Shown piece after piece: positions 1-64,000 of a stretch of 64,000 bases of DNA (its first letter is position 1; the number at the start of each line of letters is the position of its first letter). The DNA lies in assembly GCF_027247405.1 (NCBI RefSeq), contig NZ_CP097463.1:4092001-4156000 (forward strand). Direction: 5' to 3'. The notes beneath the pieces were generated by a model. It was not told the DNA's origin, ran no database searches, and was given only the letters and a program-made list of their open reading frames with translations. Source of the DNA: Jatrophihabitans cynanchi. Its GTDB lineage: Bacteria; Actinomycetota; Actinomycetes; Mycobacteriales; Jatrophihabitantaceae. The translations under genes were made by a program, and so were the position numbers.

Positions 1-10
1 TCGCCCGTGG

Positions 11-535
11 TTGTCGCTGATCTGGCGACTCGCGCGTCCGCTGGCCGCGTTGCGCGTGCCGCCGACCGCGCTCACTGCGGTGGGGGTGGTGCTCGCAGCC
101 GACGCTGTGCTGTTCGCCGCGCGGCTGCCGTGGATCGCGCTCGCGCTGGTGCTGCTGTCCGCGCTGTGCGACGGGCTGGACGGCGCGGTCGCGATGCTGT
201 CGCGGCGAGTCAGCGCGTTCGGTTCGGTAGCCGACAAGACGGCCGACCGGATCGCGGACTGCGCGTTTGCCGCGGTGCTCTGGAGGTGTGGTGCGCCGTG
301 GCCGCTGGCGCTCGCCGCCGGTGCGCTCTCCCTTGCGCACGAGGGGATTCGGCTAGTGCTGGGCGGTCGGCGGCTGGCGCGGATCACAGTGGCCGAGCGG
401 CCTACCCGGGTGATCTGCGCGGCGCTGGCATGCGCGTGCGCCGGGGTCTCGCCGGCGACCTGGCCGCCGGCCGTCTGTGCAGGGGTGTGGGCGGGTCTCG
501 CCGTGATCGGCCTGGCGCAGCTCGTTGTTCGCTAG
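11..535 (+). CDS. CDP-alcohol phosphatidyltransferase family membrane protein (start may lie outside window)
   Basis: A small polytopic membrane enzyme of the CDP-OH_P_transf family, which transfers a phosphoalcohol from a CDP-activated donor, usually to make phospholipid head groups. The family signature DxxDGxxAR-x8-GxxxDxxxD is present around residues 53-75 as DGLDGAVAM followed by GSVADKTAD: all four aspartates and both glycines are kept, but the Arg after the Ala is Met. Several hydrophobic stretches are consistent with about 5-6 membrane segments. The reading frame is open to the left edge, so the TTG at 11 is only the first usable start inside the window. The acceptor alcohol cannot be deduced. 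It converges on the DUF3494 gene. Confidence 0.8.
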   Translation: MSLIWRLARPLAALRVPPTALTAVGVVLAADAVLFAARLPWIALALVLLSALCDGLDGAVAMLSRRVSAFGSVADKTADRIADCAFAAVLWRCGAPWPLALAAGALSLAHEGIRLVLGGRRLARITVAERPTRVICAALACACAGVSPATWPPAVCAGVWAGLAVIGLAQLVVR

Positions 536-609
536 GACTGCCCTGCACGAAGGCGGCGGCCGTGATCCGCGCTGCAGCGGCGATCGGTACGCGAGCGCGG
601 TCACCGATG

Positions 610-1758
610 TCAGTCACGGTGCTGCCCGTGGAATCGGCGGCGGCCGATGATCAGCAGCGGCGTTCCTATTGCGAACAGCAGCGCCGCGAGAAGCAGCAGC
701 GGCCCGCTGGGCACGGTCGGCCCGGTGGCGGCCAGTTCCGTTTCGGTTGCTGCCGGAGTTGGCGTGGCGGTTGCCGATGATCGGGCAGCCGCTGCGGCTG
801 CCGCGCGCAAGGCTTCGGCGCTGGACCTTGCGGCCGCCGAGGCAGCGGAGGAGCGGGCGATTGCCGAGGATCGCGCTGCGGCGGAGGAAGCGGCGGCCGC
901 CGAAGACGCGGCTGCGGCAGATGAGGCAGCGGCGGATGATCGGTAGGCCGCGGCCGCCGCGGACGCGGTCGCCGAGGTGGCAGCGCAGCCCGGTGCGCTG
1001 AAGGTGTTGTGGTCCAGGGTCACAGCACCGGTTCGGGCCATCGCCTGGCCTTCGACCGTGACGCCGGTGGTGACGGTCACCGAGGCCAGCGCCATGATGG
1101 TTCCCTTGAAGGTCGACCCGGTGCCGAGCGTCGCGGAGCTGGCGACCTGCCAGAAGACGTTGCAGGCTTGAGCGCCGTTGCTGACGATGACGCTGCTTGC
1201 CGAGTCGGTGACGAGGGTCGATCCGACTTGGAAGATGAACACGGCGTTCGGATCGCCTTCGCCGTTCAGGGTGAGTGGTCCGCCGACCCGAAGGGATGTG
1301 CTGGCCTTGTAGACGCCGGCGGTCAGTGTCTTGCCGACCAGCGCCGGCCCGATCAGCCCGCCGGTCGGCGGCCTGCCGGCGGCATCGCCGTAGGCGGCGG
1401 TCAGGTCGTTCTGCGCCAGCAGCGCGGCCGCGTTGCCCGCGTTCGTCACTCCTCCGACAATGCCGGGTGGGAAGCCGGTGATCGAACTCGCGGTGTTCGG
1501 GCTGAGCCCGAGATCGCCGCCGAGCGTAGTGGTCGGCGCCCCCGTCGTGAGCGTGTTCGTCACCGTGGTCGCGCCCAGGACCGAGTAGGTGCCGGCGGTG
1601 CCGAGATCGATCTTCGCGGTAGCCGCGTGGGCGTGGGTGGGAGCTGCCACGAGCACGCCGGCGAGCAGGGCGAGGCAGCCGGCGAGGAGCGCGGCAAGCC
1701 CGCCCAGTCGAGCGAGGTTCGAGCGAGATCCGGTGGTCAGTACAGCGCCGTCGGTCAT
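610..1758 (-). CDS. Secreted ice-binding-like (DUF3494) protein with Ala/Ser linker and LAATG sortase anchor
   Basis: About 382 aa. Order: basic N-terminus and hydrophobic signal peptide ending in an Ala-rich cleavage region; a DUF3494 (ice-binding-like beta-helix) domain of about 200 residues, recognisable from DLGTAGTYSVLGATTVTN, LGGDLGLSP and an NVFWQV segment; an Ala/Ser/Arg low-complexity linker of about 80 residues; then ELAATGP, a hydrophobic segment and a basic tail. LAxTG is the recognition motif of class E sortases, so the protein is probably attached to peptidoglycan with the domain held out on a stalk. The ATG at 1758 is chosen over an upstream in-frame start because GGAAAGG precedes it and the signal peptide then begins normally. 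Ice binding is proven only for some DUF3494 members; adhesion or another surface role is possible. Confidence 0.85.
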   Translation of the reverse strand: MTDGAVLTTGSRSNLARLGGLAALLAGCLALLAGVLVAAPTHAHAATAKIDLGTAGTYSVLGATTVTNTLTTGAPTTTLGGDLGLSPNTASSITGFPPGIVGGVTNAGNAAALLAQNDLTAAYGDAAGRPPTGGLIGPALVGKTLTAGVYKASTSLRVGGPLTLNGEGDPNAVFIFQVGSTLVTDSASSVIVSNGAQACNVFWQVASSATLGTGSTFKGTIMALASVTVTTGVTVEGQAMARTGAVTLDHNTFSAPGCAATSATASAAAAAYRSSAAASSAAAASSAAAASSAAARSSAIARSSAASAAARSSAEALRAAAAAAARSSATATPTPAATETELAATGPTVPSGPLLLLAALLFAIGTPLLIIGRRRFHGQHRD

Positions 1759-1826
1759 TGTGGGCCTTTCCGTACGCTCAACCGCCCCCGACGGCGTGGT
1801 CACTACTGGTCACCCAGAGTGCTGGA

Positions 1827-1847
1827 ACGTCCAGTGGTGTTGGACGT
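1827..1847 (-). terminator. Hairpin downstream of the EAL gene
   Basis: A perfect 7-bp inverted repeat (ACGTCCA / TGGACGT) with a 7-nt loop lies about 20 nt past the EAL stop codon and upstream of the DUF3494 start. It has no U-tract, which is usual for actinobacterial stem-only terminators. It could alternatively be an operator for the DUF3494 gene. Confidence 0.45.
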
Positions 1848-1867
1848 CAACTGCGTTTCAGGCATCG

Positions 1868-2692
1868 TCACTGCGCTGCGAGCAATGCTCGATGGGGGCG
1901 CCGCAGTGCCAGGTGCCCCGGCGCGGGAACCGTTACGGGCAGTCGCCCCGGCCGCCCGTAACCGAAGCCCTGCGCATGCGTGGCTCCCAGCCGTTTGGCG
2001 CGGTGTGCGTCCGCGATCGTTTCGATCCCTTCGGCAAGGATGACCGCCCCGGTGCGGGCGGCATACGCGCGTACCGCGGCGGCGATGCTGCGCCCCGTCG
2101 CGCGCAGTGGCGACTGGATCAGCGACAGGTCCAGCTTCACGACGTCCGGACGCAGTGACTCCAGCATCGCCAGCGCGTGAGAGTCCGCGCCGACGTCGTC
2201 CATCGCGATGCCGCACCCATCGCGGCGAGCCCGCTCGCTTCCGCGCATCAGTGCGCTCATCGACGTGCCGTCGCGCCGCTCGACAACCTCGAACACCACG
2301 TGCAGCCGGGCCAGCGTTTCGGTGAACGTGGCCATCAAGGGCGGAGGGCAGGTGGCAGCGAGGCCGGCGTGCTCGACGTTCACGAACCAGGTCAGCTCCG
2401 CGGGCAACGCAGCATCCGCCGCCAACTGCAGCGCCTGAACCCGGCACAGCCAGTCGAGTTCGACGCGCCGGCCCACCCGCTCGGCCGCCGCCAGCAACGC
2501 GACGGGAGCTTCGAGCTCGGTCCCCGCCGGGCCGCGAGTCAGCGCCTCGAAGCCGATCACGGTCGCCGATTCCAGATGCACGATCGGTTGAAAGACGGTG
2601 CGGATCCTGCGCGCGTCGATGATCGCGTCGATGATCCGGTCCTGCGCAGTCGTGCCACGCACCGGAGGTGCGAGAACGTTCAATTGGGTCAC
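1868..2692 (-). CDS. Stand-alone EAL-domain cyclic-di-GMP phosphodiesterase
   Basis: 274 aa, almost entirely one EAL domain, which hydrolyses cyclic-di-GMP to linear pGpG. The residues expected of an active enzyme are present: EAL (about residue 49, GFEALTRGP), the metal-binding Asn (FVNVEH), Glu (FEVVER), the Asp pair (AMDDVGAD), Lys (VKLD), Glu (AEGIET) and the late Gln (AQGFGYGRP). There is no GGDEF, PAS or membrane segment, so it is a soluble enzyme without an obvious sensory input; the first 20 residues are too short for a sensor. The GTG at 2692 has no clear ribosome binding site, so the start is less certain than the product. Confidence 0.88.
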   Translation of the reverse strand: MTQLNVLAPPVRGTTAQDRIIDAIIDARRIRTVFQPIVHLESATVIGFEALTRGPAGTELEAPVALLAAAERVGRRVELDWLCRVQALQLAADAALPAELTWFVNVEHAGLAATCPPPLMATFTETLARLHVVFEVVERRDGTSMSALMRGSERARRDGCGIAMDDVGADSHALAMLESLRPDVVKLDLSLIQSPLRATGRSIAAAVRAYAARTGAVILAEGIETIADAHRAKRLGATHAQGFGYGRPGRLPVTVPAPGHLALRRPHRALLAAQ

Positions 2693-2779
2693 GGCCTACG
2701 CCGATCCAAGCCCCAGGGGGCTCTGGAAATGATCGCCACAGGAGTAACCGGCAACGGGGAGCCGGTATGCACAAAGGCC

Positions 2780-2821
2780 CGCAACGTCTCTACATTACGT
2801 GAATTTCACGCTCCTGGCCAA
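2780..2821 (-). promoter_or_regulatory. Putative promoter with embedded palindrome for the EAL gene
   Basis: On the minus strand TTGGCC (2821-2816) and TAATGT are separated by 18 nt, a reasonable sigma-70-type pair about 100 nt upstream of the EAL start. The spacer carries the palindrome CGTGAA-A-TTCACG (2798-2810), placed where a repressor would block RNA polymerase. Seen by eye only; the regulator is unknown. Confidence 0.35.
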
Positions 2822-2871
2822 TGTCGACCATTATGTGCCGTACGCGCACCCGCATGCCGCCTTCCACCGCA

Positions 2872-3957
2872 TCAGCGAAGTGCGCGGCCCTTCCAGCGCA
2901 GCGCCCCGCGCCGGTGCTGCACCAGCGACCGCGCGGTCAGGTACCCGAACACGGTGATCGACACCGGATGCGCCAGGGCATCCGGCCATGCGCGCGAGCC
3001 GGTGGCGCGGGCGGTGACCACCCGTCCGGCGACCCCGGCGAGGTAACCCGCCAAGCCGGCCCGCGAGCCGCGCAGGGCCGCAACCGCAGGCAGCACGTAC
3101 ACGACGCCGAGCGCACCGACCACAGCGGCCGCGCCCGCCGGTGAGCCGAAGGCCGCCCACAACGACTTGCCGTACCCATCGCGCAGTTCGGCCCATCCGG
3201 CGTACATCCGGCAGGAGGCGAGCGCCGTCCCGTCGACCACCCCGCCGCGCCCGCCCGACGTCTTGACCGCCCGCAGCAGGGCGAGATCGTCGAGCACTGC
3301 GGCACGTACCGCACCGTGCCCGCCTGCCCGCTCGTACGCTTCGCGGCGCACCAGCAGGAACTGTCCGTTGGCCGCGGCCAGTGACGGCCGCGGCGAGCGC
3401 TCGGCGAGCCGCAGCGGCAGCGTCGTCAGGAACGACCACTGCAGCAGGGGCTGGACCAGTCGCTCGGCCCCCGACTCCGCGATCTGGCGCGGATGCGGGG
3501 AGATCAGGTCCAGCCCGGAGGTCGCGAGCAGCGCGGCGGCGGTAGTGACCGCGCCCGGTTCCAACACCACGTCCGCGTCGACGAACGCGAGCACCTCCCC
3601 GGTTGCGGCCGCGGCCAGCTGCGCGCACGCGTACGGCTTGCCGAGCCAGCCCGTCGGCAGTGGCGCCCCCTCCAGCACGCGCACCCGCGGGTCACCCTCG
3701 GCGGCCGCCCGCACGATGCGGGCGGTCCCGTCGGACGACCCGTCGTCCAGCACCAGGATCTCGAGAACGTCCTGTGCTCGCAGGGCAGCCAGGCACTTGC
3801 CGATGCGGGCCGCCTCGTCGCGGGCCGGGATGAGCACCGAGACCCGGGCGGCCGCAACCGCTCCCGGCGCCGGACGGCGCAGCAGACGCGCGTTGACCGC
3901 CGCGTGCACCGTCGCGGCGACGGCCAGTCCTGCCGCGACGCGCACGGCCGCGCTCAC
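2872..3957 (-). CDS. cruG: Family 2 glycosyltransferase, CruG-like (carotenoid glycosylation)
   Basis: About 361 aa. Membrane-associated GT-A glycosyltransferase: N-terminal hydrophobic segment, then VSVLIPARDEA, LDDGSSDGT, a DAD metal site (FVDADV) and a second Asp pair (VLDDLALL), followed by C-terminal hydrophobic segments. The GTG at 3957 forms a GTGA overlap with the stop of the upstream CruF-like gene, so the two are translationally coupled. CruF/CruG pairs in cyanobacteria and other bacteria hydrate and then glycosylate the psi-end of a carotenoid, and the pairing here is the main support for that role. The sugar donor and the carotenoid are unknown. A role in another polyprenoid pathway cannot be excluded. 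Confidence 0.75.
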   Translation of the reverse strand: MSAAVRVAAGLAVAATVHAAVNARLLRRPAPGAVAAARVSVLIPARDEAARIGKCLAALRAQDVLEILVLDDGSSDGTARIVRAAAEGDPRVRVLEGAPLPTGWLGKPYACAQLAAAATGEVLAFVDADVVLEPGAVTTAAALLATSGLDLISPHPRQIAESGAERLVQPLLQWSFLTTLPLRLAERSPRPSLAAANGQFLLVRREAYERAGGHGAVRAAVLDDLALLRAVKTSGGRGGVVDGTALASCRMYAGWAELRDGYGKSLWAAFGSPAGAAAVVGALGVVYVLPAVAALRGSRAGLAGYLAGVAGRVVTARATGSRAWPDALAHPVSITVFGYLTARSLVQHRRGALRWKGRALR

Positions 3958-4727
3958 CGCCCGACCACCACCGTGCGCACGAACGGCACGGCCACCAGAG
4001 CCATCCCCGCGAAGCCCCACGCTGCCGCGGCGCCCAGGTGCAGAAAGGCGCCGAGCGCCAGCGTCGAGGACAGCCACGTCCAGACGAACAGCGCGTACGG
4101 CCAGCGGTCGTCCGGACTCGCGGCCGCGGGGTTCCGGCCGTCGACGACGGCCTGCACGCCCGCCGACACGATGAGCGCCACGAGCAGCCAGCCGAGGTAG
4201 TTGGTGAGCGGCACGGTGTCGACGCCGGGCAGGTGCGGTGCGGGGAAGCGCCAGCGCCAATGCCCCGCCGCGACCAGCTGCGGGTCGAGGAACAGGTCCC
4301 ACGACGCGAGCGCCCAGCCGCCCACGAGCACGCGCGCCCGGTACGTGCGCACGAGGCGGCGCGCCACCAGCGCGGCCGGCCAGGCGAACATCGTCCAGGC
4401 GAGAGCGATCACCACGGGCACGCCCCCCAGCCGCACCCCAAGCGCGTCCGTGTACGTGTAGCGGCCGAACGGCACGCCGGTGTGCACGCCGAGCAGCTCG
4501 GCGGCGAAACCGGGAACTGCCGTCACCGCGAGCAGGCCTACCGCGAGGCGTACCCCGCGGCTGGTCGCCGCGTGAGCCAGCGACGCCGCCGCGAAGAGCA
4601 CCACGACGGCGACGGTGAGCCGGTCACGCGTCGCCCCGTGCACCAGCGGATAGCCGATCTGGCCGGCGATGGTGAGCCCGGACAGCAGCGGGACGGACCG
4701 GCCGAGCCGCTCCCCGGCATCAACCAC
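3954..4727 (-). CDS. cruF: CruF-like carotenoid 1,2-hydratase (carotenoid biosynthesis membrane protein)
   Basis: About 257 aa, highly hydrophobic with roughly 7 membrane segments. It resembles the CruF/DUF422 carotenoid biosynthesis family, with characteristic motifs such as VPFGRYTYTDALG, ASWDLFLDPQ and VPLTNYLGW containing conserved acidic residues. Family members add water across the terminal double bond of psi-end carotenoids (gamma-carotene or bacterioruberin precursors). The GTG at 4727 is chosen because it overlaps the end of the upstream acetyltransferase by 8 nt; longer in-frame extensions would run through that gene. Its stop overlaps the glycosyltransferase start. No phytoene synthase, desaturase or cyclase is in the window, so precursors come from elsewhere. 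Confidence 0.78.
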   Translation of the reverse strand: MVDAGERLGRSVPLLSGLTIAGQIGYPLVHGATRDRLTVAVVVLFAAASLAHAATSRGVRLAVGLLAVTAVPGFAAELLGVHTGVPFGRYTYTDALGVRLGGVPVVIALAWTMFAWPAALVARRLVRTYRARVLVGGWALASWDLFLDPQLVAAGHWRWRFPAPHLPGVDTVPLTNYLGWLLVALIVSAGVQAVVDGRNPAAASPDDRWPYALFVWTWLSSTLALGAFLHLGAAAAWGFAGMALVAVPFVRTVVVGR

Positions 4728-5295
4728 CGGTGCCGAGCGGCAGCCGCGCACCCAACACTGCGAACGGCCGGGAGTCGCCGGGGAACAGGTAGTGCCGGCG
4801 CAGGTCGAGGAACCCCAGATCGTGATACAGGCGGAACGCGCGGGTGTCGGCGTCCGGCGTCGACAGCAGCATCGCCGCGTGCGGGATAGCCCCGGCGAGC
4901 TCGAGCAGCAACCGGCGCCCGACGCCCCCGCCCTGAAACCCCGGCAGCACATGCAGTTCGGACAGCTCGAACGCGTCTGCAAGCCAGTCCTCGGCGGACT
5001 CCGGCGTGAGCGCGCGGCGCACCAGGTCGTGCCACCACTGCCCCGGAAGCGTGGTGTAGCCGTAGCCGAAGCCGATCAGCGCGCCCTGTTCCAGAACGGC
5101 GGCCCGGCAGGCGAATCCCTCGTGGCTCACGTGCTTTCGCGCGGTGACCGAGCGCTGCGCCGCGGCATGCTGCGGGTACTGCATCGCGCGCGCATAGATG
5201 TCCATCGCGTCCTCGACGCGCTCGGCGAACTGCCGCCCCGACCACGCCTCGATGCGCGCGGACGACCCGCTCACCGGCGTGGGCGTCGATCGCAT
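4720..5295 (-). CDS. GNAT family N-acetyltransferase
   Basis: 191 aa. The acetyl-CoA binding motif A of the GNAT fold is clear: ELHVLPGFQGGGVGRRLL, then a C-terminal FRLYHDLGFLDLRRHY segment typical of the last strand-helix unit. The acceptor substrate is not deducible. It lies 33 nt after the YbaK-like gene and overlaps the CruF-like gene, so the four genes from 5796 down to 2872 are probably one transcript. The functional link between an acetyltransferase and the carotenoid pair is unclear and may be only positional. Confidence 0.85.
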   Translation of the reverse strand: MRSTPTPVSGSSARIEAWSGRQFAERVEDAMDIYARAMQYPQHAAAQRSVTARKHVSHEGFACRAAVLEQGALIGFGYGYTTLPGQWWHDLVRRALTPESAEDWLADAFELSELHVLPGFQGGGVGRRLLLELAGAIPHAAMLLSTPDADTRAFRLYHDLGFLDLRRHYLFPGDSRPFAVLGARLPLGTGG

Positions 5296-5328
5296 TCACC
5301 AGATCCTGCCGCATGGATGCGGCCGCTG

Positions 5329-5796
5329 CTACGCAACCTGCGCGACCGTTCCGCCGGTGAGCCGCACCAGTTCGGCGAAGGTCGTCGGGAAGACCGCGTG
5401 CGGGATCCCGCCCGCTGCCCAGACCTGCGGGTACCCGGTGAGATCCTGGTCGACCAGCGTGCGGATCGGTGCCGGGTGCCCGACCGGGGCCACGCCGCCG
5501 ATCACCTGGCCGGTCGCGGCGAGCACGAAATCGGGCTTGGCCCGGCGCAGCTCGCTCGTGCCGACGAGCGCGGCGACCTTGGCCGTGTCGACGCGGTGCG
5601 CGCCGCTGGTGAGCACCAGCAGTGGTTCGCCCTCGGCGGTGGCGAAGATCAGCGAGTTCGCGATCGCGCCGACGGCGACCCCCAACTGCGCGGCCGCGGC
5701 GGCCGCAGTGGGCGCTGCCTCGTCCAGGATCTGGACCCGTCCGGGTGCGCCGGCGGCGGTCAGGACGGCCTGCACGGCCTCGCAGTTCGGATGCAC
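5329..5796 (-). CDS. YbaK/EbsC-family aminoacyl-tRNA deacylase
   Basis: 155 aa, the full length of a stand-alone YbaK/ProX editing domain. Members hydrolyse mischarged tRNAs such as Cys-tRNA(Pro) or Ala-tRNA(Pro). Recognisable features are ANSLIFAT, the segment HRVDTAKVAALVG with the conserved Lys, and the G-rich VIGGVAPVGHP loop that lines the active site. Which amino acid is removed cannot be read from the sequence. It heads the minus-strand run that includes the acetyltransferase and the carotenoid genes and is divergent from the siroheme synthase. Confidence 0.9.
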   Translation of the reverse strand: MHPNCEAVQAVLTAAGAPGRVQILDEAAPTAAAAAAQLGVAVGAIANSLIFATAEGEPLLVLTSGAHRVDTAKVAALVGTSELRRAKPDFVLAATGQVIGGVAPVGHPAPIRTLVDQDLTGYPQVWAAGGIPHAVFPTTFAELVRLTGGTVAQVA

Positions 5797-5950
5797 GCGG
5801 CGAGCTTACGGCTCGCGTGCTCGTCGGCTCAGCCACCTCGGTACCGCGGCGACGCAGCGCAGCAGATCGGCACGGCAGCGCAGCGCGAAGGGCGCGTCAT
5901 CAGCGGTGCGAAGCATCCCGTCGGCCGCGCGACCCGGTGCACCTGTCGCT

Positions 5951-5990
5951 CATCGGGCTCTGCTGGCAAGAGTGCCGGCAGAGCCCGATG
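5951..5990. repeat. Long 17-bp inverted repeat in the ybaK-cysG intergenic region
   Basis: Arms 5951-5967 and 5974-5990 match at 16 of 17 positions (the remaining pair is a T-G wobble), with a 6-nt loop AAGAGT. It lies in the 308-bp gap 5797-6104 between two divergent genes, where a terminator is not expected; it may be an operator, an attenuator of the cysG leader or a small-RNA hairpin. I see no gene in the rest of this gap. Confidence 0.7.
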
Positions 5991-6104
5991 CGCCTGCATA
6001 CCCGCGCCGGAATTCGAGCCGGGCAGTTGCCGCCATCGGGCCTGGCGCGGTGCGTGGCCGGATGCACGCGGCGCGCCGAACCATCGACCGGCGAAGATGT
6101 ACCG

Positions 6105-7322
6105 GTGACCGGATACCCGCTGCTGCTCGACGTGACCGGCCGACGCGTGCTCGTGGTCGGGGGCGGCAAGGTCGGCACCCGCCGCACGGTCGCGCTGCGT
6201 GAGGCCGGCGCGGACGTCGTGGTCGTCGCGCCGGAGGCGACCGCCGAGATGCTCGCGCTTGGCGTCACCGTGCTGCGCCGCCCGTTCGCCACTCCGGACC
6301 TGGACGGCGCGTGGCTGGCGATCGCCTGCACCGACGACGCGGTGGTGAACGCCGCCGTCGCCGCTGCCGCGGAACAGCGCCGGATCTTCTGTGTGCGCTC
6401 GGACGCGGCGCCCGGTGGAACGGCGCGAACTCCTGCCGTGCTGCGCCGCGACGGGATGACGGTGGCGATCACCGGGGGCGACGACCCGCGGCGGTCGGTC
6501 GCGCTGCGCGAGGCGATCTCCGCCGCCCTCGACCTCGGCACCCTGCCCGCCCGCCGCGTGCGGCCGGCGGCCACCGGGTCGGTCGCGCTGGTCGGCGGGG
6601 GCCCCGGCGACCCGGAGCTGATCACCGTACGTGGCCGCCGTCTGGTCGCCTCAGCCGATGTCGTGGTCGTGGACCGGCTGGCGCCGCGCGAGCTCCTGGA
6701 CGAGTTGCCGGACACCGTCGAGGTGATCGACTGCGGCAAGTCCGCACACCGGCACAACCTGCGGCAGCACGAGATCAACGCGCTGCTCGTCGAGCGGGCG
6801 CAGGCAGGCAAGCGGGTGGTCCGGCTCAAGGGCGGCGATCCGTTCGTCTTCGGCCGCGGTGGCGAGGAGTGGCTGGCGTGCGTGGCGGCCGGGGTGCCGG
6901 TCACGGTGGTGCCGGGGCTCAGTTCGGCGCTCGCGGCACCGGCGGCGGCCGCCATCCCGCTCACCCACCGCGGGATCGCCGCCGACTTCACGGTGGTGTC
7001 CGGCCACCTGGACCCGGGCCGCCCCGAGGACACCGGGGTCGACTGGGCAGCGCTGGCCGTGACACCGGGAACACTCGTGCTGCTGATGTCGATGGAGCGG
7101 CTCGACCTGATCGCCGCCGCGCTCATCGCGCACGGCCGGCCGGCGAGCACCCCGGCTGCGGTGGTGCAGCGCGCGACGCTGCCGGGGGAGCGCATCGTCC
7201 GGGCGCCGCTCGCCGGGCTCGCCGACGCGGTGCGGGCGGCCGGTGTCGGCGCGCCCGCGGTGATCGTCGTCGGCGACGTCGTGGATGTGCTGGTTGGGGC
7301 GCCACAGCCCGCCCGGCCCTGA
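6105..7322 (+). CDS. cysG: Siroheme synthase CysG: precorrin-2 dehydrogenase/ferrochelatase fused to uroporphyrinogen-III methyltransferase
   Basis: About 405 aa. The N-terminal half (residues 1-150) has an NAD-binding Rossmann start (RVLVVGGGKVGTRR) and resembles precorrin-2 dehydrogenase. The C-terminal half (about 160-400) is a SAM-dependent uroporphyrinogen-III C-methyltransferase with VGGGPGDPELIT, GDPFVFGRGGEE and PGLSSALAAPA. Together they convert uroporphyrinogen III to siroheme, the cofactor of sulfite and nitrite reductases. It is shorter than E. coli CysG (457 aa), so the dimerisation/chelatase portion may be reduced. The GTG at 6105 is chosen because the Rossmann motif begins shortly after it; the upstream extension in this frame looks non-coding. 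Confidence 0.93.
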   Translation: MTGYPLLLDVTGRRVLVVGGGKVGTRRTVALREAGADVVVVAPEATAEMLALGVTVLRRPFATPDLDGAWLAIACTDDAVVNAAVAAAAEQRRIFCVRSDAAPGGTARTPAVLRRDGMTVAITGGDDPRRSVALREAISAALDLGTLPARRVRPAATGSVALVGGGPGDPELITVRGRRLVASADVVVVDRLAPRELLDELPDTVEVIDCGKSAHRHNLRQHEINALLVERAQAGKRVVRLKGGDPFVFGRGGEEWLACVAAGVPVTVVPGLSSALAAPAAAAIPLTHRGIAADFTVVSGHLDPGRPEDTGVDWAALAVTPGTLVLLMSMERLDLIAAALIAHGRPASTPAAVVQRATLPGERIVRAPLAGLADAVRAAGVGAPAVIVVGDVVDVLVGAPQPARP

Positions 7323-7326
7323 TTCG

Positions 7327-7372
7327 TTGCGTTCTGTCGGCACCCCGCGATACACTTCGAACGGACATTCGA
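7327..7372 (+). promoter_or_regulatory. SOS promoter: -35/-10 pair with LexA box over the start site
   Basis: TTGCGT (7327-7332), 18 nt, then TACACT (7351-7356) form a promoter. Directly after the -10, at 7357-7372, lies TCGAAC-GGAC-ATTCGA, which matches the Gram-positive/mycobacterial LexA box TCGAAC-N4-GTTCGA at 11 of 12 specified bases; it is flanked so that TTCGAA occurs on both sides. The box covers the predicted transcription start, the position for a LexA repressor. The first downstream gene starts at 7394 behind GGAGGTG, and the operon ends with dinB, a classical SOS-type gene. Confidence 0.8.
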
Positions 7373-7393
7373 AATAGCGCGTGGAGGTGCTCG

Positions 7394-7831
7394 ATGACGC
7401 TCGGCCGTACTTCACAGCCGGCCCGCTCCCGGCCGGTCCCGGTCGCACCGGGTCAGGCGTTCCTGCTGCTCGCCCGCGCCCGTGCGGTGCTCGGCGAGGC
7501 CGCCTGCGCCGACACCGACGACGAACGGTTCCGTCTGGCCCATCTGGGCGCGCTGCGCGTGGCGGCCGCGGTCCTCGCCGAACGCGGCCGCCCGGCGGGC
7601 AGCCGGCGCCGGCTGCTCAGCGCGTGGGTGCTCATCGAGTCTGTCGCGCCCGAGCTGGCCGACTGGGCCGCCTACTTCGCCGCGGGCGCCGCGGCCCGGG
7701 CGGCGATCGAGGCCGGCGCCAACCATGTCGTCGGCAGCCGCGAGGCCGACGACCAGTTGCGCGCGGCCTGCGAATTCCTGCACGTCGTCGAGACCTCGCT
7801 GAGCCTGCTGGCGCCACCGCTGGCGAGCTGA
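7394..7831 (+). CDS. SAV_6107-family HEPN-domain protein
   Basis: 145 aa, all alpha-helical by composition, matching the small actinobacterial SAV_6107 family assigned to the HEPN superfamily. HEPN domains include many RNases of toxin and defence systems, but also non-catalytic nucleotide-binding members. I see no clear RxxxxH dyad, so catalysis is not claimed. The start is supported by GTGGAGGTG 5 nt upstream. It is the first gene of the LexA-controlled operon with a methyltransferase (37 nt downstream) and dinB. Its linkage to a Y-family polymerase suggests a role in the damage response, but the function is unknown. Confidence 0.8.
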   Translation: MTLGRTSQPARSRPVPVAPGQAFLLLARARAVLGEAACADTDDERFRLAHLGALRVAAAVLAERGRPAGSRRRLLSAWVLIESVAPELADWAAYFAAGAAARAAIEAGANHVVGSREADDQLRAACEFLHVVETSLSLLAPPLAS

Positions 7832-7868
7832 GCACGCGCTGTCGGCCGCCGCTACTAGTGTTCGCAGG

Positions 7869-8606
7869 GTGCAGGCCCAGACCTCCCGCGACAGTGCCCC
7901 GCCCGGCCGGCAGGCGCTGATCTGGCAGCTGCTCTCCGCGGCGCTGTCCGCCGTCACCAGCGGCGCCGCGGCACCCACCGTGCTGGACTGCGGCGGCGGC
8001 AGCGGCAGCTTCGCGGTGCCGCTCGCGCAGGCGGGCGCCCAGGTGACGGTCGTCGACATCAGCGTCGACGCGCTGGCCACCCTGCAGCGACGTGCCGACG
8101 AGGCAGGCGTGGGCGGGCGGGTGCATGCGGTCCAGGGCGACGTCGAGGCGCTCACCGACGCAGTCGGCAGCGGTGGCTTCGACCTGGTGCTCGCGCACGG
8201 CATCCTCGGCGCCGTCGACGACCTGCCTGCGGCGTTCGCCGCCGTGGCCGCCTCGGTCCGCCCGGGCGGACGGCTCAGCGTGCTGGTGGCCAACCCGGTC
8301 GCGGGCGTGCTGGCCCGCGCCCTGGCCGCCGACGTGTCCGCGGCACTCGCCGAACTGCGCGCGCTCGACACCGCCTTCGCCCAGCCCGGTCCGGACGCGG
8401 TGCGTGCCCTGTGTCGCGCGCACGGCCTGTTGATCGATCAGGTGCACGGCATCGGGGTGTTCACCGAACTCGTCCCCGGCCGCGCCCTCGAGCAGCCCGG
8501 CGCGCGCGAGGCGCTGGACGCGCTGGAGTTCGAGAGCGCCACCCGCAGCCCGTTCTGCGACATCGCAGCCAGGGTGCACCTGCTCGCCCGGCGCCCGGCG
8601 GGCTGA
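7869..8606 (+). CDS. Class I SAM-dependent methyltransferase in the dinB operon
   Basis: 245 aa. A Rossmann-like SAM-binding fold is clear: motif I VLDCGGGSGSFAVPLA, motif II acidic residue in VTVVDISVDAL, motif III region VQGDVEAL and motif IV FDLVLAHGIL. The segment after SVRPGGRLSVLVAN is typical of small-molecule or tRNA-type methyltransferases; nothing shows the substrate. The start is GTG. It sits between the HEPN gene and dinB with short spacers, so it is co-transcribed and, by inference, damage-inducible. Confidence 0.85.
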   Translation: MQAQTSRDSAPPGRQALIWQLLSAALSAVTSGAAAPTVLDCGGGSGSFAVPLAQAGAQVTVVDISVDALATLQRRADEAGVGGRVHAVQGDVEALTDAVGSGGFDLVLAHGILGAVDDLPAAFAAVAASVRPGGRLSVLVANPVAGVLARALAADVSAALAELRALDTAFAQPGPDAVRALCRAHGLLIDQVHGIGVFTELVPGRALEQPGAREALDALEFESATRSPFCDIAARVHLLARRPAG

Positions 8607-8631
8607 GCGACGATGCGGCCCGAGCCGGCAC

Positions 8632-9939
8632 ATGGGACGTAGCGCCGACGTACCGCGCGCGGCCGACGGGTTCGCCGGCAACGACGCGGGCTGTCACATC
8701 CTGCACGTCGACATGGACGCCTTCTTCGCGAGCGTCGAGATCCGCAGGCGTCCCGAACTGCGCAACCGTCCGGTCGTGGTGGGCGGTGGTACGCGCGGTG
8801 TGGTCGCCGCCGCCTCGTACGAGGCGCGCAAGTACGGCGTGCGCAGTGCGATGGCGATGACCCAGGCCCTGCGGCTGTGCCCGCGGCTCACCGTGCTGCC
8901 GCCGGACCGCGCCGCGTACACGGCCGCCTCCGCCGCGGTCATGACGGTCCTGCGCGAGATCACCCCGCTGGTCGAGCCGCTGTCGCTGGACGAGGCGTTC
9001 CTCGACGTCGCGGGCGCCGAACGGCTGCACGGCCGGCCCGGCCGCATCGCCGAACGGATCCGCGAGCGGATTGCCGCCGACCTGGGGCTGACCTGCTCGG
9101 TCGGCGTGGCGGCCACCAAGTTCGTCGCCAAGCTGGCGTCCGCGCGCTGCAAGCCGGACGGCCTGCTCGTGGTGCCGGTCGCCAGCACGCTGGAGTTCCT
9201 GCACCCGCTGCCGGTCACGGTGCTCTGGGGCGTGGGAGCGCGGACGGGTGAGCAGTTGCACCGACTCGGCGTGCGCACGGTCGCCGACCTCGCGGCCACC
9301 CCGTTGCCGGCGCTGCGCCGCGCGATCGGCGCGGCGGTCGCCGACCACCTGCACGAGCTGGCTCACGGCCGTGACCCGCGCACCGTCCAGGTGGGCGAGG
9401 TGGAGAAGTCGATCAGCTCCGACCACACGCTGGACACCGACCTGACCGCCGAGGCGGACGTCGGCCGCGAACTGCTCCGGCTCGCCGACGACGTCGGCCG
9501 CCGGGTGCGCGAGCGCGGCTTTGTCGCCCGCACGGTCGGCATCAAGATCCGCTTCGCGGATTTTCACACCGTGACCCGGGTGCGCACCCTGCCCGGCCCG
9601 ACCGATTCGTCCGGAGCGATCTTCCAGACCGCGCTCCAGCTGTACCGCTCGCTGCAACTGGACCGGCCGCGCATCCGGCTGGTCGGTGTCAAGGCCGAGA
9701 ACCTGCACCTGGCCGGCAGCATGCCCGAACAGCTCAGCTTCGACGACTTGCAGCCGGACGACCCGGCACCGACGGCCCGCTCGGCACCGACGGCCCGCTC
9801 GGCCCAGCAGTCACCGGTGGCACCGGACGCGGTGCTCGACGCGGCGCGGGCCAGGTTCGGCGGCGGCGCCATCGGATATGCCGCGCTGCTCGGCGCGCCC
9901 GGTCGCAACGACGGCGGCGGGCGGGCTGCCGCGCGGTGA
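8632..9939 (+). CDS. dinB: DNA polymerase IV (Y-family translesion polymerase)
   Basis: 435 aa. The Y-family hallmarks are present: VDMDAFFASVE (first catalytic Asp), YEARKYGVRSAM (nucleotide contact), PLSLDEAFLDV (catalytic Asp-Glu pair), SVGVAATKFVAKLAS, a helix-hairpin-helix thumb (LWGVGARTGEQLHRLGV) and a little-finger domain ending near residue 360. EQLSFDDL close to the C-terminus resembles a beta-clamp binding motif. It copies damaged or mismatched templates without proofreading. The last 60 residues are Ala/Pro/Ser-rich with a duplicated PTARSA segment. As third gene behind a LexA box it is probably SOS-induced, whereas the two M. tuberculosis dinB homologues are reported not to be. 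Confidence 0.95.
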   Translation: MGRSADVPRAADGFAGNDAGCHILHVDMDAFFASVEIRRRPELRNRPVVVGGGTRGVVAAASYEARKYGVRSAMAMTQALRLCPRLTVLPPDRAAYTAASAAVMTVLREITPLVEPLSLDEAFLDVAGAERLHGRPGRIAERIRERIAADLGLTCSVGVAATKFVAKLASARCKPDGLLVVPVASTLEFLHPLPVTVLWGVGARTGEQLHRLGVRTVADLAATPLPALRRAIGAAVADHLHELAHGRDPRTVQVGEVEKSISSDHTLDTDLTAEADVGRELLRLADDVGRRVRERGFVARTVGIKIRFADFHTVTRVRTLPGPTDSSGAIFQTALQLYRSLQLDRPRIRLVGVKAENLHLAGSMPEQLSFDDLQPDDPAPTARSAPTARSAQQSPVAPDAVLDAARARFGGGAIGYAALLGAPGRNDGGGRAAAR

Positions 9940-10099
9940 GCCGATCTGAACTGGTTGTGGCTGCAACTTTCGATCCGGCCGAACGGCTCGTATGCTCGAA
10001 GGTGACAGCCGCTTCACCCACCGGCGGGGCTGCCGTCGCAAGGTAGGAATCGAGACGACGCCACGGCCGGGACTGCCGTGGAGACGAAGGAGGGCTACG

Positions 10100-10483
10100 G
10101 TGCCGCTCTCCGAGCACGAGCAGAGACTGCTGGACCAGATCGAACAGGCGCTCTACGCCGAGGATCCCAAGTTCGTCTCATCGGTGCGTTCGGTGCGCGC
10201 GCGATCTCATCTGCGCCGCTCGATCGTGCTCGCCGTCGTTGGCGTGATCCTCGGATTGGGCCTGGTGCTCATCGGCCTGATCAGCAACCTCATCGTGCTC
10301 AGCGTCGTCGGCTTCGTGCTGGTGGTCGGCTCCTGCGGCCTGTGCGTCAAGGCGATCCGGCCGCGCGCCTCGATCAGCGTCGCCTCGGTCGCCGAGGCGG
10401 GCCGTCCCGGGAAGGCCCCGCGCCCCACCGGGCTGCGCAGCCGGATGGAAGAGCGGCTGCGCAAGCGCTTCGACGAGAACTGA
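10100..10483 (+). CDS. DUF3040 membrane protein
   Basis: 127 aa. Starts PLSEHEQRLLDQIEQALYAEDPKF, the conserved cytoplasmic N-terminus of DUF3040 proteins, followed by two adjacent hydrophobic segments (about residues 40-85) and a basic tail. The function is unknown. In other Actinobacteria such a gene also lies close to mraZ and the dcw cluster. The GTG at 10100 follows a strong AAGGAGGG (10086-10093). TATGCT at 9991-9996 could be its -10, with only a weak -35. A 19-bp tandem duplication spans its stop codon. It converges on the transglutaminase operon. Confidence 0.88.
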   Translation: MPLSEHEQRLLDQIEQALYAEDPKFVSSVRSVRARSHLRRSIVLAVVGVILGLGLVLIGLISNLIVLSVVGFVLVVGSCGLCVKAIRPRASISVASVAEAGRPGKAPRPTGLRSRMEERLRKRFDEN

Positions 10484-10509
10484 TCCCGCGGACGAGAACT
10501 GATCCCGCG
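10472..10509 (+). repeat. 19-bp tandem duplication across a stop codon
   Basis: The 19-bp unit starting GACGAGAACTGATCCC is present twice in immediate succession (10472-10490 and 10491-10509). The first copy supplies the last codons and TGA of the DUF3040 gene, so the second copy lies outside the coding sequence. It looks like a recent slippage or recombination product. Confidence 0.9.
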
Positions 10510-10531
10510 GCGGCCGCGGCAACACGGCCGA

Positions 10532-12859
10532 TCAGCGGTGTCGTGCGTTTCCTCGCAGCCCGCGACGCAGCGACGACCAACGGGCCGGCGACCAGTGCAG
10601 CGAGGCCGGCCACAGCTGCGAACGCAACCGCGCACCGCGCGTCCGCCCGGCGCGCAGCCGATGCGTGACGGTACGCAACTCGTTGACCAGGTCCGGCCCG
10701 GGACGCCCGTCCGCGGATCGGTAGCGATGCTGCTCCACGGCGCGGGCCAGCTGCAGTAGCGCGGGCCGGGCGTCGCCGGCCGGCTCGCCCAGCCAGCGGG
10801 CGACCTGTCGCGGCGAGCGGGCGTCGGACCACACGTAGCCCAGGTCGACGGCGGTGTCGCTCAGCTCCGCCCACAACGGGTCGGGGTCACCGGCACGGCC
10901 GGCCCGCAGCCGGCGCCGGCGCAGCCTGGCCCGGCTCAGCCACGGGGTGAGCGCGGCGCCGAGCAGGATCAGCAACACCCCGAGGGGCACCGCCCATCCC
11001 GTCCAGTCACGTCCACCGGTGCTGCTACCGGCCACCGCGGCCGCGGTCGGCGCGGCGGTCGCGGTGTGCCGGGTGGGCGCGGTCGTGCTCGGCCGGGTGG
11101 TCGCGGTGGCCGTCGACGTCGACTGGCTGCCGTCGTGCGGCGCCCACGGCAGCGACGTGGCCCGGCCGCCGTCCGCGCCGGAGAGCGGGGTCGGGTCGAA
11201 GGGCACCCACCCGATCCCCGCGAAGTAGGCCTCCACCCAGGCGTGCGCGTCGTTGGTGGTGACGGTGAACGTGCCGTCGGCGTCGGGGGCCTGGTGCGTG
11301 TAGCCCAGCACCACCCGGGCGGGCACCTGGGCCAGCCGCAGCATGACCGCCATCGCCGCGGAGAACTGCTGGCAGTAGCCGATCTTGTTGCGCAGGAAGT
11401 CGACCAGGTCGTTGCCGGAATCGCCCGCTGCGGTCTGCAGGCTGTAGGTGAAGCCGTTGGCCGGGTCGGCGAAGTAGTCGCTGATCGCCCTGGCCTTCGC
11501 GTACGGCCCGGTCCTGCCGCCGATCAGCCCGCTGACCAGGCTGCGTACCTCCTCGGGGATCTGCGGCAGCGTCAGCCACTCGGCCAGCTGCCGGGTGCTG
11601 CCGGCCGGGGCGTTCTGCAGGTCCTCGATGCTGGGGTTGGGCTGGCGCACGGTCTCGCGGTAGGTCTGCCCGCGGCGCACCGAGGTGCCGACGAGCAGCT
11701 GGTCCTGCGGGGTCCAGCTGCCGCCGCTGAGCCCGTCGATGCGGGTCGGGTTGCCGAACACCGACGGGTTCCCGCTCAGCCCGCTGACCTCGATGCGCGC
11801 GGTGTAGGCCTCGTGCGCGACGATCCCGGAGCCCGGCAGGGTGCCGAAGTCGGTGCCGTTGATCGGCTCGCGCGGCCCGTGGTCCGCGGGCGCCCAGCCG
11901 TCGCCGGTGAACCGGGTCAGCACGTTCTCGCGCAGGTAGAACGGCCGCACCCCGGGCGGTCCGTCGATGGTGACGGTGGCCAGGTCCTGCGTCGAGGTGC
12001 GGGTCAGCTGACCGCGCAGCGCCACGAACGGGTCGATCGAGCCGCCGCCACCGGCCCCGAACCCGGTGTCGGCGTGCTTGTTCTTGCCGCGCAGCAGGTC
12101 CGAGACCAGGTTGGACGCGTTGATCGGGGCGAGCATCGGCAGCAGCACCGCGATCAACACCGCCAGCACCGCGATCCGCTGACCCGCGACGGCGGCGGGC
12201 GCCCGGGCGCGGAGCGGCTGCGCCCGCGTGACGCGGTGTCCCCAGCTGGCCAGGTCGTCGCGGGCGTCCAGGGCGAGCAGCAGCAAGAACCCGGCCGCCG
12301 CGAAGACGAACAGTGGCCAGTGCACGTTGTGCCGGGGGATCGCGCCGGACACGGTGAAGACGACCAGCAGCGGGACCCCGGCGAGCGCGCCGTGCCGTCC
12401 GACCACCGCGATCAGGTCGACCAGCGCGGCGAGCAGCCCGAGCATCGCGCTCAAGGCCAGCCGTACCGCCACGGTCGAGTGCACCGGAGCGACGCCGTCG
12501 TGCGTGGTGCGGTGCAGGTCGTCCAGCAGCGCGTTGACGTCGTCCCAGGTACGCGGGGTGGGGATGATCCCGAGCAGCGCGTGGTGCGGGACGAACCGGA
12601 CCGTCAGCCACGGCACGAGCAGTGCGATGCCGGGCCAGATCTGCAGCGCGCCGGGCGGGCGCCACAGCCGCAGGATCAGCGCGGGCGCGAGTGCCACCAC
12701 CATGCTCAGCCAGACGTCGAGCAGCCAGCCGCGGTCGCTCAGCAGCTGGCACAGCGGGACGGCGCCCAGACCGGACGCGAGCAGCGCGAGCAGGGTCCGC
12801 TGCACGCCCAGGTTGACCGCATCGGCGCGGGCCGGCGCTTCGGTGCTCGTTCCGCTCAC
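10532..12859 (-). CDS. TgpA-like transglutaminase membrane protein (DUF3488/transglutaminase-like)
   Basis: About 775 aa. The N-terminal 230 residues hold about six membrane segments (DUF3488-like), then an extracytoplasmic domain with a transglutaminase core, a Thr/Ala/Pro-rich stretch, one more membrane segment and a C-terminal cytoplasmic part. The Cys-His-Asp triad is visible in KIGYCQQFSAAMAV, NDAHAWVEAYF and WVPFDPTP. Such proteins occur with moxR and DUF58 genes, as here; their biochemical target is not established. The GTG at 12859 overlaps the DUF58 stop (GTGA). It is the last gene of the moxR-DUF58-tgpA operon, which runs away from mraZ. Confidence 0.9.
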   Translation of the reverse strand: MSGTSTEAPARADAVNLGVQRTLLALLASGLGAVPLCQLLSDRGWLLDVWLSMVVALAPALILRLWRPPGALQIWPGIALLVPWLTVRFVPHHALLGIIPTPRTWDDVNALLDDLHRTTHDGVAPVHSTVAVRLALSAMLGLLAALVDLIAVVGRHGALAGVPLLVVFTVSGAIPRHNVHWPLFVFAAAGFLLLLALDARDDLASWGHRVTRAQPLRARAPAAVAGQRIAVLAVLIAVLLPMLAPINASNLVSDLLRGKNKHADTGFGAGGGGSIDPFVALRGQLTRTSTQDLATVTIDGPPGVRPFYLRENVLTRFTGDGWAPADHGPREPINGTDFGTLPGSGIVAHEAYTARIEVSGLSGNPSVFGNPTRIDGLSGGSWTPQDQLLVGTSVRRGQTYRETVRQPNPSIEDLQNAPAGSTRQLAEWLTLPQIPEEVRSLVSGLIGGRTGPYAKARAISDYFADPANGFTYSLQTAAGDSGNDLVDFLRNKIGYCQQFSAAMAVMLRLAQVPARVVLGYTHQAPDADGTFTVTTNDAHAWVEAYFAGIGWVPFDPTPLSGADGGRATSLPWAPHDGSQSTSTATATTRPSTTAPTRHTATAAPTAAAVAGSSTGGRDWTGWAVPLGVLLILLGAALTPWLSRARLRRRRLRAGRAGDPDPLWAELSDTAVDLGYVWSDARSPRQVARWLGEPAGDARPALLQLARAVEQHRYRSADGRPGPDLVNELRTVTHRLRAGRTRGARLRSQLWPASLHWSPARWSSLRRGLRGNARHR

Positions 12860-14139
12860 CGCAACGCCCCGGTGGCGCTCGTGCGCAGCGCCTCCCGCCA
12901 CACGTCGGCGACGGCGGCGCCGTGCCGGACCACAGCGACCCGCCAGCCGGCCGAGCGCAGCACCCGTACCGCCACCTGGTGGTCCGAGCCGGGCCCGGCG
13001 GGCGGACGGCCCGCCCAGGTTCCGGTGTCCAGCACGAAGGCGACCGCGGGCACCGCCGAACCGCGCTGGTGGCAGTCGGCCAGCACGCGCAGGCTCGCCG
13101 GATCGACCTCGCCGAGCAGCGCGATGAGGGCGGACTCCCGCGCGGAGATGGTGAGCAGGTTCCGGGCCGGGGCGAGGCTGGCGGCGCGGGCGGGACGCAC
13201 GGTGGCCAGGTACTCGACCAGCCCCAGCGGGCCGTCCGGACGCAGCCGCTGGCTGGCCTGGACGTCGCAGATCAGCTCGGTCCTGCGCCCCGATGACAGC
13301 AGGTGGGTGCCGATGCTCGCCGCGGCGCTGACCGCCCACTCCAGGCTGCTGCGCGCGCGTTCGTCGGTCGCCCCGGCGTCCGGGCCCGCGTCGACGTGCG
13401 CCGACTCGCGCAGGTCGAGGACGAGGGTCGCCTGACCCTGCCACGGGCGTTCCTCCTGACGGACCATCAGCGCGCCGATCCGGGCGGACGAACGCCAGTG
13501 GATCTTGCGCAGCGCGTCGCCGGTTCGGTACTCGCGGGTCGAGGCGTCGTCCGCGCCGTGCGTGCCGATCGAGTGGCTGCCCGAGTTGTCGCCGATGTCG
13601 TGCGAGAGCGGCGGCGAGACCGGCGGCAGCGAGTCGACGACGGGGCGGATCACGAACTCGCTGGTGGCGGTGAACGCGCGACGCACGTCGATCAGGTGGA
13701 ACGGGTCGGTGAGCCGGATGCGCAGCGGACCGGCCTGGTAGCGGCCGCGCGGCAGCGCGGGCAACCGGTAGGACACCACCCGCGACTCGCGGCTGGCCAG
13801 CCCGTCCAGAACGAACCGGGCCCGGCCGGGCAGTTGCGCCGGCATCTGGTCCTCGAGCATCAGCGAGCCGGTGCGCAACCGGGACCGGTTGGTGATGGTG
13901 AGCTGCACGACCACCGAGTCGCCCGAGCTGGCGTGCTCGGGCCGCACGCTGCGCCGGTTGCCGATCAGCACTCGCGAGCGGTTCACCGCGAAGGCGGCCA
14001 GCACCGGGATCGCGACGGCGAGCACGCCCGCCCGGACCAGATCGACCTCGCCGAGCACCAGCCCGCACAGCACCGCTGTGCCGCCGGCGGCGAGCAGGCA
14101 GCTCGCCCGGGTGGTGAGGCCGAGGTCGGAGAACGCCAC
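12856..14139 (-). CDS. DUF58 domain protein (MoxR-associated, vWA-like)
   Basis: About 427 aa. Two N-terminal hydrophobic segments, a beta-rich extracytoplasmic region, then the DUF58 hallmark around DDASTREYRTGDALRKIHWRSSA, followed by a von Willebrand A-like fold (ATLVLDLRES). DUF58 proteins accompany MoxR AAA ATPases and are thought to act in assembly or activation of membrane or cell wall complexes. The GTG at 14139 lies 2 nt after the moxR stop; longer in-frame extensions overlap moxR and look non-coding. The stop overlaps the transglutaminase start. Confidence 0.88.
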   Translation of the reverse strand: MAFSDLGLTTRASCLLAAGGTAVLCGLVLGEVDLVRAGVLAVAIPVLAAFAVNRSRVLIGNRRSVRPEHASSGDSVVVQLTITNRSRLRTGSLMLEDQMPAQLPGRARFVLDGLASRESRVVSYRLPALPRGRYQAGPLRIRLTDPFHLIDVRRAFTATSEFVIRPVVDSLPPVSPPLSHDIGDNSGSHSIGTHGADDASTREYRTGDALRKIHWRSSARIGALMVRQEERPWQGQATLVLDLRESAHVDAGPDAGATDERARSSLEWAVSAAASIGTHLLSSGRRTELICDVQASQRLRPDGPLGLVEYLATVRPARAASLAPARNLLTISARESALIALLGEVDPASLRVLADCHQRGSAVPAVAFVLDTGTWAGRPPAGPGSDHQVAVRVLRSAGWRVAVVRHGAAVADVWREALRTSATGALR

Positions 14140-14141
14140 GG

Positions 14142-15182
14142 TCAGCGCTGGCCCGCGTTGCTGCCCGGGATCGGGGTGCTCGAGATGATCCGCCCGAGCA
14201 GGTCCGCGGCCGAGCGGCCGGCGACGTGCGCTTCGGCCGTGATCAGCAGGCGGTGCGCGAAGACGGGCACGAGCAGGAACTGCAGGTCGTCCGGCACGAC
14301 GTAGTCGCGACCCTCCAGCGCCGCCCACGCCTTCGCGGCGCGCAACAGGTGCAACGCGGCGCGTGGCGACGCGCCCAGCCGGACCTCGGGGGAGCGGCGG
14401 GTGGCCACCGCGAGGTCGACGGCGTAGCCCTTCACCGGGTCGGCGACGTAGACGGTGCGCACGCCCGCGATCAGGCTGCGCACCGCGGTGGCGTCCGAGA
14501 CCGCGCGCAGCAGCACCAGCGGATCGACCGAAGCGTGCTCGTCCAGCATCGCGATCTCGGCGCGGCGGTCCGGGTACCCCATCGAGATCCGCGCGGTGAA
14601 CCGGTCCCGCTGCGCCTCCGGCAGCGGGTAGGTGCCCTCCATGTCGATCGGGTTCTGGGTCGCCAGCACCATGAACGGCGCCTCGAGCGGGTAGGTCACG
14701 CCGTCGACGGTGACCTGACGCTCCTCCATGCACTCCAGCAACGCCGACTGGGTCTTCGGCGAGGCCCGGTTGATCTCGTCGCCGACCACGATGTTCGCGA
14801 ACACCGGGCCCGGCTTGAACTCGAAGTCGCGGTCCTCGGCGTTGTACACGCTGACGCCGGTGACGTCGCTCGGCAGCAGGTCGGGCGTGAACTGCACGCG
14901 GCGCACCGAGCAGTCGATGGAGCGGGCCAGTGCCTTGGCGTAGGTCGTCTTGCCGACGCCGGGTACGTCCTCGATGAGCAGGTGACCCTCGGCGAGCAGC
15001 ACGGCCAGGCCCAGGCGCACCTCGGCGCTCTTGCCCTCGATGACCTTCTCGATGTTCGCGGCGATGCGATCGGCCGCGTCCCGAACCTCGGTGACCGAGG
15101 CGATGCGCGGGCTGCCGGAGTCCGACGCGCTACCGGCGGCATGCGCGCCCCCTGGTCGGAGCTCACTGGCGAGGTCGTCCAC
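14142..15182 (-). CDS. MoxR-family AAA+ ATPase
   Basis: 346 aa. Walker A in IEDVPGVGKTTYAKALA, Walker B in VVGDEINRASPKTQSALLECMEE, sensor 1 in VLATQNPIDMEGTYPLPEAQRDRF and sensor 2 near LGASPRAALHLLRAAKAWA. MoxR ATPases act as chaperone-like activators of partner proteins. Here the partners are presumably the DUF58 and transglutaminase proteins encoded downstream. The GTG at 15182 is preceded by GAAAGGG. The gene is divergent from mraZ, with a 211-bp shared regulatory region. Confidence 0.93.
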   Translation of the reverse strand: MDDLASELRPGGAHAAGSASDSGSPRIASVTEVRDAADRIAANIEKVIEGKSAEVRLGLAVLLAEGHLLIEDVPGVGKTTYAKALARSIDCSVRRVQFTPDLLPSDVTGVSVYNAEDRDFEFKPGPVFANIVVGDEINRASPKTQSALLECMEERQVTVDGVTYPLEAPFMVLATQNPIDMEGTYPLPEAQRDRFTARISMGYPDRRAEIAMLDEHASVDPLVLLRAVSDATAVRSLIAGVRTVYVADPVKGYAVDLAVATRRSPEVRLGASPRAALHLLRAAKAWAALEGRDYVVPDDLQFLLVPVFAHRLLITAEAHVAGRSAADLLGRIISSTPIPGSNAGQR

Positions 15183-15304
15183 AGGTGCCGCCCTTTCGTC
15201 CCGTCCGCGCGCTCCGGTGCGCGCGTCAGCGTCGAGTATCGCTGATCACGGACCCACCCGGCAGGACGCGTTCGGGGGCGGTTCGGTTCGCGACGCGCCG
15301 GTGA

Positions 15305-15350
15305 TTGATAGGCGAGTGGAGGATAGTGGGTTAGAGTGGGGCGCAGTGGG
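15305..15350 (+). promoter_or_regulatory. mraZ promoter region with four phased MraZ boxes
   Basis: The hexamer AGTGG(G/A) occurs at 15315, 15325, 15335 and 15345, an exact 10-bp period. This matches the MraZ operator logic known from E. coli, where TGGGN repeats are separated by 5 nt and bound by an MraZ oligomer; E. coli has three such boxes and here there are four (the first reads TGGAG). TTGATA at 15305-15310 could be the -35, with the boxes covering the -10 and start region. MraZ, encoded 44 nt further on, is expected to bind and repress its own operon. Confidence 0.85.
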
Positions 15351-15393
15351 GATGATGTGAGCACAGTCCCTGATCCCGGCCGGAGGTGTCGCG

Positions 15394-15828
15394 GTGTTGT
15401 TCCTCGGCACGCACAGCCCGCGCCTGGACGACAAGGGCCGGCTCGCGCTTCCGGCAAAGTTCCGGCCGGACCTGGAGGGAGGACTGGTGATCTGCAAGGG
15501 GCAGGAGCGGTGCCTGTACGTGTTCCCCACCGCGCAGTTCGCCACGTTCACCCAGGGACTGGCCGACGCGCCGATCACCGACGCCCGCGCGCGCCACTAC
15601 GGCCGCACCCTGTTCGCCAGCGCGTCCAACGAGATCCCGGACGCCCAGGGCCGCATCACCGTCCCGCCGCCGCTGCGCAGCTACGCCGGGCTGAGCAAGG
15701 ACTGCGTCGTCATCGGCGCCAACAACCGCGTCGAGATCTGGGACGCCCAGGCCTGGCAGCAGTGGTCCGAGCAGGCCGACGAGGCCTTCGCGCAGGTCGC
15801 CGAGGAGGTGCTGCCCGGCATCTTCTAG
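15394..15828 (+). CDS. mraZ: Transcriptional regulator MraZ
   Basis: 144 aa, the normal length. Two SpoVT/AbrB-like halves, each with the signature DxKGR ([14 protein letters not shown] at about residue 11 and [13 protein letters not shown] at about 84). MraZ binds repeated TGGG boxes in its own promoter and controls dcw expression. The GTG at 15394 follows GGAGGTG with good spacing; a TTG at the next codon is an alternative. The following 276-bp gap to rsmH contains a 6-bp hairpin at 15843-15858 and nothing else I recognise. Confidence 0.95.
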
Positions 15829-16104
15829 GGCCCGACCCGGCTACCGGACCGCTCCGGTCCGGCCTCCTCCCGTCCACCTCCTGGCGCACCTTCCCCGGTG
15901 CCAGGCGGATCACCCGCACAGCACGCGCCGTCGCGCGGGCCGGGTGAGACGGGCGGGGACCAGGCAGGAGCGATCGTCATTCGCCCGTCCATCCCCACAC
16001 CCACCCACCGACCCGACGGCCCGGAAACGAGCGCTCGCGCGTAGACCGAGCAACCCGACGACCGACAGCACGGCACGAGCACCGAAGGCGAGGACAGCAG
16101 CGCG

Positions 16105-17088
16105 ATGGACGCACCGGATCGGACGGCGCACACCGTGTCGTCGGCCGCGCACGTCCCGGTGTTGCTGGAACGCACCCTCGCGCTGCTCGCACCCGCGCTC
16201 GCCGACCGGCCGGCCGTCGCCGTGGACGCGACGCTGGGACTGGGCGGGCACGCCGAAGCGCTGCTGGCCGCGCACCCGCAACTCACCCTGGTCGGGCTGG
16301 ATCGCGATCCGGCCGCGCTGTCGCGCAGCCGCGAGCGGCTCGCCCCGTTCGCCCGCAGGGTGCACCTGGTCCATGCCGTCTATGACCGGATGCCCGAGGT
16401 GCTCGACGAACTCGGGATGGGCGGGGTGGACGGCGTGCTGTTCGACCTCGGCGTGTCCTCGATGCAGCTGGACGTCGCCGAGCGCGGGTTCGCGTACGCG
16501 CAGGACGCGCCGCTGGACATGCGGATGGACGCCTCGCAGGGCATCACCGCGGCCGAGGTGGTCAACAGCTACCCGGTGCCCAGGCTCGCCAAGGTGCTGC
16601 GCGACTACGGGGAGGAGCACTTCGCGCTGCGCATCGCCCAGGCGATCGCGCGGGCCAGGCGCACCGCCCCGCTTCGCTCCACCGCCGAGCTCGCCGAACT
16701 GGTCCGTTCCGCGATTCCCGCGGCCACCCGCCGGCACGGCGGGCACCCGGCCAAGCGCACCTTCCAGGCGCTGCGGATCGAGGTGAACGGCGAGCTGGAG
16801 GCACTGCGCGCGGCGATGCCGGCGGCGCTCGCGGCGCTGCAGGTGGGAGGTCGCGTCGTCGTGCTGTCCTACCAGTCGCTGGAGGACCGGATCGTGAAGC
16901 AGGCGCTGGCCGCGCTCGCCACCGATCGCACCCCGGTCGGCCTGCCGGTCAGCCTGGCCGACCGCGGCCCTGAGCTGCGCCTGCTCACCCGGGGCAGCGA
17001 ACCGGCCACGGACGCCGAGATCGCGGACAACCCGCGGGCAGCGTCCGTCCGGCTGCGCGCCGCCGAGCGGATCAGGAAGGCGTCCTGA
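16105..17088 (+). CDS. rsmH: 16S rRNA (cytosine1402-N4)-methyltransferase
   Basis: 327 aa. RsmH (MraW) methylates N4 of C1402 in the ribosomal P site. Visible features: [13 protein letters not shown] at the start, SAM motif [40 protein letters not shown] and the C-terminal [15 protein letters not shown]. The stop overlaps the ftsL start by one base. It is the first enzyme gene of the tightly packed dcw run and is presumably transcribed with it. Confidence 0.96.
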
Positions 17089-17636
17089 TGAGCCGGCCCG
17101 TGCCCAAGCACGCCCCGCGCGTGCCGTTCGCGTTGCTGGTGCTCGGCCTGCTGGTCGGCGGTCTGGTGCTGCTGCTCATGCTGAACACCGCCTCGGCCGC
17201 CAACGAGCTGCGCCGGCACGACCTCGCCGCCCAGGACGCGAGCGTTGCCGCGCAGGTGGAGCAGTTGCACAACGAGGTTGCGGCCAGCGCGGCGCCGGGA
17301 AACCTGGCCAGGATCGCCGGGCAACTCGGCATGGTGCCGGCCGGCAATCCGGCATTCCTGCAGATCGAGCCGGACGGGCGCGTGCGGGTGCTCGGCAGCG
17401 CGGCGCCGGTCACGGCCGCGCCGGTGGCGCCGACCAAGACGGCGACCAAGACGGCTGCCAGGACGGGGACCAAGACGGCGGCAAAGACGCCTGGCCACAA
17501 CGCGACGAGCACCGGGATCAAGAGCACCGGGATCAAGAGCACCGGGACGGCCGCGACCAAGAGCACCAAGACCGGCACGGCACCGTCCACACCCACACCG
17601 CAGCCCACCACCACGCTGCCCGGAGGCACCCGATGA
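17088..17636 (+). CDS. ftsL: FtsL-like septum formation protein
   Basis: 182 aa. One N-terminal membrane segment (about residues 12-34) followed by a short predicted coiled coil (NELRRHDLAAQDASVAAQVEQLHNEV, split here for length: NELRRHDLAAQ then QVEQLHNEV) and the FtsL/FtsB-type end at about residue 80-95. The C-terminal 80 residues are a Thr/Lys/Pro-rich tail with TKTATKTA and duplicated GIKST units, unusual for FtsL. Identified mainly by position between rsmH and ftsI plus topology. FtsL recruits and activates the FtsQ/W/I septal synthesis complex. The ATG overlaps the rsmH stop, and its end overlaps the ftsI start (ATGA). Confidence 0.8.
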   Translation: MSRPVPKHAPRVPFALLVLGLLVGGLVLLLMLNTASAANELRRHDLAAQDASVAAQVEQLHNEVAASAAPGNLARIAGQLGMVPAGNPAFLQIEPDGRVRVLGSAAPVTAAPVAPTKTATKTAARTGTKTAAKTPGHNATSTGIKSTGIKSTGTAATKSTKTGTAPSTPTPQPTTTLPGGTR

Positions 17637-19702
17637 CGTACCGGCCCGATCCGCGCCGCGGCCGGCCCGTCCCACGCCAGAGCCAGCAGGGACGCCAGCC
17701 GGGAGCGCGGTCGGGAGCGCGCTCCACCCCGGCGCCGCCGCGATCCAGCTCCGTCCCGCGGCCGTCCGGCCCGGTCCGGGCTACCACTCGCGCGACCCCG
17801 CGCGCCGGGGCGGCTCGTCCCGATCCCCGCTCCGCAGCCGCGGCGCGCCCGAGCCGCCCGAGCCGCCCGAGCCGCCCGAGCCGCCCGCCCCGCCCGAGCC
17901 GCCCGCCCCGCCCGCGCCGGCGGGTACGCCACCTGCGCCTGGGCCGGCTGCAGGGCCGGCTGCGCTACGGCTTCGCCGCGGTGTGCACGCTGCTGCTGGT
18001 CATCGGCGGCCGGCTGGTCCAACTTCAGGGCATCGACCACGGCGACTACGCCAGCGCCGCGAAGGCACAGCGCGTGGACACCATCGCGCTGCACGCGTTG
18101 CGCGGCTCGATCGTGGATCGCGACGGCACGGTCCTGGCCTACACGTCGGCCGCGCAGGACGTCACCGCCGACCCGCACCAGATCGACGTGGCGCACCGGG
18201 CCGACTACGCCGCCCAGCTCGCGCCGCTGCTGGGCGTGGATCAGGACACGATCGCGAGCGAACTCGCCAAGCCCGGCCGCTACGCGCTGCTCGCCGAGGC
18301 GCTCTCTCCGGTCGCAGCGGCGAAGGTCGACGAGCTGGCATTGCGCGGCATCTACACCCAACCCACCACGCAGCGGCTCTATCCGGGCCGCACCACCGCG
18401 GCGAACGTCATCGGCACGGTGCACTCGGACGGCACGGGAGCCGCCGGCATCGAGTCGCAGTTCAACTCGGTGCTGGCCGGGCACGACGGGAGCTTGACGT
18501 ACAGCGTCGACAACGTCGGCAACATCAACCCGAGCAGCCGGACGGTGCGCGACGCGGCGCGCAACGGCGGCACGATCGCGCTCACGATCGACCAGAGCCT
18601 GCAGTTCATCGCCCAGCAGTACCTGGACAAGGCCGTCCCCGAGTCGCGGGCGCGCGGCGCGCAACTCGCGGTGCTGGACGCCCACACCGGGCAGGTGCTC
18701 GCGCTGGCGTCCTCGGGCACGTTCGACGCGAGCGACCCGAACACCATCGACCCGAACACGCCGATCAATCCGCCGATCATGAGCGCGTTCGAGCCCGGCT
18801 CGGTGCAGAAGGCGATCACCTTCGCCGCGGCGATCGAGGAGAACAAGATCACGCCCCGGACGGTGCTGTCGGTCCCCGCCCGGATGACGATGGGCGGCGT
18901 CACGATCAGCGACGCCTGGTGGCATCCGACCGAGAAGTTCACGGCGACCGGCGTGCTGGCCGAGTCCTCCAACGTCGGCACGCTACTGATCGCGCAGAAG
19001 TTGGGGCCGGCCGTCTGGGACTCGTACGAGCAAAAGTTCGGCGTCGGGACCAAGACCGGCATCGAACTGCCCGGCGAGAGCGCCGGCTACCTTCCGCCGA
19101 TGGACAAGTGGACCGCGTCCACGTTCGCGAACCTGCCGTTCGGCCAGGGCGAGAGCATGACCGTGCTGCAACTCGCCTCGATCTACCAGACGCTGGCCAA
19201 CGACGGGGTGCGCATCCCGCCGCGGATCGTGAAGTCGATCACCGCATCCGACGGCAGCACCACCACGACCTCGCAGCCGGCCGGGATCCGCGTGGTCAGC
19301 CCGCAGACGGCGCAGACCGTGCGCACCATGCTCGAGTCAGTGACGCTGCCCGGCGGCACCGGGGTCAAGGCGGCGATCCCCGGCTACCGGGTGGCGGGCA
19401 AGACGGGCACCGCCCAGCAGCCGGACCCGAACCATGGCGGGCGCTACTCCAGCACCATGAACTGGGACACCTTCGCCGGCGTGGTTCCGGCCGACGACCC
19501 GCAGTTCGTGGTCGCGATCATGGTCGACAACCCGGCGCACGGACTTGAGGGCGGCGACGTCGCGGCCCCGCTGTTCAACCAGATCGCGAGCTACGAGTTG
19601 CAGCACGCGCACATCCCGCCGACCGGCTCGACGTCCAAGCACGTGCCGCTGCAGGTGTGCGACGCGACGACCCGGATGAGCGCACCAAGTACCGTTTGCT
19701 GA
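17633..19702 (+). CDS. ftsI: Penicillin-binding protein FtsI (PBP3), septal transpeptidase
   Basis: 689 aa. A 110-residue cytoplasmic head is Arg/Pro/Ser-rich with repeated RPS units, then one membrane anchor, a PBP dimer domain (GSIVDRDGTVLAYT) and a transpeptidase domain. The active-site motifs are complete: SxxK in EPGSVQK, SxN in ESSNVG and KTG in AGKTGTAQ. It crosslinks peptidoglycan at the division septum. No PASTA domain is present. It overlaps ftsL and lies 1 nt upstream of murE. The repetitive head is encoded by a CCGAGCCGC-type repeat near 17850-17910 and could vary in length. Confidence 0.95.
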   Translation: MTYRPDPRRGRPVPRQSQQGRQPGARSGARSTPAPPRSSSVPRPSGPVRATTRATPRAGAARPDPRSAAAARPSRPSRPSRPSRPPRPSRPPRPRRRVRHLRLGRLQGRLRYGFAAVCTLLLVIGGRLVQLQGIDHGDYASAAKAQRVDTIALHALRGSIVDRDGTVLAYTSAAQDVTADPHQIDVAHRADYAAQLAPLLGVDQDTIASELAKPGRYALLAEALSPVAAAKVDELALRGIYTQPTTQRLYPGRTTAANVIGTVHSDGTGAAGIESQFNSVLAGHDGSLTYSVDNVGNINPSSRTVRDAARNGGTIALTIDQSLQFIAQQYLDKAVPESRARGAQLAVLDAHTGQVLALASSGTFDASDPNTIDPNTPINPPIMSAFEPGSVQKAITFAAAIEENKITPRTVLSVPARMTMGGVTISDAWWHPTEKFTATGVLAESSNVGTLLIAQKLGPAVWDSYEQKFGVGTKTGIELPGESAGYLPPMDKWTASTFANLPFGQGESMTVLQLASIYQTLANDGVRIPPRIVKSITASDGSTTTTSQPAGIRVVSPQTAQTVRTMLESVTLPGGTGVKAAIPGYRVAGKTGTAQQPDPNHGGRYSSTMNWDTFAGVVPADDPQFVVAIMVDNPAHGLEGGDVAAPLFNQIASYELQHAHIPPTGSTSKHVPLQVCDATTRMSAPSTVC

Positions 19703-19703
19703 C

Positions 19704-21236
19704 GTGCCGGACGCTCTCATCGACGCTGCCGGGGAGATCCCCCGCCCAGCCCAGGTCGAACCGGTGCGCCTGCGGGCACTGCGGCTCGGTACGGGCCGGG
19801 TAGACGGCGCGGGCAGCGCGGATGTCGCGGTGTCGGGGGTCACCGCGACGAGCGCCGCGGTGCGGCCGGGTGACCTGTTCGCAGCGCTGCCCGGGCGCAC
19901 CGCGCACGGCGCCGCCTACGTGCCGCAGGCGCTGGCGTCCGGTGCGGTGGCGGTGCTCACCGATCCGGCGGGCCGGTCCGCCGTGCCCGACGCGGTCCCC
20001 ACTGTCGTCGTCGAGGACGTGCGTGCCGTGCTCGGCGCGCTGGCCGCCCAGGTGTACGGCGACCCGAGCCGTCGCCTGCGCGTACAGGCCGTGACCGGAA
20101 CGAGCGGCAAGACCACCACGACGTACTTCCTGCGTGCCGGCCTGCGCGCCGCCGGCCGCACGACCGGGCTGATCGGGACGGTCGCGACCCTGATCGGCGA
20201 CCGCGAGGTGAAGACCGGCTTCACCACACCCGAGGCGCCGGAGGTCCATGCGCTGCTCGCGGTCATGGCCGAGGCGGGGGTGGGCGATGTCGCGATGGAG
20301 GTGTCCAGCCACGCGCTCGCGATGGGCCGCGTCGACGGGGTGCGGTTCGAGACCGCCGCGTTCACGAACCTGTCGCAGGACCACCTGGACTTCCACGCGG
20401 ACATGGCGGACTACTTCGCGGCCAAGGCCAGGCTGTTCGACGGCCGGGCGCGCAACGCGGTCGTCGTGACCGACGACGAATGGGGCGTGCGGATGGCCGC
20501 GATCGCCGGGCCGGAGGTGGTGACGGTGAACACCGGCGGCGACGCGGCGACGTGGCGGGCGAGCGAGGTGCGGGCGAGCGCGGACGGCCACACCCGATTC
20601 CGGGTGCTCGGCCCGCACGCGGACGTCGAGACCGCCTGCGCGGTGCCCGGCCGGTACAACGTCGCGAACGCGCTGCTCGCGATCGCGATGCTCGAGCAGG
20701 TGGGCGTGCCGGTCGAGGTGGCCGCGCCGGCGGTCGCGGTCGCGACAGTGCCCGGGCGCATGGAACGCATCGACGCCGGGCAGCCGTTCCTCGCGATCGT
20801 CGACTACAGCCACAAGCCGGCTGCCGTGGACGGGGCGTTGCGGGCACTGCGCCCGCTCACCCGGGGGCGGCTGATCATCGTGCTCGGCTGCGGCGGCGAC
20901 CGCGACCGTGGCAAGCGGCCGCACATGGGCGCGATCGCAGCGCGCGCCGCTGACCTGCTGGTGATCACCGACGACAACCCGCGCTCCGAGGACCCCGCCG
21001 CAATCCGCGGCGCGATGCGCGACGGCGCGCTCGCGGTCCCGGCCGCAGAGCGCGGCGAAGTGATCGAGATCGGTGACCGCGCCGCGGCCATCGCACACGC
21101 CGTCGACCTTGCCCGCGTAGGTGACACGGTTCTCGTCGCGGGCAAGGGCCACGAGGCGGGGCAGGAGATCGCCGGCACGGTGCACCCGTTCGACGACAGG
21201 AGCGTGTTGCGGCACGCGCTGGAGGCCGCCCGGTGA
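19704..21236 (+). CDS. murE: UDP-MurNAc-tripeptide synthetase (meso-DAP adding)
   Basis: 510 aa. ATP-binding loop GTSGKTTTTYFLR (about residue 132), Mur ligase central motifs (EVSSHALAMGRV, NLSQDHLDFH) and the C-terminal DNPRSEDP. The DNPR motif recognises meso-diaminopimelate, so the peptidoglycan is the A1-gamma type (meso-DAP), not Lys. The GTG at 19704 is 1 nt after ftsI. The stop overlaps the murF start by 4 nt. Confidence 0.96.
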   Translation: MPDALIDAAGEIPRPAQVEPVRLRALRLGTGRVDGAGSADVAVSGVTATSAAVRPGDLFAALPGRTAHGAAYVPQALASGAVAVLTDPAGRSAVPDAVPTVVVEDVRAVLGALAAQVYGDPSRRLRVQAVTGTSGKTTTTYFLRAGLRAAGRTTGLIGTVATLIGDREVKTGFTTPEAPEVHALLAVMAEAGVGDVAMEVSSHALAMGRVDGVRFETAAFTNLSQDHLDFHADMADYFAAKARLFDGRARNAVVVTDDEWGVRMAAIAGPEVVTVNTGGDAATWRASEVRASADGHTRFRVLGPHADVETACAVPGRYNVANALLAIAMLEQVGVPVEVAAPAVAVATVPGRMERIDAGQPFLAIVDYSHKPAAVDGALRALRPLTRGRLIIVLGCGGDRDRGKRPHMGAIAARAADLLVITDDNPRSEDPAAIRGAMRDGALAVPAAERGEVIEIGDRAAAIAHAVDLARVGDTVLVAGKGHEAGQEIAGTVHPFDDRSVLRHALEAAR

Positions 21237-22672
21237 TCGCGATGACGCTCGCCGAGATCGCCGAGGCGCTGGGTGGCCGGCTGCACGCGGCGGACCCGGA
21301 CGCGCTGGTCACCCGGCCGCTCGAATTCGACTCGCGACACTGCGAGCCGGGCGGGCTGTTCCTCGCGCTGACCGGCGAACACGTCGACGGTCACGACTTC
21401 GTCGACACGGCCATCGCGAACGGAGCGGTGGCCGCGATCGTCACCCGCGAGGTGGACGCGGCGTGCATCGTGGTCGCCGACGGCCTCGCCGCGCTCGCCA
21501 CACTGGCGACGGTCGTGTCACGCCGCCTGCAGGCGCGGATCGTCGGCATCACCGGCTCGTCCGGCAAGACGTCGACGAAGGATCTGGTCGCGCAGCTGCT
21601 GAGCCGGCTCGGCCCGACCGTCGCGCCGCCCGGATCGTTCAACAACGAGCTCGGGCATCCGTACACGGTGTTGCTCGCCGACGAGCAGACCCGCTTCCTG
21701 GTGCTGGAGAACAGCGCCCGCGGCATCGGCCACATCCGGTACCTGACCGGGATCGCCCGGCCCGGTATCGCGGTCGAACTCAACGTCGGTTCCGCGCACC
21801 TGGGCGAGTTCGGTTCGCGGCAGGCGATCGCGCAGGCCAAGGGCGAGCTGGTCGAGGCACTGCCGGCGGCGGCCGACGGCGGGGTCGCGATCCTGAACGC
21901 CGACGACCCGTTCGTCGCCGCGATGGCCGAGCGGACCGCGGCGCGCGTGGTGACGTACGGCGAGAGCAACGACGTCGACGTCCGCGCCGACCACGTCGTG
22001 CTGGACGACCTCGGCCGCGCCGCGTTCATGCTCAACTACGCGCAGCAGTCCGCACCCGTCGTGCTGCGGCTCGTCGGCGGACACCATGTCGGCAACGCAC
22101 TGGCGGCGGCGGCGGTCGCACTCGAGTGCGGCATGCCGTTTCCCGCCGTCGCCGAGGCGCTGAGCGAGGCACGTGCGATCTCGCGCTGGCGGATGGAACT
22201 CACCGAGCGCGACGACGGCGTGCTGATCATCAACGACGCGTACAACGCCAACCCGGAGTCGATGCGCGCCGCGCTGAAGGCGCTCGCGTCCGTCGCCCGG
22301 GCCCGGCGCGCGACGGGTGGGCGATCCTTCGCCGTGCTCGGACCGATGGCCGAACTCGGCGCGGACGGCCCGGCCGAGCACGACGCGATCGGACGGCTCG
22401 CGGTCCGGCTGGACGTCTCGCAACTCATCGCGGTGGGGGAGCAGGCCCGGCCGATCCAACACGGGGCCGCCCTGGAAGGCTCATGGGACGGCGAGTCGCG
22501 GTGGGTGCCGGACGTCGCGGCCGCGATCGCCCTGCTGCGCGAGCTGTTACGGCCGGGCGATGTGGTGCTCGTCAAGGCATCCCGCGCGGCGAGCCTGGAA
22601 CGGGTGGCGCTGGCGATCGCCGAAGATGCAACGGGACTGCCGACGAGCGACGGTGAGGAGGGCACGGCGTGA
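21233..22672 (+). CDS. murF: UDP-MurNAc-tripeptide D-alanyl-D-alanine ligase
   Basis: 479 aa. Adds D-Ala-D-Ala to UDP-MurNAc-tripeptide. ATP-binding loop [14 protein letters not shown] (about residue 104), [10 protein letters not shown], and the C-terminal domain entry [15 protein letters not shown] that defines MurF. The GTG overlaps murE (GTGA) and the end overlaps mraY (GTGA), implying translational coupling. No ddl gene lies in the window, so the dipeptide is made from a locus elsewhere. Confidence 0.96.
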
Positions 22673-23760
22673 AGACGATTCTCATCGCCGCGCTCGTCTC
22701 GCTCGTCACCTCCATCTTGTGCACGCCGGTCGTGGTCGCCTGGTTCCGGCGCCGCGGCTTCGGCCAGGAGATCCGCAGCGACGGCCCGCAGAGCCACCTG
22801 ATCAAGCGCGGCACCCCGACGATGGGCGGCGTCGCGATCGTCGGCTCGACTGTTCTCGGCTACGCGGTCGCGCACGTGATCATCGCGCTCCGCGGTGGCG
22901 GCGGCCCGGAGGCCTCCGGGGTGTTGCTGCTGTTCCTCATGGTGGGCATCGGGGTCGTCGGCTTCCTCGACGACTTCATCAAGATCCGCAAGCAGCGCAG
23001 CCTGGGCCTGCGCGCGCGTGCCAAGTTCGGCGGCCAGCTCCTCGTCGGCGTCGTGTTCGGCGTGCTCGCGCTGCAGTTCCGCGATTCATTGGGCATCACA
23101 CCCGCGTCGACCCACCTGTCGTACGTGCGCGACCTCAGCGCGATCAGCGTCGGATCGGTCGGCTTCGTCGTGCTCGCCTACGTCATCGTCACCGCCACCT
23201 CCAACGCGGTGAACCTGACCGATGGCCTGGACGGGCTGGTGGCCGGCGCGTCGGCGATGGTGTTCGGCGCGTTCACGCTGATCTCCTTCCTGCAGTACCG
23301 CAACACCTGCGGGTCGAACCCGGCCGCCGGCTGCTACCAGGTGCGCGACCCGCTCGACGTCGCCCTGGTCGCGGCCGCGGCGATGGCCGCCTGCTTCGGC
23401 TTCCTGTGGTGGAACGCCTCGCCCGCGCAGATCTTCATGGGTGACACCGGCTCGATGGCGCTCGGCGGCCTGATGGCCGGGCTGGCGATCGTGACGCACA
23501 CCGAGCTGCTGCTGGTCGTCCTCGGTGGCCTGTTCGCGATGGTCACGCTGTCTGACGTCATCCAGATCGGCTGGTTCAAGTTCACCCGCATCCGCACCGG
23601 CACCGGTAGACGGGTGTTCCGGATGGCCCCGCTGCACCACCACTTCGAGCTGGGCGGCTGGGAGGAGATGACGATCATCGTCCGGTTCTGGATCGTCGGC
23701 GGGCTCGCGGTGGCCTTCGGAATGGGGCTGTTCTACGCGGACTTCATCGGCAATGGCTGA
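22669..23760 (+). CDS. mraY: Phospho-MurNAc-pentapeptide transferase
   Basis: 363 aa, about 10 membrane segments. Transfers phospho-MurNAc-pentapeptide to undecaprenyl phosphate to form lipid I. Family signatures: KRGTPTMGG, the acidic loop [36 protein letters not shown] and the HHH motif [10 protein letters not shown]. Overlaps murF by 4 nt and murD by 8 nt. Confidence 0.97.
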
Positions 23761-25129
23761 CGGCGGTGCCGCGTTCACCGGCGCGACGGTGCTGGTGTGC
23801 GGCGCCGGGCTGGCCGGGCGGAGCGCGGTCGAGGCGCTGCTGCGCCGCAGGGCGCGGGTGCTGCTCACCGACCGGGACCGCGGTGCCGCGGTCGACACGC
23901 TGGTGGCGGCCGGCGCGCGGTTCGTCGGCGCGCCCGAGGTCGTCCCGCCCGGCGTGGACGTGCTGGTCACCTCGCCCGGCTGGCGCCCGGACCACCCGCT
24001 GCTACACGACGCGGTGACCCGCGGGATCGGCGTGCTGGGCGAGGTCGAGTTCGCCTGGCAGCTGAGGCGATCCGGCGCCGCCCCATGGCTGGCGGTGACC
24101 GGCACGAACGGCAAGACGACGACCGTCCGCATGCTCGAGTCCGTGCTGCGCGCGGCCGGCGAACACGCACTCGCGGTCGGCAACGTCGGGGTCCCGGTGA
24201 TCGATGCGGTGGACGCCGACTGGGACGTCCTCGCGGTCGAGGTGTCCAGCTTCCAGCTGCACTGGTCCGCGACCTTCGCGCCGGATGCCGCAGCGGTGCT
24301 CAACCTGGCACCCGATCACCTGGACTGGCACGGCTCCATGTCCGCCTACGCACGGGCCAAGGCGATGATCTGGCGCGGCCCGGTCGCGATCGGCAACGCG
24401 GACGACCCGGTGGTGGCCGACTTGCTGGCGGCGTCCGGCGCGAGCACGAAGGTGTCGTTCACGCTGGGTGATCCGGTGCCCGGTCAGCTCGGCGTGCGCG
24501 ACGGGCTGCTGGTCGACCGTGCGTTCGGCGACGGTGTCGAGCTGATACCGCTGGCCGAGGTGCGCCCGTCCGGGGCGCACAACGTCGCCAACGCGCTGGC
24601 GGCCGCTGCGCTGGCCCGCTCGCACGGCGTCGCGCCCGCCGCCGTCGCCGCCGGGCTGCGGGCGTTCGTCCCCGATCCGCACCGCAACCAGCTGGTCCTC
24701 GAGCGCGGCGGCATCGTCTGGATCGACGACAGCAAGGCGACCAATCCGCACGCTGCCCGGGCCTCGCTCACCGCGTACCCGCGCGTGGTGTGGATCGCCG
24801 GCGGCCAGCTCAAGGACGCCCCGGTCGACGACCTGGTCGCCGAGATCGCCCCGCGGCTGCGCGGCGTGGTGTTGCTCGGCGCCGACCGGGCCGTGGTCGC
24901 GGCCGCATTGCGCCGACACGCGCCGGATGTGCAGGTGATCGAGGTCGGCACAGTTGACGATGGAGCGATGACCGAGGTGGTGCACGCCGCGGCCGGGCTG
25001 GCGCGTCCCGGCGACACCGTGCTGCTCGCACCCGCGGCCGCCTCGTACGACATGTTCACCGGCTATGCGGCGCGCGGCGACGCGTTCGCAGCCGCCGCAC
25101 ACGCGCTCGGCACGGGCGCCGCACGATGA
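23753..25129 (+). CDS. murD: UDP-MurNAc-L-alanine--D-glutamate ligase
   Basis: 458 aa. N-terminal Rossmann-like UDP-binding part ([17 protein letters not shown]), ATP loop [14 protein letters not shown] (about residue 117), [13 protein letters not shown] and the C-terminal [10 protein letters not shown]. Adds D-Glu to UDP-MurNAc-L-Ala in the cytoplasm. Its ATG lies inside the end of mraY and its stop overlaps ftsW (ATGA). Confidence 0.96.
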
Positions 25130-26628
25130 AGGATCTGCTCTCGTCGGTGAGCGGCGCCGTCTCGGCCCAGTGGCGCGCACTGGCGCACCACCCGGACGAG
25201 GAGCCGGCCGAGCGCGGACGCTTCCTGGACCGCCCCTACGCATCGGTCCAGCTGCTCCTGCTGGCGGTCCTGGGCCTGCTCGGCTTCGGCGTGCTGATGG
25301 CGGTGTCGACCACCATCGCGGCCTCGCACGACTCGGCCTCCGGCGCGACCTCGCAGCTGTGGTCGCAGGTCGTCAAGGAGATCGAGTTCGTCGCTGTCGG
25401 CGTGCCACTGTTCTGGGTGGCGATGCGGCTGCCGCCGCGCGCGTTCCGCATGCTCGCCTACCCCGCGCTCGCCCTCGCGCTGGTGGCGCTGTTCGCGGTG
25501 CTCATCCCCGGCATCGGCGTCGGCGTGTACGGCGCCCGGCGCTGGATCGACCTCGGCCCGATGCAGCTGCAGCCGTCGGAATTCGCCAAGGTCGCGCTGC
25601 TGCTGTGGGGTGGGGACCTGCTCGCCCGCAAGCAGCAACTCGGCACGCTGCGCCGCGCCCGGCACCTGTTCCTGCCGCTGGTTCCCGGCTTCGCGCTGGT
25701 CACCGCACTGATCATGCTCGAGCCGGACCTGGGCACCACGCTGTGCTTCATGCTGATCCTGCTCGGCCTGCTCTGGATGATCGGGATGCCGGCGCGGTAC
25801 TTCGTCGCGGTGGTCGGCGTCGTGGTCGGCGCGGTCACGCTGCTCGCCGTCACCGCTCCGTACCGGCTGGAGCGGCTGACCACCTTCTTGCACCCGTTCA
25901 AGGACGCGCAGAACTCCGGCTTTCACACCGTCGAGGGGCTCTATGCGCTGGCGTCCGGCGGGCTGTGGGGCGTCGGTCTCGGACAGGGGACGTCCAAGTA
26001 CGGCTGGGTCCCGAACGCCAACTCGGACTACGTGTTCGCGATCATCGGCGAGGAGCTCGGCCTGATCGGCTGCCTCACCGTGCTCGGCCTGTTCGGCCTG
26101 TTCGCCTATACCGGCATGCGGGTAGCGCGGCGCAATGCCGACCCCTTCGTGCGGCTGGTCGCCGGTGCCGCGACCGTGTGGCTGTGCGGCCAGGCCGTGA
26201 TCAACATCGGCTACGTCACCGGACTGCTGCCGGTCACCGGCATCCCGTTGCCGTTCATCTCGGCGGGCGGCACTTCGCTGCTCGCCTCGTTCTTCGTGCT
26301 CGGCATGATGGTCTCCTTCGCCCGGCACGAGGCTCCGGCGGTCACGTACGCGCGCCGCGCCGAGCGACTCGGCCGGCGGTCCCGGATGGAGCGCTGGCTG
26401 CGGGTGCCCGTCCCGCGCGTGTACGCCCCGCCCAAGCGCCGCGCCCGTACCCCAGCCGCCAACCACCCTGCCCGCGCAGCACAATCGGCCCGCGGCGCCG
26501 CCGCGACCAGCCGCGCGGCGCCCACGCCACGACCCGCACGAGCCGCTGCCGCACCGGCGCCCCGCCGGGCCGGGCCCGTGACGCCGCTGCGCGCCACCGG
26601 CACGGACGGGCCACGGAGGGCCCGGTGA
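25126..26628 (+). CDS. ftsW: Septal peptidoglycan glycosyltransferase FtsW (SEDS family)
   Basis: 500 aa. Cytoplasmic N-terminus, about 10 membrane segments, and SEDS signatures GARRWIDLGPMQLQPSEFAKVA, FLHPFKDAQNSGFHTVEGLYAL and LPFISAGGTSLLASF. With FtsI it polymerises and crosslinks septal peptidoglycan. The last 90 residues form a basic Ala/Pro/Arg-rich cytoplasmic tail longer than in E. coli and common in Actinobacteria, probably an interaction region. Overlaps murD and murG by 4 nt each. Confidence 0.95.
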   Translation: MKDLLSSVSGAVSAQWRALAHHPDEEPAERGRFLDRPYASVQLLLLAVLGLLGFGVLMAVSTTIAASHDSASGATSQLWSQVVKEIEFVAVGVPLFWVAMRLPPRAFRMLAYPALALALVALFAVLIPGIGVGVYGARRWIDLGPMQLQPSEFAKVALLLWGGDLLARKQQLGTLRRARHLFLPLVPGFALVTALIMLEPDLGTTLCFMLILLGLLWMIGMPARYFVAVVGVVVGAVTLLAVTAPYRLERLTTFLHPFKDAQNSGFHTVEGLYALASGGLWGVGLGQGTSKYGWVPNANSDYVFAIIGEELGLIGCLTVLGLFGLFAYTGMRVARRNADPFVRLVAGAATVWLCGQAVINIGYVTGLLPVTGIPLPFISAGGTSLLASFFVLGMMVSFARHEAPAVTYARRAERLGRRSRMERWLRVPVPRVYAPPKRRARTPAANHPARAAQSARGAAATSRAAPTPRPARAAAAPAPRRAGPVTPLRATGTDGPRRAR

Positions 26629-27761
26629 CCTCACGTCACGCCGCGCACGGCGGGGAGAGGATCGTGGTGGCGGGCGGTGGCACGGCCGGGCACATCGAGC
26701 CGGCGATGAACCTGGCCGATGCGATCCGCAGGCTCGAGCCGGCTGCGGTGATCACCGCGATCGGCAGCACCAAGGGACTGGACACCACGTTGATCCCGGC
26801 GCGCGGCTATCCGCTCGAACTCGTCCCGCCGGTGCCACTGCCGCGCCGGCCCGGACGCGACCTGCTGGCCACCCCGGCGCGGGTGCGTGCCGCGGTCGCG
26901 GCGGCCGGGGAGATCCTGGATCGGGTACGCGCCGAGGTGGTCGTCGGCTTCGGCGGGTATGTCGCGGTGCCCGCCTACCTCGCGGCGAAGCGGCGCAACC
27001 TGCCGATCGTCGTGCACGAGGCCAACGCCAAGCCCGGGCTGGCCAACCGCAGCGCCGCGCGGCTCACCAAGCACGTGTTCACCGCAAGCGCCCGCGCCGC
27101 GCTGCCGCACGCCACCGCGATCGGGATCCCACTGCGGCCGGACATCTCGCAACTGGACCGGCCGGCGCTGCGCGGCGAGGCGCGAGCGCGCTTCGGGCTC
27201 GACGCCGACCGGCCGACGTTGCTCGTCACCGGCGGCTCGCAGGGGGCCCGCACGATCAACTGGGCGGCGTCCGGCGCGGCCGCCGGGCTGCGTGCCGCCG
27301 GTATCCAGGTGTTGCACGTGATCGGGCCGAAGAACGTCCTAAACGTGCCGGCCGAACCGGGTGCGCCGCCGTACGTGGTCGTGCCGTACGTCGAACAGAT
27401 GAAGTACGCCTACGCGGCCGCGGACTTCGTGCTGTGCCGGTGTGGCGCGATGACCTGCGCGGAGCTGTCCGCGGTCGGGCTGCCCGCGGCATACGTCCCC
27501 TATCCGGTCGGCAACGGCGAGCAGCGATTCAACGCCGAACCGATCGTCGCGGCCGGCGGCGGGTTGCTCCTCGACGACGCCGACCTCACCCCGGACTGGG
27601 TGCTCGCGAACGTCGTGCCGCGCATCACCGACGCGGCAGTGCTGGAGGCGATGTCGCGCGCCGCGGCGCATGCTGGATCGAGGGACGCCGACGTCGTGCT
27701 GGCCCGGCACGTGCTCAACGTCGTCGCCGAATACCGGCATCTCACCGGAGGGAAACCGTGA
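26625..27761 (+). CDS. murG: Lipid II synthase MurG (GlcNAc transferase)
   Basis: 378 aa. GT-B glycosyltransferase that adds GlcNAc to lipid I on the inner membrane face. The loop GGGTAGHIEPAM (about residue 18) and the second loop TGGSQGARTIN are characteristic, as is the acceptor-side VVGFGGYVAVPA. The GTG at 26625 forms a GTGA overlap with the ftsW stop; the upstream in-frame extension overlaps ftsW and is discarded. The end overlaps murC (GTGA). Confidence 0.96.
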   Translation: MTSRHAAHGGERIVVAGGGTAGHIEPAMNLADAIRRLEPAAVITAIGSTKGLDTTLIPARGYPLELVPPVPLPRRPGRDLLATPARVRAAVAAAGEILDRVRAEVVVGFGGYVAVPAYLAAKRRNLPIVVHEANAKPGLANRSAARLTKHVFTASARAALPHATAIGIPLRPDISQLDRPALRGEARARFGLDADRPTLLVTGGSQGARTINWAASGAAAGLRAAGIQVLHVIGPKNVLNVPAEPGAPPYVVVPYVEQMKYAYAAADFVLCRCGAMTCAELSAVGLPAAYVPYPVGNGEQRFNAEPIVAAGGGLLLDDADLTPDWVLANVVPRITDAAVLEAMSRAAAHAGSRDADVVLARHVLNVVAEYRHLTGGKP

Positions 27762-29290
27762 CCGACCGCACCACCCAGGACGCGAGCGAGGGCCGGCCGC
27801 AGGACTGGGCCGCGCCCGGCGCCGCGCTGGTGCGCAGCGCCGCCACCGACGTCATCCCGGCGCTGGCCGACCTGGGCCGGGTGCACATCATGGGCATCGC
27901 CGGCGCAGGCATGAGCGGGCTGGCCCGGATCCTGATCGAGCGCGGGGTGCCGGTGAGCGGCTGCGAGGCGCGGATGTCGACGACGGTGGACGGGTTGCGG
28001 GCGCTCGGCGCCACCGTGCACGTCGGGCACTCGGTCGAGCACCTGCTGGACGCGGACACCTTCGTGTACACGACCGCGATCAACCCCAAGCACGAGGAGA
28101 TGCTCGCCGCCCGGGCGAGCGGCAAGCCGGTGCTGCGCCGGGCGGCGGCGCTGGCGGCCGCACTCGAGGACAAGCGCTCGGTGGCCATCGCCGGCACGCA
28201 CGGCAAGACCTCGACCACCTCGCTGCTCACCGTCGGCGCGCAGGCGTGCGGTGTCGACCCGTCGTTCGCGATCGGCGGCAACCTCTACGAGGGCGGCCGC
28301 AACGCGCACCTGGGCACCGGCACGCTCGCGATCGTCGAGGCGGACGAGAGTGACGGCTCGTTCCTGCTCACCCGTCCGGTCGCCGCGATCGTGACGAACG
28401 TGGAGGCCGATCACCTGGAGAACCACGGCGACCTCGAGGGGATCTTCCGCGCCTTCGAGCAGTTCGTCGACCGCATCGAGGAGCGGGGGCTGTTGCTCGC
28501 GTGCGCCGACGATGCGGGCGCGCAACGCATCGCCGAGTACGCCCGCCGCACCGGGCGACGGGTGCAGACCTACGGCGAGAGCCCGGGAGCGGACGTCCTG
28601 GTCAGCGACATCCTCCTGCTTCCGGACGGCGTCGAGTTCACCGCGCACGACGCGCACATCGGCACCAGGCGGGTGCGGGTGGGCGCGCTGATCGGCCGCC
28701 ACATGGCGCTCAACGCCGCGGCGGCGCTGGCGATGGCGGGCGAGCTGGGGCTGGACCTGGACGCGGTCACCCGGGCCTGGGCCGGCTTCGGCGGGGTGCA
28801 CCGGCGGTTCGAGTCGCACGGCACCGGCGGTGGCGTGCGGGTCTATGACGACTATGCGCACCACCCGACCGAGATCGTCGCCTCGCTCACCGCGGCGCGT
28901 CCGGCGGCCGGCGAGGGCCGGCTCATCGCGGTGTTCCAGCCCGGCACCTACAGCCGCACCCAGACCTTCGCCCGCGAGTTCGCCGACGCCATGGCGCTCG
29001 CGGACATCGCGGTGGTGATGGACATCTTCCCGGCCCGCGAGGAGCCGATCCCGGGCATCACCGGCGCGACGATCACCGAGCTGATCGAGCTTCCCGCCGA
29101 GCGGGTCGTGTACGAACCGCGCTACGGCGCGGTGCCGGCGCGGATCGCCGCGCTGGCCCGGCCGGGCGACCTGGTGCTCACGATGGGGATCGGCAACGTC
29201 TACCTGCTGTGCGACGAGATCCGCGACGCCTGCCGCGCGGCGTTCCGGTCCGCGTCCGGGCCGGTCCCCGCCTCGGAGCCACAGCCGTGA
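27758..29290 (+). CDS. murC: UDP-N-acetylmuramate--L-alanine ligase
   Basis: About 510 aa. MIGIAGAGM-like nucleotide motif (IMGIAGAGMSGLARIL), ATP loop AGTHGKTSTTSLL, EADESDGSF and the C-terminal VYDDYAHHPTEI, all typical of MurC. Adds L-Ala to UDP-MurNAc. The GTG at 27758 is selected by the GTGA overlap with murG; it leaves about 45 residues before the Rossmann motif. Overlaps ftsQ (GTGA). No murB is present, unlike in dcw clusters of many other bacteria. Confidence 0.96.
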   Translation: MTDRTTQDASEGRPQDWAAPGAALVRSAATDVIPALADLGRVHIMGIAGAGMSGLARILIERGVPVSGCEARMSTTVDGLRALGATVHVGHSVEHLLDADTFVYTTAINPKHEEMLAARASGKPVLRRAAALAAALEDKRSVAIAGTHGKTSTTSLLTVGAQACGVDPSFAIGGNLYEGGRNAHLGTGTLAIVEADESDGSFLLTRPVAAIVTNVEADHLENHGDLEGIFRAFEQFVDRIEERGLLLACADDAGAQRIAEYARRTGRRVQTYGESPGADVLVSDILLLPDGVEFTAHDAHIGTRRVRVGALIGRHMALNAAAALAMAGELGLDLDAVTRAWAGFGGVHRRFESHGTGGGVRVYDDYAHHPTEIVASLTAARPAAGEGRLIAVFQPGTYSRTQTFAREFADAMALADIAVVMDIFPAREEPIPGITGATITELIELPAERVVYEPRYGAVPARIAALARPGDLVLTMGIGNVYLLCDEIRDACRAAFRSASGPVPASEPQP

Positions 29291-30009
29291 GCCTCACCGC
29301 GCTGCGCGGCGAGCGTTCCGAGCAGCGCTCGACCGGTGGCACGCTGCCACACCGCAGGCTGATCCTGGCCGCGTTCGCGCTGTTCGTGGTGGCCGCCGTG
29401 CTCACCTGGCTGGTCGCGTTCAGCTCGGTGCTCGGGGTGCGCACCGTGACCGTGCGCGGCACCCACGCCCTGACGGCGGAGCAGGTGCGCGCCGCGGCCC
29501 GGATCGCGCACGGGACGCCGCTGGTGCGGCTGGACAAGGCGGCCGTGCTGCACCGCGTCGAGGCGCTGCCGGACGTCGCGTCCGCGACCGTCACCACGTC
29601 CTTCCCGTCGACCGTCGTCATCACCGTCACCGAGCGGGTCGCGGTCGGCTATGTCCGCTCCGGCGGTGCCGTGCGACTGGTCGACCGCACCGGTGATCAG
29701 TACCGCTCCGCGCCGTCCGCGCCGAAGCAGTTGCCCCGGTTCGTCGTGTCCGCGGGGCCGAACGCGCGGGCCACCGGCGCCGCCGTCGCCACCGTGGCCG
29801 CCGCCCTGCCGGAGCAGGTCCGCCGCGCCGTCGACTCGATCCAGGCGCTGGACCCGGACGCGATCACGTTGCTGCTGGCCGACGGTCGGGTGGTGCGGTG
29901 GGGAAGCGCGGACCACAGCACCGACAAGGCCCGCATCCTGCCTGCCCTGCTCCGGCGCGACGGCACCCAGTTCGATGTCACCGACCCGGACCTCCCGTTC
30001 GCGCGCTGA
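29287..30009 (+). CDS. ftsQ: Cell division protein FtsQ
   Basis: About 240 aa. Short basic cytoplasmic part, one membrane segment (about residues 24-46), then a POTRA domain (VRTVTVRGTHALTAEQV to VVITVTERVAVGYV) and the FtsQ beta domain. It bridges early and late division proteins. The GTG at 29287 is set by the overlap with murC. It is the last gene of the uninterrupted overlapping run; a 230-bp gap with its own regulatory features separates it from ftsZ. Confidence 0.93.
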   Translation: MSLTALRGERSEQRSTGGTLPHRRLILAAFALFVVAAVLTWLVAFSSVLGVRTVTVRGTHALTAEQVRAAARIAHGTPLVRLDKAAVLHRVEALPDVASATVTTSFPSTVVITVTERVAVGYVRSGGAVRLVDRTGDQYRSAPSAPKQLPRFVVSAGPNARATGAAVATVAAALPEQVRRAVDSIQALDPDAITLLLADGRVVRWGSADHSTDKARILPALLRRDGTQFDVTDPDLPFAR

Positions 30010-30020
30010 GCGGCGGGATC

Positions 30021-30068
30021 GGCGCGGACCGGCTCGGACCGGCTCGGACCGGCTCGGACCGGCTCGGG
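30021..30068 (+). repeat. 10-bp tandem repeat between ftsQ and ftsZ
   Basis: Consecutive 10-bp units GGCTCGGACC occur at 30031, 30041 and 30051, with a degenerate unit before (30021) and a partial one after (30061). The array sits directly after the ftsQ stop and upstream of the ftsZ promoter region. Confidence 0.9.
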
Positions 30069-30120
30069 AAAAACCGGGCGTGTCCTCGGCGCGCCTGCCC
30101 GGTGCGTCCCAGCGCCCGAC

Positions 30121-30239
30121 TTACCTTGGGCAACAACATCCCAGGCTGACATAACATTAAGGGTCTACTTGAGGGTGAGGGTTGACGGGCAGCCCGCAGC
30201 GACAACCGAACCGGACGATCAGCAACAGGAGCCAGAGCC
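30121..30239 (+). promoter_or_regulatory. ftsZ leader and putative promoter
   Basis: An AT-rich patch (CATAACATTAA, 30150-30160) stands out from the surrounding GC-rich DNA, with TTGGGC at 30126-30131 as a possible -35. It is followed by the GGGTCTACTTGAGGGTGAGGG-type block (30161-30181), which resembles the conserved leader seen before ftsZ in other Actinobacteria. AGGAG at 30227-30231 is the ribosome binding site. This indicates that ftsZ can be transcribed separately from the upstream dcw operon. The exact start site cannot be fixed by eye. Confidence 0.5.
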
Positions 30240-31400
30240 ATGACAGCACCGCACAACTACCTCGCGGTCATCAAGGTCGTCGGTGTCGGCGGCGGCGGCG
30301 TCAATGCCGTCAACCGGATGATCGAGGTCGGACTCAAGGGCGTCGAGTTCATCGCCGTCAACACCGACGCGCAGGCGCTGCTGATGAGCGATGCCGACGT
30401 CAAGCTCGACGTCGGCCGCGAGCTCACCCGCGGCCTCGGCGCGGGCGCGCAGCCCGAGGTCGGCCGCAAGGCCGCCGAGGATCATCGCGACGAGATCGAA
30501 GAGGTGATCAAGGGCGCCGACATGGTCTTCGTGACCGCAGGCGAGGGCGGCGGCACCGGCACCGGCGGCGCCCCGGTCATCGCCAGCATCGCCCGCAAGC
30601 TCGGCGCGCTCACCATCGGCGTGGTCACCAGGCCGTTCTCCTTCGAGGGCAAGAAGCGGGCGACGCAGGCCGAGGACGGCATCGAGCAACTGCGCGCCGA
30701 GTGCGACACGCTGATCGTGATTCCCAACGACCGGTTGCTGCAGATCAGCGAGCGCAACGTCAGCGTGATGGACGCATTCCGCAGCGCCGACCAGGTGCTG
30801 CTGTCCGGCGTGCAGGGCATCACCGACCTGATCACGACGCCCGGCCTGATCAACCTGGACTTCGCCGACGTCAAGAGCGTGATGAGCGGCGCCGGCTCGG
30901 CGCTGATGGGCATCGGCGCGGCGCGCGGCGACAACCGGGCGCGGCAGGCGGCCGAGATCGCGATCGCCAGCCCGCTGCTCGAGGCCAGCATGGAGGGAGC
31001 GCACGGCGTGCTGCTGTCCATCTACGGCGGCTCGGACCTCGGCCTGTTCGAGATCAACGAGGCGGCCTCGTTGGTCGCCGAGGCGGCGCACCCCGAGGCG
31101 AACATCATCTTCGGTGCGGTCATCGACGACACCCTGGGCGACGAGGTGAAGGTCACCGTCATCGCGGCCGGCTTCGACAGCGGGCAGTTGCCGTACAAGA
31201 AGGTGGACGTGCGGCGCGAGCCGGCGGCCGGCCAGCCGGCGGCGAACGGCCATCCGGCCCAGCCGGCCGGCCCGGCCGCGGTGCCGGCCCGGGCGGATGA
31301 CGCCGTGGCCAGCGAGTATTCGACGCCCACGCGCAGCGGCGCCCGGACCCGGGTGAGCCTGGACGACGAGCTGGACGTGCCCGACTTCCTCAAGTCCTGA
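30240..31400 (+). CDS. ftsZ: Cell division GTPase FtsZ
   Basis: 386 aa. Tubulin-like GTPase that forms the Z ring. The G-box GGGTGTG ([13 protein letters not shown]) lies at about residue 104, the T7 loop contains [11 protein letters not shown], and the C-terminal peptide DVPDFLKS binds membrane tethers such as SepF, which is encoded two genes downstream. A Pro/Ala-rich linker of about 60 residues joins the core to this peptide. The ATG at 30240 has AGGAG 8 nt upstream. No FtsA is encoded, so SepF is the likely tether. Confidence 0.98.
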
Positions 31401-31405
31401 CCGCC

Positions 31406-32143
31406 GTGAGCGACGACGACGGCCGCCGCTCCGAGCTGGTCACCTCGCTGGGAGCAGTGCGCAGCCGGATCGCCGAGGTGTGCGCGGCGTGCGGTCGGAA
31501 CGCGCGCGAGATCACGCTGATCGCCGTCACGAAGACCTATCCGGCCGTCGACGTCGTCACGCTCGCTCGGCTCGGTGTCCGCGACGTGGGGGAGAGCCGG
31601 GACCAGGAGGCGACGGCCAAGGTGGCCGAGGTCGCGGCGCTGCTCGCCGAGCCCGGCGAGCAGCCGGCGCCACCTGACTGGCACTTCCTCGGCCAGATCC
31701 AGTCGCGCAAGTGCCGCTCGATCGCCCGGTACGCCCACGCGGTGCACTCGCTGGACCGGGCGGAGCTGGCGACCCGGCTCGCCGATGCGGTGGCCGAGCT
31801 GGGCCGGTCCCCGATCGAGGTGTTCGTCCAACTCAGCCTGGACGGCGATCCCGAGCGCGGCGGGGTGGTCGCGGATGAACTGGCGACGCTGGCCGACGCC
31901 GTTGCGGCCCGCCCCGAGTTGGCGCTGCGCGGCGTGATGGCGGTGGCACCACTGGGCGCCGACCCGGAGGCGGCCTTCGCCGAGGTGCAGCGGGTGTCGG
32001 CTCGGCTGCGCGGCCAGCATCCCGGGGCCGGGTCGATCTCGGCCGGGATGAGCGCCGACCTCGACGCGGCGTTGCGGCACGGCGCGACACACGTGCGGAT
32101 CGGTACGGCGTTGCTCGGCCGCCGAGCACCGGTTATCGGCTAG
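31406..32143 (+). CDS. yggS: YggS/PROSC-family PLP homeostasis protein
   Basis: 245 aa. Single-domain alanine-racemase-like TIM barrel that binds pyridoxal phosphate and buffers its level. The PLP lysine is in [13 protein letters not shown], the usual GEN motif appears as VGESRDQEA, and [11 protein letters not shown] and [25 protein letters not shown] are family signatures. It lies 5 nt after ftsZ. In many Actinobacteria pgeF (ylmD) sits between the two; here it is absent. Confidence 0.93.
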
Positions 32144-32211
32144 CGTTCCTGAGGAAGCCAAGTCACACCAGCACCAGCCGTCACGACCGCACCGAATCAC
32201 TGGAGGACTCG

Positions 32212-32736
32212 ATGCCCGGAGCTATGCACCGGATGGGCGTATACCTCGGCCTCGTCGAAGACGAGGACTACGCCGAGACCGACCAGGGCGTCGGCGCTTA
32301 CGCACACGCCGGCGACCGCGGGCGCCGCGAGGACTACGCGGAGGCGCGCTATCCGCGCGAGCCGCAGCACGGTCGTGGTGCCGAGGTGGTCCGCCGCGAG
32401 TACCCGGACGACGTCGAGGCGTACGCGAACGGCTACGGCTACGCCGACGACCAGCCCACGTACCAGATAACGGCGCTGCACCCGCGCACCTACAACGAGG
32501 CACGCACCATCGGTGAGCACTTCCGCAAGAACACGCCGGTGATCATGAACCTGTCCGAGATGGACGACGCCGACGCGAAACGGCTGGTCGACTTCGCCGC
32601 GGGACTGACCTTCGGCCTGCACGGGCGCATCGAGCGGGTCACCGCGAAGGTGTTCCTGCTCAGCCCGCACAACGTCACCGTGACGGCACAGGACAAGGCG
32701 CGGATGGTTGAGAACACATTCTTCAACCAGTCCTGA
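32212..32736 (+). CDS. sepF: Cell division protein SepF
   Basis: 174 aa. The N-terminal [10 protein letters not shown]-type amphipathic helix (from residue 5) binds membrane; an acidic/Tyr-rich variable linker follows, then the SepF core (about 85-165) with [22 protein letters not shown] and [15 protein letters not shown]. SepF tethers FtsZ to the membrane and is essential in Actinobacteria lacking FtsA. TGGAGGA lies 5 nt before the ATG at 32212; an ATG four codons later is an alternative start. Confidence 0.95.
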
Positions 32737-32822
32737 CTGCGACCTGCCGCGGCGGCCTGGCACCATGGAGGTGCCGGCCGTCGACGGGGCCGGTACGGCG
32801 CTACCGACGGGACGGGTGAACG

Positions 32823-33113
32823 GTGATGACGATGTTCTGGGACATCGTCGGCTATGTGCTGTACGTGTACCTGCTGGTGATCCTGGCCCGCTTCGTGGTC
32901 GAGATCACCCGGCAGTTCGCGCGGGCCTGGCGGCCGGCGGGCATCGCGGCGGTCGGCGTGGAACTGGTGTACGTCGCGACCGACCCGCCGATCCGGCTGC
33001 TGCGGCGGCTCATCCCGCCCTTGCAGCTGGGTTCGCTACGCCTGGATCTGAGCATCATGGTTCTGCTGCTCGGTATCCTTGCGGCCTACTGGGTAGTGCT
33101 GTCCCTGGGCTGA
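32823..33113 (+). CDS. YggT/YlmG family membrane protein
   Basis: About 96 aa with two hydrophobic segments (residues 7-27 and 70-95) and the YggT signature YVATDPPIRLLRRLIPP between them. Its function is not firmly known; genetic linkage to sepF and divIVA is conserved across Gram-positives and cyanobacteria and suggests a role in division or membrane organisation. GTG at 32823 or ATG at 32826 are both possible starts. Confidence 0.9.
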   Translation: MMTMFWDIVGYVLYVYLLVILARFVVEITRQFARAWRPAGIAAVGVELVYVATDPPIRLLRRLIPPLQLGSLRLDLSIMVLLLGILAAYWVVLSLG

Positions 33114-33234
33114 CCGCGGCGCATAAGATCGGACCGCCCGAGCACATGCCACGCCTACCGCACAGCGACCGAACAGCTAGGAACGATGATCTGCACCGGA
33201 GCGCCCGGCTCGCAGCGACACACGAGGTGATCGA

Positions 33235-34143
33235 ATGCCGTTGACGCCCGCTGAAGTCCACAACGTTGCGTTCAAGAAGCCCCCGATCGGCAAGCGTGGG
33301 TACGACGAGGAAGAGGTCGACGCCTTCCTCGACATCGTCGAGGTCGAACTGTCGCGGCTGATCGAGGAGAACAACGACCTGCGCGCCCGCATGGGCAGTG
33401 GTGCACCGGCTCCCGCGTCGGCCGCCGACGCGCCCGCCGACACGGCGAGCGCGGCCGAGCTCGCCTCGGCGCGCGAGGAGAACCAGCGCCTGCAGGCGCA
33501 CGTCGCCGAGCTCGAGCGGGCCATGACGCAGGGCAAGAACGGCGCGCAGCAGCAGGTCGTCCAGCTGCAGCAGCAGCTCGCGCAGACCGAGCAGCAGCTG
33601 GCCGAGAACCGTCGGCAGCTCGAGCAGATGCAGCAGGCCCTCGCCGAGGCACAGCAGCGCGCGGCGCAAGCGCCCGCCGAAACCCCCGGCGCGCCGTCCG
33701 AGCATCACGCCCAGGCGGTGCAGATGCTCGCGCTCGCCCAGCAGACTGCCGACCAGCACCTGGCGCAGTCCAAGGCCGAGGCCGACCGGCTGCTGTCCGA
33801 GGCGCGCGCGAGCGCGCAGAGTTCGCTCGCCGATGCACAGAGCAAGTCCGCCCAGCACGTCGGCGAGGCCGAGATGCGCGCCCGCAAGCTGGACGAGGAG
33901 AGCACCGCTCGTGCCGAGCAGACGGTGCGCGACGCCGAGCAGCGGGCCGCCACCATCACCGCGCAGTTCGAGCAGCGCAAGGCGGCGCTCGAACGGCGGG
34001 TGGAGGAGCTGCGGGTGTACGAGCGCGAGTACCGCACCCGGCTGCGCGGCTACCTGGAGTCGCAGCTGCGTGACCTGGACGCCAGCGGGCGGGCCGAGCC
34101 GAGCGGGCAGCCGGACGAGCAGGCGGACGCGCAGCGCAGTTGA
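33235..34143 (+). CDS. divIVA: DivIVA/Wag31 polar growth protein
   Basis: 302 aa. The conserved N-terminal lipid-binding domain ([32 protein letters not shown]) is followed by long coiled coils rich in Gln, Glu and Ala ([19 protein letters not shown] and later segments), interrupted by an Ala/Pro linker near residue 145. It marks curved membrane at poles and septa and directs apical growth in Actinobacteria. GAGGTGATCG precedes the ATG. The preceding 121-bp gap contains TAAGAT at 33124-33129, a possible -10. Its stop lies in the first unit of a triplicated 16-bp repeat. Confidence 0.96.
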
Positions 34144-34180
34144 GATATAGCGCAGCTGAGTTACAGCGCAGCTGAATCTC
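34133..34180 (+). repeat. Three 16-bp repeats spanning the divIVA stop codon
   Basis: Units beginning AGCGCAG(C/T)TGA at 34133, 34149 and 34165 repeat every 16 bp. The first holds the divIVA stop TGA. Because 16 is not a multiple of three, each copy offers a TGA in a different phase. No hairpin is evident. Confidence 0.85.
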
Positions 34181-34223
34181 ACTGCACGTGCGCAGCCGGG
34201 CGTAGCGGCGGGAGTAGGGCGTC

Positions 34224-34850
34224 ATGGTGCTGATCGGGCTTCTTCTGCTCGCCCTGGCGTGCCTCATCCTGGGCCTGGTACTGGCCAGCGCGGCCTGGCT
34301 GATCGGCTCGCTCGTCGCGAGCGTGGCCGCCGCCTTCGCCCTCTGGCAGACCCGGGAGCGGATCGGCTCGGGCGCGGCGTCCGCTGCGCACACCGCGAGG
34401 GCGGCGCCGGCTGCGTCAGCTCCGCCGACGGCGCCCGCCAAGGCCGAAGCTGCCTCGGCCGCGGACGAGACGGGGCTCGATCAGGACTACCTCGCCCGGC
34501 GCGCCGCCTGGTTCGCCGAGGGCACCCGCTCCGGCGACGTGTGGGTGATCGACGGCCGCCCGGACTATCACCGCGCCGGCTGCGGCCTGCTCGGCGGGAC
34601 GGACGCCGAGCCGATCCCGCGCAGCCAAGCGGTCGAGGACGGCTTCACCCCGTGCGGCACGTGCACGCCGGACGCGGTCGCCGAACCGCCTCCCGACGCG
34701 GTCTGGGTGGTGGACGGCCGGCCGCGCTATCACCGCTCCGACTGCATGATCATCAGCGGTCAGCAGGCCGAGGCCGTCCCCTACGCGCAGGCGAGCGCCG
34801 ACGGGTTCATGCCGTGCGCCCTGTGCGAGCCGGACGCCGCGCGCGCCTGA
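34224..34850 (+). CDS. Membrane protein with duplicated HxxxC/CxxC metal-site modules
   Basis: 208 aa. Two adjacent hydrophobic segments (residues 2-42), an Ala/Pro linker, then two homologous 44-residue modules: 106-149 with H116, C120, C144, C147 and 160-203 with H170, C174, C198, C201. Each reads VWV(I/V)DGRP-Y-HR-x2-C, then DGF-x-PC-x2-C. This is the pattern of small zinc-binding modules related to the Ada metal-binding fold that occur at the ends of nucleases and surface proteins. Metal binding is inferred; function is unknown. It follows divIVA and ends 6 bp from the convergent ileS, so it may be co-transcribed with divIVA. Confidence 0.75.
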   Translation: MVLIGLLLLALACLILGLVLASAAWLIGSLVASVAAAFALWQTRERIGSGAASAAHTARAAPAASAPPTAPAKAEAASAADETGLDQDYLARRAAWFAEGTRSGDVWVIDGRPDYHRAGCGLLGGTDAEPIPRSQAVEDGFTPCGTCTPDAVAEPPPDAVWVVDGRPRYHRSDCMIISGQQAEAVPYAQASADGFMPCALCEPDAARA

Positions 34851-34856
34851 GCCGGG

Positions 34857-37800
34857 TCAGCAGGCGCGGCGCAGCCAGATCGTCAGTCCCAGGTCCTCAT
34901 CGGTCACCCGGAACGTCTCGACGCCCTCGCCGGGCACCCCCTCGTGCACGCCAGTCGCGAGTACTTCGGCCGCCAGCTGGTCGGCGTGGCTGCGGATCGC
35001 CTCGGCGGGTTCGGGCGAGCCGCCCACCTGCCACCACAGCTCGATCCGGTCGGTCACGTCGAGGTCGGCGGCCTTGCGGGCGTCCTGCACCACCCTGACG
35101 ATGTCGCGCAGCAGCCCGGCCAGGCGCAGCTCGTGTGTCAGCTCCAGATCGAGGGCCACCGTCTCCGCGCCGGCGGAGGCGACCGCCCAGCCCGAGCGCG
35201 GCGTCTCGGTGATGGTCACCTCCTCGCCGGTGAGCGGCACGTCCGCACCGGCCACCTGCACCGTGGCGGTGCCGGCGGCGAGCGCGATCGCCAGTTCGCG
35301 GGCATCGGCAGACGCGATCGCCTTGGCCACCGCCTGGGTGCCGTTGCCGAACCGCTTGCCCAGTGCGCGGAAGTTCGCCTTCGCGGTGACGTCGACCAGT
35401 TCGCCCGCGGTCGACTCGGCCAGGGCGGCCAGTTCGATCACGTTCAGCTCGGCCGCGACCTCCTGCCGCAGTCCCTCGGGCAGCCGGGCCCAGCCCGGCG
35501 CCGAGACGAGCGCCCGGGCCAGCGGCTGGCGGGTCTTCACGCCGGACTCGGCCCGCGCGGCCCGGCCCAGCTCGACCAGGCGCCGCACCTGCGCGACGTG
35601 TTCGCCGAGCGCGACGTCGACCAAGGACTCGTCCGCGATCGGCCACGCCGCGAGGTGCACCGAGTCGATCGTGCCGCCGAGAACCTCGGGGGAGAACAGC
35701 GACTGCCACACCCGCTCGGTCACGAACGGGACGAACGGGGCCAGCAGCCGGGTCAGCACGTGCAGGCACTCGTGCAGCGTGGTCAGCGCGGCCGGGTCAC
35801 CGTCCCAGAACCGCCGGCGCGAGCGGCGCACGTACCAGTTGGACAGGTCGTCGATGTAGCCGGCGAGCGCGCGGCCGGCGCGGGCGGTGTCGAAGTCCTC
35901 CAACGCGGCGTCGACCTCGGCGCTCACCCGGTGCATCTCGGACAGCGCCCACCGGTCCAGCTCGGTGGGGGTACCGGCGTCGGTCCCCCCGGCCGGGGCC
36001 CAGCCGTTCGCCCGCGCGTACAGCGACTGGAACGAGGCCACCGACCAGTACGTGCGGATGACCTTGGACGCAATCTCCTCGAGCGCCTTGTGCCCGACGC
36101 GCCGCGCGGACCACGGCGAGCCGCTGCACAGCATGAACCAGCGCAGCGCGTCCGCGCCGTGCTGATCCATCAGCGGGATCGGCTCGAGGATGTTGCCCAG
36201 GTGCTTGCTCATCTTGCGGCCGTCCTCGGCGAGGATGTGGCCCAGGCACAGCACGGTGCGGTACGAGCTCTGGTCGAACACCAGGGTGCCGACCGCCATC
36301 AGCGAGTAGAACCAGCCGCGGGTCTGGTCGATGGCCTCGCAGATGTAGTCCGCGGGGTAAGCGGCCCGAGCGGCGTCGGCGTTGCGCCACGGCGCGCCGA
36401 ACTGCGCGAACGGCATGGAGCCGGAGTCGAACCACGCGTCGATCACCTGCGGCACGCGGCGGTACGTCCCGTCCTCGCCGTCGACCGTGAAGGTGACGTC
36501 GTCGACGAACGGCCGGTGCGGGTCGTCGAGGTCGACGCCGGAGCGGTCGCGCAACTCGGCCAGCGATCCGATGCAGACCAGCCGCGTCGGGTCGGCATCG
36601 TTGCGCCATACCGGCAGCGGCGTGCCCCAGTAGCGATCGCGCGAGAGCGACCAGTCGATGTTGTTGGTGAGCCAGTCGCCGTAGCGCCCGTGCTTGATCG
36701 TCGCCGGGTACCAGGTCGTCGCCTCGTTCTCGGCGAGCAGCCGGTCCTTCACCTCGGTAGTGCGGATGTACCAGGCGGGCAGGGCGTAGTACATCAGCGG
36801 CGTGTGGCAGCGCCAGCAGTGCGGGTAGCTGTGCGTGTACGGCACGTGCCGGAACAGCAGGCCGCGCTCGCGCAGGTTCGCGACCAGTTGCTCGTCGGCG
36901 TCCTTGAAGAACACGCCGCCGACCGGGCCTACTCCGGGCAGGAAGTGGCCGTTGCTCGCGATCGGGTTCACCACGATCAGCCCGTAGGCGCGGCTGACCG
37001 CCAGGTCGTCGGCACCGAAGGCCGGCGCCTGGTGCACCAGGCCGGTGCCGTCCTCGGTGGTGACGTAGTCGGCGAGGACGACGAAGTGCGCGTCGGTGCT
37101 CTTCGGCTCGGCGGCAGGAACGGCGATCTCGCCCGATGACTCGGGAAAGGCCACGTAGTGGAACGGCCGCTCGTAGTGCCAGTACTCCATCTCGCGTCCG
37201 GTCACGGCGGCCAGCTCGACGGCGTCCTCGCCGAGCACGTCGCGCCACAGCGGTTCGGCGACCACGAACGTCCCGTTGGCGGTTCGGGCCACCACGTACT
37301 GCACGTCCGGGTGCACCGCGACGGCAGTGTTGGACACCAGCGTCCACGGCGTCGTGGTCCAGACCAGCAGGTCGGCCTGGCCGGCCCACGGGCCGGACGT
37401 CAGCGGGAAGCGCACGTAGACCGACGGATCGGTGACGTCCTCGTAGCCCTGGGCGACCTCGTGGTCGGACAGCCCGGTGCCGCAGCGCGGGCAGTACGGC
37501 GCGACGCGATAGTCCTCGACGAGCAGCCCCTTGTCGAAGATCTGCTTGAGCGCCCACCAGACCGACTCGACGTAGTCCGGGCGCATCGTCCAGTAGGCGT
37601 TCTCGTAGTCGGCCCAGTAGCCCATCCGCTCGCTCATCGCCTCGAACGCGTCGACGTGGCGCTGCACGTTCTCGCGGCACTTGGCGTTGAACTCGGCGAT
37701 GCCGTACGCCTCGATGTCCGGCTTGCCGGTGAAGCCGAGCTCCTTCTCCACGGCGAGCTCGACCGGCAGGCCGTGGCAGTCCCAGCCCGCCATCCGCGGG

Positions 37801-38051
37801 ACGTGGTAGCCCTTCATCGTCTTGAACCGCGGGAAGATGTCCTTGAACACGCGGGCCTCGACGTGGTGCGTGCCGGGCATGCCGTTCGCGGTCGGCGGTC
37901 CCTCGTAGAAGGTCCAGCCCGGGCCGTGCTCGGTCTGCTCCAGGCTGCGCGCGAACACGCGCAGCTCGCGCCAGCGGTCGATCACCTCGTGGTCGAGCGC
38001 GGCGAGGTCGACGTGCGGCGGGAGCGGCTGGTAGCCGGAGCCTTCGGTCAT
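34857..38051 (-). CDS. ileS: Isoleucyl-tRNA synthetase
   Basis: 1064 aa, a class I synthetase. The HIGH-type signature is PPTANGMPGTHH (residues 52-63) and the second signature is DGRKMSKHLGN. An editing (CP1) domain lies between them, with CPRC near residue 190 and CWRC further on, and a C-terminal anticodon-binding region follows. Its length and the ANGxPGTHH form resemble the eukaryote-like (type 2) IleRS group, which tends to tolerate mupirocin. A T-box leader lies directly upstream and should couple expression to uncharged tRNA(Ile). The gene is convergent with the metal-site protein and divergent from the DUF167 gene. Confidence 0.97.
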   Translation of the reverse strand: MTEGSGYQPLPPHVDLAALDHEVIDRWRELRVFARSLEQTEHGPGWTFYEGPPTANGMPGTHHVEARVFKDIFPRFKTMKGYHVPRMAGWDCHGLPVELAVEKELGFTGKPDIEAYGIAEFNAKCRENVQRHVDAFEAMSERMGYWADYENAYWTMRPDYVESVWWALKQIFDKGLLVEDYRVAPYCPRCGTGLSDHEVAQGYEDVTDPSVYVRFPLTSGPWAGQADLLVWTTTPWTLVSNTAVAVHPDVQYVVARTANGTFVVAEPLWRDVLGEDAVELAAVTGREMEYWHYERPFHYVAFPESSGEIAVPAAEPKSTDAHFVVLADYVTTEDGTGLVHQAPAFGADDLAVSRAYGLIVVNPIASNGHFLPGVGPVGGVFFKDADEQLVANLRERGLLFRHVPYTHSYPHCWRCHTPLMYYALPAWYIRTTEVKDRLLAENEATTWYPATIKHGRYGDWLTNNIDWSLSRDRYWGTPLPVWRNDADPTRLVCIGSLAELRDRSGVDLDDPHRPFVDDVTFTVDGEDGTYRRVPQVIDAWFDSGSMPFAQFGAPWRNADAARAAYPADYICEAIDQTRGWFYSLMAVGTLVFDQSSYRTVLCLGHILAEDGRKMSKHLGNILEPIPLMDQHGADALRWFMLCSGSPWSARRVGHKALEEIASKVIRTYWSVASFQSLYARANGWAPAGGTDAGTPTELDRWALSEMHRVSAEVDAALEDFDTARAGRALAGYIDDLSNWYVRRSRRRFWDGDPAALTTLHECLHVLTRLLAPFVPFVTERVWQSLFSPEVLGGTIDSVHLAAWPIADESLVDVALGEHVAQVRRLVELGRAARAESGVKTRQPLARALVSAPGWARLPEGLRQEVAAELNVIELAALAESTAGELVDVTAKANFRALGKRFGNGTQAVAKAIASADARELAIALAAGTATVQVAGADVPLTGEEVTITETPRSGWAVASAGAETVALDLELTHELRLAGLLRDIVRVVQDARKAADLDVTDRIELWWQVGGSPEPAEAIRSHADQLAAEVLATGVHEGVPGEGVETFRVTDEDLGLTIWLRRAC

Positions 38052-38054
38052 CGC

Positions 38055-38315
38055 GGTGGTGTCCCTTCGAGTCGTGCGGACCCGAGGGACGACCCGAGTG
38101 CCGGTTTGCCCGGCCCGCGTGCCGCGGTACCACCCTCGTTGGCGCGTCGTGCCGTGCGCCCACTTCGTTCACTGGCCCGGTTCTACTGGGCGGACGGCCG
38201 CCGTTCTTCCGGTGCTCGGAGGTGATTTCGCGCGCGCTCCTGGCACCCGGGCTCGCACCGTCCCCGGGTCGCTACCTGCTGGCCTGCGTGGCTACTCGTC
38301 CTCGTCGTTGCCGGT
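38055..38315 (-). promoter_or_regulatory. T-box riboswitch (tRNA-Ile sensing) in the ileS leader
   Basis: On the minus strand the T-box core GGTGGTACCGCG occupies 38135-38124. An ATC isoleucine specifier is at 38226-38224 (context GAAATCACC), behind a hairpin with ACCCGGG/CCCGGGT arms. AGTA and GAAC elements of a stem II S-turn lie near 38190-38165. The last hairpin (38090-38061) pairs GTCCCT with AGGGAC and encloses the GAAGGGA that would be the ribosome binding site of ileS, with the ATG 10 nt further. No U-tract follows, so the switch is probably translational, as in mycobacterial ileS. Confidence 0.88.
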
Positions 38316-38346
38316 CCATCCTAGCGGCGCGCGAGGATGGATAGTT

Positions 38347-38637
38347 GTGGACGGCGAATCGGCGGGGCTGCGCGTGTCGGTGCGGGTGCGTACCGGCGCC
38401 TCGCGCCCTGCCGTCGGCGGCCGATACCGTGCGGACGCGCTGGTGGTGGCGGTTGCCGCCCGGCCTGTCGCCGGCGCGGCCAATGTTGCCGTCACCGAGG
38501 CGGTGGCCCGGGCGTTCGCAGTGCCCCGCAGCCGGGTGGAGCTGGTCGCCGCCCGCACCGGCCGCGACAAGGTGGTCCGGATCGCCGGTGATCCGGCCAC
38601 GCTACGTGCCCGATTGGCGCAGCTTCTAGCGCTTTGA
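38347..38637 (+). CDS. DUF167 (YggU-like) family protein
   Basis: About 96 aa, a complete small alpha/beta protein. The core LRVSVRVRTGASRP and the following VAARPVAGAANVAVTEAVARAF are typical of DUF167; the function is unknown. The GTG at 38347 is chosen since the family domain starts within 8 residues; the longer frame upstream overlaps the ileS leader on the other strand. It is divergent from ileS and followed by the DksA-like gene after 98 bp. Confidence 0.85.
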   Translation: MDGESAGLRVSVRVRTGASRPAVGGRYRADALVVAVAARPVAGAANVAVTEAVARAFAVPRSRVELVAARTGRDKVVRIAGDPATLRARLAQLLAL

Positions 38638-38735
38638 TCGGCGTGGCCACTAGCGGTGCGGTTGCCGGGACCATATAGTTGCCGCCTTTGCGGGCCATGG
38701 AATGCCACGGGCCGCCCAGGAGAGGGGATCAGCCG

Positions 38736-39472
38736 ATGGCTGCCGTAGGACGGATCGGGCGCGCGCTGCGCCGTGTCGGCGGTAGCTCGTCCGCAGCTGG
38801 CGCGACACAGGGGGCAGCCGCGAAGAAGGCTCCCGCGAAGAAGGTTCCCGCGAAGAAGGCCCCGCGAAGAAGGCTGCGCCCGCGAAGAAGGCGCCCGCGA
38901 AGAAGGCGCCCGCGAAGAAGGCGCCCGCGAAGAAGGCGCCCGCCAAGAAGGCGCCCGCCAAGAAGGCGCCCGCCAAGAAGGCGCCCGCGAAGAAGGCTGC
39001 GCCCGCGAAGAAGGCCCCCGCGAAGAAGGCCCCCGCGAAGAAGGCCCCCGCGAAGGCAACGATGCCCGCCACGCCGACGCCCTCGACCCCCGCCGTACCC
39101 AAGGGTTCGGAGTGGACCCGGGCCGAGCTCAAGGCCGTGCGCAAGCAGCTCACCGACGAGCTCGCCCAGATGCGCAGCGCGTACGACCGGTCGATCCGCG
39201 ACCTCAACGACCTGCAGCAGGCCGGGACGGACGGCGCGGGCGACGACCAGGCCGACGCCGGTAGCAAGACCTTCGAACGCGAGCAGGAGCAGTCGATCGC
39301 CGCCAACCGGCTCGACCTGCTCACCCAGATCCAGCGCGCCGTCGAGCGGATCGACGACGGCAGCTACGGGTTCTGCGAGAGCTGCGGCAAGCCGATTCCG
39401 AAGGCCCGGCTCAAGGCGTTCCCGGCCGCGACCCTCGACGTGAACTGCAAGCAGCGCGAGGAGCGCCGCTGA
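38736..39472 (+). CDS. DksA/TraR-type protein with KKAPA-repeat tail; frameshifted as given
   Basis: The gene starts at ATG 38736 behind GGAGAGGGG and encodes MAAVGRIGRALRRVGG, then a long Lys-Ala-Ala-Pro repeat of the histone H1-like kind, then a coiled coil and a DksA/TraR-type zinc finger (from about 39100). The frame breaks inside the repeat at 38860-38863, where CCCC replaces the CCCCC seen in equivalent units; restoring one C gives a continuous protein of about 245 aa. In the finger, CESC is normal, but the third ligand position reads Asp (TLDVNC). Homologues sit between ileS and lspA in other Actinobacteria. It probably binds RNA polymerase and, through the tail, nucleic acid. Sequencing error or true frameshift cannot be told apart here. 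Confidence 0.72.
38818..39058 (+). repeat. 15-bp coding repeat array (KKAPA codons)
   Basis: About 15 copies of a 15-bp unit GCGAAGAAGGCNCCC with few substitutions, a few units lengthened by a GCT or GCG codon. It encodes Lys-Lys-Ala-Pro-Ala. A minisatellite like this is prone to length change and to assembly error; the frameshift described for the host gene lies in its third to fourth unit. Confidence 0.9.
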
Positions 39473-39535
39473 GCCGCTGCGATCCCGCCTCGGTCCGCGC
39501 GGCCGGCTGTCGCCGCGATGCGGGACAATGTCCGG

Positions 39536-40102
39536 GTGAGCACTCCGGAACGGGCCGAGACGCAGCGCGAGCCGGTGCCTGATCGCCCGCAGCAGCCCCG
39601 TCCTCGCCGCATCGGCGTGTTCCTCGCGGTGGCGCTCGTCGCCCTCGTTCTCGACGTCGTGAGCAAGGTGCTCGTGGTGGGGCAGCTGAGCGGCGAAGCG
39701 CCGAAGCGCACGCTCGGCGGGCTCGTCTATCTCGATCTGGCACGCAACTCCGGCGCGGCGTTCTCGCTCGGTACCGGCTTCACCGTCATCCTCACCGCCG
39801 TCGCGGCCGCGGTCGTGGTGATCATTCTGCGCACGGCGAGCCGGATGCGCTCGGTCGGCTGGGCGGTGTCGCTCGGCCTGATCCTCGGTGGCGCGCTGGG
39901 CAACCTCGCCGATCGCATCTTCCGCGCACCGGGCGTCGGTCGCGGGCACGTGGTCGACTGGATCAGCGTGTTCGGCCCTAACGGGGAGCACTGGCCGATC
40001 TTCAACATCGCCGACTCGGCAATCTGCTGTGGCGCCGTCCTCGCGGCTGTCCTCGCGCTGCGTGGCATCGATCTCGACGGCGGCGCCGGCGCTCGTGACT
40101 GA
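39536..40102 (+). CDS. lspA: Lipoprotein signal peptidase II
   Basis: About 188 aa, four membrane segments. Family boxes: [19 protein letters not shown] (catalytic Asp), GHVVDWISV and FNIADSAI (second catalytic Asp). It cleaves prolipoproteins before the lipidated Cys. The GTG at 39536 is preferred over an ATG at 39518 because GACAAT at 39524-39529 would be a -10 placing transcription start at the GTG itself, giving a leaderless mRNA. The end overlaps the rluD-type gene by 8 nt. Confidence 0.93.
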
Positions 40103-41030
40103 CACCCGGTTGTTGCCGGTCCCGGACGGCCTGCAGGGACTGCGGCTGGACGTGGCGATGTCCCGGCTGTTCGGCTTCTCGCGCACCGCGGCCGCGGACC
40201 TGATCGACGCGGGCCAGGTCACCCTCGACGGCACCGCGGTGCCGCGCTCGGCGAAGGTGCGCGGCGGCGAGTGGCTGGAGGTGAGCCTGCCCGCGGCCGA
40301 GGTGGCCGCCGTCGAGCCCGAGCCGGTCGACGGGCTGGTCGTGCTGCACGACGACGCGGACATCGTGGTGGTCGACAAGCCGGTAGGCGTGGCCGCGCAC
40401 CCGAGTCCCGGCTGGACCGGGCCGACAGTGCTCTCCGGGCTGGCCGCGATGGGCTACCGGCTCGCCACGTCCGGCGCCGCCGAGCGGCAGGGCATCGTGC
40501 ACCGTCTCGACGCCGGGACGACCGGGGCGATGGTGGTGGCCAAGAGCGAGCGCGCCTACTCGCTGCTCAAGCTCGCGTTCAAGGAACGCACCGTCGACAA
40601 GCGCTATTCGGCTCTGGTGCAGGGGCATCCGGATCCCAGCCGCGGCACCATCGATGCGCCGATCGGCCGGCATCTGTCAGCCGACTACAAGTTCGCGGTC
40701 GTCTCCGTTGCCAGCGGCGGCCGGCCGAGCGTCACGCACTACGAAACCGACGAGGCGTTCCGGGGGGCGACCCTGCTCGACGTCCACCTCGAGACCGGGC
40801 GTACCCACCAGATCCGGGTGCACACGGCAGCCGTGCGGCACCCGTGCGTCGGCGACCTCACCTACGGCGCCGACCCGACGCTGGCCAGGCGCCTCGGGCT
40901 CACCCGGCAGTGGCTGCACGCGCGCGAACTCGGCTTCACGCACCCCGGCAGCGGCGAGCAGGTCCGTTATCGCTCGCCCTATCCGGCCGACCTGCAGCAT
41001 GCACTGGACGTGCTGCGGGGCGAGTCGTGA
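40095..41030 (+). CDS. RluD-type 23S rRNA pseudouridine synthase
   Basis: About 311 aa. N-terminal S4 RNA-binding domain ([29 protein letters not shown]) followed by a RluA-family catalytic domain with the Asp in [17 protein letters not shown] and the GRTHQIRVH motif. It converts specific uridines in 23S rRNA to pseudouridine. The GTG at 40095 overlaps the lspA stop, and this lspA-rluD pairing is common in bacteria. The exact target positions are not deducible. Confidence 0.93.
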
Positions 41031-41070
41031 CGCACGGGTACGTCCGCGGCGATCGGGGTAGTGATGGGTC

Positions 41071-42495
41071 ATGACTGATCCCGGCTCGGCCCCGCTGCTC
41101 GTCGCGTCCAATCGAGGCCCGCTGTCGGTGGTGTCGGTCGAGGACGGCGATGATGAGATCCGGCGCGGCAGCGGCGGTCTGGTGTCCGGGATGCAGGCGG
41201 CGCTGGCCAGCACGCCGGACGCGGTGTGGGTGTGCGCGGCGATGAACGAGCGGGAGCGGACGCTTTCGCGGCAGGCTCCGCGCGGGCGGCTCTCGCAACT
41301 GGACTTCGCCGCCAACGCCCTGCACGGCGACTTCGACGTGCGGATGCTGCCGATCGACGCGCAGACGTTTCGCGCCGCCTACAACGGGGTGGCCAACTCG
41401 ACGCTGTGGTTCGTGCTGCACATGCTGTACGAGTTGCCGAAGGCACCGAACTTCGACGCGTCCTGGCGGCGGCAGTGGCTGTCGTACGTGCGCTACAACC
41501 AGGCGTTCGCCGAGGCGCTGGCCGAGGAGGCCGCGCCGAACGCCCGGGTGATGGTCCAGGACTATCACCTGTTCCTCGTGCCGCGCATGGTTCGCACGCT
41601 GCGCCCGGACGTCCGGATCGGGCACTTCACGCACACCCCGTGGGTGTCGCCGGACTACTTCACGATGCTTCCGGACGATGTCGCACACGCGGTCGTCGAC
41701 GGTGTCCTGGGTGCTGACGTCGTCGGCTTCCACACCCAGCGCTGGGCGGACCTGTTCACGGCGTGCTGCCGGACGGTTTTGGGTCGCGAGCCGGAGGGCG
41801 TGCGGGTGTTCCCGCTCGGCACCGATCCGGACGAGATGAAGAAGGTCGCGTGGCGTCGTGATGTCGAGAGTGCGCTGAAGACGCTGGACGCTGAAGTGGG
41901 CGACTGCCGGGTGATCGGCCGGGTCGACCGTACCGAGCTGTCGAAGAACGTGTGGCGCGGGCTGCTGGCCTACCGCGAGTTGCTTCGGCGCTACCCACAG
42001 TGGCGCGGTCGGGTGGTGCACGCGGTGTTCAACAACCCGTCCCGCGAGGACTTGCCGGCGTACCGCGAGTACACGGCGTCGATCGAGCGACTCACGAGTG
42101 ACATCGAGGAGGAGTTCGCGACCGACGACTGGACGCCTGTCCTGCTCGAGATCGCCGACGACTATCCGGCTGCGTTGGCAGCGCTGCGCCGCAGCGACGT
42201 GGTGTTCATCAACTCGGTGCGTGACGGGATGAATCTCGTCGTCCTCGAGGCGCTGGTGATATCCGAACACAGCCCGGCGGTCGTGTTGTCGCGTGAGGCC
42301 GGTGCGGCCGACGTGCTCGGCGGCGACGCCCTGGTGGTGAACCCGTTCGACGTGTCGGCCACTGCTGACGCGCTGCACGCCGCGTTGAGCATGCGGCGCG
42401 ACGACCGTACCGCCCGCGCCGAGCGGATGCGGCGCGCTGCGACCGCGTTGCCGCCGACCGAGTGGTTCCGCGCGCAGCTGGATGCCCTCGACTGA
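41071..42495 (+). CDS. otsA: Trehalose-6-phosphate synthase (GT20)
   Basis: 474 aa. Family 20 glycosyltransferase making trehalose-6-phosphate from UDP- or other NDP-glucose and glucose-6-phosphate. Visible: LLVASNRGPLSVV, QDYHLFLVPRMVR, the sugar-nucleotide site GRVDRTELSKNVWRG (the usual R-x5-K pair), and INSVRDGMNLVVLEAL. The glucose-phosphate region FTHTPWVSPDYF differs from E. coli FLHIPFP, so donor or acceptor preference may differ. OtsB, the phosphatase, lies 2.3 kb downstream on the opposite strand, with degraded accessory genes between them. Confidence 0.88.
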   Translation: MTDPGSAPLLVASNRGPLSVVSVEDGDDEIRRGSGGLVSGMQAALASTPDAVWVCAAMNERERTLSRQAPRGRLSQLDFAANALHGDFDVRMLPIDAQTFRAAYNGVANSTLWFVLHMLYELPKAPNFDASWRRQWLSYVRYNQAFAEALAEEAAPNARVMVQDYHLFLVPRMVRTLRPDVRIGHFTHTPWVSPDYFTMLPDDVAHAVVDGVLGADVVGFHTQRWADLFTACCRTVLGREPEGVRVFPLGTDPDEMKKVAWRRDVESALKTLDAEVGDCRVIGRVDRTELSKNVWRGLLAYRELLRRYPQWRGRVVHAVFNNPSREDLPAYREYTASIERLTSDIEEEFATDDWTPVLLEIADDYPAALAALRRSDVVFINSVRDGMNLVVLEALVISEHSPAVVLSREAGAADVLGGDALVVNPFDVSATADALHAALSMRRDDRTARAERMRRAATALPPTEWFRAQLDALD

Positions 42496-42517
42496 CGTCG
42501 GCTGCGACGATGGTGCG

Positions 42518-42879
42518 ATGACGACCGGGCTCGGCAGCGCTGTGCCATGGTTCGCGGTGCGCTGCATCTTCGCGATCGGGCGTGGCGATGACGACGAGGT
42601 TCACACCTACGAGGAGCGGATCACGCTCTGGCGGGCGTCGCACTTCGACGAGGCGATCGCCCTCGCCGAGGCTGAAGCAACCGAGTACGCGACGGCGATC
42701 GAGGGGGGCCGGATGCCTACCTGGGCCTTGCCCAGTGTTACCAGCTCGCGGACGTGGTGGGCCAAGGTGCTGAGGTGTTCTCGTTGATGCGAGACAGTCG
42801 CCTGGCGCCGGCCGAGTATCTGAATACGTTCTTCGACTCCGGTGACGAGCGGCAGCAGATGTGGTCATCTCCGACGTAG
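42518..42879 (+). pseudogene. Frameshifted DUF4288-like gene
   Basis: The first 62 codons from ATG 42518 read PWFAVRCIFAIGRG, YEERITLWRASHFDEAIALAEAEATEYA, typical of DUF4288. At a run of six Gs (42703-42708) the frame is lost. In the next frame the sequence continues sensibly as DAYLGLAQCYQLADVVGQG and EYLNTFFDSGDERQ up to TAG at 42877-42879. Adding one G restores an uninterrupted protein of about 120 aa. Without correction the product ends at 42787. Function unknown; it may be a pseudogene or an assembly error. Confidence 0.75.
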
Positions 42880-42924
42880 CAGCAGCGCTCGTCGACCGTC
42901 GGTGCCGGTGTCGGTGAGTGCGGG

Positions 42925-44268
42925 TCAGGTTCGGATCGGCGGGTGTACCGCTCGGGCCAGGTCGGGATCGATGTCGAAGGTGATCTCGACGTGGTGGGCG
43001 GTGTTGCGTCGGGGTCTCTGGTCGGGGTCGATCCAGGGTGGTGGGATCCAGTTGGGGATCTTGTTGATCATCTGGCAGGTCCAGCCGGCCTGCTCGTGGT
43101 TGTCGTGGTGGAAGTCGCAGACGAGGGTGGTTTCGTCGAGGTCGGTGCGGCCGCCGTCGTTCCAGGGTGTGACGTGGTGGACCTCGGTCCAGGCGGGTGG
43201 GATGGTGCAGCCGGGGAAGGAGCAGCCTCGGTCGCGGGCGGCTAGGGGGCGGCGTTGTGCCGGGGTGGCGTATCGGCGGGTGCGGCCGTAGGCGAGAACC
43301 CCGCCCGCGTCGTCCAGCACTACCGGGATGATCTCGGCCTCGGCGGCGAGGTGCAGCAGTTCGGCGATGCTGATGGTGTCGCCGTGTGCGGTGTCGGCCA
43401 GGCCGGTGCGGTTGCGCAGGTCTTCGGCGCGGACGGTGACCTGGACGGTGACCGGGGTGCCACCGCAGTCGGGCAGGGTGCCGGTGCGCAGTAGTCGCAG
43501 TCCGGCGTCGTGCAGGGCGTCGTGTCGGCGTTGTGCCGCGCTGCGGTCGTCTCGGCCGTGTTCCGTGCTGGGTCGTGGTGCCGCGAGCGAGTCGAAGATC
43601 GCCTGCCAGATCGCGGTGGTCGCAGCGGTCAGGTGTCCTCGCAGTTCGCCAGTGCCGTCCGGGTTGGGGCTGATCGTGACGCCGCGGCGGCGCTGGTTCT
43701 CGCGGTCGCGGGATTCGGGTCCGTCCGGGTCGAGCCGGGCTTTGAGCCGGGTGACGGCGCGGGCCAGTTGCAGCGGGTCCAGCTGGGCGGCGTGCTCGAC
43801 GAGGCACTGTTCCAGCTCGGCGCCGAAGGCGCGGTCGTGTTCGGCGGCGAGCCAGTGCATCAGCTCGCCGATCACCTTCGCGTGTGCGGGGGAGATGGTT
43901 CCGGCGCGTTGTGCCGCGGCCACAGCCGGGCACACCGGCGGCAGAATGTCCCCGGACAGCGCGTGCCGCTCGGTCAGCTCACGCGCCGCCGTCACGCGGG
44001 CCTTCGCCTCGCGCGGGTGCAGCTGCAGCAGATCGTGCAACAGGGTCGCGGTGTTCGCGCAGGCCAGCTCACCGGCCAGGTTCCGTTCGTCCAGTTCGGC
44101 GACCACCCGGTGATCGACCGCCGGGATCCGGCGGGCCTGCCGCTCCAACTCCCGGGTCAGCTCCAACAACCCATCACGAGACAGCGCCGTCAAGTCCGAG
44201 GCCAGCAGCGCATCGACCCCGGCACGGATCGACGCAACCGCGCCCACCGGATCCGCTGCCTCGAACAT
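42925..44268 (-). CDS. 13E12-type HNH endonuclease (DUF222-HNH)
   Basis: About 447 aa. N-terminal DUF222 domain (from the first residues, MFEAADPVGAVASIRAGVD) and a C-terminal HNH nuclease motif: RDRGCSFPGC, TEVHHVTPWNDGG, and CDFHHDNHEQAGW. This large actinobacterial family (13E12 repeats of M. tuberculosis) is multicopy, of uncertain role, and possibly mobile; several M. tuberculosis copies are LexA-regulated. The ATG at 44268 is chosen because the family begins here; the open frame upstream belongs to the decayed kinase. A LexA-like sequence overlaps the start. Confidence 0.85.
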   Translation of the reverse strand: MFEAADPVGAVASIRAGVDALLASDLTALSRDGLLELTRELERQARRIPAVDHRVVAELDERNLAGELACANTATLLHDLLQLHPREAKARVTAARELTERHALSGDILPPVCPAVAAAQRAGTISPAHAKVIGELMHWLAAEHDRAFGAELEQCLVEHAAQLDPLQLARAVTRLKARLDPDGPESRDRENQRRRGVTISPNPDGTGELRGHLTAATTAIWQAIFDSLAAPRPSTEHGRDDRSAAQRRHDALHDAGLRLLRTGTLPDCGGTPVTVQVTVRAEDLRNRTGLADTAHGDTISIAELLHLAAEAEIIPVVLDDAGGVLAYGRTRRYATPAQRRPLAARDRGCSFPGCTIPPAWTEVHHVTPWNDGGRTDLDETTLVCDFHHDNHEQAGWTCQMINKIPNWIPPPWIDPDQRPRRNTAHHVEITFDIDPDLARAVHPPIRT

Positions 44269-44276
44269 GTATTGGA
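44261..44276 (-). promoter_or_regulatory. LexA-like box overlapping the HNH start codon
   Basis: On the plus strand the sequence reads TCGAAC-ATGT-ATTGGA, matching 10 of the 12 specified positions of TCGAAC-N4-GTTCGA, with one half perfect. It overlaps the ATG of the 13E12-type gene, which fits LexA control reported for some mycobacterial 13E12 genes. Degenerate, so only a candidate. Confidence 0.4.
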
Positions 44277-44298
44277 ATGTAGCCCGAAGGTACGACAA

Positions 44299-44836
44299 AA
44301 ACGGCGGAGTGCACCGTGGGTCGGCCGCAATCGGTGGGCCCTCACCCGCGAAGTGCGCGTACTCACGCAGGCGTGCGATCGTCGCCGCGACCGGCAGCGC
44401 CGCTGTCTCGATCGGAAGGTCGACGAACTGCGCGTCTGCTAGTAGGGCGTCCTCCGCCACAGCTTCGTCAGCGTCAGCCTGACTCCACCCGCGTTCAAGA
44501 ATCCGCAGCCTCAGGACGGTGGGGCCTGGGGACAGCAGACATGGAGGCAGGTCGGTATTCGGCGGCAACTGCCGCCTGGGCCCACCCGCGGGTCCATGAC
44601 GCCAGAGACGACGAGGAGTCGCGCCTCCGCGGCGACGTATCCGGGCAGCACCGCCCCAGAGCCTCGCCCTTGAATGCGTGATGCCATCCGACGTCGTCGT
44701 CTGCCTCGGGGTAGAGCATTCCGAGTTGGTCGATGTCAACGTATGCCACGCGTGTGTCAGCGGCAGCGAACTCGGCGAACAGTTCCCACGCTGCGACGGA
44801 CTTGCCCGCACCGGCGGCGCCGCAGATCCACATCAC
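44299..44836 (-). pseudogene. Frameshifted P-loop kinase-like gene
   Basis: Begins GTG ATG with MWICGAAGAGKSVAAWELF, a Walker A loop, followed by RVAYVDIDQLGMLYPE, directly after the otsB stop. The frame is lost at a GGGG run (plus 44654-44657); one base added gives ALGAVLPGYVAAEARLLVVSGVMDP. A second one-base loss near 44570 moves the coding signal to another frame (CLLSPGPTVLRLRILERGW, then DADEAVAEDALLADAQF and VAATIARLREYA). The last frame then runs without a stop into the HNH gene. It resembles small nucleotide kinases. Two independent lesions make decay more likely than error, but raw reads would be needed. Confidence 0.7.
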
Positions 44837-44839
44837 GTG

Positions 44840-45616
44840 CTACCCCACCAGCGCGGTCAGCAGCTCCAGAACCCCGCCCGGCCCGTCGACGAGGACGTCC
44901 GCGGAGTCCGCAAGCTCGGGAACCTCCGACGACCGCACGCCGACCCCGTACGCGGCCGCTCCGGATGAACGCATCGACCGCACCGCAGCGAACGCCGGCA
45001 GGTCACCGACGTCGTCACCGGCGAACAGCACCGACGACGGCCGGACGAGGTCGACCAGCCGGCGCAGCGCCCCCGCTTTGTCGAATCCGGGCAGCCGCAA
45101 CTCGATGACGCCCCGTCCGTCGTGCACCTCGAACCCGAGCTCGGCGGCCAACGCGAGGACCGGGGCCCGCAGCGGTGCAAGCGCGGCGTCCGGGTCGCGC
45201 GCCAACCGGCCGTGGACGACGAGCGAGAGCCGCTTGTCCTCGATCCACACGTTCTTGTCGCCCGTGGCAACGATGCCCGGCAGTCGCTGTCGCAACTGCT
45301 CGATCGCTTCCGGGGTCGGGGGAGAGGTGAGTTCGCCGTCGCGCCAGCTCTCCGCGCCGTACAGGCCCTCCACGATCAGGCCGGGCACCACGGCCAGGCC
45401 GCTCAGCTCGAGCACCGTGTGCGCGTCCCGGCCGGTGATGATCGCGACCTGCGCCCCGCGGCCGGCGAGTGCGCTGAGCGCGCCCACCGTCCCGTCGACA
45501 GGTCGTGAGTCGGCCGGGTCGGGAACGATGGGCGCGAGCGTGCCGTCGAAGTCGAGTGCGACCAGCGCGTGCGACAGGTCGGCGCGGACAGCGGCGGTCA
45601 ACTCGGAGAGATCCAC
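44840..45616 (-). CDS. otsB: Trehalose-6-phosphate phosphatase
   Basis: 258 aa. HAD-superfamily phosphatase: motif I ALDFDGTLAPIV, motif II in AIITGRDA, the conserved Lys in GFDKAGALRRLV and motif III/IV FAGDDVGDLPAF. Dephosphorylates trehalose-6-phosphate to trehalose, completing the OtsA-OtsB route. The GTG at 45616 is the only start giving the normal domain onset. Its stop is 3 nt before the decayed kinase start, so the two were probably one transcript. Confidence 0.94.
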   Translation of the reverse strand: MDLSELTAAVRADLSHALVALDFDGTLAPIVPDPADSRPVDGTVGALSALAGRGAQVAIITGRDAHTVLELSGLAVVPGLIVEGLYGAESWRDGELTSPPTPEAIEQLRQRLPGIVATGDKNVWIEDKRLSLVVHGRLARDPDAALAPLRAPVLALAAELGFEVHDGRGVIELRLPGFDKAGALRRLVDLVRPSSVLFAGDDVGDLPAFAAVRSMRSSGAAAYGVGVRSSEVPELADSADVLVDGPGGVLELLTALVG

Positions 45617-45650
45617 CTGCCCATCCTGCCAACATGCCCGGGCCGGCTCG

Positions 45651-45704
45651 GCGGTGACTGAGCGCGAGCCGGTGACTGAGCGCGAGGCGGTGACTGAGTG
45701 CGAG
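45651..45704 (+). repeat. Three 18-bp tandem repeats upstream of otsB
   Basis: Units GCGGTGACTGAGCGCGAG at 45651, 45669 and 45687 with 1-2 substitutions, followed by a partial fourth. They lie in the 305-bp region 45617-45921, which otherwise holds only an acetyltransferase remnant and the otsB leader on the other strand. The repeats could affect otsB expression; no open frame through them looks real. Confidence 0.85.
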
Positions 45705-45753
45705 GCGGTGCAAATGCACTGGTCCAGCGCGCGGGCGCGGCCGGCCGCGAATC

Positions 45754-45867
45754 GTTTTGAATGCGGCCGAGGAGGGCAAGCTGGTGCACGAGCGGTGTGG
45801 GTTCGTGCCGGTGGGCGAGGGCATCACCTGGTGGTTGCACCGCGGGCCGCGACCAGGCGGCGCCTGA
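45754..45867 (+). pseudogene. GNAT acetyltransferase C-terminal remnant
   Basis: A 37-codon frame ending in TGA reads VLNAAEEGKLVHERCGF and then VPVGEGITWWLHR, matching the last strand-helix unit of GNAT acetyltransferases (usual form LYERCGFVPVGE). No start codon, motif A or acetyl-CoA loop precedes it. It is best read as the tail of a deleted gene. Confidence 0.6.
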
Positions 45868-45921
45868 TCGAAATCAGCTAACGTCGGTGCCCTGCGCGCC
45901 GACTGTGTGGAGGTGCGGACG

Positions 45922-46524
45922 GTGGCGAAATGGCTCGGCGCGGTCGCTGTGCTGGCCGCAGCGCTTGCGGCAGGGTGCGCCACCGGTCACGTCGCACGCC
46001 ATGTGACGAACGCCGGCGGCAACGCGGCAGCGAACAGCCCGGTGGCCGACAGCACGCTGCACACCGTCCCGGGCGCGCCGGCCAGCGCCGAGCGACCGGC
46101 TCCCACCAAGGCACCGGAGCCGAATCACTGTGCCCGAAACAAGGCGCGCCAACTCGTCCTGGTCAGCATCCGCGCCCAGCACGCCTGGCTCTGCGCGCGC
46201 AGCAGGACGGTCTACAGCACCGCCGTCACCACCGGCATGAGCGGCCCCGACACGCGCACCCCCACCGGCAAGTACACGATCCAGAGCCGCAACAAGAACT
46301 CGGTGCTCACGCTCAGCAACGGCGACCGGTACAACGTCAAGTACTGGATCCCGTTCGACGCCCCGCTGTTCGGGTTCCACGACTCGAGCTGGCAGCACTT
46401 CCCGTACGGCAGCGCGCAGTACAAGACGGACGGCTCGCACGGCTGCGTGCACATGCCGCTGGCCGCGATGAAGTTCCTGTACGGCTGGGCGCGGGTCGGC
46501 GCGAACGTCGACATCCGCGCCTGA
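45922..46524 (+). CDS. L,D-transpeptidase (YkuD) lipoprotein
   Basis: About 200 aa. Signal peptide with lipobox LAAGC (Cys near residue 19), a Thr/Ala/Pro linker, then a YkuD domain with the active-site motif SHGCVHMP. It forms 3-3 crosslinks or attaches proteins to peptidoglycan at the outer membrane face. The GTG at 45922 is preferred over the GTG at 45907 because GGAGGTG (45909-45915) then serves as ribosome binding site. It lacks the Ig-like domains of mycobacterial Ldt enzymes, so it is a minimal form. Confidence 0.9.
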   Translation: MAKWLGAVAVLAAALAAGCATGHVARHVTNAGGNAAANSPVADSTLHTVPGAPASAERPAPTKAPEPNHCARNKARQLVLVSIRAQHAWLCARSRTVYSTAVTTGMSGPDTRTPTGKYTIQSRNKNSVLTLSNGDRYNVKYWIPFDAPLFGFHDSSWQHFPYGSAQYKTDGSHGCVHMPLAAMKFLYGWARVGANVDIRA

Positions 46525-46560
46525 ACCTGAACCTCAGGTCGAGAGTCTGCCGCCGACACA

Positions 46561-46580
46561 CCCGCGGTCCCAACCGCGGG
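46561..46580 (+). terminator. GC-rich hairpin after the L,D-transpeptidase gene
   Basis: Perfect 8-bp stem CCCGCGGT / ACCGCGGG with a 4-nt loop, 36 nt past the L,D-transpeptidase stop and upstream of dnaE. No U-tract, as in many actinobacterial terminators. GACAAT at 46598-46603 beyond it may be a -10 for dnaE. Confidence 0.6.
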
Positions 46581-46644
46581 CTGTCGTCCCCGTCTGTGAC
46601 AATCGATCGGTCACGGCGAGAGACGGACGGGAGCCAGGGCGACA

Positions 46645-50172
<3,528 letters not shown>

Positions 50173-50186
50173 CGGGTGCCGCCACC

Positions 50187-51578
50187 TCACCGGCGGCGCA
50201 GCAGCACGGCGACGGCGATCGCGGCCGCGAGCACGGTGCCCGCGCCGGCCAGGAGCGCGTCGTGCATGCCGGCACTGAAGTCCAGGCCCCCGCGGTAGTT
50301 CGACTGCAGCACGCTACCCAGCACCGCGATGCCGAGCGCGCCGCCGAGTTCGCGGGACAGGTCGTTCATCGCCGACCCGACACCCTGCTTGTCGACCGGC
50401 AGCGCGTCGGTGACGGCGGCCGTGGCGGGCGTCATGGCCAGCCCCATCCCGGAACCGAGCGGCAACAGCCCGGCGAGCAGCAGCCAGTAGCCGCTGGTCG
50501 CGTCCAGCTGCGCGAGCACCACCAGGCCGGTGGCGCCGAGCACGAGCCCGGCCGGGACGACGCGGCTCGCGCCGACGGTCTCGGCCAGCCGCGGTGCCAG
50601 GATGCGGGCGAACGGCATCATCGCCAGCGCCATCGGGATCAGGCTCAGCGCGGCCACCAGCGGGCTGTCGTGGTGCACCCACTGCAGGTACTGCAGCACC
50701 AGGAAGATGAAGCCGAAGAAGGCGAAGAACTGCATGGTCAGCGACAGGGTGCCCGCGGCGAACGCGCGGTGGCCGAACAGTGCCGGGTCCAACAGCGGGT
50801 CGGCACGCCGCGACTCCCAGCGCACGAATCCGGCGAGCACCAGTACGCCGGCGATCAGGCCGAGCACTGTGCGCGCGCTCGTCCAGCCGGCGGTCGGCGC
50901 CTCGATGATCGAGTAGACCAGCAGCCCGAGGCCGGCCACGCTGATCAACGCGCCGCCGACGTCCAGTCGCGGGGCGTCCGGGTCGGCCGACTCCGGGATC
51001 ACTCGCAGCGTGGCCACGAAGGCGACGGCGGCGAGCGCCACGTTCAGCCCGAACACCGCACGCCAGGACCAGACCTCGAGCAGCAGGCCGGAGGCGAACA
51101 GGCCGAGGATCGCGCTGGCGCCGGCCACGCCCGCCCAGGTGCCTACCGCCCTCGCCTTCTGGGTATCCGGGAACGTGCCGGTGATCGTCGAGAGCGTGGC
51201 CGGCATGACCAGTGCCGCGCCGACGCCGAGCACAGCGCGCATCGCGATCAGCCAGGCCGGGTCGCTCACCGCCATGGCGGCGGCCGATCCGGCGCCGAAG
51301 ACGGCCAGCCCGGCAAGCAGTGCGCGGCGGCGGCCGTAGCGGTCGCCGATCGCACCACCGAGCAGTAGCAGCGCGGCGAACACCAGGGCGTACGCGTCGA
51401 TCACCCAGGCCAGCTGCGTCTGGGATGCGTGCAGGTCGCGGGCCACCGAGGGGATCGCCACGTTGAGCGAGGCGACCGCGGCGACGACCGTGGCCAACGC
51501 CACGCAGACGACGGCGAGCACGGGACGGTGCGCGGTGCCGGTGGCGGAGGCGGGGGCCGCCGGTCGGGTGGTGATCAC
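50187..51578 (-). CDS. DHA2-type major facilitator exporter
   Basis: 463 aa with about 14 membrane segments. MFS signature GDRYGRRRALLAG between segments 2 and 3 and the DHA2-type antiporter motif region GPxxG-like (WAGVAGASAILGLFASGLLL). Probably proton-driven drug or metabolite export; substrate unknown. GGAGGAG precedes the GTG at 51578. It is divergent from a TetR regulator across a shared palindromic operator, so it is probably derepressed by a ligand of that regulator. Confidence 0.88.
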   Translation of the reverse strand: MITTRPAAPASATGTAHRPVLAVVCVALATVVAAVASLNVAIPSVARDLHASQTQLAWVIDAYALVFAALLLLGGAIGDRYGRRRALLAGLAVFGAGSAAAMAVSDPAWLIAMRAVLGVGAALVMPATLSTITGTFPDTQKARAVGTWAGVAGASAILGLFASGLLLEVWSWRAVFGLNVALAAVAFVATLRVIPESADPDAPRLDVGGALISVAGLGLLVYSIIEAPTAGWTSARTVLGLIAGVLVLAGFVRWESRRADPLLDPALFGHRAFAAGTLSLTMQFFAFFGFIFLVLQYLQWVHHDSPLVAALSLIPMALAMMPFARILAPRLAETVGASRVVPAGLVLGATGLVVLAQLDATSGYWLLLAGLLPLGSGMGLAMTPATAAVTDALPVDKQGVGSAMNDLSRELGGALGIAVLGSVLQSNYRGGLDFSAGMHDALLAGAGTVLAAAIAVAVLLRRR

Positions 51579-51592
51579 CGACTCCTCCTACG

Positions 51593-51638
51593 AATTCATT
51601 GATGATGAATTGAAGGATGGAGCGGGGCTCGTTAGAAT
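51593..51638 (+). promoter_or_regulatory. TetR operator and tetR promoter (leaderless)
   Basis: A perfect palindrome AATTCAT-TGATG-ATGAATT (51593-51611) lies between the divergent exporter and tetR genes. TTGAAG (51610-51615), 17 nt, TAGAAT (51633-51638) form a good promoter whose -35 overlaps the right operator arm. The predicted start falls at about 51646, the tetR start codon itself, so the message would be leaderless. The AT-rich operator stands out from the surroundings. Confidence 0.75.
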
Positions 51639-51648
51639 TTCAACTGTG

Positions 51649-52323
51649 ATGAATTCTGCGCCGGGGCGCGGCCGCCGGGCGGGAAGCCCGGACACCAGGG
51701 CGGCGGTGCTCGAGGCGGCCCGCCGCCGGTTCCTCGCCGACGGCTACCAGGGCGTCAGCATGCGCTCGATCGCCACCGAGGCCGGCGTGGACGCCGCCCT
51801 GATCAGCTACTTCTTCGGCTCGAAACGGGGGCTGTTCGCGGCGGTCATGGCGCTGGACGCCAACCCTGCCGACGTGCTGGCCAGAGCACTGCCCGGTGAG
51901 CTGAACTCCTTACCGGAACGGGTGTTGCACGCGTTGCTGAGCACCTGGGACGACCCGGAACGCTCGGCGTCGATGCGGGCGCTGATCACCGCGGCATCAG
52001 GTGACGCGGGCGTCGCGCGGGTGCTCCGCGAGGTGGTGCAGACGGAGATGGCCGGCCGGATCGCCGAGCGCATCGGTGGGCCGGATGCGAGCCGGCGGGC
52101 CGCGCTGTCCACGGTGGTGTTCGTGGGGCTGATCTTCGACCGGTACGTGCTGCGGCTGGAACCGATCGCGTCGATGCATCCTGATGAATTGGTCGCCCGG
52201 CTCGCCCCCGTCCTGCGCGCAGCCCTCCGCCCGCCGCTACCTCCCCAGCCCGCCCGGTCACCCCGGTCACCCCGCCCACCCCGCCCACCCGGTCCCTCCC
52301 GTCCGTCCCGTCCGTCCCGTTGA
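51649..52323 (+). CDS. TetR-family transcriptional repressor
   Basis: About 224 aa. N-terminal helix-turn-helix: TRAAVLEAARRRFLADGYQG, MRSIATEAGVDAALISYFFGSKRGLF. The C-terminal ligand domain resembles the TetR_C group with DPERSASMRALITAASGD. The last 30 residues are a Pro/Arg/Ser repeat (RPSRPSR) encoded by simple CCGTCCGTCCC repeats, probably a recent extension. ATG 51649 or the GTG one codon before it may be the start. It most likely represses itself and the divergent exporter. Confidence 0.9.
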   Translation: MNSAPGRGRRAGSPDTRAAVLEAARRRFLADGYQGVSMRSIATEAGVDAALISYFFGSKRGLFAAVMALDANPADVLARALPGELNSLPERVLHALLSTWDDPERSASMRALITAASGDAGVARVLREVVQTEMAGRIAERIGGPDASRRAALSTVVFVGLIFDRYVLRLEPIASMHPDELVARLAPVLRAALRPPLPPQPARSPRSPRPPRPPGPSRPSRPSR

Positions 52324-52389
52324 GTGGCGGCCTTCGCGTTGAGTGGCGGCCAATAGCCCGCCACTCAACGTCCAACCCGCCACTCAACG
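52318..52389. repeat. REP-like element of four 13-bp palindromic units
   Basis: The 13-mer CGTTGAGTGGCGG occurs at 52318 and 52337 and its reverse complement CCGCCACTCAACG at 52358 and 52377. The inner and outer pairs can form nested hairpins. The tetR stop lies in the first unit, and the ABC permease gene ends 25 bp beyond the last. It can serve as a bidirectional terminator and resembles an interspersed REP/BIME unit. Confidence 0.8.
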
Positions 52390-52413
52390 TCGCGAACCGC
52401 CCCCAACGGGGGA

Positions 52414-53277
52414 TCAGGCGGAGCGCTGGTAGGCGCGGAAAGCCCGGGTGGCCAGCCAGGCCATCGCGGCCGCCAGCAGCATCAGGAACCCGAGCCGGGG
52501 CAGCACGGCGCCCCACTGCGTCCCGCTGGAGAGCGCCTGCCGCGACGCGACGACCGCCCAGTCCACCGGGTTGTAGCGCGCCACGTGCCGTACCCAGCCG
52601 GGGGACAGCCGGGTGTCCATGATCGCCGAGGACAGGAACTGCAGCGGCAGCACGATGAACTGGCTGATGCCGATCAGCGCCTCCTGCTGGCGCACGAGCA
52701 GCGCGATCGCGTTGGACAGCGACGCGATGACGATCGCCATCAGCACCGCGGCGAGCAGGGTCATCGCGATTCCGGCGACGCCCCCGGCGAAGCGGGCGCC
52801 GGCCGCGTAGGCGATCGCGAACACGATCAGCGTCTGCAGTGCGGTGGTCAACGCCTGGTAGGCGAGCGAGCCGATCATCATCGCCCCGCGGCGCACCGGC
52901 GAGGAGAGCAGCCGGTCCATCACGCCGCGGTCCATGTCCTCGATGTAGCCGGTGCCGGCCCAGCCGCTGGAGAACAGCGCGGTCATCAAGATCACGCCCG
53001 GCGTGATGAACTCCAGGTAGCTCCCGTTGTCCGCGTGAAAGCCCGGGATGTGGATCACCGAACGGAACAGCTGGCCGAAAAGCAGCAGCCAGATGACCGG
53101 CTGGATCAGCGTGATCGCCGCGTACGCCGGCTGGCGCAGCAGCGAGCGCACCGATCGTGCGGTGAGCAGACCGGAGTGCCGCAGCAGTTCGCGCACTGGG
53201 TTTCGCGCCGGGTGGTCAGCGTGTGCCGGCCGCCCGGCGCCCACCCGCCCGGTCGCCCCCAGGGCCGGGGCGCTCAT
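52414..53277 (-). CDS. ABC-2 type exporter permease (DrrB-like)
   Basis: 287 aa, six membrane segments, ABC-2 family: PAYAAITLIQPVIWLLLFGQLF, ITPGVILMTALFSSGWAG and PLQFLSSAIMDTRLSPGW. It forms the membrane channel for the ATPase encoded upstream (ATGA overlap). DrrAB-type pairs export hydrophobic antibiotics or lipids; the substrate here is unknown. The ATG at 53277 is fixed by the overlap. Confidence 0.9.
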   Translation of the reverse strand: MSAPALGATGRVGAGRPAHADHPARNPVRELLRHSGLLTARSVRSLLRQPAYAAITLIQPVIWLLLFGQLFRSVIHIPGFHADNGSYLEFITPGVILMTALFSSGWAGTGYIEDMDRGVMDRLLSSPVRRGAMMIGSLAYQALTTALQTLIVFAIAYAAGARFAGGVAGIAMTLLAAVLMAIVIASLSNAIALLVRQQEALIGISQFIVLPLQFLSSAIMDTRLSPGWVRHVARYNPVDWAVVASRQALSSGTQWGAVLPRLGFLMLLAAAMAWLATRAFRAYQRSA

Positions 53278-54272
53278 GCTGCGGCCTCGAAGGTGCGGCC
53301 CGCGTAGCGCAGGTAGACGTCGTCGAGCGACGGCCGGGACACGGTCACCGAGTCGACCGCGAGCCCGGCCGCATCCAGGGCGGCGAGCACTGACGGGACG
53401 GCGCGGGCGCCACTGTCGGCGCGGCCGTGCAACGTGGCGCCCTCGGCGAGGACCTCGCGCAGCCCAGCGCGCAGCAGCGCCTCGGCTGCGGTCGCGGCGG
53501 TCACAGCCATGTCGGACGCGTCGGCCGCAGCCGCCAGTCCCACATGCACGGTGTCCCCGCGCAGCTCGCTCTTGAGCTCCTCGGGAGTTCCCTGCACCAC
53601 GATCCGTCCGGCGTCCACGATCGCCAGTCGGTGCGCGAGGTGATCGGCCTCGTCCAGGTAGTGGGTCGTGAGCAGCACCGTCATCTGCTCGTCGCCGGCG
53701 AGCCGGGCGATCTCGGCCCAAAGCTGGGCGCGCGCCTGCGGATCCAGCCCGGTCGTCGGCTCGTCGAGGAAGAGCACTCGTGGGCGGTGCACCAGCCCGA
53801 TCGCGACATCCAGCTTGCGGGCCATCCCACCGGAGTAGGTGCGCGCCGGCCGGCCGGCCGCGCCGGTCAGGTCGAACCGGTCGAGCAGTTCGGCCGCCCG
53901 CGCCGCGGCCGCGCTCCGGGTGAGCCCCTGGATGCGACCGGCCAGCACCAGGTTCTCGCGGCCGGTGGCCAGCGGGTCGCTGGAGGACTTCTGCGAGACC
54001 AGGCCGATCGAGCGGCGGACCCGGTCCGGCGCTGTCGCGACGTCGTGCCCGGCGACGACGGCGCGGCCCGAATCGGCCCGCGACAAGGTGGTGAGGACCT
54101 TGACGGCGGTGGACTTGCCTGCGCCGTTCGGTCCGAGCAGCGCGAACACGCTGCCGGGTGCGACCGAGACGGACAGTCCGTCCAGGGCGCGAATGGGCGG
54201 CGCCTCCTTTCCGGCCGGGTAGGTCTTGACGAGATCGGCGGCGTCGAGCGCCGGGTAGCTGGATTCGGACAT
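53274..54272 (-). CDS. ABC transporter ATP-binding protein (DrrA-like)
   Basis: 332 aa. Walker A LGPNGAGKST, Q-loop VSQKSSSD, signature TYSGGMARKLD, Walker B VLFLDEPTTGLD and the switch His in LTTHYLDEAD are complete. The C-terminal 90 residues match the DrrA-type extension (SLDDVYLRYAGRTFE). It energises the permease encoded next. GGAG lies upstream of the ATG at 54272. A PadR gene upstream on the same strand probably controls it. Confidence 0.92.
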   Translation of the reverse strand: MSESSYPALDAADLVKTYPAGKEAPPIRALDGLSVSVAPGSVFALLGPNGAGKSTAVKVLTTLSRADSGRAVVAGHDVATAPDRVRRSIGLVSQKSSSDPLATGRENLVLAGRIQGLTRSAAAARAAELLDRFDLTGAAGRPARTYSGGMARKLDVAIGLVHRPRVLFLDEPTTGLDPQARAQLWAEIARLAGDEQMTVLLTTHYLDEADHLAHRLAIVDAGRIVVQGTPEELKSELRGDTVHVGLAAAADASDMAVTAATAAEALLRAGLREVLAEGATLHGRADSGARAVPSVLAALDAAGLAVDSVTVSRPSLDDVYLRYAGRTFEAAA

Positions 54273-54374
54273 GCGATGACTCCGTACGAGTGGGTAGGGG
54301 AGTCGACGCCACGGGACGTATCGTTCGAGTGGGCCTCGGGTGGTGACCGTTCGCGGTATCGACTCGGGTGTTCG

Positions 54375-54427
54375 GTCCGCTAGCGGTCCGGATCGGTGTT
54401 GCCGCACCTGCCGGATCGCTAGCGGAC
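54375..54427 (-). terminator. Large hairpin between padR and the ABC exporter genes
   Basis: Arms 54375-54391 and 54411-54427 match at 16 of 17 positions (the mismatch allows a wobble pair) with a 19-nt loop; the arms contain the palindrome CGCTAGCG. It begins just past the padR stop and about 100 nt before the ATPase start. It may terminate padR, or serve as an attenuator or operator for the exporter. Confidence 0.6.
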
Positions 54428-54429
54428 GT

Positions 54430-55116
54430 CTAGTTCTGCGACTCCGGTGCCTGCAGCACGCGCGCCTCCTCCCCGAGGTTGCCGACCGGGTCGGCCATGA
54501 TCTGCTCGTAGCTCATCCCGGCGGCGCGCAGCTCGTGCATCCGGCGCCACAGCGTGGTGCCGCCGAGCGAGCCGTCCCGGATCCGGCCGACGAGCCGGCG
54601 CACGAAGGCCAGCTCGGCCGTGAGCAGCGCGTGCCGGTAGTGCGACTCGATGGCGAAGATCTCCGGCAGCTGGAGTTGATCTCCCAGCTCGCCTGCCTTC
54701 TCCAGCGCGCTCAGCTGCATCTCCAGCGCGAAGCAGCGCTTGTCGAGCAGCCGTGCGACCTCATCCGGCGGTAGCGCGCCGGCCAGCGAGAGCCCCGCCT
54801 CGAGTGAGGTGTACTCGCGGGTCGAGGTGGCGAGCAGTTCGGCGAGCCAGTCCTCCAGCTCCGCCTGCCCGGCCTCGGTGATCGCGTAAACGGTGCGCTC
54901 GGGCCGGCGTCCCTCGCGAGTGGTCTGCTGCGCGCTGATCAAGCCGTGTTTGGCCAACGACTCGACCACCGAGTACAGCGAGCCGTAGTTGAGCTTGATG
55001 CTCTGTTCCTTGCCGCGGGTGCGCAGCGTCGAGGAGATCTCGTACGGATGCATCGGCTTCTCGCTCAGGCACTCCAGCACGGCCAGGGCCAGCGGGTTGG
55101 AACGGCGGCGCGCCAC
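54430..55116 (-). CDS. PadR-family transcriptional regulator
   Basis: 228 aa. N-terminal winged helix of the PadR type (LALAVLECLSEKPMHPYEISSTL, KLNYGSLYSVVESLAKHGLI, ERTVYAITEAG), followed by a helical C-terminal domain of about 130 residues (PadR-s2-like). The GTG at 55116 is preceded by a strong GAAGGAGGAG. It probably represses its own promoter and the downstream ABC exporter and responds to an exported compound. Confidence 0.9.
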   Translation of the reverse strand: MARRRSNPLALAVLECLSEKPMHPYEISSTLRTRGKEQSIKLNYGSLYSVVESLAKHGLISAQQTTREGRRPERTVYAITEAGQAELEDWLAELLATSTREYTSLEAGLSLAGALPPDEVARLLDKRCFALEMQLSALEKAGELGDQLQLPEIFAIESHYRHALLTAELAFVRRLVGRIRDGSLGGTTLWRRMHELRAAGMSYEQIMADPVGNLGEEARVLQAPESQN

Positions 55117-55135
55117 GGAAGCTCCTCCTTCTCCG

Positions 55136-55159
55136 TACTCGATTATCCGGAACCGAGTA
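55136..55159. promoter_or_regulatory. Candidate PadR operator
   Basis: Inverted repeat TACTCG / CGAGTA with a 12-nt centre containing TCCGGA, 20 nt upstream of the padR start, in the only AT-richer patch of the region. A reasonable autoregulatory site, not tested by comparison. Confidence 0.45.
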
Positions 55160-55246
55160 TTCGTAGCGACGGCTGGGCTGTCAAGTTCCCCGCAAGGCAA
55201 GTTCCGAGGAAAACGCACCGAGGTCCGGCCCGGTACCGTCAGTGCC

Positions 55247-55852
55247 ATGGACGACGCGCTGCCGGACGAGCCCGCGCCGCGGCCGATCTCGCTGCAGAAG
55301 CCGGCGGAGCAGGCCGGTCCGCGCGCGCAGCAGCCGGTCGACGTCGGGGAGTTCCGGCAGGGCTCGGAGCTGAGCCAGTGGGCGCTCGCGCGGTACCTGG
55401 TCGGCCGCGCGATCGGTGAGTCGATGGGGCGGGCCCTGATGGTGCTCGGCCTGCTCGTGCTCGCCGTCGCCGGGCTGCTCTGGTGGGCCGGTTCGGGCTT
55501 CTGGGCGGTGCTCGTGGCAATCGTCGCGCTCGGCGTGCTGGCCATTCGCGCCCTGTTGCTGGCGGTGCTGCGCCGGCTGACCGGGGCCGGCCGGTACGGC
55601 CCGTTCGAGGCACGGATGCGTGCGCTGGTCGCAGAGACCCGAGGCGACGTGCTGCGCGAACTGCGCCGCGCCGGGTTGCCGGGGCGCACCTGGACGTTGC
55701 CGGTGCTCGGGCTGCGGCTGGCCCGCCCGTCCCGACGCGCGGACACGCTCGCGCGGTTACGCCGGTTCGAGGTGGATCGCGCGGTGCCGGCGGCCCGGCT
55801 GGACGAGCTGCACCTGCTGCTGCGCGGCGCGCTCGGGCGGAGCGCCCGGTGA
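55247..55852 (+). CDS. Small membrane protein, unknown
   Basis: About 201 aa. Pro-rich N-terminus, two adjacent hydrophobic segments (about residues 62-105, LGLLVLAVAGLLWWAGSGFW and the following stretch) and a basic helical C-terminus (RADTLARLRRFEVDRAVPAARLDEL). I do not recognise a defined family. The ATG at 55247 gives a sensible protein; the frame extends upstream into padR on the other strand. It overlaps the DUF2567-like gene (GTGA), so the two are coupled and may act together. Confidence 0.7.
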   Translation: MDDALPDEPAPRPISLQKPAEQAGPRAQQPVDVGEFRQGSELSQWALARYLVGRAIGESMGRALMVLGLLVLAVAGLLWWAGSGFWAVLVAIVALGVLAIRALLLAVLRRLTGAGRYGPFEARMRALVAETRGDVLRELRRAGLPGRTWTLPVLGLRLARPSRRADTLARLRRFEVDRAVPAARLDELHLLLRGALGRSAR

Positions 55853-56550
55853 GCGGACCGGTGACGGGACCGGTGAGCGGACCGGTGACGGGACCGGTGA
55901 GCGGACCGAGCGAACCGCTGTCCGTCCGCACCCTGATCGGGCCACAGTGGCGCTCGATGCTCGTGGTGATGGTGGCCATGTGGGGCGCCGGGGCGCTGCT
56001 CGGCCTGATCTGGCAGTGGTGGAGCCCGCCCGGACCGGCCGGCTACATCATCGGTCCGGGACGTATCCAGGCCGACGAGACCGAGGCGTTCGTGGCCGGT
56101 GACGGCCGCTACGCGCTCATCGTGCTGGTCTGCGGGATCGCGGCCGGGCTGCTCGTCTGGTTCGGGCGCCCCGCCGTCCGGGGCAGCGGCGCCGTCGTGG
56201 CGCTCGCGCTCGGCGGCCTCGGTGGGGGCTGGCTCACCGAGGTCGTGGGCCGACTCACCGGCGGCGGCACCGACTCGGGCCGGGCGGACACCGTCGTCGC
56301 GCACCTGCCGCTCTCGGTGCACATGAGCGGGCTGCTGTTCGTCGAGGCAGCGGCCGCGGTGCTGGTGTACGGGCTGTGCGCGTCGTTCGCGGTCGCCGAC
56401 GACCTCGGCCGGCCCGACCCGCAGCGCGAGGCGGTGCGCGGCTCAGTTGAGCGACAGGTGCAGTTGCAGCACGCGGGAGGCGACGGCGATGGTCCGGGTG
56501 GCCCGCAGCAGGGCGATCTCCCGGCGCAGCAGTACCGCGGACCGGGCTAG
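55849..56550 (+). CDS. DUF2567-like membrane protein
   Basis: About 233 aa. Begins with a repetitive SGPVTGP segment (12-bp DNA repeats, 55849-55910), then about four membrane segments with WSPPGPAGYIIGPGRIQADETEAFVAGDGRYALI, the hallmark region of DUF2567 proteins of Actinobacteria (split: WSPPGPAGYIIGPG, then QADETEAFVAGDGRY). The function is unknown. The last 36 residues are low-complexity (QVQLQHAGGDGDGPGG) and are encoded on the antisense of the LON-domain gene end, so the native stop was probably lost and the true functional end lies near 56440. Confidence 0.75.
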   Translation: MSGPVTGPVSGPVTGPVSGPSEPLSVRTLIGPQWRSMLVVMVAMWGAGALLGLIWQWWSPPGPAGYIIGPGRIQADETEAFVAGDGRYALIVLVCGIAAGLLVWFGRPAVRGSGAVVALALGGLGGGWLTEVVGRLTGGGTDSGRADTVVAHLPLSVHMSGLLFVEAAAAVLVYGLCASFAVADDLGRPDPQREAVRGSVERQVQLQHAGGDGDGPGGPQQGDLPAQQYRGPG

Positions 56551-57171
56551 CCGGACGACGGCGTCCGGGGCCTCCAGCAACTGCTGACGGTCCTCGCTGG
56601 TCAGCGGCAACTGGGCGGCGAGGTGGTAGGACAGCTGGTTCGGATCGGTGGGCAGCACCATGTCGCTCTGCCGCCCGGTCAGCGCGTGGATCAGCATCGC
56701 GTGCTGGTCCTGCAGCCCCAGCACGATCTCGCGGAGCGTGCCGGTGTCGCCGCCGTCGCGCTCGTCCAGGTACTGCACCTCGGCCTGCAGGTACGGCTTG
56801 CCGGGGACCAGCCGCTCGATCCGGAACCGGCGGCTGCCGACGGTGAGCAGGTCCGACGCGCCGTCGTCGAACGGCTCGACCTCGAGCACCTCGGCCACCG
56901 TGCCCACCAGCGCGAACTGTGGCTCCTCGTCGACGCCCTCGGTGCCCACCTCGGTGCCGCGGGTCAGCGTGACGATGCCGAACGAGGGCGTGCCCGGCCC
57001 GGAGGAGATGTCGAGCAGCAACTGCCGGTAGCGCGGCTCGAAGATGTGCAGCGGAAGCGGCATGCCGGGCAGCAGCACGTGGCTCAGCGGAAAGAGCGGG
57101 ATGACGCTGCCGGGCGTGCCGGCGGCGTCGCGCGCGCTGCCGCTGTTGCTGTCATCGCCATGGGCCGGCAC
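56443..57171 (-). CDS. LON substrate-binding domain protein
   Basis: 242 aa. An isolated N-terminal LON domain (IPLFPLSHVLLPGMPLPLHIFEPRYR, then FALVGTVAEVLEV and GSRRFRIERL) without ATPase or protease domains. Stand-alone members are of unknown function, possibly adaptors in proteolysis. The GTG at 57171 is supported by the domain onset at residue 23. Its 3 end overlaps the convergent DUF2567-like gene by 108 bp. It lies 27 nt after the end of the upstream exporter gene on the same strand. Confidence 0.85.
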   Translation of the reverse strand: MPAHGDDSNSGSARDAAGTPGSVIPLFPLSHVLLPGMPLPLHIFEPRYRQLLLDISSGPGTPSFGIVTLTRGTEVGTEGVDEEPQFALVGTVAEVLEVEPFDDGASDLLTVGSRRFRIERLVPGKPYLQAEVQYLDERDGGDTGTLREIVLGLQDQHAMLIHALTGRQSDMVLPTDPNQLSYHLAAQLPLTSEDRQQLLEAPDAVVRLARSAVLLRREIALLRATRTIAVASRVLQLHLSLN

Positions 57172-57198
57172 GCCGATCAGGCTACTGGCCGCGCCCGA

Positions 57199-58734
57199 TC
57201 AGTGCAGCGCCACCGGGACCTCCGCTGCCGCCTCACCCGCGCCGGTCTCGGACGACGCGGGCCTGCGGCCGGGCAGCAGCAGCACCGGGATCAACGTGAT
57301 CACGATCAGCACCAGGGCGACCGTGAAGGTGACCGCGAAGCCGTGCCCCGCATCGGACAGGCCCTTCGCGATCGCTCCGGCGGGCACCTTGTCCTTGATC
57401 GACGGATCGGCCCAGGAGCCGATCGCGGCCGCGGCGAACTTCGAGTCGCGGATCTGGTTGGTCAAGATGACCGACATGGTCGCGGTGCCGACCGAGCTGG
57501 CGATCTGCTGGGTGATGTTCATCAGCGTCGAACCACGTGCGATCGTCGGCCCGCTGAGCGTGCGCAGCGCGCCGGTGAACAGCGGCATCATCGTGCAGCC
57601 CATGCCCAGGCCCATCACGAACAGCGTCCCGATCAGCACCGCGTAGTGCGTGTGCGCGTCGATCTGGGTGAGCATGCTCATGCCCGCGATGATGAGCAAC
57701 AGGCCGGGCGCGACGACCTTCTTGATCGCGATGCGGTCGGCAAGGGTGCCGGCGATCGGCATCGTGATCATCGCGCCGATACCCTGCGGGGCGACGAGCA
57801 GGCCGGCGTGCAGCGTGCTCTCGCCGCGCACCTGCAGGAAGTAGCTCGGCAGCAGCAGCGCGGCGCCGAAGAACGCGACCGCGAACATCCACATCGCGAT
57901 GATCGACAGGGACAGCTGCCGGTTCTTGAACAACCGCAGGTCGATCAGCGGGTGCTCCGGACGGAACGCGTGCAGGATGAACGCGACGATCAGCAGCCCG
58001 CCGACGATCGCCGGAACGATCACCCGCGCGGCGGCGACGGTGCCCTCCTCGGGGATGGAGGAGACGCCGAACAGGAACAGCGCGAGCCCCGGCGACAGCA
58101 GCAGCATGCCGAGGAAGTCGAAGGACTCCGACGGGCTGGGGTTGTCCTTCGGCAGCACGAGTTGGGCGTAGATCAGCGCGGCCGCGCCGATCGGCACGTT
58201 GATCAGGAAGATCCAGTGCCAGCTCGCGACCCCGATCAGCCAGCCGCCCAGGATCGGGCCGCCGATGGGGCCGAGCAGCATCGGCACGCCCAGTACGGCC
58301 ATCACCCGGCCGACCCGCTCCGGGCCCGCGGCGCGGGTCATGATCGTCATGCCGACCGGCATCAGCATGCCGCCGCCGAGGCCCTGCAGCACCCGGAAGG
58401 TGATCAGCATGCCGATGCCGGTGGCGGTGCTGCACAGCGCCGAGCCCAGCACGAACAGCAGCAAAGCGGTCATGTACAGCCGCTTGGTGCCGAATCGGTC
58501 GGCGGCCCAGCCGCTGAGCGGGATCACGGTGGCCAGCGCCAGGGTGTAGCCCGTCATCGTCCACGCGACGTTGGCGTAACTGGTATGGAACACGTCCTGG
58601 AAGGTCGGCAGCGCGACGCTGACGACGGTGATGTCCAGGATCGACATGATCGCGCCGAGGACGACCACGCCGGCCACCTTCAGGACGGCACCGTCGAGCT
58701 TGGTGTCTTGGGCAGCGGCGGACGGGGCGGACAT
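57199..58734 (-). CDS. DHA2-type multidrug exporter (14-TM MFS)
   Basis: 511 aa, about 14 membrane segments. MFS signatures: SILDITVVSVALP in segment 1 (the DHA2 LDxTVVNVALP motif), ADRFGTKRLYM, and motif C LGPIGGPILGGWLI. Typical of EmrB/QacA-type drug-proton antiporters. The substrate is unknown. It is divergent from hisD; two direct 14-bp repeats lie just upstream and could bind a regulator, though none is encoded next to it. Confidence 0.92.
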   Translation of the reverse strand: MSAPSAAAQDTKLDGAVLKVAGVVVLGAIMSILDITVVSVALPTFQDVFHTSYANVAWTMTGYTLALATVIPLSGWAADRFGTKRLYMTALLLFVLGSALCSTATGIGMLITFRVLQGLGGGMLMPVGMTIMTRAAGPERVGRVMAVLGVPMLLGPIGGPILGGWLIGVASWHWIFLINVPIGAAALIYAQLVLPKDNPSPSESFDFLGMLLLSPGLALFLFGVSSIPEEGTVAAARVIVPAIVGGLLIVAFILHAFRPEHPLIDLRLFKNRQLSLSIIAMWMFAVAFFGAALLLPSYFLQVRGESTLHAGLLVAPQGIGAMITMPIAGTLADRIAIKKVVAPGLLLIIAGMSMLTQIDAHTHYAVLIGTLFVMGLGMGCTMMPLFTGALRTLSGPTIARGSTLMNITQQIASSVGTATMSVILTNQIRDSKFAAAAIGSWADPSIKDKVPAGAIAKGLSDAGHGFAVTFTVALVLIVITLIPVLLLPGRRPASSETGAGEAAAEVPVALH

Positions 58735-58745
58735 GGAGCGGCTCC

Positions 58746-58773
58746 TAGAGCGGTACGGGTAGAGCGGTACGGG
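58746..58773. repeat. Direct 14-bp repeat upstream of the exporter gene
   Basis: TAGAGCGGTACGGG occurs twice in tandem (58746-58759 and 58760-58773), 12 bp from the exporter start. It could be an operator or a simple duplication. Confidence 0.75.
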
Positions 58774-58907
58774 CGGTGCAGGCTTGCGGTCTGGACTTGT
58801 GACGACAGGGCCGGCCGGAACTCATCGGCCGCCTTCGACCGTAGTGCCGGGCGCTGACATCGCGCGCACACATTTCGCACACGGCGAACCGGCTCCGCGC
58901 GGGCCCG

Positions 58908-58920
58908 TAAACTGGGCGGG
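58908..58920 (+). promoter_or_regulatory. hisD -10 element (leaderless start)
   Basis: TAAACT at 58908-58913 lies 6 nt before the GTG start of hisD, the spacing of a -10 to a transcription start. hisD mRNA would then be leaderless; no ribosome binding site is visible. The -35 region is weak (CGAACC). Confidence 0.5.
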
Positions 58921-60221
58921 TGCTGCGACGCGTCGATCTTAGTGAGGATTCAGCCACCGACCTGCGCCGGGTGCTGCCCCGCGCAGCGGTGGATGTGCAC
59001 GCCGCGCTCGAGGCCGTCACGCCGATCGTCCAGGGTGTGGCCGAGCGTGGTTACGGCGCCGCCCGGGAGGCCACGCTGCGCTTCGACGGTGTCGACGTCG
59101 CCGAGCCGCGCGTCCCCGCTGCGGCCCTGACCGCCGCGCTGGACGCGCTCGATCCAGCGGTGCGCGATGCGCTGAACGAGTCGATCCGCAGGGCGCGCAT
59201 CGGCCACGAGGCACAGCGCCGCGAGAGTGTGGAGACGCAGGTCGTCCCCGGCGGCACGGTGACCGAGCGGTGGATCCCGGTACGCCGGGTCGGGCTGTAC
59301 GTGCCCGGCGGCCTGGCCGTGTACCCGTCCAGCGTGGTGATGAACGTGGTGCCCGCCCAGGTCGCGGGCGTCGGATCGATCGCGGTGTTCTCGCCGGCGC
59401 AGAAGGAGTTCGGCGGCCGGCCGCACCCGACGATCCTCGCCGCCTGCGCCCTGCTCGGCGTCGAGGAGGTGTACGCGGTCGGCGGCGCGCAGGCGATCGC
59501 GCTCGCCGCCTACGGCGACCTGGACGCCGGCATCGAGCCGGTCGACGTGGTCACCGGTCCCGGCAACGTCTATGTCGCGGCCGCCAAGCGGCTGGTGCGC
59601 GGTGTCGTCGGCATCGACGCCGAGGCCGGCCCGACCGAGATCGCGGTGCTGGCCGACAGCACGGCCGACCCGGTGCACGTTGCCGCCGACCTGATCAGCC
59701 AGGCCGAGCACGACACGCTGGCGGCGTCCGTGCTGGTCACCGACTCGGTCGCGCTCGCCGACACGGTGGACGCCGAGATCGAAAGGCAGCTGGGCCTGAC
59801 CAAGCACGTGGAGCGGATCCGCGCCGCGCTCACCGGCCCGCAGTCGGCCACCGTCCTCGTCCGCGATCTGGAGCAGGGCCTGGCCGTCGTCGACGCCTAC
59901 GCGGCCGAGCACCTGGAAGTGATCACGGCGGACGCGCGGCGCTGGGCCGAGCGGGTGCGCAACGCCGGCTGCATCTTCGTCGGCCCGCACGCCCCGGTGT
60001 CCCTCGGCGACTACTGCGCCGGGTCGAACCACGTGCTGCCCACCGGTTGTACGGCGCGGCACGCGTCCGGCCTGTCGGTGCAGTCCTTCCTCAAGGGCGT
60101 GCACCTGGTCGAGTACACCCGCGAGGCGCTGGCCGAGGCCGCGCCGCACGTGCTGGCGCTCTCGGCCGCCGAAGATCTGCCGGCCCACGGCGCCGCGGTC
60201 AGCGTGCGGTTCGAGCGATGA
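58920..60221 (+). CDS. hisD: Histidinol dehydrogenase
   Basis: 433 aa. Catalyses the last two steps of histidine synthesis, histidinol to histidine, with NAD and zinc. Signatures: [45 protein letters not shown] (zinc-binding His region), and the active-site [18 protein letters not shown]. The GTG at 58920 begins the family normally. It overlaps hisC (ATGA) and heads the his operon. Confidence 0.97.
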
Positions 60222-61375
60222 CGACCCGCCCCCTGTTGGCCGCCCAGCAGGGCGACACGCCGCGAAACCCCCTGCTGCGGGGCCAAGGCCTGACGCTGGA
60301 CGAACTGCCGATCCGGGACGAGTTGCGCGGTGAGCAGCCGTACGGTGCCCCGCAACTGGACGTCCCGGTGGCCCTGAACGTCAACGAGAACCCGTACCCG
60401 CCGAGCGAGCGCGTCGTCGCCGAGATCGCCGCAGCCGTGGCGGACGCCGCGCGCACGCTGAACCGGTACCCGGACCGTGACGCCGTCGCGCTGCGCGCCG
60501 ATCTCGCGAGCTACCTGACAGCCGACGGCGGCGTCGGGCTCGGTGTCGACAACGTGTGGGCGGCCAACGGCTCGAACGAGGTGATGCAGCACGTGCTGCT
60601 CGCGTTCGGCGGTCCCGGCCGCACCGCGCTGTCGTTCGCGCCGACCTACTCGATGTACCCGGAGTACGCGCGGGACACGCACACCGCCTGGGTGGCCGGA
60701 CGGCGCGCCGAGGATTTCTCCATCGACCGCGCCACCGCGTTGGCGGCGATCGAGGAGCACCGGCCGTCGGTGATCCTGCTCGCCTCGCCGAACAACCCGA
60801 CCGGCACCGCACTGCCGCTCGCGGACATCGCGGCGATCCTGGACGCAGCGCCGGGCATGGTCGTGGTGGACGAGGCGTACGCGGAGTTCCGCCGGGCCGG
60901 GACACCGAGCGCGCTGACGCTGCTTGCGCAGTACCCGCGGCTGATCGTCACGCGCACGATGAGCAAGGCGTTCGCGCTCGCCGGCGGCCGGCTCGGCTAC
61001 CTGGCCGCGGCGCCGGCCGTCGTGGACGCGCTGCGGATCGTCCGGCTGCCGTACCACCTGTCCGCCGTGTCGCAGGCGGTGGCGCGGGTCGCGCTGGCCA
61101 ACGCCGACGAACTGCTCGCCGCCGTCCAGCAACTGCGCGCCGAGCGCGACCGCACGGTCGAGTGGCTGCGCGCGGTGGGGCTGCGCAGCGCGGAGTCGGA
61201 CGCGAACTTCGTGCTGTTCGGCACGTTTGCGAACCGGCACGCCGTGTGGCAGGGCCTGCTCGAGCGCGGCGTGCTGATCCGCGAGACTGGTCCGGACGGT
61301 TGGCTGCGGGTGTCCATCGGGACCCCGCAGGAGATGGCGGCGTTCCAGGCCGCGCTGGTGGAGGTCATGCGATGA
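60218..61375 (+). CDS. hisC: Histidinol-phosphate aminotransferase
   Basis: 385 aa. PLP-dependent fold type I aminotransferase converting imidazole acetol phosphate to histidinol phosphate. Substrate segment [31 protein letters not shown] and the PLP lysine in [18 protein letters not shown] 60218 overlaps the hisD stop; a 50-residue N-terminal leader precedes the core, which is usual in Actinobacteria. Overlaps hisB by 4 nt. Confidence 0.96.
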
Positions 61376-61965
61376 CTCGCACGGGAACGGTCGAACGCGC
61401 TACCAAAGAGACCAAGGTGCAGGTCGAACTCGATCTGGACGGCACCGGGCGCACCGACATCAGCACCGGGATCGGCTTCTACGACCACATGCTCGCCTCG
61501 TTCGGCAAGCATGCGCTGTTCGATCTGAGCGTGCAGGTCGAGGGCGATCTGCACATCGACGCGCACCACACGGTGGAGGACACCGCGATCGCGCTCGGCC
61601 AGGCGTTCGCCCGAGCGGCAGGTGACAAGTCCGGAACCCGCCGCTTCGGTGACGCGACGATCCCGATGGACGAGTGCCTGGTGTCGGCCGCGGTCGACCT
61701 GTCCGGCCGTCCGTACCTGGTGCACACCGAGCCGGACGGCGCGCCGCCGACCATCGGCCCGGACTACGCGAGCACGCTCACCCGGCACGTGTTCGAGTCC
61801 TTCACCTATCACGCGGCGATCGCCCTGCACGTCACGGTGCACGCCGGCCGCGACTGGCACCACCTCACCGAGGCGCAGTACAAGGCGGTGGCCAGGGCAC
61901 TGCGTACGGCCGTCGAGCTGGACCCGCGGGTGCAGGGCGTGCCCTCGACCAAGGGCGTCCTGTAG
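61372..61965 (+). CDS. hisB: Imidazoleglycerol-phosphate dehydratase
   Basis: 197 aa, a monofunctional dehydratase without the phosphatase domain of the E. coli enzyme. The metal-binding motifs [27 protein letters not shown] and the second repeat [10 protein letters not shown] / [11 protein letters not shown] are present. It removes water from imidazoleglycerol phosphate. Overlaps hisC by 4 nt. Confidence 0.97.
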
Positions 61966-61968
61966 CGG

Positions 61969-62571
61969 ATGAAGCGCGTCGTGGTCCTCGACTACGGGTC
62001 GGGGAACCTTCGTTCTGCCCAGCGCGCGCTGGAGCGGGTCGGGGCCGAGGTGACGGTCACCGCAGACCGCGATGTCGCACAGGCGGCCGACGGGCTGGTG
62101 GTGCCCGGCGTCGGCGCGTTCGCCGCGTGCATGGCGGGAATCGAGGCGATCGACGGGCGTGCGAGCGTGGCCGCGTGGCTCGCGTCGGGGCGTCCGCTGC
62201 TGGGGATCTGCGTCGGGATGCAGGTGCTGTTCCAGACCGGTGTCGAGCACGGGGTCGAGACGGCCGGGCTCGGTGTGCTGCCCGGGCGCGTCGAGCGGCT
62301 GAACGCGCCGATCCTGCCGCACATGGGCTGGAACACCGTTACGCCACCGAGCGATTCGGTGCTGTTCAGGGGTCTGGACGCGGACACCCGGTTCTACTTC
62401 GTGCACTCGTACGCGGTGCGTGACACGTCCGGGCTGGTGACCCGCGCCGAGCACGGCGAGTCGTTCGTCGCGGCCGTCGAGAACGGCGCGGTCAGTGCCA
62501 CCCAGTTCCACCCGGAGAAGTCCGGCGACGCCGGCGCCACCTTGCTCGCCAACTGGTTGGAGATGTTGTGA
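61969..62571 (+). CDS. hisH: Imidazole glycerol phosphate synthase, glutaminase subunit
   Basis: 200 aa. Class I glutaminase that feeds ammonia to HisF. Nucleophile Cys in LLGICVGMQ, His-Glu pair in TQFHPEKSG, and N-terminal [10 protein letters not shown]. It starts 3 nt after hisB and its end overlaps the priA start (TTGTGAG). Its HisF partner is the last gene in the window. Confidence 0.96.
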
Positions 62572-63296
62572 GTCTGGTCCTACTGCCCGCGGTCGACGTC
62601 GCCGACGGTGCGGCCGTGCGCCTGGTGCAGGGCGCGGCCGGCTCGGAGACGTCCTACGGGGACCCGCTGCAGGCCGCGCTCGCCTGGCAGCGCGGCGGCG
62701 CGGAGTGGATCCACCTGGTCGACCTGGACGCCGCGTTCGAGCGCGGCTCGAACCGGGAGTTGCTCGTGGAGCTGATCGGCAAGCTGGACGTGCAGGTCGA
62801 GCTGTCCGGCGGCATCCGCGACGACGACTCGCTCGCGGCGGCGCTCGCGACCGGCTGCGCGCGGGTGAACCTGGGCACCGCCGCGCTGGAGTCGCCGGAC
62901 TGGGTGCGCGCTGCGATCGCCGAGCACGGCGAGCGGATCGCGGTCGGCCTGGACGTGCGCGGCACCACGCTCGCGGCGCGCGGCTGGACGCAGGAGGGCG
63001 GTGACCTGTGGGAGACGATCGCCCGGCTGGACGCCGACGGCTGCGCCCGGTACGTGGTCACCGACGTGCACCGCGACGGCACGCTGACCGGCCCGAACCT
63101 GACCCTGCTGCAGGACGTCTGCGCGCGCACGTCGGCAGCCGTGGTGGCCAGCGGCGGCGTCTCGTCGCTCGACGACCTGCGCGCGATCGCCGGCCTGCGG
63201 CTCGAGGACGGGCGCGCCGTGGAGGGCGCGATCGTCGGTAAGGCCCTGTACGCGGGCGCGTTCACGCTGCCCGAGGCACTCGACGCGGTGCGCTGA
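62568..63296 (+). CDS. priA: Phosphoribosyl isomerase A (PriA, HisA/TrpF)
   Basis: 242 aa. Beta/alpha barrel isomerase. In Actinobacteria PriA serves both histidine synthesis (ProFAR isomerase) and tryptophan synthesis (PRA isomerase), replacing TrpF. Catalytic Asp residues are in [10 protein letters not shown] and [15 protein letters not shown]; phosphate-binding loops are [10 protein letters not shown] and [12 protein letters not shown]. Whether it really carries TrpF activity depends on a trpF gene being absent elsewhere. GTG start, overlapping hisH. Confidence 0.93.
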
Positions 63297-63299
63297 GCG

Positions 63300-64000
63300 G
63301 TGGCCGTTGCCGTACGCGTGATCCCGTGCCTGGACGTCGACGCCGGGCGGGTGGTGAAGGGCGTCAACTTCGCCGGGCTGCGTGACGCCGGCGACCCGGT
63401 CGAGCTCGCGGCGCGGTACGACGCGCAGGGCGCCGACGAGCTGACCTTCCTGGACATCACCGCGTCCTCGGCCGGCCGGGAGACGACGTACGAGATCGTC
63501 CGGCGCACGGCCGATCAGGTCTTCATCCCGCTGACCGTCGGCGGCGGCGTCCGCACCGTCGCGGACGTCGACGCGCTGCTGCGTGCGGGCGCGGACAAGG
63601 TCGGCGTCAACACCGCGGCGATCGCCCGTCCCGAACTGATCACCGAGATCGCCGAGCGGTTCGGCAGCCAGGTGCTGGTGCTGTCCGCCGACGTGCGCCG
63701 CGTCCCCGCCGGGGCGCAACCGACGTCCAGCGGTTTCGAGGTGACCACGCACGGCGGCCGTACCGGCACCGGCCGCGACGCCCTCGCCTGGGTGCGCGAG
63801 GCGGCCGAGCGCGGCGCCGGGGAGATTCTGCTGAACTCGATGGACGCCGACGGCACGAAGGACGGCTACGACCTGGAGTTGATCGAGCTGGTCCGTCCGG
63901 CGGTGCGGGTCCCGCTGATCGCCAGCGGCGGCGCCGGCTCGCTCGGCGACTTCGCGCCCGCGGTCGCGGCCGGCGCCGATGCGTTGCTGGCGGCCAGCGT
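63300..64000 (+). CDS. hisF: Imidazole glycerol phosphate synthase, cyclase subunit (partial)
   Basis: About 233 codons are visible and the gene runs off the right edge; about 20 residues are missing. Beta/alpha barrel with the two catalytic aspartates in [15 protein letters not shown] and [10 protein letters not shown] (usual form VVVAIDARR), and the phosphate loops [12 protein letters not shown] and [11 protein letters not shown]. It makes imidazoleglycerol phosphate and AICAR with HisH. GTG at 63300, 3 nt after priA. Confidence 0.95.

Follow-up and report, generated by a model that had tools for sequence, protein, structure and literature searches.

A conserved neighbour of divIVA in actinobacteria encodes a predicted membrane hairpin with a variable number of Ada-like modules

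Introduction

DivIVA organises polar growth in actinobacteria, and to our knowledge its links to the membrane and to the chromosome are incompletely known. A precedent for the protein reported here is GlpR, a membrane protein whose cytoplasmic regions are disordered and which connects Glp, itself bound to FtsZ, with the Wag31 DivIVA domain (PMC10522489). NCBIfam groups it (NF050099, NF045516) with Streptomyces SepX, which likewise has three helices, and whose two cytoplasmic regions are for the most part disordered (PMC8748795). For the metal modules, the point of reference is the N-terminal zinc domain of Ada (N-Ada, PF02805). According to PMC10814553, the methyl acceptor of E. coli Ada is Cys38, and methylated N-Ada is a strong DNA binder.

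Here we analyse a 64,000-nucleotide stretch, referred to as the window, of the genome of Jatrophihabitans cynanchi, which is a single contig of 4.5 Mb. A first-pass annotation of this DNA had singled out an ORF with tandem metal modules on a membrane anchor beside divIVA, and had suggested that its product might sense zinc or redox state at the growing pole. Loci and lineages are cited by L and f numbers where they need to be told apart.

Results

The ORF lies where it had been annotated, at 34,224..34,850 on the forward strand (208 codons plus stop), and has both homologues and an AlphaFold2 model. The order upstream of it is ftsZ, sepF (32,212..32,736, forward; PF04472), a gene for a YGGT-family membrane protein in the sepF–divIVA interval (32,823..33,113, forward; PF02325) and divIVA itself as the immediate neighbour (33,235..34,143, forward; PF05103, 54.7 bits). 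Its ATG start stands 80 nt past the divIVA stop, and its end is separated by 6 nt from a convergent class I tRNA synthetase gene, which we take to be ileS (34,857..38,051, reverse; PF00133, PF08264). Pfam models confirmed FtsZ, SepF, YGGT, DivIVA and the synthetase, so that the placement directly after divIVA in the division cluster is borne out, while a promoter and terminator scan over 33,000–34,950 returned zero sites. PMC4255298 remarks on SCO2078, a membrane protein that flanks divIVA on its opposite side. Farther downstream, a DksA/TraR-type ORF (39,062–39,472; PF01258) has a long in-frame AKKAP repeat ahead of it (38,640–39,472 in all), and the repeat also starts upstream in another frame, so either the repeat has suffered an indel or the ORF starts internally.

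The 208-residue protein begins with two predicted helices, in line with the two membrane segments noted earlier. Helix 1 (residues 2–20; 34,227..34,283, forward; pLDDT about 90 in AlphaFold2) would span the membrane, judging by its hydrophobicity, and the putative transmembrane helix 2 (residues 23–44; 34,290..34,355, forward) was delimited by inspection of hydrophobicity within a modelled helix of residues 23–60; mean pLDDT over residues 1–50 is 86–91 by block. A low-complexity, Ala/Pro-rich linker follows (residues 45–105; 34,356..34,538, forward), with block pLDDT of 51–71 over residues 51–110. Then come module 1 (residues 106–150; 34,539..34,673, forward; H116, C120, C144 and C147) and module 2 (residues 160–204; 34,701..34,835, forward; H170, C174, C198 and C201). 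Both read H-x3-C-x23-C-x2-C, with the identical spacing described for them; each is 45 residues long, one more than the 44 first given, and they are identical at 25 of the 45 positions. Six of the protein's seven cysteines belong to the module motif. The protein thus has the two features by which we propose to define a divIVA-linked family, an N-terminal two-helix hairpin and a same-strand gene directly past divIVA.

Domain-model searches recognised no output domain in the 208 residues, and hmmscan against family models gave no match over cut-off; the PHROGs match is to phrog_14556 (1.6e-6), a family without known function. DUF6233 (PF19746) partially matches the module at 23.7 bits, below its cut-off of 27.6, and 15 of 36 orthologues match it with E no higher than 0.01; its best stretch, residues 116–151, is the module alone and leaves the hairpin uncovered.

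The module itself has a recognisable relative. A module profile of 47 rows, both window copies among them, was run against the whole genome of the organism and found the two copies at 3.9e-26 and 9.4e-26, then the true Ada (0.0053) and a last, insignificant hit (0.28), so the single-module search that had been suggested as a check leads, weakly, to Ada. Against the PDB the same profile retrieves N-Ada at 3.4e-4. Since Foldseek with the whole model was weak (E 0.33), the second module was folded alone (pLDDT 90.6); among PDB entries, Foldseek placed the methylated N-Ada/DNA complex first (probability 0.98, E 0.17, TMq 0.69). In VIA, the comparison with Ada gives Z 5.3, rmsd 2.4 and 52 aligned residues, a modest Z obtained with a predicted model, and the four rows with Z over 2 are all Ada. 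Aligned by hhalign with Ada from this genome and its relatives (probability 89, pairwise E 2.2e-6), the module places its His on the methyl-accepting Cys of Ada while the three remaining Cys align; in true Ada of the organism and its relatives that Cys is kept in 16 of 16 rows. A precise match to a characterised family, which would have spoken against the earlier reading, did not appear in hmmscan; PF02805 itself scores 22 bits on the window protein (cut-off 23) and 24.5 bits in the genome scan, where both copies are summed. Several of the nearest viral-model matches of the module are annotated 'Metal binding domain of Ada'.

On sequence comparison, then, the module is distantly related to N-Ada: fold, order of ligand positions and the GF.PC..C.PD end are the same, whereas the methyl-accepting Cys is a His in the module and the distance from the second to the third ligand is 26 residues in Ada and mostly 23 in the module. 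Unlike Ada, the module protein has a membrane hairpin and lacks a transcription-factor or alkyltransferase domain, and the divIVA-linked modules are often acidic and sometimes repeated. The fold seems to be of the Ada type, yet Ada chemistry is unlikely, because a His is not expected to accept a methyl group; the ligands probably hold zinc. The kinship with N-Ada might suggest an Ada-like repair or alkylation-responsive protein. We consider this extremely improbable and reject Ada-type alkylation repair, as the methyl acceptor is replaced by His and a full Ada domain sits elsewhere in the same genome (C1:3127523, 106.8 bits).

Conservation beside divIVA had been named as one check. Within the same order, a search with the single protein matched 126 of 200 genomes, its own included, and 46 of 60 genera. 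Loci were taken from 114 of the 125 other matching genomes and from two extra f12 genomes, 116 in all, and 108 of these have a same-strand DivIVA match at most 1.5 kb upstream. A script called 106 of them; L208 and L227 were counted after reading. L208 has a frame without the first helix, and in L227 hairpin and module are in different frames. The remaining eight comprise four loci cut by contig ends, two with the same architecture away from DivIVA (L207, L235) and two (L239, L243) that lack DivIVA as well as a called hairpin-module ORF. A contig scan with the single protein gave no match, and an alignment query gave 295 relatives; among the best 80 of these 295, a set of named loci that overlaps the order set and includes Micromonospora, Actinoplanes, Catellatospora, Pseudonocardia, Actinokineospora and Blastococcus, DivIVA lies within the same 1.5 kb upstream in 77. 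The exceptions are L100 and L106, near a contig end, and L107, with its nearest DivIVA match 5.1 kb upstream. From the divIVA stop to the start codon the median distance is 81 nt, and it is at most 150 nt in 89 of the 96 measurable loci out of 112.

Class-wide, a family profile matches 78 of 296 genomes, some solely via the module on other proteins. Subtracting the genome itself, 22 f7 genomes and 3 others leaves 52 matched genomes outside the order, of which 25 were read: 16 module-bearing, 8 of f28 and 1 of f37. DivIVA is upstream within 1.5 kb on the same strand at all 16 module-bearing loci read from these other orders. Outside the class, 6 of 28 loci read have a DivIVA match; four further ones show ileS or sepF, the short stretch fetched there containing no match to DivIVA, and the remaining 18 are other carriers of the module. 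The module outside the class also occurs on proteins other than divIVA-linked ones, and we take some of these to be nuclease, metallo-beta-lactamase-like and S-layer-type proteins. Conservation in many genomes places the two-module observation beyond chance. The gene could still be a neighbour without functional link, an unrelated conserved membrane protein that a stable division cluster has retained at its end: family loci often have ileS, lspA and further genes close by as well, L207 and L235 have the architecture away from DivIVA, and a conserved neighbourhood can persist without interaction. We regard this as quite unlikely, given that the linkage holds in other orders and outside the class while the genes downstream change.

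A second two-helix family also carries one C-terminal Ada-like module, but on a different hairpin sequence and with no DivIVA match in the stretches fetched. Its hairpin is G-rich, often with a QxPYL or QLPWL motif, and its members are L279, L282, L291–L295, L299, L302, L303, L304–L307, L309–L311, L313 and L239.

What follows the hairpin varies widely. By the strict pattern, 195 distinct proteins carry one module (176), two (15), three (2), four (1) or seven (1), counts that are lower bounds where a frame runs off the fetched stretch (e.g. L146, L148, L149), and the first module begins 3–1003 residues (median 103) after residue 50. The homologues of L127–L130, at 733–1107 residues, are almost wholly linker with one module (a loose pattern gives two in L129). 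When 29 modules from the window's own family are placed in a tree, window module 2 groups with the 8 single modules, 5 of 6 last modules and one internal copy (support 84/75), the sixth last module (L003) being cut by a contig end, while module 1 falls outside with other internal copies. This grouping suggests that the second head was probably inherited and the first one added, in a tree of few columns with 3 of 26 inner branches well supported.

The modules can also be missing. In the f7 genomes, which gave no match among the matches listed in the first single-protein search, a two-helix ORF without a module follows divIVA at 7 of 7 loci fetched, and two of these proteins are little beyond the hairpin (57 and 65 residues). 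The family profile finds the module-less protein in 22 of 24 f7 genomes shown, 21 of the 22 matches lying at most 1.5 kb after a DivIVA-domain match on the same strand and one on a different contig. From gene order, this protein presumably corresponds to mycobacterial Rv2144c, whose gene adjoins wag31; it shares the position and, as read in f7 genomes, the two-helix type with the family, whereas the window protein has modules and the f7 proteins read have none. In f28, of which 12 genomes matched, all 8 loci read encode an anchor with a Lys/Ala/Thr-rich tail and no module; DivIVA is upstream at 6, whereas the stretches fetched for L156 and L159 contain no match to it. In the same lineage the module appears on proteins of another kind with hydrophobic segments, with no DivIVA match, in 10 of 10 further stretches from 9 genomes. 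Finally, in L161, a divIVA-linked protein from the single f37 assembly, the module is recognisable with its His and all three Cys replaced; a search for further f37 members that could confirm the ligand loss found this one genome. At four loci each of f2 and f3, the script found no clearly hydrophobic ORF of at least 70 codons directly past divIVA. In L290 (451–1635), two consecutive ORFs are each hairpin-first, the second with a module and the first seen in part, which suggests local duplication of the anchor.

As far as these sequences go, modules are dispensable at the divIVA locus, and the module-less forms are taken as orthologues mainly for their position, because short hydrophobic hairpins give weak, composition-driven similarity. 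Since the hairpin and its position past divIVA are what the members read have in common, any shared function should lie in the hairpin, with heads that are lineage-specific. The proposal of a zinc or redox sensor at the pole fares accordingly: a metal-type module on a membrane anchor is indeed present, and the H-C-C-C ligands have near-fixed spacing (exactly 23 residues between ligands 2 and 3 in 198 of 223 modules, a count from a pattern that itself required the ligands), yet sensing as the core function of the family is weakened because the module is absent (7 f7 loci, 8 f28 loci) or ligand-free (L161, a single assembly) at the divIVA locus, and no output domain accompanies it. The f28 module on a different membrane protein cuts both ways: the module may have a role of its own, and in f28 a sensor may act apart from the divIVA-linked protein and away from DivIVA. 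Overall we judge the polar sensor improbable.

Tail charge separates the lineages further. Net charge has a median of −2 per module over 223 modules from all lineages, of −11.5 for f1 tails (n=14) and of −35 for tails of the L141–L152 group (n=12); it lies between −19 and −29 in 5 of 7 f7 tails, as against +24 to +35 in the f28 tails (8 of 8 proteins read). With net charge opposite between lineages, one function or partner common to all tails is unlikely. The basic tails raise the reading of a membrane-anchored nucleoid tether, in which the tail would bind DNA and hold chromosome regions near DivIVA foci. Consistent with it are the Lys/Ala-rich f28 tails, with DivIVA upstream in most of them, the presence of K/A-rich stretches in 9 out of 212 module-bearing rows (including two pairs that each seem to stem from one genome), module charges of +2 to +10 in 6 of 9 loci tried outside the class, and the DNA binding reported for methylated N-Ada in PMC10814553. 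The module pattern failed in the other three loci outside the class (L276, L278 and L290, with tails of −22, +2 and +11). Against a tether stand the acidic modules and tails of the window's own lineage (f1), the acidic f7 tails and, outside the class, those of L276 and L277 (the latter −15), and the six positions around CxxC, basic in Ada, which have no K or R in 130 of 223 modules; K/A repeats are moreover low complexity, and one also precedes the window's DksA-like ORF. The tether seems to us rather unlikely. DNA binding by the window's own modules is not favoured, as they are acidic and do not have the basic residues.

The heads and C-terminal part probably lie in the cytoplasm, on a side that the mixed charge after helix 2 leaves insecure: of 123 distinct proteins, 78 have a net positive charge over the 20 residues past this helix, 33 a negative one and 12 none, and the inter-helix loop is near neutral. 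In PMC5405230, Rv2144c figures as an exported protein that is induced during infection. This fits poorly with cytoplasmic tails, unless the hairpin was where the reporter had been inserted.

The likeness to SepX/GlpR is one of layout, membrane helices with disordered cytoplasmic regions. The NCBIfam models (cut-offs 150 and 160 bits) gave no match to the window protein up to E 1; among orthologues, weak similarity appears in 3 of 36 for NF050099 and 1 of 36 for NF045516, and L053 reaches 16.2 bits (cut-off 150). One f7 protein has SepX/GlpR as its best NCBIfam match (20.8 bits where the cut-off is 150; E 3e-4), with two other membrane-protein families scoring almost as high. SepX and GlpR have three helices (PMC8748795, PMC10522489) and another locus, whereas the window protein has two predicted helices. 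A separate candidate in the same genome, C1:3023223–3023804 (L268), fits the SepX/GlpR layout and scores below the NCBIfam cut-offs. Score, helix number and this separate candidate led us to reject the window protein as a SepX/GlpR orthologue.

Discussion

The explanation to which we give about an even chance is that the divIVA-linked protein serves the DivIVA machinery of pole or septum as an adaptor, anchored in the membrane and bearing cytoplasmic heads that can be exchanged. The two-helix hairpin, followed by a flexible linker with zero to seven Ada-like metal modules, would keep the protein at the membrane and, by extension, in the DivIVA assembly at the pole or septum; linker and heads would reach into the cytoplasm and capture a lineage-specific partner, and in the window protein the heads would probably be zinc-stabilised binding modules, doubled for avidity. 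Such a tethered adaptor is the simplest reading of the anatomy, with GlpR as precedent. Against it speak L207 and L235, which lie away from DivIVA, and L107, which is distant from it. A mixed form, in which the protein is a polar docking device with exchangeable ends, so that several lineages, with Lys/Ala-rich tails or basic Ada-like heads, tie the nucleoid to the DivIVA assembly whereas the acidic, multiplied heads of the window lineage hold a protein partner, has in our estimate a small chance of being right.

By title and abstract, no published description of the divIVA-linked family was found among the matches listed, subscription literature being mostly beyond reach. The gene is a conserved divIVA neighbour, undescribed within the literature searched, in which the type of module is known and its arrangement new. 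As a widely conserved neighbour of divIVA for which no description was found, the hairpin gene is a direct candidate for a link between DivIVA and the membrane or chromosome. The natural series of headless forms, forms with one to seven heads, a basic tail and a ligand-free head may moreover serve as a ready-made set of variants with which to test the parts of the protein.
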